Shown: positions 1 through 44,338 of the stretch, one piece after another
Position numbering within the stretch: position 1 is the stretch's first letter
Layout: every line of letters begins with the position of its first letter
IMG/VR virus record: IMGVR_UViG_3300046718_000034
Span: 1-44,338 of that record
DNA length: 44,338 bases
From: a virus
Reading direction: 5' to 3' (one strand)
Position numbers and translations under genes: made by a program
Notes under the pieces: model-generated
The model's database searches: none
Seen by the model: the letters and a program-made list of their open reading frames with translations, nothing else
What the model was told of the DNA's origin: nothing

Positions 1-127
1 GCAGACAGAGGACTCGAAATCCAACTTGCTGTCTGCGACATACGACTGGATCGTGGTGGATCAGTTGGAGGACCCTGAGTTCTCACACAAGGACTTCATG
101 GACCTGATGGGACGGTTACGTGGCAAT
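1..127. repeat. Terminal direct repeat, left copy (circular closure overlap)
   Basis: The first 127 bases are identical to 44212-44338, and the terminase reading frame continues through the join without a break. The length equals a common largest k-mer of short-read assemblers, so this is best read as the overlap left when a circular or circularly permuted genome is assembled. It could in principle be a short physical terminal repeat, but it lies inside the terminase coding sequence, which makes that unlikely. Confidence 0.95.
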
Positions 128-1219
128 ACCGAATACGTTGGTGATGAGTTGGGTATGCCACGTGTTGGCCCACGTTGGTTTATGGCTACTCTCAACCCAA
201 CTCGCAATTGGTGTTACCGAGAGATCGTCAAGCCTCTGCATGACTTCACAGAGCGTGGCATCATCGGTGATAAGCTGTTGTGCGAAGTAGACGACAATGG
301 CAGGCCAATCATTATTGATGGTAGGCCCATTCCGCTCATCGAGTTGTTCGAGGGATCGACATACGAGAACGTTGACAACGTTGGGCAGGACTATATCCGT
401 GGCATGCTTGCGACGTATACTGGCAGCATGCGTGAGCGGTTCGTGTTCGGTCGGTGGGGGGCACTCAGTGGACTTATATATCCGCAGTTTGACGAAACCA
501 CACACGTCCTTCCTCATGCAGATATCCGAACGTATCTGCGACAGTTGCGGCTCTCCGGGTTTCAGCCTTCATTTATTGAAGGATACGACCACGGCTTGTC
601 CAGACATAGTTGCTACGGACTCTTCTTTGCTGACGACGACGCCAATGTGTTCTTGCTCGATGGATTCCGCATTGCAGAACTTACCGTTGCAGGTGCGGCA
701 AAACATATATCAACTCTACGCGCTGAGTATCGCATCGAGGACGATGAGCTAAGTCCAGTCTACGCTGATCCTGATGTGTTCAGGCGCAAGACTGGTAATG
801 CCAAGACTGTTGGTGAGACTGTTGCACAGATGTTCGCCAACGAGGGCATCCGCATGCAGCGAGGTAACAATGACATCAATGCTGGTATCAGCAAGAACTG
901 GCAGTATCTGTCTCCATTGCCTCTGCATGAGAACCCAATCACTGGTCACAGGATGGCTCCGCACTTCTACGTCGCAGATCAGTGCTCATGGTTCATTGAT
1001 GAGATCAACGAGTATTACTTCCAGCGTGACGGCAGTGATGAGACGATTGACAAGCCAGTGGACCGCAACGACCACGCGATGGACATGTGGAAGTATGCGA
1101 TGAGCAACCGTCCACGGTTGGCACGCTACACTGGCAAACTCAATACTCCTCCTACTTGGTTGGCGTGGAATGAGATCGAGCGGCAACAACGGCACAAGCC
1201 CACAGCGAGGCACAGATGA
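2..1219 (+). CDS. terL: Terminase large subunit (C-terminal part; N-terminal part at 43883-44338)
   Basis: This is the packaging motor ATPase and nuclease. The frame is open from base 2 and joins the segment starting at 43883 across the 127-bp overlap, giving a full protein of 515 aa. The Walker B region (YDWIVVDQLED) is near residues 124-134 of the joined protein. The downstream half has the acidic clusters expected of an RNase H-like terminase nuclease: GYDHG, then YADPD, then DHAMDMWKY. Its TGA stop overlaps the portal start as ATGA. Order TerL-portal-scaffold-capsid supports the call. The residue after the Walker B Asp is Gln rather than Glu; the catalytic Glu may be the one two positions later. 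The product is sure; which residues are catalytic is inferred. Confidence 0.93.
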   Translation, partial: QTEDSKSNLLSATYDWIVVDQLEDPEFSHKDFMDLMGRLRGNTEYVGDELGMPRVGPRWFMATLNPTRNWCYREIVKPLHDFTERGIIGDKLLCEVDDNGRPIIIDGRPIPLIELFEGSTYENVDNVGQDYIRGMLATYTGSMRERFVFGRWGALSGLIYPQFDETTHVLPHADIRTYLRQLRLSGFQPSFIEGYDHGLSRHSCYGLFFADDDANVFLLDGFRIAELTVAGAAKHISTLRAEYRIEDDELSPVYADPDVFRRKTGNAKTVGETVAQMFANEGIRMQRGNNDINAGISKNWQYLSPLPLHENPITGHRMAPHFYVADQCSWFIDEINEYYFQRDGSDETIDKPVDRNDHAMDMWKYAMSNRPRLARYTGKLNTPPTWLAWNEIERQQRHKPTARHR

Positions 1220-3525
1220 GCGGTTCATTCGAGCAACAGGACGAACCCCAACTCAATCTGGACACGCAAGGTGATCCGCTTGAGAGTGCATTGACGCAAG
1301 CTGACGTTGGCTTGCCTGCGGAACCTGAGCCGCTACCTGTCTACAAGGCAATGCCTGACAGTCGCATTCCTGTATCAAGCAAGCGTGGTGGCGTGTGGCG
1401 CAGTCGCAGAGACATTGCACGTCGCCAGATGAAGGACCTGATTGATGCGTGGGATGAAGCGATCCGCTACTACAATCACGATCAGGCTGATCATCGTGAC
1501 GGTATCAATGCTGGTGGTGCTGTCCGTAACGTGCTCACATCTGGTAATCGCAACGTTGCACGCCGGTTGAATGATCGGTTCAGTGCAACAGAGAACATCG
1601 TGTTCTCGAACGTGAATGCACAAATTCCTGAACTGTATGCGAAGAACCCAATCGTCTCAGTGACGAATGAGATGGTTGGTGATCCAACACTGACTACCAA
1701 GAGTGATGCGTTCGCACGTGCGATCCAGAAGTTGGTGGATAAGCTGTTCACCATGAAGTATGCACCTGGGGTGAACATTAAACCCAAGGCGAAGAAGGCT
1801 GTTGTCATCGCACTGCTGACCAACAGAGCGTGGTTGGAGGTCGGGTATACGAACAAAGATAAGAGCAGTGAGCAAGCGATACAGGACCTGCAAACGCTCA
1901 GTGACGAACTAGCCGCTGCGAAGGATGACACTGAGATACGCCGTATTGAAGGTGCACTCACTGCGTTGGAGGAGAAGGTTGAGTTCCTGCAACCGAGTGG
2001 TCCGTATGTTCGACTGCGCATGCCACATCAGGTGTTGCTCGATCCCAATGCCACTGATCCGTGGCTGGGTGACTGCAATTGGTTGATGATCGAGGACATG
2101 CTGCCGACTGCGTATATCAACGCGATCTACGGGCAGGACGATCCGAACAATCCTGACAGCGATGACGTGATCAGCATCTTCGAGCCAACACATGTGCTGA
2201 CTGGTGACAGCACGGATGGCAACAAGGAGTTCACGCTGTTCGACAAGCAGGAGAACGCATACAGTGCGTATGGGTTCTCTACACCTGATGAGTTCCACCA
2301 CGCATGCATGACGCGCGTATGGTATGTGTGGGACAAGGTGACGCGACGCTTGGAGATGTATGCTGACAATGATTGGAAGTGGCCCATTTGGGTGTGGGAC
2401 GATCCGTATCAGTTGCAAGGCTTCTTCCCACTGACGCCACTGTGGTTCCATGAGAACCCTGTCGCCATGTATGCGAAGGGTGAGGTCAGCTACTATCTCG
2501 ATCAGCAGGATCAGATCAACGAGATCAATGATGAGCGCAGGCGTGCACTGTATTGGGCACGGCGCAACATTTTCTTCAATCCTGAGACTGGTGTGACGCA
2601 GGAGATGGCTGATCGGATACTGAAGGGACCAGACAACACTGCAACGCCACTTAAATTGCCAGAAGGAATGAAGGGCACAGATGCCATCTTCTCAATCCCG
2701 CCACCGAGTATGGCATTCACGCAGATATTCGACAAGAAGGATTTGTATGCGAGCGTGGACCGCATTGCTAATACAAGCGAAGCTGAGAGAGGCGGCGAGT
2801 TCAAGACCAACACGACGAACAAGGCCATCGACTACTATAGCACGATGGGCAACATGCGCATGGATATGCGTCTGGATGCTGTCGAGGATGCGCTTGGTGA
2901 CATTGGTTGGAAGCTGACGCAGTTGTGTCTGCGGTTCATGGACCCTGCAACGGTGCAGGAGTTGACTGGTCTGGACGTTAGTGAGTTCTGGGCACCACTA
3001 GATAATCTGCATGATTACGCACGCATGTCTGTGACAGTGATTGGAGGCAGCACACAGAAGCTGACAACGCAGCAGAAGAAGCAGGAGGCTGTGCAAGTTG
3101 GTCAGGTCATGGCACAGTATGTCAGAGCTGCACCAGCCAGTGCGTTGAAGGTGTCACTCGACATGCTCAGCAAAGCGTTCGATGACTTCATGATCAGCAA
3201 AGAGGATTGGGACCAGATTGAGGCTGAGGTTGCTATGATGGCTCAGTCTCAACAAGGTGGTGCACCCGGACAAGCACTACAACCCGGTGCTGGCGGACCC
3301 GGACCTGCGAACCAAAGCGCAGGACCACCCGGATCGCCTTCCGGTGCACCGCAGGCAGGTGGTGGTATGCAGGTTGCAGCGATGGTAGTCCAGGCGCTGC
3401 AACAGCTACCACCGCCTGTTTTGCAAGCGATTGGTCAAGCATTGGCACAAGGCGTGCCACCAGCACAGATATTCCAACAGATGCTACAGTCGCAGGGTAG
3501 CACGCAACAAGGACAAGCAGCATGA
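1216..3525 (+). CDS. Portal protein
   Basis: Encodes 769 aa, a size typical of podovirus (P22-like) portals. The protein forms the dodecameric DNA gate at one capsid vertex and docks the terminase and tail adaptor. Residues about 45-130 hold a helical region with an NRNVARRLNDRF stretch and AQIPELYAKNP, which resemble portal N-termini of this class. Residues about 660-769 are Gln/Gly/Pro-rich (repeated GGAPGQ, GGPGP, QQLPPP) and probably disordered. The ATG overlaps the terL stop by 4 bases. Its own stop overlaps the next start (ATGA). Position between terL and the scaffold/capsid pair is the standard order and backs the assignment. Confidence 0.9.
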   Translation: MSGSFEQQDEPQLNLDTQGDPLESALTQADVGLPAEPEPLPVYKAMPDSRIPVSSKRGGVWRSRRDIARRQMKDLIDAWDEAIRYYNHDQADHRDGINAGGAVRNVLTSGNRNVARRLNDRFSATENIVFSNVNAQIPELYAKNPIVSVTNEMVGDPTLTTKSDAFARAIQKLVDKLFTMKYAPGVNIKPKAKKAVVIALLTNRAWLEVGYTNKDKSSEQAIQDLQTLSDELAAAKDDTEIRRIEGALTALEEKVEFLQPSGPYVRLRMPHQVLLDPNATDPWLGDCNWLMIEDMLPTAYINAIYGQDDPNNPDSDDVISIFEPTHVLTGDSTDGNKEFTLFDKQENAYSAYGFSTPDEFHHACMTRVWYVWDKVTRRLEMYADNDWKWPIWVWDDPYQLQGFFPLTPLWFHENPVAMYAKGEVSYYLDQQDQINEINDERRRALYWARRNIFFNPETGVTQEMADRILKGPDNTATPLKLPEGMKGTDAIFSIPPPSMAFTQIFDKKDLYASVDRIANTSEAERGGEFKTNTTNKAIDYYSTMGNMRMDMRLDAVEDALGDIGWKLTQLCLRFMDPATVQELTGLDVSEFWAPLDNLHDYARMSVTVIGGSTQKLTTQQKKQEAVQVGQVMAQYVRAAPASALKVSLDMLSKAFDDFMISKEDWDQIEAEVAMMAQSQQGGAPGQALQPGAGGPGPANQSAGPPGSPSGAPQAGGGMQVAAMVVQALQQLPPPVLQAIGQALAQGVPPAQIFQQMLQSQGSTQQGQAA

Positions 3526-4571
3526 GCGGGACAGAGGACAGCATACTCAGCACGATCCCTGATTTCCAAGAGGGAAGTGGAGGCGATACAGGTGGTGGCG
3601 GTGACAATAGTGTTGGAGCGGATACGTCTGCGCAACCGACAGAGCATGGTGGTGAAGCCGGAACATCTGCACAACCTACTGGACAAGGAACTGATCAGCA
3701 ACAGCAGCAAGTCAGGCGCAGACACGATGGCCTTGTTGAAGTCCCAAACCAAGAAAACCCGAACACACGTGACCTTGTTGATCCAATTACCGGACGAACA
3801 GTAGCACGCGGTGGCATTGAGCGTCGTGTGTTCGAGGATGGACAACGTGCGACGCGAGAGAACAACACACTCAAGCAGCAGTTGCAGAATGCGACTTCCC
3901 AGCTTGCGAACATCAACCAAGTGACGCAGGAAGCTGTTCGGCTGAATGTAGCACCACAGGACCAGATTGCAGCAATCCGTGTCATGGCTGACTTCATGCG
4001 CGATCCAGTCAAGACGTTGCAATACTTAGTGGAGGAAGTAAAGAGCAAGGGATACCCGATACCATTCCTTGAGCAAGGTGTGACGCAAGGCATGGATATG
4101 GCTGCCATTGCTCGCATGATCGACAACAAGATGCAGCCGCTGACGCAACAGCAACAGGTGGCACGACAGCAGACTGAGCAGCGGCAGAGGGCCGAGGCCG
4201 ATCTGAACTCATTCCTCGAAGAAAACCAGGATGCCCATTCAAACCTTGACGTGCTGGCCGAGATGTTGCAGGCTCAGCCCGGATTGCCTCTCCAATCTGC
4301 CTACACGAAGATGATCCGGTGGGCACACGAGAACGGATTGGATTGGACACAGCCGTTGAAGCAGCAAATTGCTGCTCAACGCCAGCAGCCTACCCCTCAG
4401 CAGCCTTCCCAGCAACAAGCGCCGCAGCGTCCGCTTCCAGGCAGGCGCAGTGCAGGCGGTAACGGTGCCACACCAGTAGGTGACGGTGCGGTGCAACAGC
4501 ATAATGAGAATGCATCGTGGTCGGATATCATACGACAGGCGATGCGAGAACATGGTGTCACAATTCAATGA
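3522..4571 (+). CDS. Capsid scaffolding protein (probable)
   Basis: 349 aa lying exactly between portal and major capsid protein, the usual place for a scaffold that templates procapsid assembly and then leaves. The sequence is acidic and Gly-rich at the N-terminus (about 1-60), followed by a predicted coiled coil with the repeated Gln/Asn pattern NNTLKQQLQNATSQLANINQ near residues 110-130, and a Gln-rich linker (PQQPSQQQAPQRPL, about 290-306) before a short basic helical tail. Scaffolds often bind coat protein through a C-terminal helix. No protease motif was seen. The call rests on position, coiled-coil character and composition, not on a named family match. Confidence 0.7.
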   Translation: MSGTEDSILSTIPDFQEGSGGDTGGGGDNSVGADTSAQPTEHGGEAGTSAQPTGQGTDQQQQQVRRRHDGLVEVPNQENPNTRDLVDPITGRTVARGGIERRVFEDGQRATRENNTLKQQLQNATSQLANINQVTQEAVRLNVAPQDQIAAIRVMADFMRDPVKTLQYLVEEVKSKGYPIPFLEQGVTQGMDMAAIARMIDNKMQPLTQQQQVARQQTEQRQRAEADLNSFLEENQDAHSNLDVLAEMLQAQPGLPLQSAYTKMIRWAHENGLDWTQPLKQQIAAQRQQPTPQQPSQQQAPQRPLPGRRSAGGNGATPVGDGAVQQHNENASWSDIIRQAMREHGVTIQ

Positions 4572-4582
4572 GAGGGTAGGCT

Positions 4583-5551
4583 ATGCCTGTTGGAACAATC
4601 ATCCCGGCTGTTGCAGACGTTCTGCACAGCACGCTCACCAAGTCCAGGCGCAAGTTGGTATTGGCGAGCATCAAGTCGAATGCACTGATGGCGTGGGTGT
4701 TCGCGAATGATCGCGTCGAGTATGAGGATGGTGGTTACAACATCACCAATCCTCTGACGGTTGGGCGCAATCCGAACATCGCGAGCTACAGCTACTACAC
4801 GCCACTGCCAGTTAACCAGACTGATGAGTTCGACACGGTGGAGTATGGCTACAGCCGTGTTGCTGGCACAGTGATCATTAGTGATCAGGAGCAGGACGAG
4901 AACAATGGTGCTGCTGCGATCTTCAAGCTGATGAAGGAGAAGATGAATGTCCTTGAGGAGAGCATCAAGGATAAGTTCAGTCAGTATCTGTATGCTGTTG
5001 GTGGTGGCACTGATCCTCTTGGTTTGGGAAGTGTTATTCCCACCAATCCCCTTGTTGGCACTCTTGGTGGGATTAACCGTGCTACACAGCCTCAATGGCG
5101 CACTTCTGCTTACGTGTTCGCAGGGGGCATGGACAGCACCAACATCGAAGAAGTGTTCGACGACGTGTTCATGGACCTGACACTGAAAGGTGAGAAGCCG
5201 TCTGTCGTATTGGCAGGTCGCAACATCTATCGCATGTATCGGCAGGCAGTGCGCGATAAGATGACGATCCCACTGAGTGAAGGCAAGGCAGGCAAACGCA
5301 TGTTCGACCTCGGCTTCGAGGGGTGCATGCACAATGGCGTGCCGATCATGTATGATGAGGATTGCCCCGTCACATACGCCTACTTCATTAACGACACGTA
5401 TCTTCGTCTCCACATGCTCCGTGGTGTGAACATGAAGATCAAGGAGTTGGTGGCTCCGTGGAACGTCGATGCGGTAGGTAGCAGAGTAGTGTGGCAAGGG
5501 CAATGGTGCCTCTGGAGAGCCTTTAGGACCCACGCGGTGTTGACAAACTAG
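4583..5551 (+). CDS. Major capsid protein
   Basis: 322 aa, preceded by a GAGGG ribosome site. It builds the icosahedral shell, presumably with the HK97 fold. Recognisable features of phage coat proteins of this class are the central GGINRATQPQWRT segment (about residues 152-164), the helix with EEVFDDVFMDLT after it, and a C-terminal beta-rich end with the PWNVDAVGSR and GQWCLWRAF strings. The protein starts without a long N-terminal delta domain, in line with a separate scaffold gene just upstream. A 72-bp gap without an ORF follows before the decoration protein gene, unlike the tight spacing elsewhere in this operon. Confidence 0.9.
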   Translation: MPVGTIIPAVADVLHSTLTKSRRKLVLASIKSNALMAWVFANDRVEYEDGGYNITNPLTVGRNPNIASYSYYTPLPVNQTDEFDTVEYGYSRVAGTVIISDQEQDENNGAAAIFKLMKEKMNVLEESIKDKFSQYLYAVGGGTDPLGLGSVIPTNPLVGTLGGINRATQPQWRTSAYVFAGGMDSTNIEEVFDDVFMDLTLKGEKPSVVLAGRNIYRMYRQAVRDKMTIPLSEGKAGKRMFDLGFEGCMHNGVPIMYDEDCPVTYAYFINDTYLRLHMLRGVNMKIKELVAPWNVDAVGSRVVWQGQWCLWRAFRTHAVLTN

Positions 5552-5623
5552 CCACTGACCCTGAATGAGATCGCCATTGACCCTGCTGACGAGCAAAGAT
5601 TGACTCGATAAGGACAGGAACAG

Positions 5624-6169
5624 ATGAGTAACACAAACACACGTGCACTACCTGCCGACAAGCGTGAAGCTGCACGCGAAGAAGCAGCGGTAGCGCACAA
5701 GGAAGAACTTGCTGCTCGTGAAGCAGCAGTAAAAGAAGAAGAAGTTGAGTTCAGGGACGCAGGTTACGATGAAACACTGCCTGGACAGACCGAAGTGGTC
5801 GTAGGCACACCAGAGCATGAACGGTTGCTGAACTCGTATCCCAATGCAACATCGTATGGTCCTGACTATAACGTTGTGATACCTGAACCAGAAGCAGGAG
5901 AAGCTCCTGGTGAGCCTGTGAATGTTGACGTGCCACACGTCTCGCAGAGTGGCACAGTGCTGAACTGCACAATGGGCAACTGGAATGGTGTGCCGACTTC
6001 GTATGACTACACGTGGTTCATCGGTGGTGAGGAGGTTCCTGGTGATTCTTCGGGGAACTACATAGTCGATGCTGCACTCGTTGGACAAGACGCATACTGC
6101 GTCGTGACAGCCAGCAATGATTTCGGTGTCGTAGAAGCTCCACCATCCAACACCATCACTATAGCGTAG
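5624..6169 (+). CDS. Ig-like domain protein, probable capsid decoration protein
   Basis: 181 aa with two parts. Residues 1-50 form a charged Ala/Glu/Lys/Arg-rich helix (REEAAVAHKEELAAREAAVKEE), likely a coiled coil. Residues about 105-181 look like a bacterial Ig-like fold: alternating strands with a paired Cys pattern (VLNCTMGNWNG and QDAYCVVTASN) and the typical ending of such domains (SNTITIA). Ig-like domains on phage heads are known to bind weakly to cell surfaces or glycans. The position right after the capsid gene suggests display on the head. The start follows AAGGACAGG. Role is inferred from fold and place. Confidence 0.65.
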   Translation: MSNTNTRALPADKREAAREEAAVAHKEELAAREAAVKEEEVEFRDAGYDETLPGQTEVVVGTPEHERLLNSYPNATSYGPDYNVVIPEPEAGEAPGEPVNVDVPHVSQSGTVLNCTMGNWNGVPTSYDYTWFIGGEEVPGDSSGNYIVDAALVGQDAYCVVTASNDFGVVEAPPSNTITIA

Positions 6170-6179
6170 TGGGGGTGTG

Positions 6180-6587
6180 ATGGCAGGCAACATGGACTTC
6201 AAGCCAGCATTCCAGGCTGAGAAGGTGCACGGCAACTTCACGCGCATGGTCATGCACATTGAGGAGGATGTGCGCAAGGTTGGACCGACTGGCAACAAGG
6301 AACTCATCACTCGCAATCTGGTGCCCAAGCAAGAGGTATTCCATGACGGATACATGGTCTACTTCCCACAGGGACACAGTATGTTCATCGCTGCGGATGA
6401 TGAGGATCAGTTGAAGCGCGTAGGCGTGCTTGAACAGCCGAGGATCGTGGACATGAACTCTGGTGAGGAAGTGCCAAGTGACTTGGCACTAACTCCGAAG
6501 GAGATTGTGGAACGCAAGCAACTCAATCGACCACGTGCACGAGCAGTTGGTGGGTTGGCTACGATCACTGATGGAGAGATTGAATGA
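6180..6587 (+). CDS. Small virion-associated protein, unknown
   Basis: 135 aa, no recognised family. It sits in the head gene cluster between the decoration protein and another virion protein, with a stop that overlaps the next ATG (ATGA). The ATG at 6180 is preceded 5 bases away by GGGGG and is preferred to the GTG at 6177. The sequence is mixed charged with an internal EVFHDGYMVYFPQGHSM segment and an acidic ADDEDQLKR patch. It may be a minor head protein or completion factor; this rests on position alone. Confidence 0.6.
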   Translation: MAGNMDFKPAFQAEKVHGNFTRMVMHIEEDVRKVGPTGNKELITRNLVPKQEVFHDGYMVYFPQGHSMFIAADDEDQLKRVGVLEQPRIVDMNSGEEVPSDLALTPKEIVERKQLNRPRARAVGGLATITDGEIE

Positions 6588-7258
6588 CCAATGTGATGAC
6601 GAACCCGACGAACTTTCCTCGTCGGATCAACAACTACGTCAAGGCGATGGCATACAGTGCAGACGTGAACTACAACGGTGAGACACGTGTGAACTTCGGT
6701 GCACCGGCTGCTGCTGCTGCGACTGCTATCCTGAGTGCTGGCAGCATGACAGGCATCACGTCGATTGATTTGAGTGGTGTGGTTGCAATTCCTGATCCGT
6801 ATGGCCGCAACATCCAGGTCGTAGCAAGTGCTGCGAATGCAACGGCTGTGATCGTCAGTGGATGGGACTACCTCGGTCAGCCGATTGCTGAGAGCCTTAC
6901 GCTGAATGGCACAACGCCTGTGATTGGTGTCAAGGCGTTCAAGTCGTTCAACAACGTGACGTTCACTGCCGCAGCCACAACACTCAGCATCGGCACTGGT
7001 GCGAAGTTGGGCCTACCATACAAGGCTGTGCGAGCGATCTACGAGATCGGCAATGGGGTGCTTGCAGCAGCAGGCACGCTCAATGCTGCAAGTCTCACTG
7101 ATCCACAGACCAACGTGACACCTGATCCGCGTGGGACGTATATCACGACCACTGCGATGAATGGTGCGAACATCATCAGCGGTGTATTCAACATGCTGAA
7201 TGATGTGAACACCAGCAACAACGGTGGTCTGCACGGACTCCAACAGGCGGCAGCGTAG
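6584..7258 (+). CDS. Structural protein, unknown (beta-rich, Ala/Thr-rich)
   Basis: 224 aa. Composition rich in Ala, Thr, Gly, Val and Asn with alternating short strands (VNFGAPAAAAATAILSAG, TAAATTLSIGTGAKLGL) looks like a phage surface or head protein. It ends just before a strong terminator hairpin, so it closes the head gene group. GGAGAG lies before the ATG. No homologous family is named with confidence; a second decoration or minor capsid protein is most plausible. Confidence 0.6.
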   Translation: MTNVMTNPTNFPRRINNYVKAMAYSADVNYNGETRVNFGAPAAAAATAILSAGSMTGITSIDLSGVVAIPDPYGRNIQVVASAANATAVIVSGWDYLGQPIAESLTLNGTTPVIGVKAFKSFNNVTFTAAATTLSIGTGAKLGLPYKAVRAIYEIGNGVLAAAGTLNAASLTDPQTNVTPDPRGTYITTTAMNGANIISGVFNMLNDVNTSNNGGLHGLQQAAA

Positions 7259-7281
7259 GCCCCAAGCTTGTTGGATACTAG

Positions 7282-7318
7282 CGGATGCACGAGCCAATCC
7301 TCGTGCATCCGTCTCTTT
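7282..7318 (+). terminator. Rho-independent terminator between head and tail genes
   Basis: A perfect 12-bp stem (CGGATGCACGAG pairing with CTCGTGCATCCG, 7282-7293 and 7300-7311) has a 6-base loop and is followed by TCTCTTT. It sits between the last head gene and the tail adaptor gene. It is the clearest terminator in the plus-strand late region. No promoter was recognised right after it, so it may give partial termination that lowers tail gene transcription relative to capsid. Confidence 0.85.
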
Positions 7319-7329
7319 AGGAGTGCGTC

Positions 7330-8028
7330 ATGCCTGCCATCGTTGGTGATATCGTCAATGCTGTTATCAATGAGTTGTCGCAGGTTCCTGGCGTTGCGAC
7401 ACAGATATACTCGGCTGGCAGGATACAGCAGTTCGTGCAGGATGCGCTGCTACTTGAGATCGAGGAGATGTGGTGGCCAGACTACATGTGCTATCTCGGA
7501 CCGATCCCACTCGATGGTGTGAATGGTTATCTCACGCAGGACCTAGTTGGTCCACTCGGTGCAATCACAGAGTATCATGACATTGCACGTGTGTTCCACG
7601 GTAACAGCAATCGACCGTTACGGGAACTGCCACAGAGCATGAACCCCACGTTGATGAAAACGGGGTTGAGTGCTTTCTACATCACACCCGACTACACGAC
7701 ACCCAATCGGCCATTCAGGGTGTATCCACCTGACAGCAGTGTTGGTGTGGTAGTATGGGCACGGCAACGACCGAAGCTGCCATTGTCATTGGTAGATACC
7801 GTGTATCTTGACGGTCTGCTTCTGCAATACGATGCGTGTTGGATGTATGCAGTGGACGACGCTACGATACCAGCGCAGGTCAATAAGTTCCAGATGTTGG
7901 CACAGAACCGTCGAACTAAGATGAAGGCAGCATTCAGCCAGCATCCGATCCAACTCGATCCACGGTTCCCAAGCGAGATTGACACCGACACAGGTTACTT
8001 CATTCTTGCACAGGACCCAATGGCATGA
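7330..8028 (+). CDS. Head-tail adaptor (tail tubular A / P22 gp4-like)
   Basis: 232 aa, preceded by AGGAG. It starts with a helical section (VVNAVINELSQVPG-like, then RIQQFVQDALLLEIEEMWWPDY), a pattern common in podovirus adaptor proteins that form the ring under the portal. The rest is beta-rich with conserved-looking aromatic turns (RVYPPDSSVGVVVWAR, LQYDACWMYA). Place (first tail gene, before fibre and nozzle) and size fit. In P22 and T7 the equivalent protein is added after DNA packaging to hold the genome in. The family name is a judgement from pattern and order. Confidence 0.65.
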   Translation: MPAIVGDIVNAVINELSQVPGVATQIYSAGRIQQFVQDALLLEIEEMWWPDYMCYLGPIPLDGVNGYLTQDLVGPLGAITEYHDIARVFHGNSNRPLRELPQSMNPTLMKTGLSAFYITPDYTTPNRPFRVYPPDSSVGVVVWARQRPKLPLSLVDTVYLDGLLLQYDACWMYAVDDATIPAQVNKFQMLAQNRRTKMKAAFSQHPIQLDPRFPSEIDTDTGYFILAQDPMA

Positions 8029-9488
8029 CCACGCAATACACGCCATATCTTCGGCTGGCAAAGCCGCCATTCGACGACATACCGTGGGATGAGGCTGTCA
8101 ATGGTAACATGGATACCATTGATGCCTTCACAGCACAATATATGAATGTGCCGAATTACGTTGGGGGGTGGAATAACAGCACCAACTATATAGTGGGACA
8201 GCAGGCACTCGATATATCGCTCAGTTCGCTGTATACATGTGCAATTACACATGTGAGTGCTGCTGCACCAACAACATTCTTGCAGGAACGGTCTGCCAAC
8301 CCAACGATGTGGACGCTCACAGGAAGTGCTCCACCTGTATTCCCTGCGACTACACTACCAGTCATGGATGGTATGGCCGCTATTGGTGGACAGACTGCGT
8401 ATTCGCGAGGCGACCACGTTCATCCATCAGACACATCTCGTCTCCCATTAGCTGGTGGCACACTGACTGGTCCATTAATCTTAGCAGCTGATCCAGTCAA
8501 TCCTTTAGGAACAGCAACAAAACAGTATGTCGATGCAGCAGCGTCAGCGTCGGCGGCGCACAACGTCGGGCGCAACCTGCTCCACAATTCGCTGTTCAAT
8601 GTGCAGCAGCGTGGGGCGGGGCCGTGGGTCGCAAGCGCAAATTACACCGCTGACCGCTGGCAACTTTCTATAACGCTGGACAATGTATCCGCCAGTCTGA
8701 CTACGCTCAATGATACCACACGCGGACAGATCGGTGATGAGGCGGCGACAACGTGCTGGCAAGCTATTGTCACTGGAAATGGAGGCGCGTCGGCGTTTTC
8801 ACTACTCGGTCAGCCCATTGAAAATGTGCGGCGGTTGGCTGGCAAAACCATTACGGTGTCATTTTGGGCCGCCGCCAGCGGGGCGCTCAAATTGGGCGTC
8901 AATGTCCTGCAAAATTTCGGTTCGGGCGGGGCGTCGTCAGTGTGGGCAACGCCGCAGACCGTCACCCTCAGCACGATATGGACGAGATATTCAGCAACCA
9001 TCGTGATACCGAGTGCGGCGCTCAAAACCTTCGGCACCGCTGGCACTGACTTTTCGCAGGTTTCTTTTGTCTTTTCATCTGGCACGACAAACGCCGCTGT
9101 GTTGGGCAATCCCGGCGTGCAATCCGGCACATTCCAGCTATGGGGCGTGCAGCTTGAAATCGGCAGCGTCGCGACCCCGTTGGAGAAGCCCGACCCGCAG
9201 CAGGACTTAGCGAAGTGCCAGCGGTTCTTCTGCTCAGTGACAGGCGGTCTCTACGTGGCGTCCGCAGGATCAGCCTCGCAGCAGGCGTTTATTCCCGTAG
9301 GGCAAGCGATGCGTGCAATGCCGACAGTCGCGGGTTACACGAGCCTTGGCGCAACTAGTTTTCCAGCGTCGGGTTCGTATGGCGTTGTCGGGGGGCCGTC
9401 AGGTCTGGCTATAGCGGACAACAGAAGCGCGACAACCAACTTAGCAGCCTTCTTTTATGGCACTTACTTTCTATCGGCGGACCTCTGA
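8025..9488 (+). CDS. Tail fibre / receptor-binding protein (mosaic)
   Basis: 487 aa. Residues about 1-60 look like a virion attachment domain (YLRLAKPPFDDIPWDEAVNGNMDTI). Residues about 60-110 hold a GWNNSTNYIVGQQ carbohydrate-binding-like module. Residues about 120-180 carry the collagen-like fibre signature DHVHPSDTSRLPLAGG and GTLTGPLILAADPVNPLGTATKQYVD-type repeat typical of phage fibres. Residues about 180-487 (NLLHNSLFNVQQRG onwards) form a beta-sandwich-type tip seen in many proteobacterial prophage fibres. Base use changes sharply near 8530: upstream is like the rest of the genome, downstream is richer in G+C with many GCG and CGC codons. The tip has probably been swapped in. Confidence 0.85.
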   Translation: MTTQYTPYLRLAKPPFDDIPWDEAVNGNMDTIDAFTAQYMNVPNYVGGWNNSTNYIVGQQALDISLSSLYTCAITHVSAAAPTTFLQERSANPTMWTLTGSAPPVFPATTLPVMDGMAAIGGQTAYSRGDHVHPSDTSRLPLAGGTLTGPLILAADPVNPLGTATKQYVDAAASASAAHNVGRNLLHNSLFNVQQRGAGPWVASANYTADRWQLSITLDNVSASLTTLNDTTRGQIGDEAATTCWQAIVTGNGGASAFSLLGQPIENVRRLAGKTITVSFWAAASGALKLGVNVLQNFGSGGASSVWATPQTVTLSTIWTRYSATIVIPSAALKTFGTAGTDFSQVSFVFSSGTTNAAVLGNPGVQSGTFQLWGVQLEIGSVATPLEKPDPQQDLAKCQRFFCSVTGGLYVASAGSASQQAFIPVGQAMRAMPTVAGYTSLGATSFPASGSYGVVGGPSGLAIADNRSATTNLAAFFYGTYFLSADL

Positions 9489-9499
9489 GGAACGCACGC

Positions 9500-9682
9500 A
9501 TGGCAAAAGAATACCAACTCGTCGCACAACTCCCTGGCATGCAGATGCAGACCGTGCAGCGCATGAGCGACGGCGCGTTCATTCCGTTCGATCCGGCGAA
9601 CCGCGACTGTCAGGAATATCTCGCGTGGCTCGCTGAAGGCAACGAGCCTGATCCTGCTCCTACTCCACGAGAAGTCAGTTGA
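9500..9682 (+). CDS. Small fibre-associated protein (possible fibre companion)
   Basis: 60 aa, with GAGGAA before the ATG. The core (DPANRDCQEYLAWLAEGNEP) is a motif often seen in short phage proteins or domains next to tail fibres, some related to fibre assembly proteins. G+C-rich codons match the fibre tip just upstream, so it probably travelled with it as one cassette. A chaperone role is plausible but not shown by the sequence. Confidence 0.65.
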   Translation: MAKEYQLVAQLPGMQMQTVQRMSDGAFIPFDPANRDCQEYLAWLAEGNEPDPAPTPREVS

Positions 9683-11377
9683 ATGTATCTGAATAAGACA
9701 AGTGGTAATCTGAACCCACGTGGACAACAGCCACAGGAACTGTTGCAGGTCAGCACTGTGCGTTCATTCGAGGGTGGATTGAATGTTACTGACACTGATC
9801 TGAACATGTCACCGAAGTTCGCCAAGGTGCTAGACAATCTTGAGCGATCAATTGATGGATCACTTGCACTGCGTCCTGGCACGAAGTTACTCGCTGCATT
9901 GTCCAACACCACTGATATCGTCAACTGCTACTACTTCAACAACTTCGTGATTACCGTTCAGCAGAGCGGTGCAGTGTGTAAGGTCGCAGGCAATGGCACG
10001 GTTACGCCATTGTTGATCACTGGCGCCAATCCGTGGCCTGCTGGTAGTATCGAAGTCAACTTCACTATCTTCAACAATGATCTGATCATCTGCAATGGTA
10101 GGGACAAGCCACTCATCATCAGTGGCAACCCAACCAATCCGAACTACATGCTGGTGCAGTTCCTCATCGACCTGGGATCGGTGACGAACATCAACACGCC
10201 AGTCGGCAAGTATGTGGTTGCACATGCAGAGTATACGCTGATTGCTGGTGTGAGCACTGATCCGACCAAGTTGTTCATCAGTGCTCGTGGCACAAGTGGC
10301 ACATGGTTTGGTGATCCAGCACCGAATGATGCAGCAATCGTAGATTTGGGACCGCGTGTTGCACTTGGTAGTGCGACTATCACAGGTCTGGTTGCTTGGC
10401 GTGACAAGCTGATCGTCACGTTCGAGCGTGGTGTGTTGCCTCTCAATCTTGGCATCTATACAGGCACACCAAGTGTGCATACTCCCAGCGATGATGGGTT
10501 CATCGAGGAGTGGGGCTGTCTGACACATAGATCGCTGATCAGTGTTGGCGATGACACGTTCTACTGCGACAACGTGGGAGTGAACTCGATTACGCGCGTC
10601 AACATCTATCAGACGTTGCGACCAGTTCGTGCCAGTCACCTGATTGATCCACTCATCACAGCGATGCTGCAACCGTTGTCCACCAATCAGGTGAGCCAGC
10701 ATGTGTTTGCAGTCTACGATCTGCGTCACTTCCGATACATGCTGTTCGCGCCGGTGTTCGCAGCGGATGGGGTGACAGTGACGGAGAGCATCTGCTTTAG
10801 TTACTCGAACATCCCAGCACTGAAGGTTGATGCGTGGGCACGGTTGCGCGGATGGAAGTGGCAGGCAGCATGCCGCACTGCATTGCAGAATGTCATCTTC
10901 GCAGGCGGCAACAAACTGTATTCGTATGACTTCGACAATCCTGATACTGGTGCTGATCTACTCAATGATCCTGACGTGAATGGTGGCAACGGTGTGCCAC
11001 TCACCTTCGAGTGGGAGATGCCGTGGGCAGACTTCAAGCGTCGCATGTTCATCAAGCAGACACGCTACATCAGCTTGGATACGCAAGGCGATGCAGAGTT
11101 TACACTTGACGCGTTCGTAGATAATATCGTGGAACGCCAAGGTGTAGATGTTCCAATGCTCAGCATGACGTTCTTTGGTGGTGATGTTGGAGGATTTGGT
11201 AACTCACCATTCGGGAATGCAGGATTTGGTGGTGGGCGTAAATCCAGTGATGAACGCTTGTTCGCATGGACCACGAAGTTGAAGCTGTTGAAGCTGCGTT
11301 TCTCAGGCACCACGACACGCAAGCTGAAATTCATCAGCGTGTCGATTGCATACGTGCTTGGTAAGGCCAGGAGGTAG
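9683..11377 (+). CDS. Tail nozzle / stabilisation protein (T7 gp12, P22 gp10-like)
   Basis: 564 aa. The pattern of repeated strands with Gly/Asp turns and the opening (VRSFEGGLNVTDTDLNMSP... NLERSIDGSLALRPGT) is characteristic of podovirus tail nozzle proteins that extend the portal-adaptor channel. Such proteins form a beta-propeller-like body. Near residues 490-515 there is a Gly/Phe/Asn-rich loop (GGDVGGFGNSPFGNAGFGGG). The gene starts immediately after the 60-aa gene (TGAATG) and ends with GGAGGTAG that doubles as the ribosome site of the next gene. Position next to adaptor and fibre supports the call. Confidence 0.75.
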   Translation: MYLNKTSGNLNPRGQQPQELLQVSTVRSFEGGLNVTDTDLNMSPKFAKVLDNLERSIDGSLALRPGTKLLAALSNTTDIVNCYYFNNFVITVQQSGAVCKVAGNGTVTPLLITGANPWPAGSIEVNFTIFNNDLIICNGRDKPLIISGNPTNPNYMLVQFLIDLGSVTNINTPVGKYVVAHAEYTLIAGVSTDPTKLFISARGTSGTWFGDPAPNDAAIVDLGPRVALGSATITGLVAWRDKLIVTFERGVLPLNLGIYTGTPSVHTPSDDGFIEEWGCLTHRSLISVGDDTFYCDNVGVNSITRVNIYQTLRPVRASHLIDPLITAMLQPLSTNQVSQHVFAVYDLRHFRYMLFAPVFAADGVTVTESICFSYSNIPALKVDAWARLRGWKWQAACRTALQNVIFAGGNKLYSYDFDNPDTGADLLNDPDVNGGNGVPLTFEWEMPWADFKRRMFIKQTRYISLDTQGDAEFTLDAFVDNIVERQGVDVPMLSMTFFGGDVGGFGNSPFGNAGFGGGRKSSDERLFAWTTKLKLLKLRFSGTTTRKLKFISVSIAYVLGKARR

Positions 11378-11845
11378 ATGGAACTTGTTCCACTCGATCT
11401 CGACAACATGCCGTATGCTGTCGGTCTGGCAAGGGAATTGCACAGCCTGGGCAGCTTTGGTCGTGACGGTCCTGAGTTCGATTGGGACTGGTGCAGGAGA
11501 ACGATGCTCCACACGTTGGGTGATGCGAACTACTACTTCATGCTCGCACGTGACGACACAGGCTACGTTGGTGCTGTCTGCGGCAAGGTCGTGTCATTCT
11601 ACTTCAGTAGCAAGTGTATGGGCATCGAAGATGCATGGTATGTTCGTGAAGGCACGAAGTTCCGTGCAGCAATTGGCGTGCGGCTCATGCGTAGTTTTGT
11701 CGATTGGTGCATTGATACCAAGGGGGCTGTTCTGGTCCAGAGTGGAGACGTTGCAGGTATCCGCACCGTGGCTGTGGATGCACTGTATCGACACATGGGC
11801 TTCACACGGTTCGGTGCTGTCTATAAGTATGTAAGGGAAACGTGA
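11378..11845 (+). CDS. GNAT-like N-acetyltransferase (first of two)
   Basis: 155 aa, starting right after the preceding stop with AGGAGG overlapping that stop. The C-terminal ALYRHMGFTRFGAVYKYV matches the closing strand pattern of GNAT acetyltransferases (LYxxxGF), which use acetyl-CoA. The acetyl-CoA-binding region would be near residues 95-115 (FRAAIGVRLMRSFVDW), but the Q/RxxGxG/A signature is not clean. Its place among virion genes is odd for an enzyme; related acetyltransferase genes are seen in tail modules of some proteobacterial phages. Substrate unknown. Stop overlaps the next ATG. Confidence 0.65.
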   Translation: MELVPLDLDNMPYAVGLARELHSLGSFGRDGPEFDWDWCRRTMLHTLGDANYYFMLARDDTGYVGAVCGKVVSFYFSSKCMGIEDAWYVREGTKFRAAIGVRLMRSFVDWCIDTKGAVLVQSGDVAGIRTVAVDALYRHMGFTRFGAVYKYVRET

Positions 11846-12948
11846 TGTTCACTCCCGGCGGTCAGCATGATCTGCTCTCATTCGCAGGCATGCGTGGTGG
11901 AGGCAAGGGTGGTGGTGGGGGTGGAAGCAGTTACACTCCACCACCACCTGTGTTCACTGATCCTATAAGCGGCAAGTCATTCCAAAGTCAGTTGGATATA
12001 ACTGGTCACAACACCGGCCTCGATGCACTGAATGCTGAGATTGCACAGCGAGAAGCTGACGCACAGACCAAATCTGACGCTGCTACAACGACGGCGAACC
12101 AGACTGCTGCAACCAACGAGCAGACGTTCCAGACGAACAGACAAGCAGCATATGACACTGCGTTGCAGCAGGCGATCGGTGCATTCCAGAAACAGGGAGT
12201 GGACCCAAACACATACATGCAGTCGGACATTGTGCCGACGTTACAGCGTCAGTTCCAGTCAGTGCAAGACCTCGATCCCAATCCGACTGCTGCATTCCCA
12301 ACTAACCTTGGCGATACGATCGTCAACAACGTGTTGAGTGGCAAGCGGACACAATCGCTGAATGCGTTGAATAACATCTTCACACCAAACTATGCACAGA
12401 ACGTACTGCCTGATGCTACGACAGGCAACTACGTCAACGACGTCGTGAACCAGCAGTTCGATCCACTGATGGCGCAGTTGACCAATGCGCAGAAGCGTGG
12501 AACGCTGACCGATCCTGGATATCAGGCTGCACTCGACAAATTCAACACTGCCAAGACTGGTGCAACCAATACAGTGCAGAACTTGGGCGCAGGTATCCTG
12601 TCGTCAGATCGCAGTGCATTGAACGACTACATCAGTGGTGCACGTAGTGACGTGAACAGTCTGACACTCGGTCAAGCATTCGATCCAAAGTCGTATTCCG
12701 ATGTGGCAAGTGGCAAGGTAACATCTGACCTGAGCAACTTCGGTGGTGCTCTACAGAACGCAGTTGGTGATACCAAGTTCGCTAACATCAGCGATCTGAT
12801 CAATGCGGGTGGTGCAGTGCAGGGTAGTCAGAACCCGAATGCTACCAACCCGACTGGTCCCAAGGTGCCGTCGGCAGGTGATGATGCGCCACCACCACCT
12901 GATACAACCAATCTGCAACGTGGCCTCGGTAACGTTGGAGCGTTCTGA
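11845..12948 (+). CDS. Internal virion / ejection-type protein, unknown
   Basis: 367 aa. ATG at 11845 overlaps the previous stop (TGATG), has AAGGGA upstream, and is preferred to the GTG at 11842. Residues 14-35 are extremely Gly-rich (GMRGGGKGGGGGGSS), followed by Pro-rich text and then an Ala/Gln/Asn/Thr-rich helical body (AEIAQREADAQTKSDAATTT, about 60-90). The C-terminus is Pro/Asp-rich (GDDAPPPPDT). Helical, Ala/Gln-rich proteins after the nozzle gene are typical of pilot or ejection proteins of podoviruses. No enzymatic motif seen. Confidence 0.6.
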   Translation: MFTPGGQHDLLSFAGMRGGGKGGGGGGSSYTPPPPVFTDPISGKSFQSQLDITGHNTGLDALNAEIAQREADAQTKSDAATTTANQTAATNEQTFQTNRQAAYDTALQQAIGAFQKQGVDPNTYMQSDIVPTLQRQFQSVQDLDPNPTAAFPTNLGDTIVNNVLSGKRTQSLNALNNIFTPNYAQNVLPDATTGNYVNDVVNQQFDPLMAQLTNAQKRGTLTDPGYQAALDKFNTAKTGATNTVQNLGAGILSSDRSALNDYISGARSDVNSLTLGQAFDPKSYSDVASGKVTSDLSNFGGALQNAVGDTKFANISDLINAGGAVQGSQNPNATNPTGPKVPSAGDDAPPPPDTTNLQRGLGNVGAF

Positions 12949-13403
12949 TGAAGCTCGACATGGAATATGTGACTGATGTTTGGCCTGAGATGGATCAGTT
13001 GCTTCATGACTACTTCAATCGCACGATTGCGAAGGAAGGACTGCCTCCTCTGCACATGAACTGGCTTGTGTATATCAAGCTGAATGCAGAGGGCAACCTG
13101 CTACTGTTCACTGCACGAGGACACAAGGCAGACGAATTACTTGGGTTCGTTATGTATCACACCGTGCCTCATCTACACCATATCGGTGTGATGAATGCTG
13201 CCTGTGATATCTTGGCCGTTAGACTTGATCAGCGGGGCAACGGTATTGCTCGTGAGATGATGGAGTTCGCTGAGCCAATTCTGAAAAAGCGCGGTGCCAA
13301 CTACGTCACGCACCAGTTCAGGACGTGCTACGATACAGAGCCTCTGTTTCCTAAACTCGGTTATAGATTGATCGAGCACGGATATCTGAAGGAACTCAAC
13401 TGA
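12948..13403 (+). CDS. GNAT N-acetyltransferase (second of two)
   Basis: 151 aa with the classic GNAT acetyl-CoA-binding pattern DQRGNGIAREMMEFAE (about residues 88-103), preceded by the strand ACDILAVRL, and a late GYRLIEHGYL element. It transfers acetyl groups from acetyl-CoA to an unknown amine. It overlaps both neighbours by one base (TGATG), so it is translated with the ejection-type proteins. It is not a close copy of the 11378 gene, so two separate acetyltransferases are kept in the same virion operon. Confidence 0.75.
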   Translation: MKLDMEYVTDVWPEMDQLLHDYFNRTIAKEGLPPLHMNWLVYIKLNAEGNLLLFTARGHKADELLGFVMYHTVPHLHHIGVMNAACDILAVRLDQRGNGIAREMMEFAEPILKKRGANYVTHQFRTCYDTEPLFPKLGYRLIEHGYLKELN

Positions 13404-14446
13404 TGGCATGGATTACTCCGACGATTGCTGCGGTTGGTGCGCTGGCATCGACGGCTGCGGCTGCGGCCAGATCGCCTCAAGAGGGACAAGATAGACAAGC
13501 TCTGAATTATGCAGCGTTGCAGCAGGCTCTCGTCAACCAGCAAAACCAAGCTCGCGTCCAAGCACTGATCAACCAACGCAGTGTTGCAGGGCAGACCGAT
13601 GCATTCGGTTCAGGGTATTCATATGATCCTGCCACGAATACATGGACTAGCACGCTCGGTCCGCAACCGAAGGCAGCAGAGACGGCTGCCATGCAAGCTG
13701 CTGTCCAGCGTAATACGACTGATCTGCGGCAGGCACAACTTGCGAATGAAGAAGCAGCACGCCGCGCGACATTGGCAGCACCGGGTGCGGACACAGCGAT
13801 CCGCAATCTACAGACGTTCCGCCCAATGGGCAGTGACGAACTCGTTGGACTGTTGCAGCAACAGGCGACGAATGCACAGCAGAACACGTTCCGTCCCATG
13901 ATTGCGGATACGTTGCGTCAGTTCGCCAGGACAGGAACCAGTGCTGGTCCAGTGCTTGGTGAAATCGGTCGGCAGCAGTCACAGGATTTGCGCAATAGCC
14001 TAATCGACGCACAGATCAAGGGCATGACTGGTGTGACAGACATCAACAATCAGCGCAGGCAAGGATTGGAGTCGTCTGCTGCGAACATGTCTGCACTTGC
14101 CAATCCCACCTTCCAGTATAGCGGCATCAGTCCATCGGGCGTCGATAATACCATGTCACAGCTTTTGTCACAGCGTGCAGCAGCGGCGGCGACGGCACCT
14201 GCGATGGGCATGTATGGTGCGAACATGGCATCGAAGGATTTGAGTGGTGCATATGGGACTGCTGGGACAAACTTGGCTGATCCGAACTTCGGACTAAACA
14301 CGATATCAACTGTTGGCAAGGATATTGGCACAGCATTTGGTCCAGGTGGTGCAGGTAAGGGTTTGATCGACTACTTCAACAGCAATTCCAATACACCGCA
14401 GAACTCACCCAATGATCAATGGGACTTGTCTGCACCTAACGCTTAG
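13403..14446 (+). CDS. Internal virion / ejection-type protein, unknown
   Basis: 347 aa. Begins with a short Ala-rich hydrophobic stretch (WITPTIAAVGALASTAAAAAR, first 25 residues), then a long Ala/Gln-rich helical body (LQQALVNQQNQARVQALINQ; LQQQATNAQQNT) and an Asn/Pro-rich tail. That make-up is typical of podovirus ejection proteins, which enter the host envelope with the DNA. The first segment could be a membrane-interacting helix rather than a cleaved signal. GGAACTC precedes the ATG, which overlaps the previous stop. Confidence 0.6.
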   Translation: MAWITPTIAAVGALASTAAAAARSPQEGQDRQALNYAALQQALVNQQNQARVQALINQRSVAGQTDAFGSGYSYDPATNTWTSTLGPQPKAAETAAMQAAVQRNTTDLRQAQLANEEAARRATLAAPGADTAIRNLQTFRPMGSDELVGLLQQQATNAQQNTFRPMIADTLRQFARTGTSAGPVLGEIGRQQSQDLRNSLIDAQIKGMTGVTDINNQRRQGLESSAANMSALANPTFQYSGISPSGVDNTMSQLLSQRAAAAATAPAMGMYGANMASKDLSGAYGTAGTNLADPNFGLNTISTVGKDIGTAFGPGGAGKGLIDYFNSNSNTPQNSPNDQWDLSAPNA

Positions 14447-14457
14447 GGAAGCATACG

Positions 14458-15474
14458 ATGGCCGTTGCAAGTTATGGAACAACCAACCCACGTGGTCTAG
14501 AGCCGTGGCCGATTGAGAGCACACTTGCTCCACTGGCAGTTGGTAATGATCGTGCTCAAGCACAGAACATGCTTGACATGTATCAGATGCAGCGTGGTGC
14601 TGCTGCGAACGTGTATGGAGAGGACCTGCAAGCGCAGCATGATTATGCGTATCAGCAACTTGCGCAGCAGATGGCTGAGGCACGATTGAAGGCTACGCCA
14701 GAGCTACTCAAGACACCGGGTGGTGCATCGCTGCTTGGTCCTGGTGGCATTCCAGGGATGGGTCAGGATACTGATCCAGGTGTTATGCAGGATGCAATGA
14801 CTAGAGCCAACGCTGCTGTAGCTGCTGAGAATTTGCAGAAATCTGGCACAGGACTGAACCAGCTATCACAAGGTGGTTATGGGACTACGCCACAGACTGC
14901 ATCAGGAGTAACAGGTCTACCAATTCCAGCATATAGCGGTCCAGCACTGGCACAGGCCGCTACGATACGCGGGCAGTATCAGCTTGCAGGTGATCGGATA
15001 AAAGCTGCTGCTGGTGGAGGCGGCGGTGCTCCCATAACTGAAGAAGGCACTGATCCAGAAACAGGACAGAAGGTGTCGTTCCGTGGTGGAGGTAAAATAT
15101 CTGATAAGGCATTCAATGACGCGAAAAGTCGATATACTGTGCCAATTGATAGGCAACTTCCTCCTCCTGCGCTCCCTGGGGGAACTACAGTAGCACCGTC
15201 AGACACGACAACTAAACCAGCAGCGACACCAACAACACAACCAGGAACAGGCAGCGGTGGTGGAGGCACACCACGGAATATGCAAGCAGGTGCAAACGCT
15301 GTGCAACAGATGGTGTTGGCTAATCAGGATAAGTTGGAGTCAGTGTTTGGGAAAGATGGTGCTGCTGATATTGCACGAGGGATAAAAGCCAACAACAACA
15401 TGCCAGTTGTCGCACTTGATCCCAAAGGATACAATGGCTGGGCAATCGTTGGAGCAAGTGGAAAACACTACTGA
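14458..15474 (+). CDS. Internal virion / ejection-type protein, unknown
   Basis: 338 aa. Helical and Gln/Ala-rich at the N-terminus (QMQRGAAANVYGEDLQAQHDYAYQQLAQQMAEARLK, about residues 42-75 in parts), then Gly- and Thr/Pro-rich linkers (GGGGGAP, TKPAATPTTQPGTGSGGGG) and a compact end of about 70 residues (VFGKDGAADIARGIKANNN). It follows the previous gene by 11 bp and overlaps the large 1405-aa gene by one base. Probably one of three ejection-type proteins in a row; function is inferred from order and composition. Confidence 0.6.
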   Translation: MAVASYGTTNPRGLEPWPIESTLAPLAVGNDRAQAQNMLDMYQMQRGAAANVYGEDLQAQHDYAYQQLAQQMAEARLKATPELLKTPGGASLLGPGGIPGMGQDTDPGVMQDAMTRANAAVAAENLQKSGTGLNQLSQGGYGTTPQTASGVTGLPIPAYSGPALAQAATIRGQYQLAGDRIKAAAGGGGGAPITEEGTDPETGQKVSFRGGGKISDKAFNDAKSRYTVPIDRQLPPPALPGGTTVAPSDTTTKPAATPTTQPGTGSGGGGTPRNMQAGANAVQQMVLANQDKLESVFGKDGAADIARGIKANNNMPVVALDPKGYNGWAIVGASGKHY

Positions 15475-18400
15475 TGGCAGAACTAGGCACAGGCACAGAC
15501 AGTTCTGGTCTACTCGGCGGTGACGATCTAACACTAGCAGAACGGCTGGCAATAGACAAACGTGCACTGAAAACAGGCACGATGATGCCGAATGCTGTGG
15601 CTGCCATCGCTCCGTCAATGGCTTGGCGTGATCCAGACCTGTCTTACGGTGCGCAGTATCTACCCGGTGCAGGGCTTGTCGAAGGCATAATCGGATTAGG
15701 TAGTTATCTAGGCGACAAGGCATCTGCATTGGGCAACGCAGCACTCAACGCTGTGAAACCCGAGTGGGGCTTGCACATTCCAGAACCGCCAGAGTGGATG
15801 CGTAAAGCTGGTGAGCATTCGGCACAACTCACTGCTGACTGGCAGAACTCAATTGATAAGTGGACAGGAGGAGCATTACCGAAGCCTGATCCAACAACAC
15901 CAGAGGGGCAGGTTGCAGACATTGCTGGGTCTGCGATTGGTATGGGACTTGGTGTTACACCAGGATCATGGGCACGAACGATAACAGGACTGTTGCCACG
16001 CGGCACCAAGACATTGGGAACGATGTTGATGATGCCAACGGGAGCACCAGCAGAGACTATTCCGTTACAGTTAGGGGTTGCTACTGCACAGACGGCGGTA
16101 GATAATGCAGGTGTAACTACACCAGTGGCCGGAGGACAAACTACGCAGCCTGCTGATCCACGAACAGCAGTATTTGGTGCAACACAGCCCCCACCGACGG
16201 ATGCTACGACGCAACCAGATGCAACTGCTGTGGCACCTACATCACCTACACCCCCTCCACCTACACAAGTCACTCCTGCGACCGATCCACGTGCTGTATT
16301 ATTTGGTGCTCCTGCGTCCACGACAGATCAATCAGATGATCCACGCGCAGCACTGTTCAATCAAGCAGCAGGACCGACGTTCACACAGCAGGGCAACACA
16401 GATACTCCTTTATGGAAAACAGGATTGGGACTGCTTACTGGACTTGCATTGGTGGCTGCTGGTAGACGCACACATGAGATGGGAACACAGATTTCAGAGG
16501 CTGGTCGTGAAGCACGCTTCAACGATCCAGCATATGCTGCAAAAGAACAAGCCTACCAAGCAGATGTTATCTCACGTGGACCGAATGGCACATCGTTGTT
16601 GCCTCCTGGCGGATCACCTACACCAGCACCGACTCCACAGGGTAATATATTACACAGGGGATTGGTAAACACTGCACAGGGCTTGGTGAATGATACTGCG
16701 CAGGGGCAGGATTACTTCAGGCTGACATCTGCTGATCCTGCTATGGCAGAACGTTTGTCTGCAATGTATGGCAACACATATGATGCACGATATCAGCAGG
16801 ACAGGACCAGCAACTTCCTACGGACAGGTCATGACGAAGATACTGGAATTACTATACCGAGTATGGTGGACCTGCTCAATGATCGTGCATCACTGCCACG
16901 AGACAAAGCAGATATGCTAGCTGAGGGACTACGCGCAGCGAACGAAAAGAACACACGTGATTGGAACAGAACACAGTGGAAGCAAGCACACCCTGATGAG
17001 GAACCACTGCATGAGGACATTGCGCATGACTTCATTGGTCATGGCACAGACTTCTTGGACCAGAAGATTGCAGCCATGCAAGCTGATCCACAGCTTGCAG
17101 AGATGCAGGAACGCTACAAACAGATTGCTACGGGTATGCCTACTATCGGTGAACATCCTGCCTATAATTTCTTCTCTCCAAGTGAAGCAGAGGATCTGAG
17201 AACTATTCGTCCAGACTACGTGCCAGAGCAAGACATCAATGGTAGGGCTGTGCATCCATTTGGTCCTCGCGACACGTCCGCATTTACTGGTCAGGCACAG
17301 ATAACGTCTGATCCAATACGTGATATGGCGGCACATGTCGAACAACTGTATCCGCAGTTTGCACGCAACAGGTTCAATCAGGAAGTGAAGAACCACCAAA
17401 TGGATAATGTGCAGCGAGTTCCTGGTGCTGCACAATCTATGACAAATGTGCAGGCACCAACTGGTGCACATGCATCCTACTACCCAACTGGTGGATTGCC
17501 TGACGTTGGTGGTCAGGCTCGCGATCCTATCGTATCTGTTCGCACCGGGACCGGCGTGGAGTATTTACGCAACGACGATCCACTCACCTATCACATGATG
17601 ACAAATCATAGCCTTGGATCGGCTCGTGTTGCACTCGGTTCAGCGAATACGGCACGCAGATTGTATCAACAATCTACCACAGGGCTTGGCGCAGCCGTAT
17701 TGTCTGGTCGCATCACAGGGATTCGCACAGGAATTGCTGAAGCAATTATTGGTCCACTCAATGCCAAACCAAACATGCGAGCAGGACTGGTTGATACAGC
17801 TCTACAACGTCTATCACCTGGGCCACGAACGACTAAAGTGTTGCAACCCTTAGCACGTGGTTTAGATATCCCCCTCAATGTTCCACCTGTGGTAGCTAGC
17901 TATTTCACAGGTGTTGGGGATCGGCGGATCAAGAACTTCGCAGACATATTCCATCCCGATGCAACGAACATAGTCAATAAGCAGTTTCGTGCAGCCGCTG
18001 GTAATGCCGTCGTTGACGCTATACACAAGATGGCAAATGACAGATGGCAACAGAGCACGACGCGATGGCTGCATGAGGACTTGGGCATAACGGGTGCAGG
18101 ATCAGCAGTCCATCTTGATGCCCCAGGCGTGGTGACTGGCACGCGCGGTGGACCATTTAGTAACTCACCTGAGGGCATACGATCACTGGCAGCTAACTTG
18201 GCGCCACGTGCATACTTCAGTGCAGACTGGAGAGGCACAAAACCGTTCTTCATCAGCCTACGCAATGCGGTTGGTGAAGCACTCGATCATATCAACGATG
18301 CTGGCTTGGACTACTCAGGCAGGTTGAATAAGAACAACCCGAACATTAGCAAAGAGGCGCTGAGATACAACATACGTGGTCTGTATGGTAATCCTGCTAG

Positions 18401-19691
18401 ACAGGGCAGCAACCGCTTCGTGCGTGGAGCCACCAGCATTGCTCCTTGGTCCAACATTGCCATGCAAGAACTTGGCTCGACAGGAAGTGCAATAGGCAGG
18501 CGACCATTTGGTTCAGCCGTAACGATGGCAACAGGACTTGGATCGTTGGCTGCACTGGAAATCCTGACACACATGCGTAGCCAAGCGCACATGGACTTCT
18601 TGCAGAACCAACTCAGCACGCAACAGCGTGAAGCAAACGTCGCACTTGCACTGAACAGTGATCCAACCAAGCCAACGATGATCCCTCTGCCGCGTAGTGT
18701 GCGCGCAGGCTACGCATTCATGCTCGACGTAATGTCAAAGGCAATCAACACCGTGGCTGCATACCACGATCCAGTCACGTTCAATGGTGTGTGGGAGGGA
18801 TTGAAGGACTTCCTTGGTGGTCACATTACTACCAGCAACGCAATGGCAATGCAGAATGCTGGTGCAGACATGTTCGATTTTATCAACCCACCACCATACC
18901 TTGGTCACTTGGACTATCATGCCATGATCCAAAATGGATTGGCAAACCTACCAAGTGCATTCCACGGTGTAGGGTCTGGACCAATTGACAAGACGATACC
19001 AGGAGAAGCACCTGCTACGATGTGGGACTCGAAGCCAATGGAGATTTTTAAGAACATACTATCAAACACGCTCGGTGCAGCAGCGGCCACGGTATTCAAC
19101 ACGACAGGTAACATATCACGCTACCAGACGCAGGGGCATTCATTCTTGGACAGCGTTGGAATGGCTGGCAGAGATTGGTTGCAGACTGCACGCGAAAGCA
19201 ACATGGCAACCAGCAACATGCCGTGGGAGACAACGATCCGGTTATCTATGCGTCCGCCAATTGCTGAGGCACTCTCACCGACGCTCCTTAATCTCAAAGC
19301 ACTTCCTCCCATGCCTAAGCCGTCACAGGCAGGTATTGCAGGTGGTAGATCACCTGTGCCTGTGATTACAACTGGTGAGGAACTTGTTTCACACGATCCA
19401 GCTATGATAAACATGTTGCAGATCGCACATGCATATGGACAGCGGATTGACCAAGCAATGCTCCCAATCAAAGCTATCCAAGCAGAGATGGGATCAGTGT
19501 CAAAGTATGGTATGAACCCACAGGATAGGCGGGAATGGCTGAACCAGGCAACACGTAATATGGCTGACCATTATAAATTGGTTCAGGCATACACAGGTGA
19601 CATGTATAATGTGTTGAGTAAGTTGGCGGGGAAACCAATCAGCAACCTCGGTGCCATCAAATGGAACCAGGGCACTGAGCAGTTCCGTTAA
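15474..19691 (+). CDS. Large internal virion protein (1405 aa), unknown
   Basis: The longest gene, last of the late operon. The N-terminal 330 residues are Pro/Thr/Ala-rich and contain three copies of a short DPR(T/A)(A/V)(V/L)F motif at residues 228, 271 and 289. A Gly/Leu/Ala hydrophobic stretch (WKTGLGLLTGLALVAAG) sits near residues 310-328. The remainder is mainly helical with a central DWNRTQWKQAHPDE region and a later IGRRPFGSAVTMATGLGSLAALEI stretch that may interact with membranes. Size and position fit the largest podovirus ejection protein (as T7 gp16), which spans the periplasm in infection. No lytic transglycosylase or peptidase signature was found. Only 81 bp separate its stop from the convergent DUF3987 gene, with only weak hairpins. 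Confidence 0.65.
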   Translation: MAELGTGTDSSGLLGGDDLTLAERLAIDKRALKTGTMMPNAVAAIAPSMAWRDPDLSYGAQYLPGAGLVEGIIGLGSYLGDKASALGNAALNAVKPEWGLHIPEPPEWMRKAGEHSAQLTADWQNSIDKWTGGALPKPDPTTPEGQVADIAGSAIGMGLGVTPGSWARTITGLLPRGTKTLGTMLMMPTGAPAETIPLQLGVATAQTAVDNAGVTTPVAGGQTTQPADPRTAVFGATQPPPTDATTQPDATAVAPTSPTPPPPTQVTPATDPRAVLFGAPASTTDQSDDPRAALFNQAAGPTFTQQGNTDTPLWKTGLGLLTGLALVAAGRRTHEMGTQISEAGREARFNDPAYAAKEQAYQADVISRGPNGTSLLPPGGSPTPAPTPQGNILHRGLVNTAQGLVNDTAQGQDYFRLTSADPAMAERLSAMYGNTYDARYQQDRTSNFLRTGHDEDTGITIPSMVDLLNDRASLPRDKADMLAEGLRAANEKNTRDWNRTQWKQAHPDEEPLHEDIAHDFIGHGTDFLDQKIAAMQADPQLAEMQERYKQIATGMPTIGEHPAYNFFSPSEAEDLRTIRPDYVPEQDINGRAVHPFGPRDTSAFTGQAQITSDPIRDMAAHVEQLYPQFARNRFNQEVKNHQMDNVQRVPGAAQSMTNVQAPTGAHASYYPTGGLPDVGGQARDPIVSVRTGTGVEYLRNDDPLTYHMMTNHSLGSARVALGSANTARRLYQQSTTGLGAAVLSGRITGIRTGIAEAIIGPLNAKPNMRAGLVDTALQRLSPGPRTTKVLQPLARGLDIPLNVPPVVASYFTGVGDRRIKNFADIFHPDATNIVNKQFRAAAGNAVVDAIHKMANDRWQQSTTRWLHEDLGITGAGSAVHLDAPGVVTGTRGGPFSNSPEGIRSLAANLAPRAYFSADWRGTKPFFISLRNAVGEALDHINDAGLDYSGRLNKNNPNISKEALRYNIRGLYGNPARQGSNRFVRGATSIAPWSNIAMQELGSTGSAIGRRPFGSAVTMATGLGSLAALEILTHMRSQAHMDFLQNQLSTQQREANVALALNSDPTKPTMIPLPRSVRAGYAFMLDVMSKAINTVAAYHDPVTFNGVWEGLKDFLGGHITTSNAMAMQNAGADMFDFINPPPYLGHLDYHAMIQNGLANLPSAFHGVGSGPIDKTIPGEAPATMWDSKPMEIFKNILSNTLGAAAATVFNTTGNISRYQTQGHSFLDSVGMAGRDWLQTARESNMATSNMPWETTIRLSMRPPIAEALSPTLLNLKALPPMPKPSQAGIAGGRSPVPVITTGEELVSHDPAMINMLQIAHAYGQRIDQAMLPIKAIQAEMGSVSKYGMNPQDRREWLNQATRNMADHYKLVQAYTGDMYNVLSKLAGKPISNLGAIKWNQGTEQFR

Positions 19692-19772
19692 CGTTCTCTG
19701 TAACGTGACACGATGACAATCGGAGCTTTACACTCCTGTTCATGGAACGTCGCACGAACCTGTGTATATACG

Positions 19773-21026
19773 CTAGACGAACTTCTCTAGAACCTGTTCA
19801 CCCAATCCCTTTGCCAACAAGCCACGTGTCCCTCGATAGAGTTCAGCAGGCTTGCCCTTCTCTTGCAGTGGATCGAGAAACTTCTGGATTGCACCGATCT
19901 CGTGTAGCACTTCCAGCAGTGCATTGAACTCAGCCAAGTCCAGATCACGTCTACACTTGCGCGACAGTTGGTAGCGTGGAATAGGGTCCATACCAGAACT
20001 GAGCAGTGCAGTCCTGATGGCATCCAGTGACGTTGCGAACTTGGTGCGAACTTCTGCACCCTCGAAGATCGTGCCACTGTCAGTTTTCACTGAGGCGACT
20101 AGATCACGTGCACGGATGATGTGGTTGTGATCGATGCGCCACGTGTCATCGTTGATGCAGAGCAGTGCAGCAACACGCAACACATGTGCATCCTCACGCG
20201 ACTCGAATGACTGTCTGAACGAGTCAAGCGAATGCGTTCGGTTGTTATACCACTTACGGAAAGTGGACATGGCGCCGTCAGTCAACAGGATGGGATCAGA
20301 GTTGCGTGCTCGCTCACGTATCCTGCGTAGGTCGTCCAGTAACCAGCTACGCTCATCAGCCGTGTCATCGTTGTCAGGCCACGGTATCTTGTGCTTCGGC
20401 TGATTGCTGATCACGAACAGACAGCGTGACGTGAAGCCACCCTCTACCACATTGGGGTTGACTGTTTTGAGCAACCAGATCGGTGTGCTCGCACTCAGGA
20501 AGCTGAACCAGACGTTACGTTGGAAGCATTCCCCTCGTGCGATGGTGCCACCACCATGCCTGTGCGATGGACAATCATAGAGGTCAGTAAGGAGTGTAGG
20601 CATGTTGGCGATGTATCGTTCGGTTCCGAGGAACACAGCAAGTTCTGGTATGGCAACACAGAGTTGCGCGGTTCCATACTCCATAGTCCGCTCATGGAGT
20701 AGATCATCCAACTTCTCCGCAGTTACCTTGGCATCCAAGAAGCCACACTCAGGGTCATCGCTCAACACTTGTCGCACGAGCCTGCCAGCAGTGGTCACGC
20801 TCGTAGTCTTACGAGCAACGCCACTCTCACCGATCAGCACAAGGAAGATGTTGAGGTAGACAGGTGCACGTGGCCGGGCAACGTAGATAGATCGACCGCA
20901 CACACCTGCTATAGCCCACAGCCCACACCACCAATCGAATGAGTAGGCTGTCTCCTGACGCTTCATGAACCGCAGATAGCGGCCCATGAAGCTGTCAGCA
21001 GGGACTAGCTTATCGTATCGCATCAT
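19773..21026 (-). CDS. DUF3987-like replicative helicase/primase ATPase
   Basis: 417 aa. Walker A is GESGVARKTT at residues 66-75, after the hydrophobic strand YLNIFLVLI. The IPELAVFLG strand (about 125-133) is a likely Walker B equivalent, and SFLSASTPIWLL near 175 resembles the sensor strand of this family. DUF3987 proteins are found in phage and plasmid replication modules and are thought to act as helicase or primase-helicase partners. Here it is the last gene of the replication operon, right after the polymerase. Alternative ATGs lie at 21026 and 21023; the ribosome site is weak. Assignment is by motif pattern and context. Confidence 0.7.
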   Translation of the reverse strand: MMRYDKLVPADSFMGRYLRFMKRQETAYSFDWWCGLWAIAGVCGRSIYVARPRAPVYLNIFLVLIGESGVARKTTSVTTAGRLVRQVLSDDPECGFLDAKVTAEKLDDLLHERTMEYGTAQLCVAIPELAVFLGTERYIANMPTLLTDLYDCPSHRHGGGTIARGECFQRNVWFSFLSASTPIWLLKTVNPNVVEGGFTSRCLFVISNQPKHKIPWPDNDDTADERSWLLDDLRRIRERARNSDPILLTDGAMSTFRKWYNNRTHSLDSFRQSFESREDAHVLRVAALLCINDDTWRIDHNHIIRARDLVASVKTDSGTIFEGAEVRTKFATSLDAIRTALLSSGMDPIPRYQLSRKCRRDLDLAEFNALLEVLHEIGAIQKFLDPLQEKGKPAELYRGTRGLLAKGLGEQVLEKFV

Positions 21027-21059
21027 AGAAATGGATCACTGTGCCATCCCACAGAAACA

Positions 21060-23561
21060 CTACTTCACCTTCTGTATAGTGGACCAGCGATGTATCCCAT
21101 CTGGCCCAGCCACCGATACCCCCAACTCTGCTGGGACAATCAGTGGTTCCGGCTTGTCCATCTTGGACAGACGGTTCTTTACAGAGTTGATCCATATAGG
21201 CTGCTCCGCATGTTTCTTCATGATGTGCCTGACAAGCTCACCATCCTCATGTCGATTGAGCGCAATGTTCGCATCGTGGACGTTGATCAGGATGCGAGCA
21301 GTTGGTGGCCAATCAGGATCGTGGTGACACTTGTAGATGACAGAACTTGTCCAGTCTCCATTGATTGACTGCGGTTCAAAAGCCACGATGCTGTCTAGTG
21401 CTGCATCGTCCCAACGTTCTAGTAGCAACCATCGTCGTCCGAGGCATGTTGTAATAGCACGGTCCCTACGAACGAGTGCAACCAAGTCATCCCACCACAC
21501 GGTGATTTCAGGAGTTGCCATGTGGTATAGTCGGTATGATTGCTCAGCTTCGACAGATGATAGGCCAGTGACCGTGGCGAGTTTGAGGGGAGCCATCCGG
21601 TAGTTGAGACCGTGGCGGCATCGCTTAGCGATATATCGAATGGTAGGCTTGCCGCCTCCATCGCGATCGAACTTCGGAACTTGCTCATACTCCACCTTGA
21701 ACATCGTTGAAGCCAAAGCACAATGCGCATCATACGAGCCAGGATGCAAGCGTGCTCTCTCGAATTGTTCCTTCCACACAGGAATGTCAGCAAGATAGGC
21801 GACGATACGAGCCTCGATCTGGCTCATGTCGTAGTAGCTGAACTCCCACCCCTGGGGCGCCACAAACATACCCTTGGCTCCCTCGGGGATGTTCTGCATG
21901 TTAAGGCCACTGCCCCACTTGGTTTGGGCGCTTGACAATCTACCTGGGGCAGATGCTACTCCGGTTTGCTTGTATTCACATCGCCAGCGTCCGTCTGGGT
22001 CGGGCTGGGCGTTGACGTATGTCGAGACGAATTTGGCTTCGAGTAGGTATTGATCAATGGCTGCGATAGCGTCTCTAGCGAGTGGTGGAGTTCTCGGATG
22101 CCTTCTAATACGTTCTCTATTTTCCTTATCTGTGCTCGTTCCTCGTCCGACCAAGTGCAGGTCAGTAAAGAGGAGCGTAGCAAGCTGAGAAGGACTGCGG
22201 GGATTAAATTCGTAATCTGCAATGCCAGTTGCTGCACGAGCCTTGACTTGACATAGCGTTCTTGCAGCTTCCAGTGATCGTCCGAGTTCATCTGAGAATT
22301 GGGCTTTGAGTCGTTCATCTGTGCTCACTCCGTTGATGGTCATCTCAACCAACTCAGGCTGCAAACGCATGACGTGGTTGAAGAACCTCTCACTCAGACC
22401 AGCCTGTTGCAATTCTGTTTCTAGCTTCTCAGCCACCATGCGTGTGATACAGCAGTCCTTCACGTTATATTGCCAGAAGGCATCAATGTCTCCTTCCTCT
22501 TTCCAGAGTTGGCCTTCGTCTTTGTAGTAGGGATGATCGGTATACTGGGCAGTGAGGAAGCCCAAATCATGTGGCAGTCCTGGATATAGGTAATGATGTG
22601 CGAGCATCGTGTCGAACCAATGCGCGTGCACACGAATGCGGTCCTTGAACCAGAGCCACGATGCATCATAATGGCCATTCTGCGCCACGTATTGCAAAGC
22701 AGAATTCGATAGAAGTGCTTGTAGTTCAAGCCTGATCTGACGCTCCTGTGCCAGTGTATAATGGTTCTCCCCCTGACTACGAAAGTTGATGCATATACCG
22801 ATCTCATTTGAAGGTGCGAAGCCAACACATGCTGTCTCACCAGCCATAGTCTCAATGTCATAGGCAATTGGCGTGGTGACTGTCTGTGCATAGCGTATGA
22901 AATCGAGCGTCTCACGATAGGTTGGATTGATGAGAGATTCAATGTGTGGAACGTGGAACTCACCCTTCATCAAGCGTTGCAACTTGTTCAGGTCCATGCG
23001 GAACACAATCTCCATACGCGGTTCACGCATCACGTGGGCGGGGTTGTAGGTTGCCAAGACCTGCATGCGACGATTGCCAATGTCCACTGGAAATACCGAC
23101 CCTCGCGCCTTGGTAATAGTTTCATATCCCACCAAGGCGTGCAGTGCATAGCTTCCCAATGCCACAACATATTGCAGATTGGGCAACCGACTGAGTTCTT
23201 CGAGAAGTATATGGCGCCACATGGAGCGTTCTTGCTTCGTGAGTGTGATCTTCTCTTGTCGCTCATTGAGTTCAATCCCCTCCGCAGCACTGACCAACTT
23301 GCGTTTGACAACATTGGTTACATACACGTCGTTGCGTGTGATGCGGTCTTTGCGTAGCACGTCCCATAGATATTTGCCTGAGCCACCGATGAGTGGGGTG
23401 TGCTGCTGCAACTCACGCTCACCCGGTGCCTCAGCAACGATAGCGATTGTGGCGTCTAGCTTACCGCCGCAACCACAATCAAAAGAAAGACCAGCGGCAC
23501 CCACAACTGCATTGAGTTCATGATTCATCTCCTGAATGTTCTTGACTGGCGCAATCATCAT
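21060..23561 (-). CDS. polA: Fusion of uracil-DNA glycosylase-like domain and family A DNA polymerase
   Basis: 833 aa; AAGGAG sits 9 bases before the ATG. Residues 1-190 form a UDG-superfamily domain: VAEAPGE (42-48), a core strand YVVALGS (131-137), and TYNPAHVMR (171-179) where families 4/5 usually have HP. Only two N-terminal Cys (29, 31) are present, so the iron-sulphur cluster seems incomplete. Residues 230-390 are a 3'-5' exonuclease with all motifs: D235xE237, N295...D299, Y365xxxD369. The polymerase has motif A YYDMSQIEAR (D578), motif B with R642, K646 and H650 in the position of the nucleotide-selecting aromatic, and motif C VHDA (D763) with Ala instead of Glu. It is the phage replicase; the UDG part may be catalytically weak. 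Confidence 0.9.
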   Translation of the reverse strand: MMIAPVKNIQEMNHELNAVVGAAGLSFDCGCGGKLDATIAIVAEAPGERELQQHTPLIGGSGKYLWDVLRKDRITRNDVYVTNVVKRKLVSAAEGIELNERQEKITLTKQERSMWRHILLEELSRLPNLQYVVALGSYALHALVGYETITKARGSVFPVDIGNRRMQVLATYNPAHVMREPRMEIVFRMDLNKLQRLMKGEFHVPHIESLINPTYRETLDFIRYAQTVTTPIAYDIETMAGETACVGFAPSNEIGICINFRSQGENHYTLAQERQIRLELQALLSNSALQYVAQNGHYDASWLWFKDRIRVHAHWFDTMLAHHYLYPGLPHDLGFLTAQYTDHPYYKDEGQLWKEEGDIDAFWQYNVKDCCITRMVAEKLETELQQAGLSERFFNHVMRLQPELVEMTINGVSTDERLKAQFSDELGRSLEAARTLCQVKARAATGIADYEFNPRSPSQLATLLFTDLHLVGRGTSTDKENRERIRRHPRTPPLARDAIAAIDQYLLEAKFVSTYVNAQPDPDGRWRCEYKQTGVASAPGRLSSAQTKWGSGLNMQNIPEGAKGMFVAPQGWEFSYYDMSQIEARIVAYLADIPVWKEQFERARLHPGSYDAHCALASTMFKVEYEQVPKFDRDGGGKPTIRYIAKRCRHGLNYRMAPLKLATVTGLSSVEAEQSYRLYHMATPEITVWWDDLVALVRRDRAITTCLGRRWLLLERWDDAALDSIVAFEPQSINGDWTSSVIYKCHHDPDWPPTARILINVHDANIALNRHEDGELVRHIMKKHAEQPIWINSVKNRLSKMDKPEPLIVPAELGVSVAGPDGIHRWSTIQKVK

Positions 23562-23581
23562 AGGTGCCGCTCCTTCATGTA

Positions 23582-24127
23582 TTAGGCGCGTCTCTTTCCG
23601 ATAGGACGCCGTTGACCCGACATGTCAACGACGACCTCGCGAGGAGGGTTTCGTGCGGGCTTCTCCTCCTTCTGCTGCACAGGCTCCGGTTCTGGAACGC
23701 TGAGAGGATTGAAGCGAAGCCAATCAGGGCACTCTATAATGAGTGCATTACCCTCAACAATGAAGCTTATTGGTTGTGATGGAACAGGACACTCGTTGAG
23801 CACGTAATGATTGAACCGCTCAATGGTTACAGAGATGGCGACGCCTTGGTTCGTTTCTCCACCTCTGGTTAATCTGGCAGCAACATAACCTTTTTCGTCA
23901 AGCACAAGCTGCAAGAAGCCCTTGTCGCTATCAGTGCCTTCGAGGACGCCAATATAGAACCTATCTTCTGTCCAACCGAGCACGTTCAAGAGTGCTCTGT
24001 TGATACGGAACGCTACACTGCGTGCCTTGTGTAACTTACCATCCGCAAGATAGGCTCCCATCGTGACGTTGGGTTCGTGTATATTTGCAAGTCCCAATCT
24101 ACTCTTTACGATCTTAGTAAACGCCAT
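23582..24127 (-). CDS. Unknown early protein between helicase and polymerase
   Basis: 181 aa from the ATG at 24127, with AAGGAGAC upstream; the longer frame to 24217 lacks a ribosome site and would run into the helicase stop. Alternating strands up to residue 125 (SVAFRINRALLNVLGW, FYIGVLEGTD, GFLQLVLDEKGYVAARL) suggest a compact alpha/beta or beta fold, followed by a Pro/Glu/Lys/Arg-rich tail (PEPEPVQQKEEKPARNPP) with a basic end. Placed within the replication operon 20 bp upstream of the polymerase gene; a polymerase or helicase accessory role is possible but unproven. Confidence 0.65.
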   Translation of the reverse strand: MAFTKIVKSRLGLANIHEPNVTMGAYLADGKLHKARSVAFRINRALLNVLGWTEDRFYIGVLEGTDSDKGFLQLVLDEKGYVAARLTRGGETNQGVAISVTIERFNHYVLNECPVPSQPISFIVEGNALIIECPDWLRFNPLSVPEPEPVQQKEEKPARNPPREVVVDMSGQRRPIGKRRA

Positions 24128-24146
24128 TTGCATGTCTCCTTGATTG

Positions 24147-25481
24147 CTATCCAACGAATTTAGTGCTCTTAGCCATACTCTGCATGTCACAGAACACAGT
24201 GCAGTGCTCCCGAGCACGAGTGATAGCAGTGTAGAAATTTCGACGGGACTGACCCCATAGCGTACTTTTGTTCAAGACATAACATACGTGTTTCACCTCT
24301 GATCCCTGCATCTTATGACAAGTCAACACGTATGCATGGTCAATGTTCCTTCGTGGATCACCTTCACGCACACTGCCATCAGGGAACACCTGAACGAGTA
24401 GTGGTGGCACGATGACACTGCGATCCAAGAAGTCGATCTCTACGCTACCCTCCTCATAGTTGATGTTGATGACCGTACCGACTTCACCATTGAACGCATA
24501 CGTTTCACCGTCGCCCATGTCGTATGTATTCGCAGTGTAGACCACCTTGCTTCCCACTTGCACACGGATCGGTGGAGGCTGCTCACTACCAATGCGGTAG
24601 CGTGGCAGTTCGATGAATGGACGAGTGCGATCCCAGAAGATGGATTGGATAATCAGGTTCAACTTCTGTGTGCCAACCCATGACTTGTTCATGCAAGTTA
24701 CGATTTGGTGGTCGGTGTCTGCGTAACTGTGTCCTGCTGCAAGGGACACTTCGACGAACTCTTGCACTGCACGAACAGGCTGATCTGTTTGTCTGAGCAC
24801 GAAGTCGTCACTTCCACGTGGCATCTTGCCTTGCAGTATGAGCGCACCATTTCGAGCAATCCCTGAACCAGCATCGTGGCGGTGTATGGTGTCAAGAGTG
24901 ATGCCACCGAACTTCTCCAACGCTGCCATGAATGCACTTGGCTTGTCATCCAGGCGTCTATCTTCCTCGATTGGCTTCAACTGGTTCACGTCACCGAACA
25001 TGCAGATGCGTGCACCTGCCTTCAATGCGTCGATCAGGTTACGGTGTATCTCCTGATTGACCATCGCGTATTCATCACACAGGATCGTATCGTAGTGGAA
25101 CTGCCTCAGTCGTGTATACTTCGGTCCAGTTGAGACCTTCACGAACTTCTTGTCGCCTGTATGCTCATCCTCAACTTCAACATCACGTGGCATGCCATAG
25201 CCGAGCATGCGATGGTTGGTCATTGCCTCCAATCCTGTCGCTTCACGAACACGCTTGGCAGCTTTGCCTGTTGGTGCACTGGCTTGTGTCGTGTATCCAG
25301 CACCCTGCAACCGCTTCGCAACCTCACGCATGAGCATCGTCTTGCCTGTGCCTGCTTTCCCTGTCACAGCAACGATGCGTCGTGTTACGTCACAACATGC
25401 AGCGATTGCTTCTTCTTGCTTCTCATCCCACGTGATGACAGGTGGGACGTTAAACATCTCGTTCAGGTTTGCATCTGACAT
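24147..25481 (-). CDS. RecD/Dda-like superfamily 1B DNA helicase
   Basis: 444 aa from ATG 25481 (AAGGAAC before it). Walker A is GKAGTGKT (residues 41-48), Walker B is ILCDEYAMV (about 130-138), motif III-like ICMFGDVNQLKP follows, and the C-terminal half has the UvrD-like ending YVLTCHKMQGSE and YTAITRARE. These are the hallmark motifs of 5'-3' helicases such as RecD and T4 Dda. It likely helps start replication or recombination by unwinding and moving past proteins. Its gene is next to the DUF669-like and Sak4-like recombination genes. Confidence 0.88.
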   Translation of the reverse strand: MSDANLNEMFNVPPVITWDEKQEEAIAACCDVTRRIVAVTGKAGTGKTMLMREVAKRLQGAGYTTQASAPTGKAAKRVREATGLEAMTNHRMLGYGMPRDVEVEDEHTGDKKFVKVSTGPKYTRLRQFHYDTILCDEYAMVNQEIHRNLIDALKAGARICMFGDVNQLKPIEEDRRLDDKPSAFMAALEKFGGITLDTIHRHDAGSGIARNGALILQGKMPRGSDDFVLRQTDQPVRAVQEFVEVSLAAGHSYADTDHQIVTCMNKSWVGTQKLNLIIQSIFWDRTRPFIELPRYRIGSEQPPPIRVQVGSKVVYTANTYDMGDGETYAFNGEVGTVININYEEGSVEIDFLDRSVIVPPLLVQVFPDGSVREGDPRRNIDHAYVLTCHKMQGSEVKHVCYVLNKSTLWGQSRRNFYTAITRAREHCTVFCDMQSMAKSTKFVG

Positions 25482-25517
25482 TGGCGTTCCTTGTGCACTG
25501 AAGCGCAACTGTGGGAA

Positions 25518-25547
25518 AGCCGCACCACTCGGGCGAATGGTGCGGCT
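25518..25547 (-). terminator. Intercistronic hairpin upstream of helicase gene
   Basis: A perfect 10-bp inverted repeat (AGCCGCACCA and TGGTGCGGCT, 10-base loop). In the minus direction it is followed by only TTTCCC, so it may be a weak terminator, a processing site or a stability element rather than a full stop. It separates the 97-aa gene from the helicase gene in one operon. Confidence 0.6.
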
Positions 25548-25555
25548 CCCTCTGC

Positions 25556-25849
25556 CTACGCGGCTATTGGTGCCGGTTGCCTCGGCTGTGACTGCCGTGC
25601 AACAGGCACGATACCGCGCAGATAGAACGCATGCGGATGGTTGCCACTCTCAACCAAGTCCATCACCTGTTCTGCACTGCGCTCGACTGACACGATCTTG
25701 ACGCGCTTCTTGTCGAACGTCATCGGCTGTCCATTCTCATCCACAATCTGGATGACGAAGAACGCAGACTTCGCTACACTTGGTGAACGCTTACGCTTCG
25801 GCTTCGGTTGGCCTTCGACTGCTTCGACGGCACGAGCTTGGACTGCCAT
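25556..25849 (-). CDS. Small basic protein, unknown
   Basis: 97 aa from ATG 25849 with GAGGAG upstream (the longer frame to 25864 is not preferred). It begins with a Lys/Arg-rich patch (PKPKRKRSPS, residues 16-25), then strands (KSAFFVIQIVDENGQPMTFD; RVKIVSVER), and a Gln/Pro/Ala end. Small basic proteins in this position often bind DNA. Its neighbours are the DUF669-like gene upstream and the RecD-like helicase downstream. Function not recognised. Confidence 0.6.
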   Translation of the reverse strand: MAVQARAVEAVEGQPKPKRKRSPSVAKSAFFVIQIVDENGQPMTFDKKRVKIVSVERSAEQVMDLVESGNHPHAFYLRGIVPVARQSQPRQPAPIAA

Positions 25850-25884
25850 TTGTGGTCTCCTCATGTTGGTAGCATCCTTGCATA

Positions 25885-26295
25885 CTACGGAGCGAGGACA
25901 CGTGCAATCTGTGCGCGCTGTTCTCCTTCATATTCCTGATGCGTGATTTCCACGGTGCATGTCAGACCGATCAGAGCATTCAGGTCAATGCTGCGTCCCA
26001 GTGGACCGCCACACCGCTCCATGAACACGCGCCACCGATGACGACTGACGGGCGTATCCTCCATCTGCAAGCGGTTGTAGGACAGCGTGGTGCCATCTGG
26101 ATCGCCATCCGTGTAGTCGGCAGGATAGTTGTCTGCATTGACCCTCATCATGATCTGCGCATAGTCCTTGCCCGATGTATTCGACGTGCGGCGCTGGGCA
26201 CCGATGATTTCGGCAGGGTATGGACCTACCGGAAGTGGCGGCGGCGGCTCCGCATTGGTGATGTCCTCCGAGAAAGTCAGGATCGTTCCGCTCAT
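25885..26295 (-). CDS. DUF669-like phage protein (possible ssDNA-binding)
   Basis: 136 aa, AAGGAG upstream of ATG 26295. Pattern of strands with a central SGKDYAQIMMRV and ending LTCTVEITHQEYEGEQRAQI resembles the DUF669 family. DUF669 proteins usually lie next to a Sak4-like RecA-fold ATPase and are considered candidates for single-strand-annealing or binding partners. Exactly this pairing is present here: the Sak4-like gene is immediately upstream. Pro-rich N-terminus (EPPPPLPVGPYP). Family call is by pattern and neighbour. Confidence 0.6.
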   Translation of the reverse strand: MSGTILTFSEDITNAEPPPPLPVGPYPAEIIGAQRRTSNTSGKDYAQIMMRVNADNYPADYTDGDPDGTTLSYNRLQMEDTPVSRHRWRVFMERCGGPLGRSIDLNALIGLTCTVEITHQEYEGEQRAQIARVLAP

Positions 26296-26333
26296 GTGTC
26301 TTGATCTCCTTGAGGATTGGTGTCACATATCCA

Positions 26334-26408
26334 TCGACGGATTACGATTGTCGCCCGTCGAGCCATTGCATGTAACTAGGCTGCGTGCTTCCTATTGTGC
26401 GCAGCCTA
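26334..26408. terminator. Two inverted repeats between Sak4-like and DUF669-like genes
   Basis: A 9-bp inverted repeat (TAGGCTGCG at 26377-26385, CGCAGCCTA at 26400-26408) has a T-run (ATTTTTTATT) on the plus-strand side only, and its right arm includes the stop codon of the Sak4-like gene. Further on, TCGACGG (26334-26340) pairs with CCGTCGA (26355-26361). On the minus transcript the first hairpin lacks a T-run. It could end antisense transcription from the plus strand or stabilise the minus mRNA. Confidence 0.5.
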
Positions 26409-27257
26409 TTTTTTATTCACTCCTCTGCTTGTGGTTGCTTTGACATGCACTGGCAACGGCAGCTTCTTCCCACCACCAGCCTGCCACGCATGATACCAAT
26501 CTGCAATGCCTTCGCCTGTGTGCGTGTTCGGATCGTAGTGCCACACGAACTCAGGTTGCGTAGCATTGAACAGACGAGTTTTCATCGGCTTGCGTAGTCT
26601 GCATGGTCGCACTGCAATGACATGATCCTTGCCGTTGTCATTCAGGTGCCATACCTCATTGAACCGCAGACCAACTTGGTTAGCCACGCCCTCAGACAGT
26701 GCCATCGTCACAGACAGGACGTGTCCTTCTGTGTCTCGATCAGCACTGCCTTCATGTGTCGTCAGGATCAGATGACGCTTCATCTCAGCGCAGATGCGCA
26801 TGATTGCAACTGTGCATCGTAGCAGCGCAGCGTTACGATATGCGTATCCATTCATGCCCGGCTGTTCCATGCTGATCTTCGCACCACCAGCTTTAAGCAC
26901 TGCCTCCTGTAGTGCAGCGTAAGCCAATGTCGTCATGCTATCCACCACGACTGTCTCGTAGTCTGGTCGTGCAGTTAGCACCTTACGCAGATCGTATGGA
27001 TCAGCCATACGGAACTGCGTCATCACCCTGGATGCAGGTTCGCTCGTAAGATTAAGCGTAGCAACATCACTCCTCCCAGCAAGAGACAAATCACCACCAG
27101 GATCAAGCATAACAAAGAGCTTTGTCCCTGGCGCTGTTGCCGCAAGCGTCGTTTTCCCTGCTCCACTGTCCCCCCATATCAGCATGTTAAGCTGCATGTT
27201 CTCGGCTGATGGTGCGAGGATCGGAACACCACCAGCCATGATTGGGACATCATTCAT
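26406..27257 (-). CDS. Sak4-like RecA-fold ATPase (phage recombinase)
   Basis: 283 aa. Walker A GDSGAGKT at residues 29-36 after the strand NMLIW, Walker B ETVVVDSM near residues 100-107, and a sensor strand HLILTTHE near 165. These features, size and the neighbouring DUF669-like protein fit Sak4/AAA_24 type phage ATPases that catalyse single-strand annealing. The ATG overlaps the stop of the gene upstream (ATGA). Ends with KK followed by TAG that also forms the hairpin arm. Role in recombination-dependent replication is inferred. Confidence 0.78.
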   Translation of the reverse strand: MNDVPIMAGGVPILAPSAENMQLNMLIWGDSGAGKTTLAATAPGTKLFVMLDPGGDLSLAGRSDVATLNLTSEPASRVMTQFRMADPYDLRKVLTARPDYETVVVDSMTTLAYAALQEAVLKAGGAKISMEQPGMNGYAYRNAALLRCTVAIMRICAEMKRHLILTTHEGSADRDTEGHVLSVTMALSEGVANQVGLRFNEVWHLNDNGKDHVIAVRPCRLRKPMKTRLFNATQPEFVWHYDPNTHTGEGIADWYHAWQAGGGKKLPLPVHVKATTSRGVNKK

Positions 27258-27433
27258 TCGTCATCATTCTCCGCAATCTCGTCCAGTCGTTGGTTCAGGC
27301 TGTCCACCATCGCCAACAAGGTCAGCAATGCATTGGTCAGATGCACCTTCAACTGTTCACCATCTGCTGTCTGAGCATGAGCGATCAGTAAGCGTGCGTT
27401 GTTGTATGCACGCATGAACTCTACCTCATCCAT
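27254..27433 (-). CDS. Small helical protein, unknown
   Basis: 59 aa from ATG 27433 with AAAGGTGGT upstream. The sequence is a leucine-rich helix (LTNALLTLLAMVDSLNQRLDEI) with an acidic end (ENDDE), suggesting a coiled coil or dimer. It sits between a 128-aa unknown and the Sak4-like ATPase, and overlaps the latter by 4 bases, so co-translation with the ATPase is likely. Not matched to a family. Confidence 0.6.
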   Translation of the reverse strand: MDEVEFMRAYNNARLLIAHAQTADGEQLKVHLTNALLTLLAMVDSLNQRLDEIAENDDE

Positions 27434-27434
27434 G

Positions 27435-27821
27435 TCACCACCTTTTGTCATCTGTTGCATCGAAACCAATCTCATCCTGTGGAGGTTCAGGTGTTGGCGC
27501 AGGCAACAACAGGCTCAGCTTGTTGCCATTCTGCATGTTCCACTGGTTCAGTGCGTTGACAACTGTTGTGCTCAACACTTCACCCTTCATACTCACTTCG
27601 TCAGCGTAGGTTGAGCCGAGTTCAGCACGCCACGTAGATTTATCGACCCAACTGAAGTTGAATGTGCACTCGTTGTGGCACGTATCGAGATTGGACTGTT
27701 GCCTGAATGCCAGATCGAACTGCTGCTTGATCCGCTCACGGATCAGAAGCTCGAACTCCAAGTCGGTGAGCGTCTTGGCGAGATATATCGCAAGGTCTGG
27801 TCCTGTCATGTGCATGGTCAT
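27435..27821 (-). CDS. Unknown early protein
   Basis: 128 aa, AGGAA before the ATG. Helical N-terminus (DLAIYLAKTLTDLEFELLIRERIKQQ, in parts), a middle with CHNECTFNFSW and WRAELGSTYADE, and a Pro-rich C-terminus (LLLPAPTPEPPQDE). The stop is one base from the next start. Located between the Cas4-like nuclease and Sak4-like ATPase, so a recombination accessory role is possible. No family recognised. Confidence 0.6.
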   Translation of the reverse strand: MTMHMTGPDLAIYLAKTLTDLEFELLIRERIKQQFDLAFRQQSNLDTCHNECTFNFSWVDKSTWRAELGSTYADEVSMKGEVLSTTVVNALNQWNMQNGNKLSLLLPAPTPEPPQDEIGFDATDDKRW

Positions 27822-27830
27822 TGCATGTTC

Positions 27831-28910
27831 CTATTCGTTGCCTATACCGTCTAGCACGATCTTGTTCAGTGGCGACCATTCGTCATCCACCATCTCATTG
27901 ACGATTACATATTGCTCCTCCGGGCCAGCATCACAGAATGGAATAAACGAACAAGGACGGAAGTAGCGGTTGCATGAATGCGTATACTTCGGTGCATCAT
28001 ACGGATTGTCCTTGTAGCGTCGAGCCAGTGCGATGGTGTGAACCAACCAGTCCACCCACCGCTTGTAGTGCCAGTCATATCGCGTGACTGGTTCTCGAAT
28101 GTAACCACCGAGATCATACGTCTTTGGTAGTGGGATGGCAAGACCCAATACTTCTGCATTATGCACTGCATGTTGTGTGAACACGTTAGCCGCGACACAA
28201 TATCCGGTGATCTGGTGATTGAGAAGGAATGACATGGACCACGCCTCATTGAGACGCGACGCGGTTTTGTTGTCGTGCACTGCCAATTCACCACGCCCAT
28301 TCCAATGGATACCGTCGATCCTACCAGTCAGACGGAACTGGATATCTGCTGGTTGTATGTCCACGACAAGATCGAATGGTATCTCGATGCCAATGTCACT
28401 TGTGGGATCAGCAGGATTACGTATCCACACGCGATGTTGCCAGTTCCATCGGTTGATGTAGGCGTAGATACACTCCTCCAAATTGGACAGTGTTCGTCGC
28501 TTGTCTCGTGGATCGTCATAGAAGCCTCCCGTATCCAATACAGCAATGCATCCACGCTTGGCCACGTCGATCAGGTCTGTGGCACTCTGTATCTGCTGGT
28601 CAATGTGTTGCAGCCGTTCCTGACCGAACAGACGAGTGCCGTGGTAATACCACAACTGTTCTTGGAACTTCTGCTCATCCTTGAACTGATCACAGATCGA
28701 GACCAGACGGACGAATGCAAAGCACTCATGCATGGCAGTGCCAGCTTCCAGTGCCAGTGCCCGACCACTGGTTGGCATACGCTTGTGCATTGCGTATCGG
28801 AGAATGCCCCACGTAGGACATGTGTTGATCGCACTGAGCTTCGTGTGATCGTACGTTTCAAGGTCAGCATCTTGCTCAGTAGCCAGACGGAAGTTAGCTT
28901 GGTTCTCCAT
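27831..28910 (-). CDS. Cas4/RecB-like PD-(D/E)XK nuclease with likely Fe-S cluster
   Basis: 359 aa. Nuclease core: GTAMHE (H61), GRIDG (D199), then LAVHDNKT (D213 and K215), and QITGY (Q233 to Y237), matching the PD-(D/E)XK order of Cas4, RecB and AddB nucleases. Four Cys flank the core (C31; C313, C320, C326), the arrangement that in these families holds a 4Fe-4S cluster. It probably makes single-strand ends for Sak4-type annealing. AAGGGG lies before the ATG, and the start overlaps the gene upstream by 17 bases. Confidence 0.82.
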   Translation of the reverse strand: MENQANFRLATEQDADLETYDHTKLSAINTCPTWGILRYAMHKRMPTSGRALALEAGTAMHECFAFVRLVSICDQFKDEQKFQEQLWYYHGTRLFGQERLQHIDQQIQSATDLIDVAKRGCIAVLDTGGFYDDPRDKRRTLSNLEECIYAYINRWNWQHRVWIRNPADPTSDIGIEIPFDLVVDIQPADIQFRLTGRIDGIHWNGRGELAVHDNKTASRLNEAWSMSFLLNHQITGYCVAANVFTQHAVHNAEVLGLAIPLPKTYDLGGYIREPVTRYDWHYKRWVDWLVHTIALARRYKDNPYDAPKYTHSCNRYFRPCSFIPFCDAGPEEQYVIVNEMVDDEWSPLNKIVLDGIGNE

Positions 28911-29148
28911 CTACATTCCCCTTGATGTCACGGTGAAGCTGATCCACAGTCTGCTTCATCTGACCACCAAAGGCAATGAGCTTTCCGAGTTCATCGATGC
29001 ATCGGTCAGCCAACTCAGCGACCGTGCGCATGTTCTGTTGCAGTTCCACCTGCTGCTCAAGCACAAGTTCCAGCACGTGCACTATGCCCTTCTCAAACCC
29101 CATCTCCTTGATGGTCACTCGCAAGTCACGTGCTCTAATCAGCGGCAT
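28894..29148 (-). CDS. Small coiled-coil protein, unknown
   Basis: 84 aa with GGAG 8 bases before the ATG. It is mostly one amphipathic helix (VLELVLEQQVELQQNMRTVAEL, residues 25-46, and LIAFGGQMKQTVDQLHRD after it). Overlaps the next upstream gene by 14 bases and the nuclease gene by 17, so all three are probably co-translated. Role unknown; a small dimeric cofactor is plausible. Confidence 0.6.
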   Translation of the reverse strand: MPLIRARDLRVTIKEMGFEKGIVHVLELVLEQQVELQQNMRTVAELADRCIDELGKLIAFGGQMKQTVDQLHRDIKGNVDGEPS

Positions 29149-29446
29149 CTTCTATCTCCGTTACCTCGAAGTTAACGACCATCGCCTTGATCCTTGCCTT
29201 GTGGATTAACTCCTCAACCTTCGTCTCCTGCTCCTGCAACTTATTGAGTGCACGCTTTGCAATGTTGTATGAACGCTCGAACGCAAGCCAAGACGTGAGT
29301 TGCGCCTTGTCTGCCTTGACATGTGCGAGTGCTTCGAGCTTCTGCACTCGTTCCAATCGACGCTCACGGATCGCAGTGAGCATCTCATCCAACTGGTCGA
29401 TGGATAGTTGGTTGATAGCTGCACGTTGGGTTGGAGTATCACTCAT
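29135..29446 (-). CDS. Small charged helical protein, unknown
   Basis: 103 aa from ATG 29446, which has a very strong GGAGGAG site; the longer frame to 29581 overlaps the gene upstream and is rejected. Highly helical and charged (LDEMLTAIRERRLERVQKLEAL; YNIAKRALNKLQEQETKVEEL). It overlaps the preceding gene by 4 bases. No family recognised. Confidence 0.62.
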   Translation of the reverse strand: MSDTPTQRAAINQLSIDQLDEMLTAIRERRLERVQKLEALAHVKADKAQLTSWLAFERSYNIAKRALNKLQEQETKVEELIHKARIKAMVVNFEVTEIEDAAD

Positions 29447-29700
29447 TCGTTCTCCTCCAAGTCGATCATGTATCTGTTCCATGAATGGATTTGTTTCCTT
29501 GCCTCCTTCACAGCAGATGATTGAGTGGATGTTGAGCCGTAGAGTGTATACGTCCGCACATAGTCCACCTGCCACACCCACTGACTGTGGAATGGAGCAT
29601 TGGGATCGAACGTCACTGTGTATTTTTGTATACCGTCACGGCCAACGATTTGCTTGGGCGGGATTGGTTTGTGTTCTGCCAAGTAGATCACCTTCGCCAT
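29443..29700 (-). CDS. Small protein, unknown
   Basis: 85 aa, GAGG before the ATG. Beta-type first half (KYTVTFDPNAPFHSQWVWQVDY) with many aromatics, helical second half (SSAVKEARKQIHSWNRYMID). First gene after an intercistronic hairpin in the operon that starts at the 30327 promoter. No family recognised. Confidence 0.6.
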   Translation of the reverse strand: MAKVIYLAEHKPIPPKQIVGRDGIQKYTVTFDPNAPFHSQWVWQVDYVRTYTLYGSTSTQSSAVKEARKQIHSWNRYMIDLEENE

Positions 29701-29723
29701 GTTACAGCCTCAGAAATACAGAC

Positions 29724-29753
29724 AGCACCATCGCTGTTTAAGGCGATGGTGCT
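29724..29753 (-). terminator. Intercistronic hairpin after first gene of the operon
   Basis: A perfect 11-bp stem, AGCACCATCGC (29724-29734) with GCGATGGTGCT (29743-29753), and an 8-base loop. No long T-run follows in either direction. It lies between the first gene of the promoter 30327 transcript and the rest of the replication operon, so it may reduce downstream expression or protect the short transcript. Confidence 0.6.
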
Positions 29754-29776
29754 CCTGTATCTAGCAGACTGTCAAG

Positions 29777-30241
29777 TTACTTGCCTGCGCTCTCACTCGT
29801 AATCAGGATTGGAGTGAACACGTGTGCGGCTCTGGAGATATCAGTTGCAGCCTTCACTGCTTCGTCCAGAAGTGAACGGCTCACACCTTTGCCTTCCAGA
29901 TACGCGACCAAGCGTGTTGTGCTTACACGTTCTGCACCACTACGCACTTCCAACATGATACTCACGATATCGCCGTTGTAGACGACTTCGCGAGTGCCTG
30001 CGGGCTTGGGGTTCTTCGTCTTGTCGATGATGACGCCAGCCTTGACGGCAGCCGTCTCAGCCTTCTCCTTTTGTTTCTCCGCAAGAGACAACACATGTCT
30101 GGCAATGAACAAATCCCATGCCAGCGGTTCGAGATTGTTGGTTGACTTCGGCATACGCATTCCGTTCGCATTGCCGATGGATGCGAATACGGTGTTGATT
30201 GTGTCCATCAACTTATTCTTTGCACGAGACGATAATGACAT
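29777..30241 (-). CDS. First gene of the replication operon, unknown
   Basis: 154 aa, the first gene downstream of the strong promoter at 30327-30355 with a leader of about 80 bases. A helical N-terminal part with MRMPKSTNNLEPLAWDLFIARHVLSLAEKQ in parts, then AETAAVKAGVIID, a strand-rich middle (VVYNGDIVSIMLEVRSG) and LVAYLEGKGVSRSLLDEAVKAAT, which looks like a helical DNA- or protein-binding end. First position suggests an early regulator or abundant early protein. The ribosome site is weak (GAAAGA). Confidence 0.62.
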   Translation of the reverse strand: MSLSSRAKNKLMDTINTVFASIGNANGMRMPKSTNNLEPLAWDLFIARHVLSLAEKQKEKAETAAVKAGVIIDKTKNPKPAGTREVVYNGDIVSIMLEVRSGAERVSTTRLVAYLEGKGVSRSLLDEAVKAATDISRAAHVFTPILITSESAGK

Positions 30242-30326
30242 GCATTAGGTCTTTCATGTGAGTGATGATTGGTTGTGTTCCTCATCAGGGAACTGGATGA
30301 CTAATCTCCTTCTCGATTGTCTGAGT

Positions 30327-30355
30327 ATTATAGCACATCGTTACACTTATGTCAA
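30327..30355 (-). promoter_or_regulatory. Strong sigma70-type early promoter P1
   Basis: On the minus strand: -35 TTGACA (30350-30355), 17-bp spacer, -10 TATAAT (30327-30332), a perfect consensus. The spacer begins TAAG and ends GATGTGC, shared with other promoters of this genome at 37639 and, in part, 38156 and 39591. It lies just after the DUF932 gene stop and faces the replication operon. Confidence 0.92.
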
Positions 30356-30359
30356 GTCC

Positions 30360-31274
30360 TCAGCACGCAGTCTCCAACTCCTTCCACTCGTTGCGTTCCA
30401 CCCAGCGAGCAACGTTCAGTTCACGCAGCAACATCGTGCTCGCCATTGTGTCCTGTTCTTCGACTGTCTTACGCAATGCGAACTCACCATCCGAGTGAGA
30501 CGCATAGTAGGTCAACGCACTGTAGACTGCCCACAGGTTGCCGCCACGCTCCTCACGCTCACGCAGGTATTGCTGCTGCAACTTCTCACACAACTTGTCA
30601 CTGGTAGCGAGACGACGCAACAGGTCCATTGCAGCCTGATGTTTGACTGGTGTCTCAGCCCAACGCTTCCACTTGACTTGGTTGTGTGCGAACGTTTCCA
30701 GAGCATTGCTCACTGCTTTACCAACGCCGTTGACGATCAGACCGCTCGTGTGCTTGCGATACTCAGACTGATACTCACCACTGATCATGCCATTCGTGCA
30801 GTAGAACTCGATGGCACCAGCGTGCACACGCAATGCACTACCACCATAACCATTCTGCACCAGTAAACGGAACGCAATGTCTGACCTCGTGCCACCACCA
30901 ACGCGACACTTGATGCTTGGGAATACATACTCTCTGAAGCACATGCGTCCCCAGCCTGCAACCTTGTCCTTCACTTGGACATCCTGTAGGTCACGGATAT
31001 GGATTTCCTTGCACAAGGTATCCTCGACATTCTTATACAATTCGTGATTGCGCACGAGCTTATATCCCGTGCCCACTACTCCCAAGACCTGCACACGATT
31101 TCCTTGCACCATACGCACGATAGCCTTGTGTGTATTTATTCGTTGATAAGCGCCATCCCGCATTTCCCATCCAATGCGACGCTCAGCAACAGGAAACAAG
31201 ATAGCAGACTCCTTGGTATTATACGCAGCAAACGGGTCATTACCGTCAGGCATTGCAGTTATGTTGTTCAGCAT
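30360..31274 (-). CDS. DUF932 family protein
   Basis: 304 aa from ATG 31274, with AAGGG 7 bases upstream; upstream in-frame codons to 31340 lack a site and overlap the next gene. Features of DUF932 (phage/plasmid-related) proteins: GVVGTGYKLVRNHELYKNVED (near residues 65-85), a FRLLVQNGYGGSALRVHAGAIEFYCTNGMI core (about 125-155 in parts) and the following helical half. The biochemical role of the family is not settled; members are common in phage and plasmid replication regions. Its stop is 5 bp from the -35 of P1. Confidence 0.75.
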   Translation of the reverse strand: MLNNITAMPDGNDPFAAYNTKESAILFPVAERRIGWEMRDGAYQRINTHKAIVRMVQGNRVQVLGVVGTGYKLVRNHELYKNVEDTLCKEIHIRDLQDVQVKDKVAGWGRMCFREYVFPSIKCRVGGGTRSDIAFRLLVQNGYGGSALRVHAGAIEFYCTNGMISGEYQSEYRKHTSGLIVNGVGKAVSNALETFAHNQVKWKRWAETPVKHQAAMDLLRRLATSDKLCEKLQQQYLREREERGGNLWAVYSALTYYASHSDGEFALRKTVEEQDTMASTMLLRELNVARWVERNEWKELETAC

Positions 31275-31336
31275 TGTTGTCCCTTTCAGTATTGGAGACC
31301 ATCGCTCATGGTTGAGCAGCCTCCCAGGCGGTTCGC

Positions 31337-31690
31337 TCATTCTGTAATTCCTTCGACCCAGATACCTTCCTCACCTTGCTCCATAGCGTGTTCCAGGGCG
31401 GCATCTAGCATCAGATGGACCAGCGTATCGCCGTTCTCCTGCTCGCGCCGCAGAGCGCGCACTATGGCGTCGCGCCATTTCCCAGTGTCGGTGATCTGCG
31501 CGCAACGAAAGTTGCCGGTCTGCGGTATGACCGTGCAGAGGGCGCCATGCTCGGTCGCATGGGTAAGCGCATCTGGCGTGATGCGGATCACGATGTCATC
31601 GCCCTCAATCTGCACGAGTTCGGTCGGCGCGAGGCCGGTCGTATCGGAACGGCGCGGCTGATCTTCCTTGGTTTGATTATCGGGTGCCAT
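31337..31690 (-). CDS. Unknown protein, G+C-rich
   Basis: 117 aa from ATG 31690 (GTG 31699 with AAGGAT 4 bases before it is an alternative and would overlap the gene upstream by 4). Strand-rich N-terminal half (DDIVIRITPDALTHA; ALCTVIPQTGNFRCAQI) and helical C-terminal half (LVHLMLDAALEHAME). Its bases are clearly richer in G+C, with CGC and GCG codons, than the genes on both sides, hinting at separate origin. Its reading direction, minus, and stop placement fit the accessory stretch. No family recognised. Confidence 0.6.
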   Translation of the reverse strand: MAPDNQTKEDQPRRSDTTGLAPTELVQIEGDDIVIRITPDALTHATEHGALCTVIPQTGNFRCAQITDTGKWRDAIVRALRREQENGDTLVHLMLDAALEHAMEQGEEGIWVEGITE

Positions 31691-31695
31691 TGTTG

Positions 31696-31890
31696 TCACA
31701 CATCCTTCGCAGACTTGCCCTGCAAGATAGCTTGACCAACATGTGTTGGCATCTTAGCAGGACCACGTTTATGATCTGCTGCTACGAAGTCACGAGCAAC
31801 TGCACGAGACGGCCCATGTTTGCTCGTTGGTTTTGCCCCATGCGCAATCGCTTGCATCATGCGCTGTTGAGCGCGACTAGTGGATGGCAT
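31696..31890 (-). CDS. Small basic protein, DUF3008/DUF6496-like
   Basis: 64 aa from ATG 31890. The pattern MPSTSRAQQRMMQAIAHG ... VARDFVAADHKR is like short phage and bacterial proteins (SKAQQR type) of families such as DUF3008 and DUF6496, whose role is unknown. Start overlaps the preceding stop by one base (TAATG), with GGGAG upstream. High in Lys/Arg, so nucleic-acid binding is possible. Confidence 0.6.
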   Translation of the reverse strand: MPSTSRAQQRMMQAIAHGAKPTSKHGPSRAVARDFVAADHKRGPAKMPTHVGQAILQGKSAKDV

Positions 31891-32126
31891 TACTGTGTGC
31901 TCCCATGTAGACATGAGTTGAGTAGTTGCTGAATGATAGCCATGCTGTGCCTAGCACGCACATCGACATACCAGATGAATACACCCAGGAATATGACGTT
32001 GACGAGAAGCAGTGCTAGGAATTGTGGCGCTAAGCTGTGAACAACCTGCGCACTGAAGCGAGAAACGGCACTGACGATGCCAGTGCCGTTCCCCCCGTTC
32101 GCGTTGTGGTTAGGCGAAGATACCAC
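31890..32126 (-). CDS. Single-span membrane protein (holin-like candidate)
   Basis: 78 aa with an Asn/Gly-rich N-terminus, then one clear hydrophobic span FLALLLVNVIFLGVFIWYV (about residues 36-54) and a short polar, basic-start C-terminus with one Cys. The only start is GTG at 32126, inside the last codons of the PEP-CTERM gene, without a clear ribosome site; translation may be coupled. A perfect hairpin lies in its coding region. Similar one-span phage proteins exist, some acting as holins or spanins; here function is unknown. Confidence in the start is low. Confidence 0.5.
   Translation of the reverse strand: MVSSPNHNANGGNGTGIVSAVSRFSAQVVHSLAPQFLALLLVNVIFLGVFIWYVDVRARHSMAIIQQLLNSCLHGSTQ
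32064..32090 (-). terminator. Perfect hairpin after the PEP-CTERM gene
   Basis: AACGGCACTG (32064-32073) pairs perfectly with CAGTGCCGTT (32081-32090), with a 7-base loop. On the minus transcript it follows the PEP-CTERM stop (32110) by about 20 bases and is followed by TCTCGCTT. It also lies inside the proposed coding region of the 78-aa membrane protein. It may be a weak terminator or a translation-coupling structure. Confidence 0.5.
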
Positions 32127-32748
32127 GACGCTTGGTCATGACGAGGCCAAGCAGGCCAACGCCAAGCAAGCCGAGTGTCATCGGCTCAGGCACGGCAACA
32201 TTGGCACTGAATGTGCCACTCACAGATGACGTGAACGAGCCGATGCTGTCACCGACGATCTCGAACGCGGGTGCGATGTTAGCGAACCCGAGACCTAAAG
32301 CGGCAGGCAACGACAGCGACGTGATCACATCACTGGTGAAGCTCAGTGCATCAGGTGGTGCACCGACAGCCAACGCACCGCCAGGACCACTGCCGAACGT
32401 AACGTCAGTGAACGTCCCACTCAGCAAATTGACACCTGTATCACCAGGGCCACTCGTGATTGAGAAGTCACCACTGAACCGTTGTGCAGAACCACCGAGG
32501 ATTGGCACTGCTGAACCAACGGATGTTGCGTTCAGATCAAAGAACGCAGCCTGTGGCAGACCATTCTGTATCTGCGTGACACTGATTGCCACGTCAGATG
32601 CAGAGAGTGTGGTCTGTGTCTGTGCTCCATTCTCAGTTGCAGTCACAGCGGAAGTGCTTGCTGTCTGTCCGAAGGTCAGGATCAGATCAGCATGAGCCAG
32701 TGAAGTCGAAGCAAGCAGAGCAAGCATAGCGATAGCATACTTCGTCAT
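32110..32748 (-). CDS. Exported PEP-CTERM domain protein
   Basis: 212 aa. Residues 1-20 (MTKYAIAMLALLASTSLAHA) are a textbook Sec signal peptide with an AHA cleavage site. The C-terminus has the full PEP-CTERM tripartite signal: VPEP at 186-189, a hydrophobic span (LGLLGVGLLGLV), and KRR at 206-208. Proteins with this tail are processed by exosortase in Gram-negative bacteria and displayed or released with exopolysaccharide. The middle is beta-rich, low in Cys, Ser/Thr/Gly-rich, typical of such surface proteins. AAGGAC precedes the ATG. It is unusual in a phage and presumably acts on the host envelope. No exosortase is encoded here, so the host's would be needed. Confidence 0.88.
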   Translation of the reverse strand: MTKYAIAMLALLASTSLAHADLILTFGQTASTSAVTATENGAQTQTTLSASDVAISVTQIQNGLPQAAFFDLNATSVGSAVPILGGSAQRFSGDFSITSGPGDTGVNLLSGTFTDVTFGSGPGGALAVGAPPDALSFTSDVITSLSLPAALGLGFANIAPAFEIVGDSIGSFTSSVSGTFSANVAVPEPMTLGLLGVGLLGLVMTKRRGIFA

Positions 32749-32757
32749 TGCATGTCC

Positions 32758-33177
32758 TTACTTTGGTTGAGCGTGTGGAGGCAGTGCATTGTCGGGTCGT
32801 AGGCTGGGGTCCACTGCTACATACTTCCAGCCGTGGTTCGGCGTGTAGCACAACATCCAATACGTATTGTAGATTGGTGGTGTGGGCACGCCGCCACTCG
32901 GTGGTGTTGGTGGGCGAGGAGTTGGGAGTGTGTTGTCGATCCCTGGTGGAGTTGGCCAGATGGTGCCAGGAGGAATGCTAGTGCCCGGTGGGATGGGCAC
33001 GATGGGGTTGCTGATCGTGGGTGGAGGAAAGACACCAGGGGGTGCAGGAGGAAGCTCATTGTCGATCCCAGGCTGTTCTCCGGGTAGGCTGTTGTCGATC
33101 CCAGGCTGTGATCCAGGCAGTTCGTTGTCAGGATGACCACCAGACCTCACACGCAGGAAACCAGATACAAACGGCAT
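32758..33177 (-). CDS. Pro-rich DNxLP-repeat protein
   Basis: 139 aa from ATG 33177, AAAGGAC 8 bases before. It has repeats of the short motif DN(E/S/T/A)LP: DNELP, DNSLP, DNELP, DNTLP, DNALP, spread through a Pro/Gly-rich body with PPGTSIPPGTIWPTPPG, and a compact aromatic part near residue 107 (YNTYWMLCYTPNHGWKYVAVDP). Similar PDNSLP-type proteins occur in alphaproteobacterial phages and prophages. No signal peptide. The gene ends 9 bp before the PEP-CTERM start, so the two form a pair in one transcript. Function not known. Confidence 0.7.
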   Translation of the reverse strand: MPFVSGFLRVRSGGHPDNELPGSQPGIDNSLPGEQPGIDNELPPAPPGVFPPPTISNPIVPIPPGTSIPPGTIWPTPPGIDNTLPTPRPPTPPSGGVPTPPIYNTYWMLCYTPNHGWKYVAVDPSLRPDNALPPHAQPK

Positions 33178-33272
33178 CGGCTCTGTCCTTTCGTTGCAGG
33201 CTTGACACGCGAACAGCCTAGCACACAATCCCTTGGAGGCGAAGCCGAAGAACGAGGATCGACACGATTGGA

Positions 33273-33728
33273 CTATTCCACTGTCTTGTGTGCCCGTTGT
33301 GTTGCAATTGCACTAATCGTTTCACGCGAAACTCCGTAGAGATCAGCAATATCTTGCTGCGTCCTGCCTTGTTCAAGCAATGTGCGGATGGCACGCACTA
33401 CAGTCTTAGGCATGCCATGCCGTTGTCTCGCTACCATATCGTCACTGTTGTCCTGAACAGTGCCAAGCCTCATGTGGTGTATATTCCCGCAGCCAATGGG
33501 GTAGCCACCATTGTCACATGAATGTAAGATCAACTGATCAGGTGTGAGCGTAACGCCATGCACGAGTTCGTATATCCAACGATACGCGATCTGTCGTCTA
33601 CCAGCAGCCATGAAGTATGGACGTGGTTCACGCTTCTGGCCACCCCATGAGTTGCCAATGTAAACCCAGCACGCCTCTGGACCACCACTCATATCATAGT
33701 ATTTGAACACATCCACAGGCTCATTCAT
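33273..33728 (-). CDS. HNH homing-type endonuclease with HTH tail
   Basis: 151 aa from ATG 33728 (GTG at 33731 precedes it). The HNH_3-type core is LILHSCDNGGYPIGCGNIHHMRLGT, given in parts: HSCDN then NIHHMRLG then QDNSDDM. The C-terminus has a helix-turn-helix (QQDIADLYGVSRETISAI, about residues 124-141), typical of free-standing phage HNH enzymes that bind a DNA target. The N-terminal NEPVDVFKYYDM is echoed by the 34498-34590 remnant. Overlaps the endonuclease VII gene upstream by 8 bases. Probably a selfish element or aid to packaging. Confidence 0.85.
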   Translation of the reverse strand: MNEPVDVFKYYDMSGGPEACWVYIGNSWGGQKREPRPYFMAAGRRQIAYRWIYELVHGVTLTPDQLILHSCDNGGYPIGCGNIHHMRLGTVQDNSDDMVARQRHGMPKTVVRAIRTLLEQGRTQQDIADLYGVSRETISAIATQRAHKTVE

Positions 33729-34149
33729 CACTGTGAGCTTTCAAGTAGACGATCAGTTTTTCAAGCACAACTATATCGTCATTGACCATGCCCAATGCCA
33801 CGTTGCATCGTGTGCATGTCCATCCACGAAACGCCTTAGTCTTGTGGCTGTGCTCAAACACTATTGGTCCACCACGGCCACACACTTCACACGTCTCAGG
33901 CTTTGGTCTACCAGCCAATCGTTCTCGCCTTCGCCTCAGATGTGAAGTGGTGGCTTTCGTTTTCTTACGCCAGTTGTTCTCTGTTTCCCTGAAGCGTGCA
34001 TATCGCTCAGGATCAGCGTCGCGCTCTGCTCGATGCTTGCGTTTATACACACGCATCTTCTCTAGACGCTGTTGTTTTGTTATCTCAGCTTGCTTTTGTT
34101 CTTCAGCGATGATGCGCTTGAGTTCTTCGATCTCATCTTCGCTGCTCAT
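33721..34149 (-). CDS. Recombination endonuclease VII-like nuclease
   Basis: 142 aa, AGGTGA before the ATG. Residues 1-80 form a basic helical arm. The catalytic zinc-bound fold follows: CEVCG (C87, C90), EHSHKTKAFRGW (H100, H102), CTRCN (C112, C115), then ALGMVNDD. This order matches the T4 gp49 family, which cuts Holliday junctions and branched DNA before packaging. It may do that for this phage, which has active recombination genes, or act as a homing enzyme. Confidence 0.87.
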   Translation of the reverse strand: MSSEDEIEELKRIIAEEQKQAEITKQQRLEKMRVYKRKHRAERDADPERYARFRETENNWRKKTKATTSHLRRRRERLAGRPKPETCEVCGRGGPIVFEHSHKTKAFRGWTCTRCNVALGMVNDDIVVLEKLIVYLKAHSDE

Positions 34150-34173
34150 AGTTCACCTATCAATCGTGTATGC

Positions 34174-34482
34174 TTAGTCGATCCTCGCTATGTCGTAGCT
34201 GCCATCTGGTTGTATGATGGCAACCCACGAACGCTGGTAGAAGCGGATCACTTCATCACGCAGCTTGGTTTCGGCAAGTAGCTGTGTTGGTGGATCACCT
34301 GGATAGGACAAATCACCATTGGGCAGCATGGTGAAGCCAGGGAACGAACGCCAACCACCACCATGTTCGTAGTTGGCATCTATCTGTTGATAAGCAGGCC
34401 GCGGATCATCTTCACTTAGGAACGTAGGCAAGTAACCAAGTCTGTCTGGCGTCATGTGTGGATGCATAAAAAACCAGTGCAT
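34174..34482 (-). CDS. Unknown small protein
   Basis: 102 aa, GGAGA upstream. The N-terminus (MHWFFMHPHMTPDRLGYLPTF) is rich in aromatic residues and Met; the rest has FPGFTMLPNGDLSYPGDPP and a VAIIQPDGSYDIARID end. It does not match a family I can name. It sits 15 bases downstream of the HNH remnant and 24 bases upstream of the endonuclease VII gene. Confidence 0.55.
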   Translation of the reverse strand: MHWFFMHPHMTPDRLGYLPTFLSEDDPRPAYQQIDANYEHGGGWRSFPGFTMLPNGDLSYPGDPPTQLLAETKLRDEVIRFYQRSWVAIIQPDGSYDIARID

Positions 34483-34497
34483 TATCTTGTCTCCGTA

Positions 34498-34590
34498 TCA
34501 GGCCACACGAACCACTCCAATGTAAGGCCAACACTCATCCTCACCACGCATCTCGTAGAACTTGAAGATGTCGATTGACTCGTTGGACAT
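34498..34590 (-). pseudogene. 30-aa remnant related to the HNH endonuclease N-terminus
   Basis: An ATG at 34590 opens a 30-codon frame ending TGA at 34498. Its product begins MSNESIDIFKFYEM and has CWPYIG, paralleling the HNH protein's start MNEPVDVFKYYDM and CWVYIG. It stops just where the HNH protein continues with its core. It is either a decayed copy of an HNH gene, or a tiny peptide kept on purpose. The site before it (GGTGATAC) is like the endonuclease VII gene's. It is too short for ordinary gene callers. Confidence 0.72.
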
Positions 34591-34594
34591 AGTA

Positions 34595-34807
34595 TCACCG
34601 TGTGGCCATCGTTCCATTCATAGTGAGACGACGTGGATACGTTGGACGAGTGTTACACAAGTAACGCAGCAAGTATTGAGCATACTTGGTGAGCATCTCG
34701 AAACCATCAAACATGAACGTATCCTGATTGTTGATCACTGCCTCAGCCACAGCAGCTTCCAAGCGTTCACGCTTCTCATCCGTCCACTGAATGACTGGTG
34801 GGATCAT
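34595..34807 (-). CDS. Unknown small protein
   Basis: 70 aa, AAAGGA upstream, start overlapping the next upstream gene's stop (ATGA). Helical: WTDEKRERLEAAVAEAVI and FEMLTKYAQYLLRYLCN, with a basic C-terminus. No family recognised; may be a small DNA- or protein-binding factor. Confidence 0.58.
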   Translation of the reverse strand: MIPPVIQWTDEKRERLEAAVAEAVINNQDTFMFDGFEMLTKYAQYLLRYLCNTRPTYPRRLTMNGTMATR

Positions 34808-35007
34808 GGCAGACCATCCTTTTGCATTGTGTGTTTGGGATTACGCTTGAGCAGAATGGCATGCCAAAGCAGCATGATTGCAGTCTTGTCATTGAGTGAC
34901 ACACTAGCCCTGTTCGCTTCTGCACGAAGTTCTAGCATGTCACTGGTTGTCCAAGTAGGAGATTGAGTTGTCCACCAAGTAGGGACACCAGCGATGCAAC
35001 TAGCCAC
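34804..35007 (-). CDS. Unknown small protein, GTG start
   Basis: 67 aa from GTG 35007, chosen because a strong AAGGAGAGG lies just upstream and the longer frame to 35154 is a shadow of the overlapping gene. Helical centre (TSDMLELRAEANRASVSLND; IMLLWHAILLKRN) with a basic end. Overlaps the upstream gene by 8 bases. No family recognised. Confidence 0.6.
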   Translation of the reverse strand: MASCIAGVPTWWTTQSPTWTTSDMLELRAEANRASVSLNDKTAIMLLWHAILLKRNPKHTMQKDGLP

Positions 35008-35380
35008 GTCGCCTCTCCTTGTCCCGTGCTGCACAGAATGCCATTGTTCTGTCAATGTCCTCCTGTGTGATGTCAAACTTGGCTGAGAATTTCGGCGTAT
35101 CTGACAGTTCAAGCACAAGTCTTGAGAACACATGACACCTGTATGCAACAGCAATCAGCTTGCGGATCAAGTATTGGCTCTCATCGTCCATTGGATCGGA
35201 CATGTGCATTGCGTTTGCTGCCATGTGAATTGCGGATTTACCCATCAACTCCCATGAGAAGCTGACCGCATGGAACATTTCTTCTGCGTCCATCTCAATC
35301 AGGCGTGCCAACTCTCCCAGTTCTTCGTCATCAGAAGCATCTTCTGAGGCGAACTGTGCAAACACGTTCGGTTTGTTCAT
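35000..35380 (-). CDS. Unknown acidic helical protein
   Basis: 126 aa, AGGAGA 8 bases before the ATG. Very acidic start (FASEDASDDEELGELARLIEMDAEEM, in parts), helical middle with many Met (IHMAANAMHMSDPMDDES), and a basic end (ARDKERRRG). The ATG overlaps the stop of the next upstream gene (ATGA). No recognised family; helical and acidic small phage proteins often interact with host proteins. Confidence 0.58.
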   Translation of the reverse strand: MNKPNVFAQFASEDASDDEELGELARLIEMDAEEMFHAVSFSWELMGKSAIHMAANAMHMSDPMDDESQYLIRKLIAVAYRCHVFSRLVLELSDTPKFSAKFDITQEDIDRTMAFCAARDKERRRG

Positions 35381-35667
35381 TTCTTGGTCTCCTGTTCCGT
35401 CTCAGGCTTGTATACTCCTACACCACGCATGGCGCTGAGGATCGCTGAGAGATCAATAATCATGTTAGTGATCTCTTCCGTTGTCAAACCGTTTGGTGTC
35501 GTATCGCCACGTTCGATGATGGACTTGTCGAACCCAATGTCCACCAGCGTCTTATCGAATATCTCATTCACAGGATCACGGTAGGTATACATGCAGTGAT
35601 TGATACACAAACCACGTGTCCACTCAGGCTTTACAGTCTTACGATCAGTCGTTTTCGTCTTAGCCAT
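35377..35667 (-). CDS. Unknown small protein
   Basis: 96 aa, AAGGAG 10 bases before the ATG. Basic beginning (MAKTKTTDRKTVKPEWTRG), then CINHCMYTYRDPVNEIF and a helical section (LTTEEITNMIIDLSAILSAM) with a charged end. The first residues (MAKTKT) and the leader are part of the 50-bp direct repeat found again before the zinc-ribbon gene. Function unknown. Confidence 0.58.
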   Translation of the reverse strand: MAKTKTTDRKTVKPEWTRGLCINHCMYTYRDPVNEIFDKTLVDIGFDKSIIERGDTTPNGLTTEEITNMIIDLSAILSAMRGVGVYKPETEQETKK

Positions 35668-35701
35668 TACACTAACTCCTTATCTCATTATCACTTGGCC
35701 A
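35652..35701. repeat. 50-bp direct repeat, copy A
   Basis: Matches 35896-35945 at 46 of 50 positions. Read on the minus strand it covers the last codons (NEIRS) of the zinc-ribbon gene, the ribosome site AAGGAG, the intergenic bases and the first codons of the next gene (MAKTK). The repeat unit is 244 bp apart and spans one whole gene, as expected from an insertion or tandem duplication at a gene junction. Confidence 0.88.
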
Positions 35702-35911
35702 TACACTCATCATCAATAACTCAGCAGCACCGAACACTTGACGTTCGCCACAACTCTTACACTTATAGTTGCGAGCATCAGGTTCGCAACCATCCTGTTT
35801 TTTACCACACGCGACACAGAAACCTGGGTTGTCTAGTGTAGTCATCTCACGCTTAACTGCATGGGCCACACGATCAGCAGTGATAGACGGATGCATTTTC
35901 GTCTTAGTCAT
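35672..35911 (-). CDS. Zinc-ribbon protein, unknown
   Basis: 79 aa. CVACG (C32, C35) and CKSCG (C51, C54) form a four-Cys zinc ribbon. The C-terminus has AAELLMMSVWPSDNEIRS, whose last five residues are shared with the HNH protein upstream because of the 50-bp repeat. Zinc ribbons in small phage proteins usually bind DNA, RNA or a protein partner. The start is preceded by AAGGAG. Confidence 0.7.
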   Translation of the reverse strand: MTKTKMHPSITADRVAHAVKREMTTLDNPGFCVACGKKQDGCEPDARNYKCKSCGERQVFGAAELLMMSVWPSDNEIRS

Positions 35912-35945
35912 TACACTAACTCCTTATCTCATTGTCAGTTGCCCA
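35896..35945. repeat. 50-bp direct repeat, copy B
   Basis: Partner of 35652-35701 with four mismatches. On the minus strand it spans the last codons (DNEIRS) of the HNH endonuclease gene, AAGGAG, and the start of the zinc-ribbon gene (MTKTK). Confidence 0.88.
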
Positions 35946-36386
35946 ATGTCGTATTCTATGGCAGTTAGCACATAGTAATACGCACTTGGCTAGTTCCATA
36001 ACAACCTTGTCCCAATGCAATGCTGTCCATCCTCTGCGAGTAGACAATTCTTTTCCACTACCATCTACGTGGTGGAGGTCAAACACAGCAGGATGGAATA
36101 CACCATTGCAATCTGCACACTTTCCACCCATGAATTCAATCGCACGTATCTTCTGTGCACGATATCGTTCTTTCTGTTTTGGATAGAGCTTGGCAGCATT
36201 CTCCTTCATGTATTCCTTGTGGCGTGTATTCTCCCTTGCTCTAGCTTCAGGCGAACGTCGCCTTGTTATTCTCTCTAATCGCTTGCGTTCGTTGAGCGCG
36301 TTACGTTCTGCTTCTATATCATTCAGTAGTTCCTGACGATCCTCCGATGGCATCGTCGGATGGCCTTGCCCAGAACTGATCGTCAC
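35916..36386 (-). CDS. HNH endonuclease
   Basis: 156 aa with a GTG at 36386 that has a strong AGGGAGGA just upstream; ATG 36353 is a possible alternative with a weaker site. Basic helical arm (residues 30-85), then CADC (C90, C93), HPAVFDLHHVDG (H105, H106) and CANCHRIRH (C139, C142, H143), the standard zinc-bound HNH core. Likely a homing or mobility nuclease, third endonuclease in this 3-kb stretch. Its start overlaps the upstream gene by 68 bases, suggesting it was inserted. Shares its DNEIRS tail with the zinc-ribbon gene. Confidence 0.85.
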   Translation of the reverse strand: MTISSGQGHPTMPSEDRQELLNDIEAERNALNERKRLERITRRRSPEARARENTRHKEYMKENAAKLYPKQKERYRAQKIRAIEFMGGKCADCNGVFHPAVFDLHHVDGSGKELSTRRGWTALHWDKVVMELAKCVLLCANCHRIRHWATDNEIRS

Positions 36387-36684
36387 CTTCGTCCTCCCTA
36401 GTAGTGCAGTTCAACACTCTGCCATCGTTATACAAGACGAGATACGAACCATACTTGTAGTCACGTGTTGCGGTCCATAATCGCCAACCATGATACAATC
36501 TGATGATGCGTTGCAGTCTAGTTCCTGGTGGAGTTGCGATTGTGTCATGGTCATGCGATTGCTGTTGCTGTTGTGATGGGGTCCGCGGTTGAGATGATTG
36601 AGATAGTGGGGTCCGCGGACGCGGTGTCGCTTCGCTCTCCGCTGGCATGAGTGCGAAGCCTTCGAGTAATGATTGCTGGCTCAT
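36319..36684 (-). CDS. Unknown small protein
   Basis: 121 aa from ATG 36684 (GGAGAA upstream), overlapping the previous stop (ATGA). Residues 1-55 are Ser/Pro/Gln-rich and disordered (PRTPSQQQQQSHDHD); residues 60-95 look like a small strand-rich domain (LQRIIRLYHGWRLWTATRD; GSYLVLYNDGRVLNC); the end is acidic and Gly/Ser-rich. Its last part overlaps the HNH gene. No family recognised. Confidence 0.55.
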   Translation of the reverse strand: MSQQSLLEGFALMPAESEATPRPRTPLSQSSQPRTPSQQQQQSHDHDTIATPPGTRLQRIIRLYHGWRLWTATRDYKYGSYLVLYNDGRVLNCTTREDEGDDQFWARPSDDAIGGSSGTTE

Positions 36685-36881
36685 TTGAGTAGTTCTCCAC
36701 ACACCTCATGACTGTTCACAGTCATCACACAGTGGATTGGTGGACGACCATCATCAGGTTCTGCTCCTAGTAGCCAGCCAAGTGCTACGAGACCAGTCAC
36801 TGGACTGGTGATGATCAGGAACACGATCAGCAAGGTACAGATGTGATAGAATATCGCGTAGAGACGTTGCAACGGTGTCAT
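36681..36881 (-). CDS. Small membrane protein (holin-like candidate)
   Basis: 66 aa. Residues about 8-40 (AIFYHICTLLIVFLIITSP then VTGLVALGWLLGA) form one or two hydrophobic helices, followed by a polar tail with two Cys. AAGGAC is upstream, and the start overlaps the gene before it. A holin, membrane-bound anti-host factor or superinfection protein are all possible. No endolysin lies next to it, so lysis is not shown. Confidence 0.58.
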   Translation of the reverse strand: MTPLQRLYAIFYHICTLLIVFLIITSPVTGLVALGWLLGAEPDDGRPPIHCVMTVNSHEVCGELLK

Positions 36882-37111
36882 TGTGTGTTGTCCTTGTCTG
36901 GCACATGCAGCATGACCAATGAGATCATTGGATACTCATGATCCATCGCATGCAGAGCAAGCTTCTCAATGATAGCATTGAGTGCGTCCTCTACACTGTT
37001 GAATACGCGTGGTGACTGTTGATGCACGCCACGATAGTATGTGGTGAATGTCCATCGTGCACGGATGCCATGTCGTGTGAGTAAAGCATTGAGTGGCATG
37101 GTTTCATTCAT
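36878..37111 (-). CDS. Unknown small protein
   Basis: 77 aa from ATG 37111, GGAGAA 7 bases before. Helical patches (VEDALNAIIEKLALHAMDHEY) and a strand-rich N-terminal half (IRARWTFTTYYRGVHQ). Overlaps the gene upstream by 8 bases and the membrane-protein gene downstream by 4. No recognised family. Confidence 0.57.
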   Translation of the reverse strand: MNETMPLNALLTRHGIRARWTFTTYYRGVHQQSPRVFNSVEDALNAIIEKLALHAMDHEYPMISLVMLHVPDKDNTQ

Positions 37112-37337
37112 TGCGGTTCTCCAGTGTTGACCAGTCCGCTGGATAGTCATCTTGGGTTATATGTATGACTTCGTGTGATGCATTAGTGGATTGAATGGTG
37201 GGCTGAATGGTGGACGGTATCGCTTCGCTCTCCGTGGAATCTGCATCCCACCAGTAGTCACACTCAGTGCAATATACGAGTCCTGTCACATCGTCACAGG
37301 TCAACACATGTTTGCATGTAGTCGGGTCAGCTTTCAT
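37104..37337 (-). CDS. Small Cys/His protein, probable zinc-binding
   Basis: 77 aa from ATG 37337, AAGGAG upstream. Residues 8-26 contain C8, H10, C14 and CTEC (C23, C26), a compact metal-binding pattern, with WW after it. The rest is acidic and Thr/Ser-rich. Lies just after a terminator hairpin that its transcript must bypass. Function unknown. Confidence 0.62.
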   Translation of the reverse strand: MKADPTTCKHVLTCDDVTGLVYCTECDYWWDADSTESEAIPSTIQPTIQSTNASHEVIHITQDDYPADWSTLENRNE

Positions 37338-37359
37338 TACACAACTCCTTACGAACACG

Positions 37360-37389
37360 AAAAACCCCACAGCTTATGAGCATGTGGGG
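37360..37389 (-). terminator. Rho-independent terminator after the 37421 gene
   Basis: On the minus strand, CCCCACA and TGTGGGG (7-bp, G+C-rich stem, arms at 37365-37371 and 37383-37389) with an 11-base loop are followed at once by TTTTTCG. It ends the transcript from the 37639 promoter, or lets only part of it continue into the next accessory genes. Confidence 0.82.
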
Positions 37390-37420
37390 CAACGATAGAC
37401 ACGTGAATGCAGCAGTAGAC

Positions 37421-37615
37421 TTATGAGATGTAGGCGTAGTCCCATGCCAGCTTGCGTGCTTTCGGATCAAGCAAGCGTAGCAGTGATGACCAATTCTGCT
37501 TGCCGTATACGCACCAACACGCATATGCAGCAAGCAGATTACTATCACTTTGATTAGACACGTGTTCGCCTAATACAGAACGAATACGCTTAACCAAGCA
37601 ATCATCGTATGTCAT
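37421..37615 (-). CDS. Unknown small protein, first gene after promoter P2
   Basis: 64 aa from ATG 37615 (GGAGA upstream); the longer frame to 37648 would begin inside the promoter -10 box and is rejected. Sequence is helical with CLVKRIRSVLGEHVSN, AYACWCVYGKQNWSSLLRLLD and WDYAYIS. A strong promoter upstream and a terminator downstream mark it as a separate early unit, so an early host-takeover protein is a reasonable guess. No family recognised. Confidence 0.65.
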   Translation of the reverse strand: MTYDDCLVKRIRSVLGEHVSNQSDSNLLAAYACWCVYGKQNWSSLLRLLDPKARKLAWDYAYIS

Positions 37616-37638
37616 TAACCTGTCTCCATTATGCATAT

Positions 37639-37667
37639 AGTATAGCACATCTAAATGCTTATGTCAA
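37639..37667 (-). promoter_or_regulatory. Strong sigma70-type early promoter P2
   Basis: Minus strand: -35 TTGACA (37662-37667), 17-bp spacer that starts TAAG and ends GATGTGC, -10 TATACT (37639-37644). Nearly identical to the other three promoters of the minus strand. It drives the 64-aa gene at 37421. Confidence 0.92.
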
Positions 37668-37672
37668 GTGCG

Positions 37673-38080
37673 CTAACACAGCTTGTCATTGTTGATTGTT
37701 CGCATCACCTTAGTCGTTGCTGTATTTAGTTCAGTGTCCATCTGATCTTGTAGTAAACCTAATGCTTTAGTAATCATTGCTTGGCCACGCGCAACCAATG
37801 CATTGCCTTGTTGGATAAGCTCTGCTGCTTTGTCACGATTGGCTATTATGCTGTTATCCACGGGACGCATCCTTTCGTAATTGTTTATGAACTCACCCAT
37901 GTATTTGATTACATTCTGTTTTGCTGTCCAACGCTCGACATACACTTTGCCATTTGTGTTAACCTTGGAGCGTGATACGGCTGTTAGACATATGATGCCA
38001 CCGAACATAAAATAGCGTCCGCGTCCGCTTGTTGTAAATTGACCTGTAGCCGTTGCACCAACCATCTCTGTGAATAGCAT
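37673..38080 (-). CDS. Unknown early protein after promoter P3
   Basis: 135 aa, AAAGGAC before the ATG at 38080, about 70 bases downstream of promoter P3. N-terminal half is Gly/Thr-rich and strand-like (GRYFMFGGIICLTAVSRSKV; KVYVERWTAK), then a long charged helix (AAELIQQGNALVARGQAMITKALGLL) and a polar end. Own promoter suggests early, strong expression. No family recognised. Confidence 0.65.
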   Translation of the reverse strand: MLFTEMVGATATGQFTTSGRGRYFMFGGIICLTAVSRSKVNTNGKVYVERWTAKQNVIKYMGEFINNYERMRPVDNSIIANRDKAAELIQQGNALVARGQAMITKALGLLQDQMDTELNTATTKVMRTINNDKLC

Positions 38081-38155
38081 TGCAGGTCCTTTCGGTGATT
38101 ATCGCTAATGTATCAGTATCCCCATACTGATGCTGCCCCACGCAGCAAGTAGTGG

Positions 38156-38184
38156 ATTATATCACATCCTGATCCCTATGTCAA
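38156..38184 (-). promoter_or_regulatory. Strong sigma70-type early promoter P3
   Basis: Minus strand: -35 TTGACA (38179-38184), 17-bp spacer ending GATGTGA, -10 TATAAT (38156-38161). It faces the 135-aa gene at 37673. An inverted repeat GGTGGA/TCCACC (38213-38227) lies about 28 bases upstream. Confidence 0.92.
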
Positions 38185-38532
38185 GCCCTTGATGGGCCTA
38201 TATCAGATCGCAGGTGGAATATCCACCGCTGGATGGTCGTTTTCGCGTGGTGCGGGTGTCATAAGTCTGATGCTGCATCGCACAAGATCAAATCGTTGCA
38301 TGGTTTAGTTCGGGCAATGGTGGGATGGTCAACGTGGCCGGATTACATACGACTGTTTGGCGCGGGCAAACGATTGCGCTGAGCAAATACCGCTTTGTCT
38401 TATTGTAGACAAATGAAAGCGCACACATGATTGCTCATGTGTGCGCTGGTGTCATGTGTGATGGTATGGTGGTGTGACAGCGGGCGGCAATGCGTGCGCT
38501 GCGCTTCGCTTGCGCGTTGGGATGCAGACAAT
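38185..38532. other. Long G+C-rich non-coding stretch with hairpins
   Basis: No convincing gene. It holds the small inverted repeat at 38213-38227, the perfect 13-bp hairpin at 38418-38447 and a GC-rich tract with several GCGC steps near 38490-38515. A 32-codon minus frame from about 38298 lacks a ribosome site. Composition matches the gene at 38582, so both may have come in together. Confidence 0.6.
38418..38447. other. Perfect 13-bp hairpin with TTGC loop
   Basis: AGCGCACACATGA (38418-38430) and TCATGTGTGCGCT (38435-38447) are perfect partners round a 4-base loop. Minus strand side continues TTTCATTTG, so it could be a weak second terminator behind 38533-38565; it could also be a structured RNA or protein-binding site. 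Confidence 0.7.
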
Positions 38533-38565
38533 AAAAAACCCCACCGCATTGCTGCGGTGGGGTTT
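38533..38565 (-). terminator. Rho-independent terminator after the 38582 gene
   Basis: A 12-13-bp stem (AACCCCACCGCA with TGCGGTGGGGTT) with a TTGC loop, followed on the minus strand by TTTTTT. It lies just beyond the 38582 gene stop and isolates its transcript from promoter P3. Confidence 0.93.
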
Positions 38566-38581
38566 GCTGGGTTAGGCTAGA

Positions 38582-39493
38582 TCATGCCGCCTTGCTTGGT
38601 GCAGCCTTTTCATCGGCAGGCTTGCGCGTGCCCGGTTTGGCAGCATCTGCGGCCTTTGCATTGTCATACCAGCGGACCAGTAGAACAAGCGCGTTGCGGT
38701 CAGCATCCTCAAGGGTAGACAGTGAAGGATACACCGGCTTACCCTTGTCAGTGGCGCGTAGATTAAGCAACAAATCAGCAATCTTGCTACGGATTGTCAC
38801 CTTGCCTTCTGTCGCATCCGCGCCAGTTGCACCTTGCCCTGCGTTGCCTGCCCGCGCCATCCTGGGCTTGCACATCTCCTTGAACCGCGCAACCGATGAC
38901 ATAAAGCTTTCGTATTCAGGCTTGCCGCCAGCGACAAGCTTGCGTGCTACCCATGCCGTTCCGTCCATAGGCAGTGTCTTTGCGTCGGTCTCAACCGAGA
39001 AGCCGGTAGAACAGAATAGCTGGATTGGAACATTCCATAAGCCCGTGCTCTTGTCGTAAGAAGATAGGTCAATCATGTGCAAAGACATGGTGCTAGACAG
39101 GTCAAGCCCATCACGGATTAGCTTGACGTGGTTAGCCTCCGCGTCCCGCTTAGCAGCCTTGGCAGTGTCAGTCTTTACCGCCGTGATAACACGGCCAGGG
39201 ATGAAGAAATAGACAAGGGCTTTCTGTAATGCTGCCCGCGCCATCGCTTCATCAGGATGGCAAACCGTAGACAAGCGAACGATCTCGGTGCCCTTGCTGG
39301 CATTGGCCACCATGTTTGCATGATGCGCCATGATCGCCGCTGCCATCCGCTGAACTGCCGTGCCAAGCTGTTTCTTGGCCGCGTCGGTTTCCTTGAAAGC
39401 GATGACTGCGAGTGACTTGCATTCATCTTCAGTCATGGCGCTAGGCTGATTGTGGCCAACGCCAGGGGTAGCAGTCTGTATATCTGTAGTCAT
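38582..39493 (-). CDS. Unknown early protein, G+C-rich
   Basis: 303 aa from ATG 39493 (GGAG upstream); a TTG 45 bases further out has no site. N-terminal region carries GVGHNQPSAMTED, similar to GHNQPP-type starts seen in alphaproteobacterial phage proteins. The body is helical, Ala/Lys-rich (ETDAAKKQLGTAVQRMAAAIMAHH), with a middle strand region (STMSLHMIDLSSYD; PIQLFCSTGFS) and a Lys/Ala-rich disordered end (KPADEKAAPSKAA). It has its own promoter (P4) and a strong terminator, so it forms a one-gene early unit. Base composition differs from its neighbours. A DNA-binding role is possible, not shown. Confidence 0.7.
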   Translation of the reverse strand: MTTDIQTATPGVGHNQPSAMTEDECKSLAVIAFKETDAAKKQLGTAVQRMAAAIMAHHANMVANASKGTEIVRLSTVCHPDEAMARAALQKALVYFFIPGRVITAVKTDTAKAAKRDAEANHVKLIRDGLDLSSTMSLHMIDLSSYDKSTGLWNVPIQLFCSTGFSVETDAKTLPMDGTAWVARKLVAGGKPEYESFMSSVARFKEMCKPRMARAGNAGQGATGADATEGKVTIRSKIADLLLNLRATDKGKPVYPSLSTLEDADRNALVLLVRWYDNAKAADAAKPGTRKPADEKAAPSKAA

Positions 39494-39590
39494 TGGTTTG
39501 TTAAACTCCAACAATGGCTTGCCGATTGCGTTATGCAAGAGCTAAGCCGGTATGACCATGACTAATTAGATAATTCATGATCATGTATAG

Positions 39591-39619
39591 AGTATAGCAT
39601 TATCGCATCCTTATGTCAA
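39591..39619 (-). promoter_or_regulatory. Strong sigma70-type early promoter P4
   Basis: Minus strand: -35 TTGACA (39614-39619), 17-bp spacer starting TAAG, -10 TATACT (39591-39596). Leader of about 90 bases to the 38582 gene. Confidence 0.92.
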
Positions 39620-39643
39620 GCATGATTGGGAAAATGAGTGATC

Positions 39644-39670
39644 CTGTTACACAACCTAGTCATGTAACAG
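39644..39670. promoter_or_regulatory. Operator-like dyad CTGTTACA-N11-TGTAACAG
   Basis: Two perfect 8-bp half-sites (39644-39651 and 39663-39670) with an 11-base gap form a 27-bp palindrome-like element about 25 bp upstream of the P4 -35 box, in the divergent region between early (minus) and late (plus) genes. The form suggests binding of a dimeric regulator. It could also be a small cruciform near an origin. Confidence 0.5.
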
Positions 39671-40015
39671 CCTATGCATAAGACAAGCAAACGGGCGTAT
39701 TTGTGGATAGATGCAGGGGCCTATCCGCGTCTGACCATGCGACCATCCGTTGCCTGTAGAACTGTGACGACTGCTACCATGTTGCATGCGACTGCCCCCG
39801 GCTCTCCCCACTGGTTTCCCAAACTGGGTGTTGGATAAGTGCCCAGAGACGCCCTCGCACCTCAATCACGACGCCGATCTACACTCCACTCGAATTGCGT
39901 ATGCCTGTCTATTGTCGCGGCCATTTAGTATCTTGGGGTAGATGTGAGATTTTAGTTGCATGGTTGGTGAATAGATGATCCGGTCGATTATTCCCCTGAC
40001 AGATGGAGACTTGGT
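39671..40015. other. Divergent control region, no gene seen
   Basis: About 345 bp in front of the first late gene. I see GGATAG/CTATCC (39705-39726, 10-base loop) as the one inverted repeat of note, and no clear TTGACA/TATAAT pair on the plus strand. The late promoter should be here, or it uses a different pattern. A replication origin could also lie here, but no repeat array or A+T-rich box was found. Confidence 0.55.
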
Positions 40016-40483
40016 ATGGCGACTTATGGCATCAATTTCCCTGGGCAGGTGCCGTGGACAGGCTACTCGAATACGCTTGGCTCTGGTCAGGCGAACCAAT
40101 CTGCGAATGCTGGTTATGTCGCAATCAACGGTGTCCAACAGGGTGACGACCGTATTGCGAAGATGTTCCGCAATGGTGGAATGACGATTGCTGTTACGCA
40201 GTTGATGTATGCATTACTTGGTGCCGCAGTTGGTGGAACTGCAACCAAGATCAAGAAGCAGGTGCAGGGATTGGCACTCGGATCGACAAGTGGATTGGGT
40301 GCACCGAGTGGATTGGTTACGATTGAAACAGTCAATCTGGTCAACCGTGCAACGACGGCCAATGATCTCGCTGCATTCCAAGCACTGCTCACACGCAATA
40401 CTTTCCCTGCAACGTATCCTCCTGATGTTAGTGGTAATGGTGGCGGTGGCAAACAGCAAGCAGCCGGTGGAGGAGCATACTAA
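40016..40483 (+). CDS. First late gene, virion-type protein, unknown
   Basis: 155 aa, GGAG 8 bases before the ATG. Gly/Ala/Thr/Asn-rich with a hydrophobic patch (TQLMYALLGAAVGGTA, about residues 61-76) and a Gly-rich end (GNGGGGKQQAAGGGAY). Composition and place at the head of the late operon fit a minor virion protein; the family is not known. Confidence 0.58.
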   Translation: MATYGINFPGQVPWTGYSNTLGSGQANQSANAGYVAINGVQQGDDRIAKMFRNGGMTIAVTQLMYALLGAAVGGTATKIKKQVQGLALGSTSGLGAPSGLVTIETVNLVNRATTANDLAAFQALLTRNTFPATYPPDVSGNGGGGKQQAAGGGAY

Positions 40484-40788
40484 TGCCTCGTGGTGATTAC
40501 GGACCAGAAATCAGGCAGGCCCTCGGCAGTTCACCGAAGGGCAGACCAAGAAGCAGTCCGGCAAGCGAGTCCGCCGCAGACATGACACGTGATGTCGGTA
40601 AAGGAATAAAGGAGGGCAGTGCACAGGACACGAAGTTGGACGCAATGCCACAGAACCAAGCACGCCCACCACAGCGTATGCCTGGGGCAGCAATGCCTAC
40701 GCATGCAATACCACCTGATCTGCCACATGTTGCTGCGGCGACAAGTATAGCGCATGCTATTCTTGGTCGTAGACCTGGGGGTGCATGA
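40483..40788 (+). CDS. Unknown small late protein
   Basis: 101 aa, GGAG before the ATG, which overlaps the previous stop by one base. Basic, Pro/Ser/Arg-rich first half (PKGRPRSSPASE), charged middle, and a small Ala-rich helical end (HVAAATSIAHAILGRRPGG). No family recognised. Co-translated with the genes around it. Confidence 0.55.
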   Translation: MPRGDYGPEIRQALGSSPKGRPRSSPASESAADMTRDVGKGIKEGSAQDTKLDAMPQNQARPPQRMPGAAMPTHAIPPDLPHVAAATSIAHAILGRRPGGA

Positions 40789-41639
40789 TGGCACGTTTGC
40801 CAATTCCACCGCAGCCTGTCATTCCGCCGGAGGGTTTATCACCACCACCAACTGCTACGGAGGCGACAGCATCACCGACAACGATGGTGCTGAATTACTT
40901 GCAGTCACGTGGGTTCCAACCAACAACTGAGAACGTGCGTCGCGCGCTCGAAGCGAATGCTCGTGATCCTGGTGTGATCCCTGGACTGCGGAGTGATACA
41001 GCTGCAACTGATGCAGAGGATCAGGCAGCGATGAAGGCTGCTGGTGTTGGTGGTGGTAAACCACAAGGTGGTAGTGGTGCTGGTGGAAAGCCTACACCTG
41101 ATGGGCCACCGATGGTCAATCTTGGTGCTGGTCCAACGAATGAAGCAGCATGGAGTCCAGATACAAGTGCACAGCCTACGCAAGATGCTGGTGCAGGAAG
41201 CAGTCTTGGCTTAGCTGCTTTGCTTGGTCTACCGGCTGCTGGTCTGATGTATGGTGCAAGTAAGATACCGCCGAGACCAATGCCCGGTGAAGCAGCACCA
41301 CCAATGCCTGATGTTGGTGCTGGTGGGCCACCAAGTCCTGGTGAGATTGACTATACAATGTTGCCTCCTGGTGGTGCAGGAGAAGTATCACCAATGGAGG
41401 CTGCACTGAATAGGGCAACGTCACCGGATGCATCACCAATACGTCCACCGATTGATCCGACTGTTATGCCTGCGCGTCCTGGGATATCTACTATGCAACC
41501 GGGCGGTCCAACTTCATCAACAGGTGTGACTACACCACCGCCTCGTGAGATGCCGCCGTTACCATTCAATAGTGCGACTCCGCATGTTACTGCACCAATG
41601 GCACGTCGTCCTCCTGTAAGATTTAGAGTGAGAGCATAA
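40785..41639 (+). CDS. Pro/Gly-rich late protein, unknown
   Basis: 284 aa; ATG at 40785 and at 40788. Low complexity throughout: Pro, Gly, Ala, Thr-rich with segments such as GGGKPQGGSGAGGKP and PPPREMPPLPFN. Residues about 30-70 contain a possible small folded part (VLNYLQSRGFQPTTENVRRALEAN). A short hydrophobic run (SLGLAALLGLPAAGLMYGASK, near 143-163) may form a membrane or protein contact. Just upstream of the small terminase; probably a virion component or packaging helper. Confidence 0.55.
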   Translation: MMARLPIPPQPVIPPEGLSPPPTATEATASPTTMVLNYLQSRGFQPTTENVRRALEANARDPGVIPGLRSDTAATDAEDQAAMKAAGVGGGKPQGGSGAGGKPTPDGPPMVNLGAGPTNEAAWSPDTSAQPTQDAGAGSSLGLAALLGLPAAGLMYGASKIPPRPMPGEAAPPMPDVGAGGPPSPGEIDYTMLPPGGAGEVSPMEAALNRATSPDASPIRPPIDPTVMPARPGISTMQPGGPTSSTGVTTPPPREMPPLPFNSATPHVTAPMARRPPVRFRVRA

Positions 41640-42238
41640 TGCCGTTACCGCGTGGAGATGCACCACTTCGTTTGGCTGATGGCCGTCTCGTGTATCCTGA
41701 CGGCAAGGTGACTGGTGGAGAAGAAACAACCGAGCGGCTTGTTGAAGTGCCGACGCAAGAAGAAGCACAGCGTATTGTCACGGCTGCTCGTAGGAAGTTG
41801 AGTGAACTACCAGAAGTGCCACGCACCATGAATGCTGTGAGTGTGGTGCTGAGTTACACGCTGTTTGGATTGGACGATGAGGAGATCGCCATTGCAACTG
41901 GCCTCAGTATGGATCAGGTCGGTCGCATCAAGGTGGGTGACGCATATACGCAAATGCACGAGGCTGTCGTGCGGACTATACTTGACAGCGAAACTTCCGT
42001 GGTTCGGGACCTTTTCGCTAAGAATGCAAGAAATGCAGCGCAAGTTGTCATTCGATCGCTGGATGAGGGAACACGAGCAGACCGTATGGCCGCTGCTCGT
42101 GATATTCTTGATCGTAGTGGTCATCGTCCTAGCGACGTTGTTGAGCATCGGCATCGTATGGATGGTGGCCTCGTCATTGAGATCGTGAGGCGTGATGGTG
42201 CAGTGCTGCCTACAATAGACATGGAGCCAGGAACATGA
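41639..42238 (+). CDS. Terminase small subunit (probable)
   Basis: 199 aa. The middle part looks like a small terminase: YTLFGLDDEEIAIATGLSMDQVGRIKVGDAY (about residues 66-97, given as a helix-turn-helix pattern), followed by HEAVVRTILDSE and the helical oligomer part (ARNAAQVVIRSLDEGTRADRMAAARDILD). TerS binds the packaging site and regulates TerL. Located two genes upstream of terL. Ends with a strand (GGLVIEIVRRDG). ATG overlaps the preceding stop by one base. Good but not certain. Confidence 0.7.
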   Translation: MPLPRGDAPLRLADGRLVYPDGKVTGGEETTERLVEVPTQEEAQRIVTAARRKLSELPEVPRTMNAVSVVLSYTLFGLDDEEIAIATGLSMDQVGRIKVGDAYTQMHEAVVRTILDSETSVVRDLFAKNARNAAQVVIRSLDEGTRADRMAAARDILDRSGHRPSDVVEHRHRMDGGLVIEIVRRDGAVLPTIDMEPGT

Positions 42239-42609
42239 CGATCAAAGTTGACGAACATGGCTTGACTGTTCAGGCTTCACGTCCTGCGCTGTCACAGACG
42301 ATTGCAGTTGGTGCTGGTAGTGTGCAGAGTGCACCATTCAGCACTGGACCGACGAACACGTATGCGCAGGGTCCAGTTGCTGGTGTGCCAGTGACAACAC
42401 CAAACAACACGACGCACATCCGTTGCGTGTCAACGAGTGATTGCTGGATCGCGTTTGGCTCGAACCCGATTGCTGCGGCAAGCACGTCACCATGTCTACT
42501 GTTACCTGCTGGTATACCTGAGTATTTCTGGGTGTATCCAGGCGAGCGTGTTGCTGTGGTGCAGAATGCGGCTGCGGGGTTGTTGAATATTGCGGAGATG
42601 ACTGCGTGA
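42235..42609 (+). CDS. Small virion protein, unknown
   Basis: 124 aa, AGGAAC before the ATG (ATGA overlap). Beta-rich with HIRCVSTSDCWIAFGSNPIA (about residues 62-81) and LPAGIPEYFWVYPGERVAVVQ. This pattern is found in small phage proteins near head or spike genes in proteobacterial phages. Likely a structural component; no named family. Confidence 0.62.
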   Translation: MTIKVDEHGLTVQASRPALSQTIAVGAGSVQSAPFSTGPTNTYAQGPVAGVPVTTPNNTTHIRCVSTSDCWIAFGSNPIAAASTSPCLLLPAGIPEYFWVYPGERVAVVQNAAAGLLNIAEMTA

Positions 42610-43886
42610 TGCTTATGGGTGTTGGTCATGTAGGGCGGCAGATGATTGCAAGTGGTGGTGCTGGTAAGCCATCACTCGATCTATCATTCAACGGCCCGAC
42701 GCTCGATCCGAGGCTGACCTTCACGCGCGGCAGCACGGCGACGTATTTCGATGCGACCGGCACCATGCAGACCGTGAGCGGCGACGCACCACGCTTCGAC
42801 TACGATCCGGTGGCGCTCACGCCCAACGGGCTGCTGATCGAGGAAGCGCGCACCAACATGCTGCCGCAGAGTGACACATTCACCTCGTGGACTTCAGGCA
42901 ACATCACCAAGGTGACGGCATCGGGCGTTGCGCCTGACGGGACGAACACGATGATCCGTCAGCAGGAGATGGCGACAACCAACAATCATCTGTCGATTAT
43001 GAGCCCGCTTCCCACCATCGTTGCCGCCACCATCTACACGTTCTCGGTCTATGCGATGGCGCAGCAGAACCGTTACCTTCAACTTGTGTTCGATGACAAT
43101 GGCGCCAACGGTGTTTACGCAAACTTCGATTTGCAGACGGGCACGATCTCGCAGCCGGTCGTGCCGCAGGGAGCCGTCACCAATGCGGCGGCGGCGATGC
43201 AGAACGTCGGCAACGGCATTTATCGTTGTTCAGTGACGTGCGCGACAAACTCGACAACGACCGCGCGGCCGGTGATTGTTCTGATCAACGCGGCGGCCGC
43301 TACCAAGTTTGTGAGTTACACGGGGAGCATCGCGAATGGTCTGTTGACCTGGGGCGCGCAGTTTGAGGCAGGCGCGTTCCCGACATCCTATGTCCCGACC
43401 ACTGGCGCGGCGGTGACGCGGGCAGTGGACGTGCTGACCATCCAACCCGCCAACATGTCGCCGTGGTTCAATGCTGGACCGGGTTCGTGGATGATCGCGG
43501 CAACATCGTATCCGGCCGCAGGGGCGCCACGGCGATTGATAAACTATTTGAGTGGGACAGCAGTTTACCCGCTGCTTGTCACGACCGCTGGATATACGCT
43601 GGCGTCATTCGATGGGGTGGCTACCCTCACGACCGCCAATCTTATCAGCGCAGGCGTGCCGTTCGCAGGCGCGTCAGTGTGGAACACCGGGGGGACTGGC
43701 GCGGTATGTCTTAACGGTGGAGCGGTGGTGTCAGCCGCGACGCAAACGGCAGGCTTTGCATCGCTACTGACAACAGGTGTCAAGCTGATGTCCGATGGCG
43801 GCAGCACCGACACTGGTTACATCCGCCGTCTCCGCTACTGGCCGCGCGTGCTGTCGAACACTGAGTTGCAGCAGGTGACTGCATGA
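42609..43886 (+). CDS. Lectin-like head spike / fibre protein
   Basis: 425 aa from ATG 42609 (TGATG; GTG 42606 is the alternative). Residues 15-90 have the string DLSFNGPTLDPRLTFTRGS, ATYFDATGTMQ and GLLIEEARTNML, typical of spike and fibre proteins with a concanavalin-like sandwich that binds sugars. Residues 95-225 form a carbohydrate-binding-like domain (SGIAPDGTNT to RPVIVLINAAAATKFVSYTGS), and 285-425 a second beta-sandwich. From about 42700 on, codons are clearly G+C-richer than in flanking genes, so the receptor-binding body was probably acquired. The gene sits between TerS and TerL, an odd place for a fibre. Confidence 0.75.
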   Translation: MLMGVGHVGRQMIASGGAGKPSLDLSFNGPTLDPRLTFTRGSTATYFDATGTMQTVSGDAPRFDYDPVALTPNGLLIEEARTNMLPQSDTFTSWTSGNITKVTASGVAPDGTNTMIRQQEMATTNNHLSIMSPLPTIVAATIYTFSVYAMAQQNRYLQLVFDDNGANGVYANFDLQTGTISQPVVPQGAVTNAAAAMQNVGNGIYRCSVTCATNSTTTARPVIVLINAAAATKFVSYTGSIANGLLTWGAQFEAGAFPTSYVPTTGAAVTRAVDVLTIQPANMSPWFNAGPGSWMIAATSYPAAGAPRRLINYLSGTAVYPLLVTTAGYTLASFDGVATLTTANLISAGVPFAGASVWNTGGTGAVCLNGGAVVSAATQTAGFASLLTTGVKLMSDGGSTDTGYIRRLRYWPRVLSNTELQQVTA

Positions 43887-44338
43887 CTAAACGATACAAG
43901 ATCATCGAAGGTGGAATGCATGATCGCTTCCACAAGTCAACGAAGAAGGTGCAATTCATCGGTGGTGGGTTCGGTAATGGCAAAACTGCTGCGACATGCA
44001 TCAAGGCGTTGAAACTGTGCAAGGACTATCCTGGGTGCAATGGGCTGATTGCACGATCCACCTATCCGAAGCTGAATGACACGATACGCAGGGAGTTCTT
44101 GTCATGGTGCCCGACACATTGGGTCAAGCGCATGCCGAGCCGAGACGAGAACACGCTTCTATTGAAGAATGGTTCTACGGTGAACTTCCGATATGTTGCA
44201 CAACAGGGCAAGCAGACAGAGGACTCGAAATCCAACTTGCTGTCTGCGACATACGACTGGATCGTGGTGGATCAGTTGGAGGACCCTGAGTTCTCACACA
44301 AGGACTTCATGGACCTGATGGGACGGTTACGTGGCAAT
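43883..44338 (+). CDS. terL: Terminase large subunit (N-terminal part; continues at base 128)
   Basis: The first 152 codons of TerL, ATG 43883 overlapping the stop of the spike gene (ATGA). Walker A GGFGNGKT is at residues 28-35 after the strand KVQFI, followed by helix AATCIKALKL and the LIARSTYPKLNDTIRREF segment typical of terminase ATPases. The frame runs off the end of the window and continues at base 128 after the 127-bp overlap; total 515 aa. Confidence 0.93.
   Translation, partial: MTKRYKIIEGGMHDRFHKSTKKVQFIGGGFGNGKTAATCIKALKLCKDYPGCNGLIARSTYPKLNDTIRREFLSWCPTHWVKRMPSRDENTLLLKNGSTVNFRYVAQQGKQTEDSKSNLLSATYDWIVVDQLEDPEFSHKDFMDLMGRLRGN
44212..44338. repeat. Terminal direct repeat, right copy
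   Basis: Exact copy of bases 1-127, lying inside terL. See the left copy for the interpretation as a circular closure overlap. Confidence 0.95.

Follow-up and report, generated by a model that had tools for sequence, protein, structure and literature searches.

The analysed stretch of DNA (44,338 nucleotides, hereafter the window) carries a gene for a PEP-CTERM protein located among replication genes, and a gene for a proline-rich protein precedes it on the same strand (Table 1). The putative terminator or processing site past the PEP-CTERM gene is a strong hairpin with a fold energy of –33.1 kcal/mol over 59 nt (z –6.3). The AAGGA site and the stop codon of the proline-rich gene overlap, and the stable hairpin lies past the PEP-CTERM stop codon. 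The two genes therefore seem to form the final part of a single transcript. The first 128 bases of the window recur at its end as a direct terminal repeat (1–128 = 44211–44338). Therefore, the phage genome is regarded as complete, and the record represents a phage genome of about 44.2 kb that maps as a circle. Its genes include those of a terminase, a portal, a major head protein, tail proteins, PolA, a primase/helicase, a Dda-like helicase, a Sak4-like protein and endonuclease VII. No tyrosine integrase or tRNA gene was found in this genome. In PolA, the closest named phages are only about 25–28% identical to the window. A 1405-amino-acid protein encoded at 15474–19691 on the plus strand has no Pfam or PHROG match. 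Its identity to the protein at the corresponding position in the related record G001 is only 22%, and it has diverged far more than the adjoining replication genes.

Table 1. Features of the PEP-CTERM locus in the window.
Feature	Positions	Strand	Basis
PEP-CTERM gene, 212 aa	32110..32748	–	Translation; TIGR02595 and PF07589 above cut-off; relatives in >40 viral contigs
Signal peptide codons, residues 1–20, predicted cleavage after AHA	32689..32748	–	Sequence; aligned signal peptides of relatives; N-terminal helix in model
Mature domain codons, residues 21–185, predicted all-beta, barrel-like	32194..32688	–	Model, mean pLDDT 81
PEP-CTERM tail codons, residues 186–208 (VPEP, hydrophobic helix, KRR)	32125..32193	–	Sequence; TIGR02595; model
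AAGGA ribosome-binding site of PEP-CTERM gene, overlapping stop codon of upstream gene	32755..32759	–	Sequence
Strong hairpin just past PEP-CTERM stop codon, terminator-like or processing site	32060..32094	–	Fold energy, z-score
Gene of proline-rich companion (139 aa counted from the ATG), located 9 bases upstream of PEP-CTERM gene	32758..33177	–	59–72% identity in four other phages

Sorting tags and predicted structure

The translated PEP-CTERM gene begins with the signal peptide MTKYAIAMLALLASTSLAHA, continues with DLILTFGQ and ends with AVPEPMTLGLLGVGLLGLVMTKRRGIFA before the stop codon. A Sec-type signal peptide was predicted from the n-, h- and c-regions, the AHA motif, a predicted helix and the alignment, in which the signal peptides of the relatives are conserved in kind. 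In the tail, VPEP (186–189) is followed by a hydrophobic span (190–205) and KRR (206–208). Both surface-sorting signals had been described in an earlier note on this DNA, and the signal peptide ending in AHA and the three parts of the tail were confirmed as described. The check with PEP-CTERM profiles suggested in that note was also positive, since both profiles scored over their curated cut-offs. The scores were 22.2 bits for TIGR02595 (cut-off 16; E 9.5e-7 in a genome-wide search) and 23.0 bits for PF07589 (cut-off 20.7). The named NCBIfam families THxN (NF038125, 33 bits against a cut-off of 85), PepA (NF033554, 30.9 against 80) and FxDxF (NF038126, 17.1 against 50) remained below their whole-protein cut-offs, and their matches were centred on the tail. 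The combination of PEP motif, hydrophobic span and basic residues occurred in one of the 213 long reading frames of the window, compared with none of the 11,280 frames in shuffled windows. This tail is kept in all 41 complete homologues in other viral contigs (29 distinct). A chance origin of the tail was ruled out by these two counts. As the earlier note had stated, the phage lacks the sorting enzyme: no exosortase over the cut-off was found in the window or in 12 related records. The sole match, from the record G017, was sub-threshold and ran across a stop codon, and it was rejected as a phage-encoded exosortase.

In a structural model obtained with 28 sequences (mean pLDDT 81), the mature domain is all-beta and barrel-like and is flanked by the helices of the signal peptide and the tail. 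An earlier model from 21 near relatives was dropped because of its pLDDT of 58 and the absence of a usable match. The Foldseek search with the mature-domain fold gave no match at E ≤ 0.001. The best VIA-align result (Z 8.3, rmsd 4.0 over 125 residues) was level with those for other barrels, and its Z is in the range of common arrangements. Comparison with the dirigent/AOC-like barrels and PloI4/PyrI4 gave only weak barrel matches. These point to no clear fold family and were set aside as a basis for function.

Distribution, companions and domain exchange among phages

A tblastn search with the protein against 50,697 phage and 72,556 plasmid records found no relative in a named phage or plasmid. 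In IMG/VR, 34 loci and then 44 loci were obtained, mostly with 60–75% identity over the matched part. The search for other viral PEP-CTERM proteins that the earlier note had advised thus gave relatives in more than 40 contigs, with the tail present in every complete one. The carriers of the gene family include dozens of soil viruses. In an alignment of 28 phage proteins with widely differing mature domains, the E and the second P of the motif never vary. The overall dN/dS of the gene was 0.23, which reflects purifying selection. Among closer pairs the values were 0.18 for the mature domain, 0.18 for the tail and 0.36 for the signal peptide.

The carriers are diverse. Among 28 carrier records, the PolA of the window was found in G001 only (72% identity). 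G001 is a true relative of the window and also has its PEP-CTERM gene among replication genes, but at another place, between helicase and PolA. The portal is P22-like in a second group of carriers, which includes G011 and G028. In G011, the terminase large subunit (L085 6446–8593) seems to hold an intein-like (Hint) insertion. An integrase is present in the carriers G002 and G017. In the 40 kb compared, G002 has the proline-rich gene alone in common with the window, besides the PEP-CTERM gene. The gene order varies between carriers. As judged from these sequences, the PEP-CTERM gene is present in phage lineages of at least three unrelated kinds. The tree places the G002 copy (L007) together with that of G001 (L006) and that of the window, so the gene has been transferred between phages. 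A single cluster, moderately supported (84/51; 81% of bootstrap trees), contains the phage copies and separates them from the cellular copies.

In 33 of 45 PEP-CTERM loci, the proline-rich gene is encoded on the same strand as the PEP-CTERM gene, and several of the remaining loci are cut off by contig ends. It was also found in phages without a PEP-CTERM gene in the fetched DNA, so the tie between the two genes is loose. The proline-rich family, with about 80 IMG/VR loci (L151–L230), is wider than the PEP-CTERM family; its proteins contain repeats (PGIDNSLP, for example), end in a conserved TYWxLxYxPxxGWxY motif and have no Pfam or PHROG match. A beta-helix gene (PF13229) is a frequent third member of the module. 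Neither companion has an evident signal peptide. In the locus L245, two tandem PEP-CTERM genes are followed by the beta-helix gene and then the proline-rich gene, and the whole cassette is flanked by terminase and portal. In L243 and L240, the second PEP-CTERM gene encodes a different mature domain with a tail above the TIGR02595 cut-off; the tandem pairs are located at L240 6867–8387 and L243 3492–4928. The PEP-CTERM gene belongs to a widespread, recombining, multi-gene module rather than being a single curiosity.

Two pairs of loci point to recombination. Between L249 and L011, the signal peptide is 100% identical (93% in DNA), the mature domain 40% (45% in DNA) and the tail 76% (79% in DNA). 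Between L164 and L166, the mature domain is 100% identical (96% in DNA) and the signal peptide 33% (53% in DNA). Elsewhere in the family, the signal peptide evolves faster than the mature part. These sequence patterns are therefore best read as recombination in which the mature domain moves between phages without its signal peptide. Since the two patterns are opposite, the case for exchange is strong.

Cellular homologues and the probable host

A profile search of 397 Acetobacteraceae genomes found full-length homologues in five of them at E < 1e-20, with 38–50% identity (G424, G277, G307, G107 and G335). No homologue was found at 1e-10 in a class sample of 385 genomes and a phylum sample of 398. 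Two narrow peptide patterns run against cell genomes also retrieved no relative; this reflects a limit of the patterns, since the profile search did find homologues. The Acetobacteraceae proteins resemble the phage protein in their full-length homology, signal peptide and C-terminal tail. They differ in being chromosomal, one of them sitting among housekeeping genes, and in falling outside the phage group in the tree. They are also multi-copy in two genomes, where G277 and G307 (L132–L146) have at least seven paralogues each, with VPAP instead of VPEP.

Exosortase was matched in 134 of the 397 genomes, including four of the five homologue carriers, and about two thirds were without a match. 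The beta-helix companion has its closest cellular relatives in Acetobacteraceae (two of three matches). The window primase has no relative in Acetobacteraceae and the window tail protein only weak ones. The GC content is 52% in the window phage and 64–69% in the Acetobacteraceae genomes with homologues. Acetobacteraceae is the probable host family of the window phage, although its primase and tail protein gave no link to a host.

Proposed role of the phage protein

The earlier note had proposed that the phage addresses a protein of its own to the host exosortase pathway. The proposal is supported by the sequences: the tags are kept in every complete homologue and are under selection, the phage has no exosortase and the inferred host family often has one. 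None of the outcomes that the note would have taken as a refutation turned up. The predicted routing to this pathway is well supported at the sequence level, and from it we infer processing by the host exosortase and surface display. The argument of the same note on timing, that a gene on the early strand would be made in infection rather than packed in the virion, is weak and does not extend to other carriers. In relatives, genes of this family are flanked by helicase and PolA or by terminase and portal. The varied position indicates that timing is not a fixed property.

The explanation that we consider probable is as follows. The phage would carry a captured and adapted host-type PEP-CTERM protein, which would be made in the infected cell along with the product of the adjacent upstream gene, the proline-rich companion. 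It would be exported by Sec and cut after AHA, and its C-terminal helix would anchor it in the inner membrane. The host exosortase would then process it at the PEP motif and hand the small barrel-like domain to the cell surface or the polysaccharide layer, where the displayed domain may alter the surface of the infected cell. The likeliest benefits would be superinfection exclusion, through the masking or altering of a surface on which other phages depend, or the adjustment of the surrounding matrix. Exclusion is a tentative first guess, because a fixed route is combined with varying displayed domains. A change in matrix or attachment is almost as likely, if somewhat more doubtful, and some other benefit is just as conceivable as exclusion. 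Points against the explanation are the share of sampled Acetobacteraceae that have no exosortase match, the VPAP motif in the closest multi-copy cellular homologues, the results for the window primase and tail protein in that family, and a fold that gives no hint of function.

Other explanations were weighed. The phage substrate may act as a decoy that floods the sorting enzyme and keeps host PEP-CTERM proteins off the surface, so that the mature domain matters little. The tail is indeed the part common to all, including the tandem genes with different mature domains. However, purifying selection acts on the mature domain as strongly as on the tail (dN/dS about 0.18 each), and the domain has a well-ordered predicted fold, which a decoy would not need; we regard a decoy as unlikely. 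The tail could also be a plain anchor, with the PEP motif as an inherited remnant and the protein staying in the inner membrane independently of exosortase, for example to block the entry of rival DNA. The host of the window phage is a deduced one and two thirds of the sampled Acetobacteraceae have no exosortase match, which favours an anchor, but the invariance of E and the second P over the 28 phage proteins is more than an anchor needs. Such a membrane protein is quite improbable.

A role in the virion or its assembly, with the PEP-CTERM protein of a structural cassette meeting virions at the membrane, is suggested by the cassette between terminase and portal in L245. The beta-helix fold (PF13229) of one companion is common in tail spikes. 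Since the companions have no evident signal peptide and the L245 module lies among packaging genes, the companions themselves may act in the virion. For the PEP-CTERM protein this is unlikely, because its Sec signal and tail would direct it out of the cytoplasm, the site of virion building, and its gene is among replication genes in the window and G001. Chance capture of a host gene useless to the phage would agree with the homologues in Acetobacteraceae and with the differing gene position between phages. Purifying selection and the tail intact in 41 of 41 complete copies speak against such a passenger and against gene decay, as do the single phage group in the tree and the recurring companions, and this origin is very improbable.

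The preferred reading, display on the infected cell through the host exosortase route, has counterparts in known systems. Phages are known to make superinfection-exclusion surface proteins, for example lipoproteins that coat or block receptors. The present protein is similarly phage-made and, as predicted from its sequence, sent to the host envelope; it differs in having an exosortase tag instead of a lipobox, and exclusion is here a guess. It has the same N-terminal signal and tripartite tail as the PEP-CTERM/exosortase sorting of Gram-negative bacteria (EpsH, PF09721; TIGR02595, PF07589). In contrast to the bacterial systems, it is encoded in a recombining module by phages without the sorting enzyme. 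PEP-CTERM proteins function in surface, floc and biofilm formation (PMC12188702, PMC9850573). A Yellowstone virus survey lists exosortase-tailed viral genes of the TIGR03118 family (PMC11003980). These belong to another protein family and are a census entry without analysis of host, module or domain exchange. Besides this entry, open-licence papers contained only co-mentions of phage with PEP-CTERM or exosortase, and earlier reports may exist elsewhere. Phage surface cargo with a host sorting tag has apparently not been described beyond the census mention.

PEP-CTERM/exosortase sorting has so far been treated as a host matter of exopolysaccharide and biofilm. If the proposed role is true, the exosortase pathway is a target of phage takeover, and this could explain some surface changes in infected soil bacteria. 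More speculatively, unrelated phages might share a recombining display cassette for the exosortase route, in which the tags are kept and the displayed domains are swapped, and the outcome, for instance the exclusion of rivals, would depend on the type of domain displayed. With its natural sets of displayed domains that can be interchanged, the phage family is also useful material for studying the exosortase pathway.
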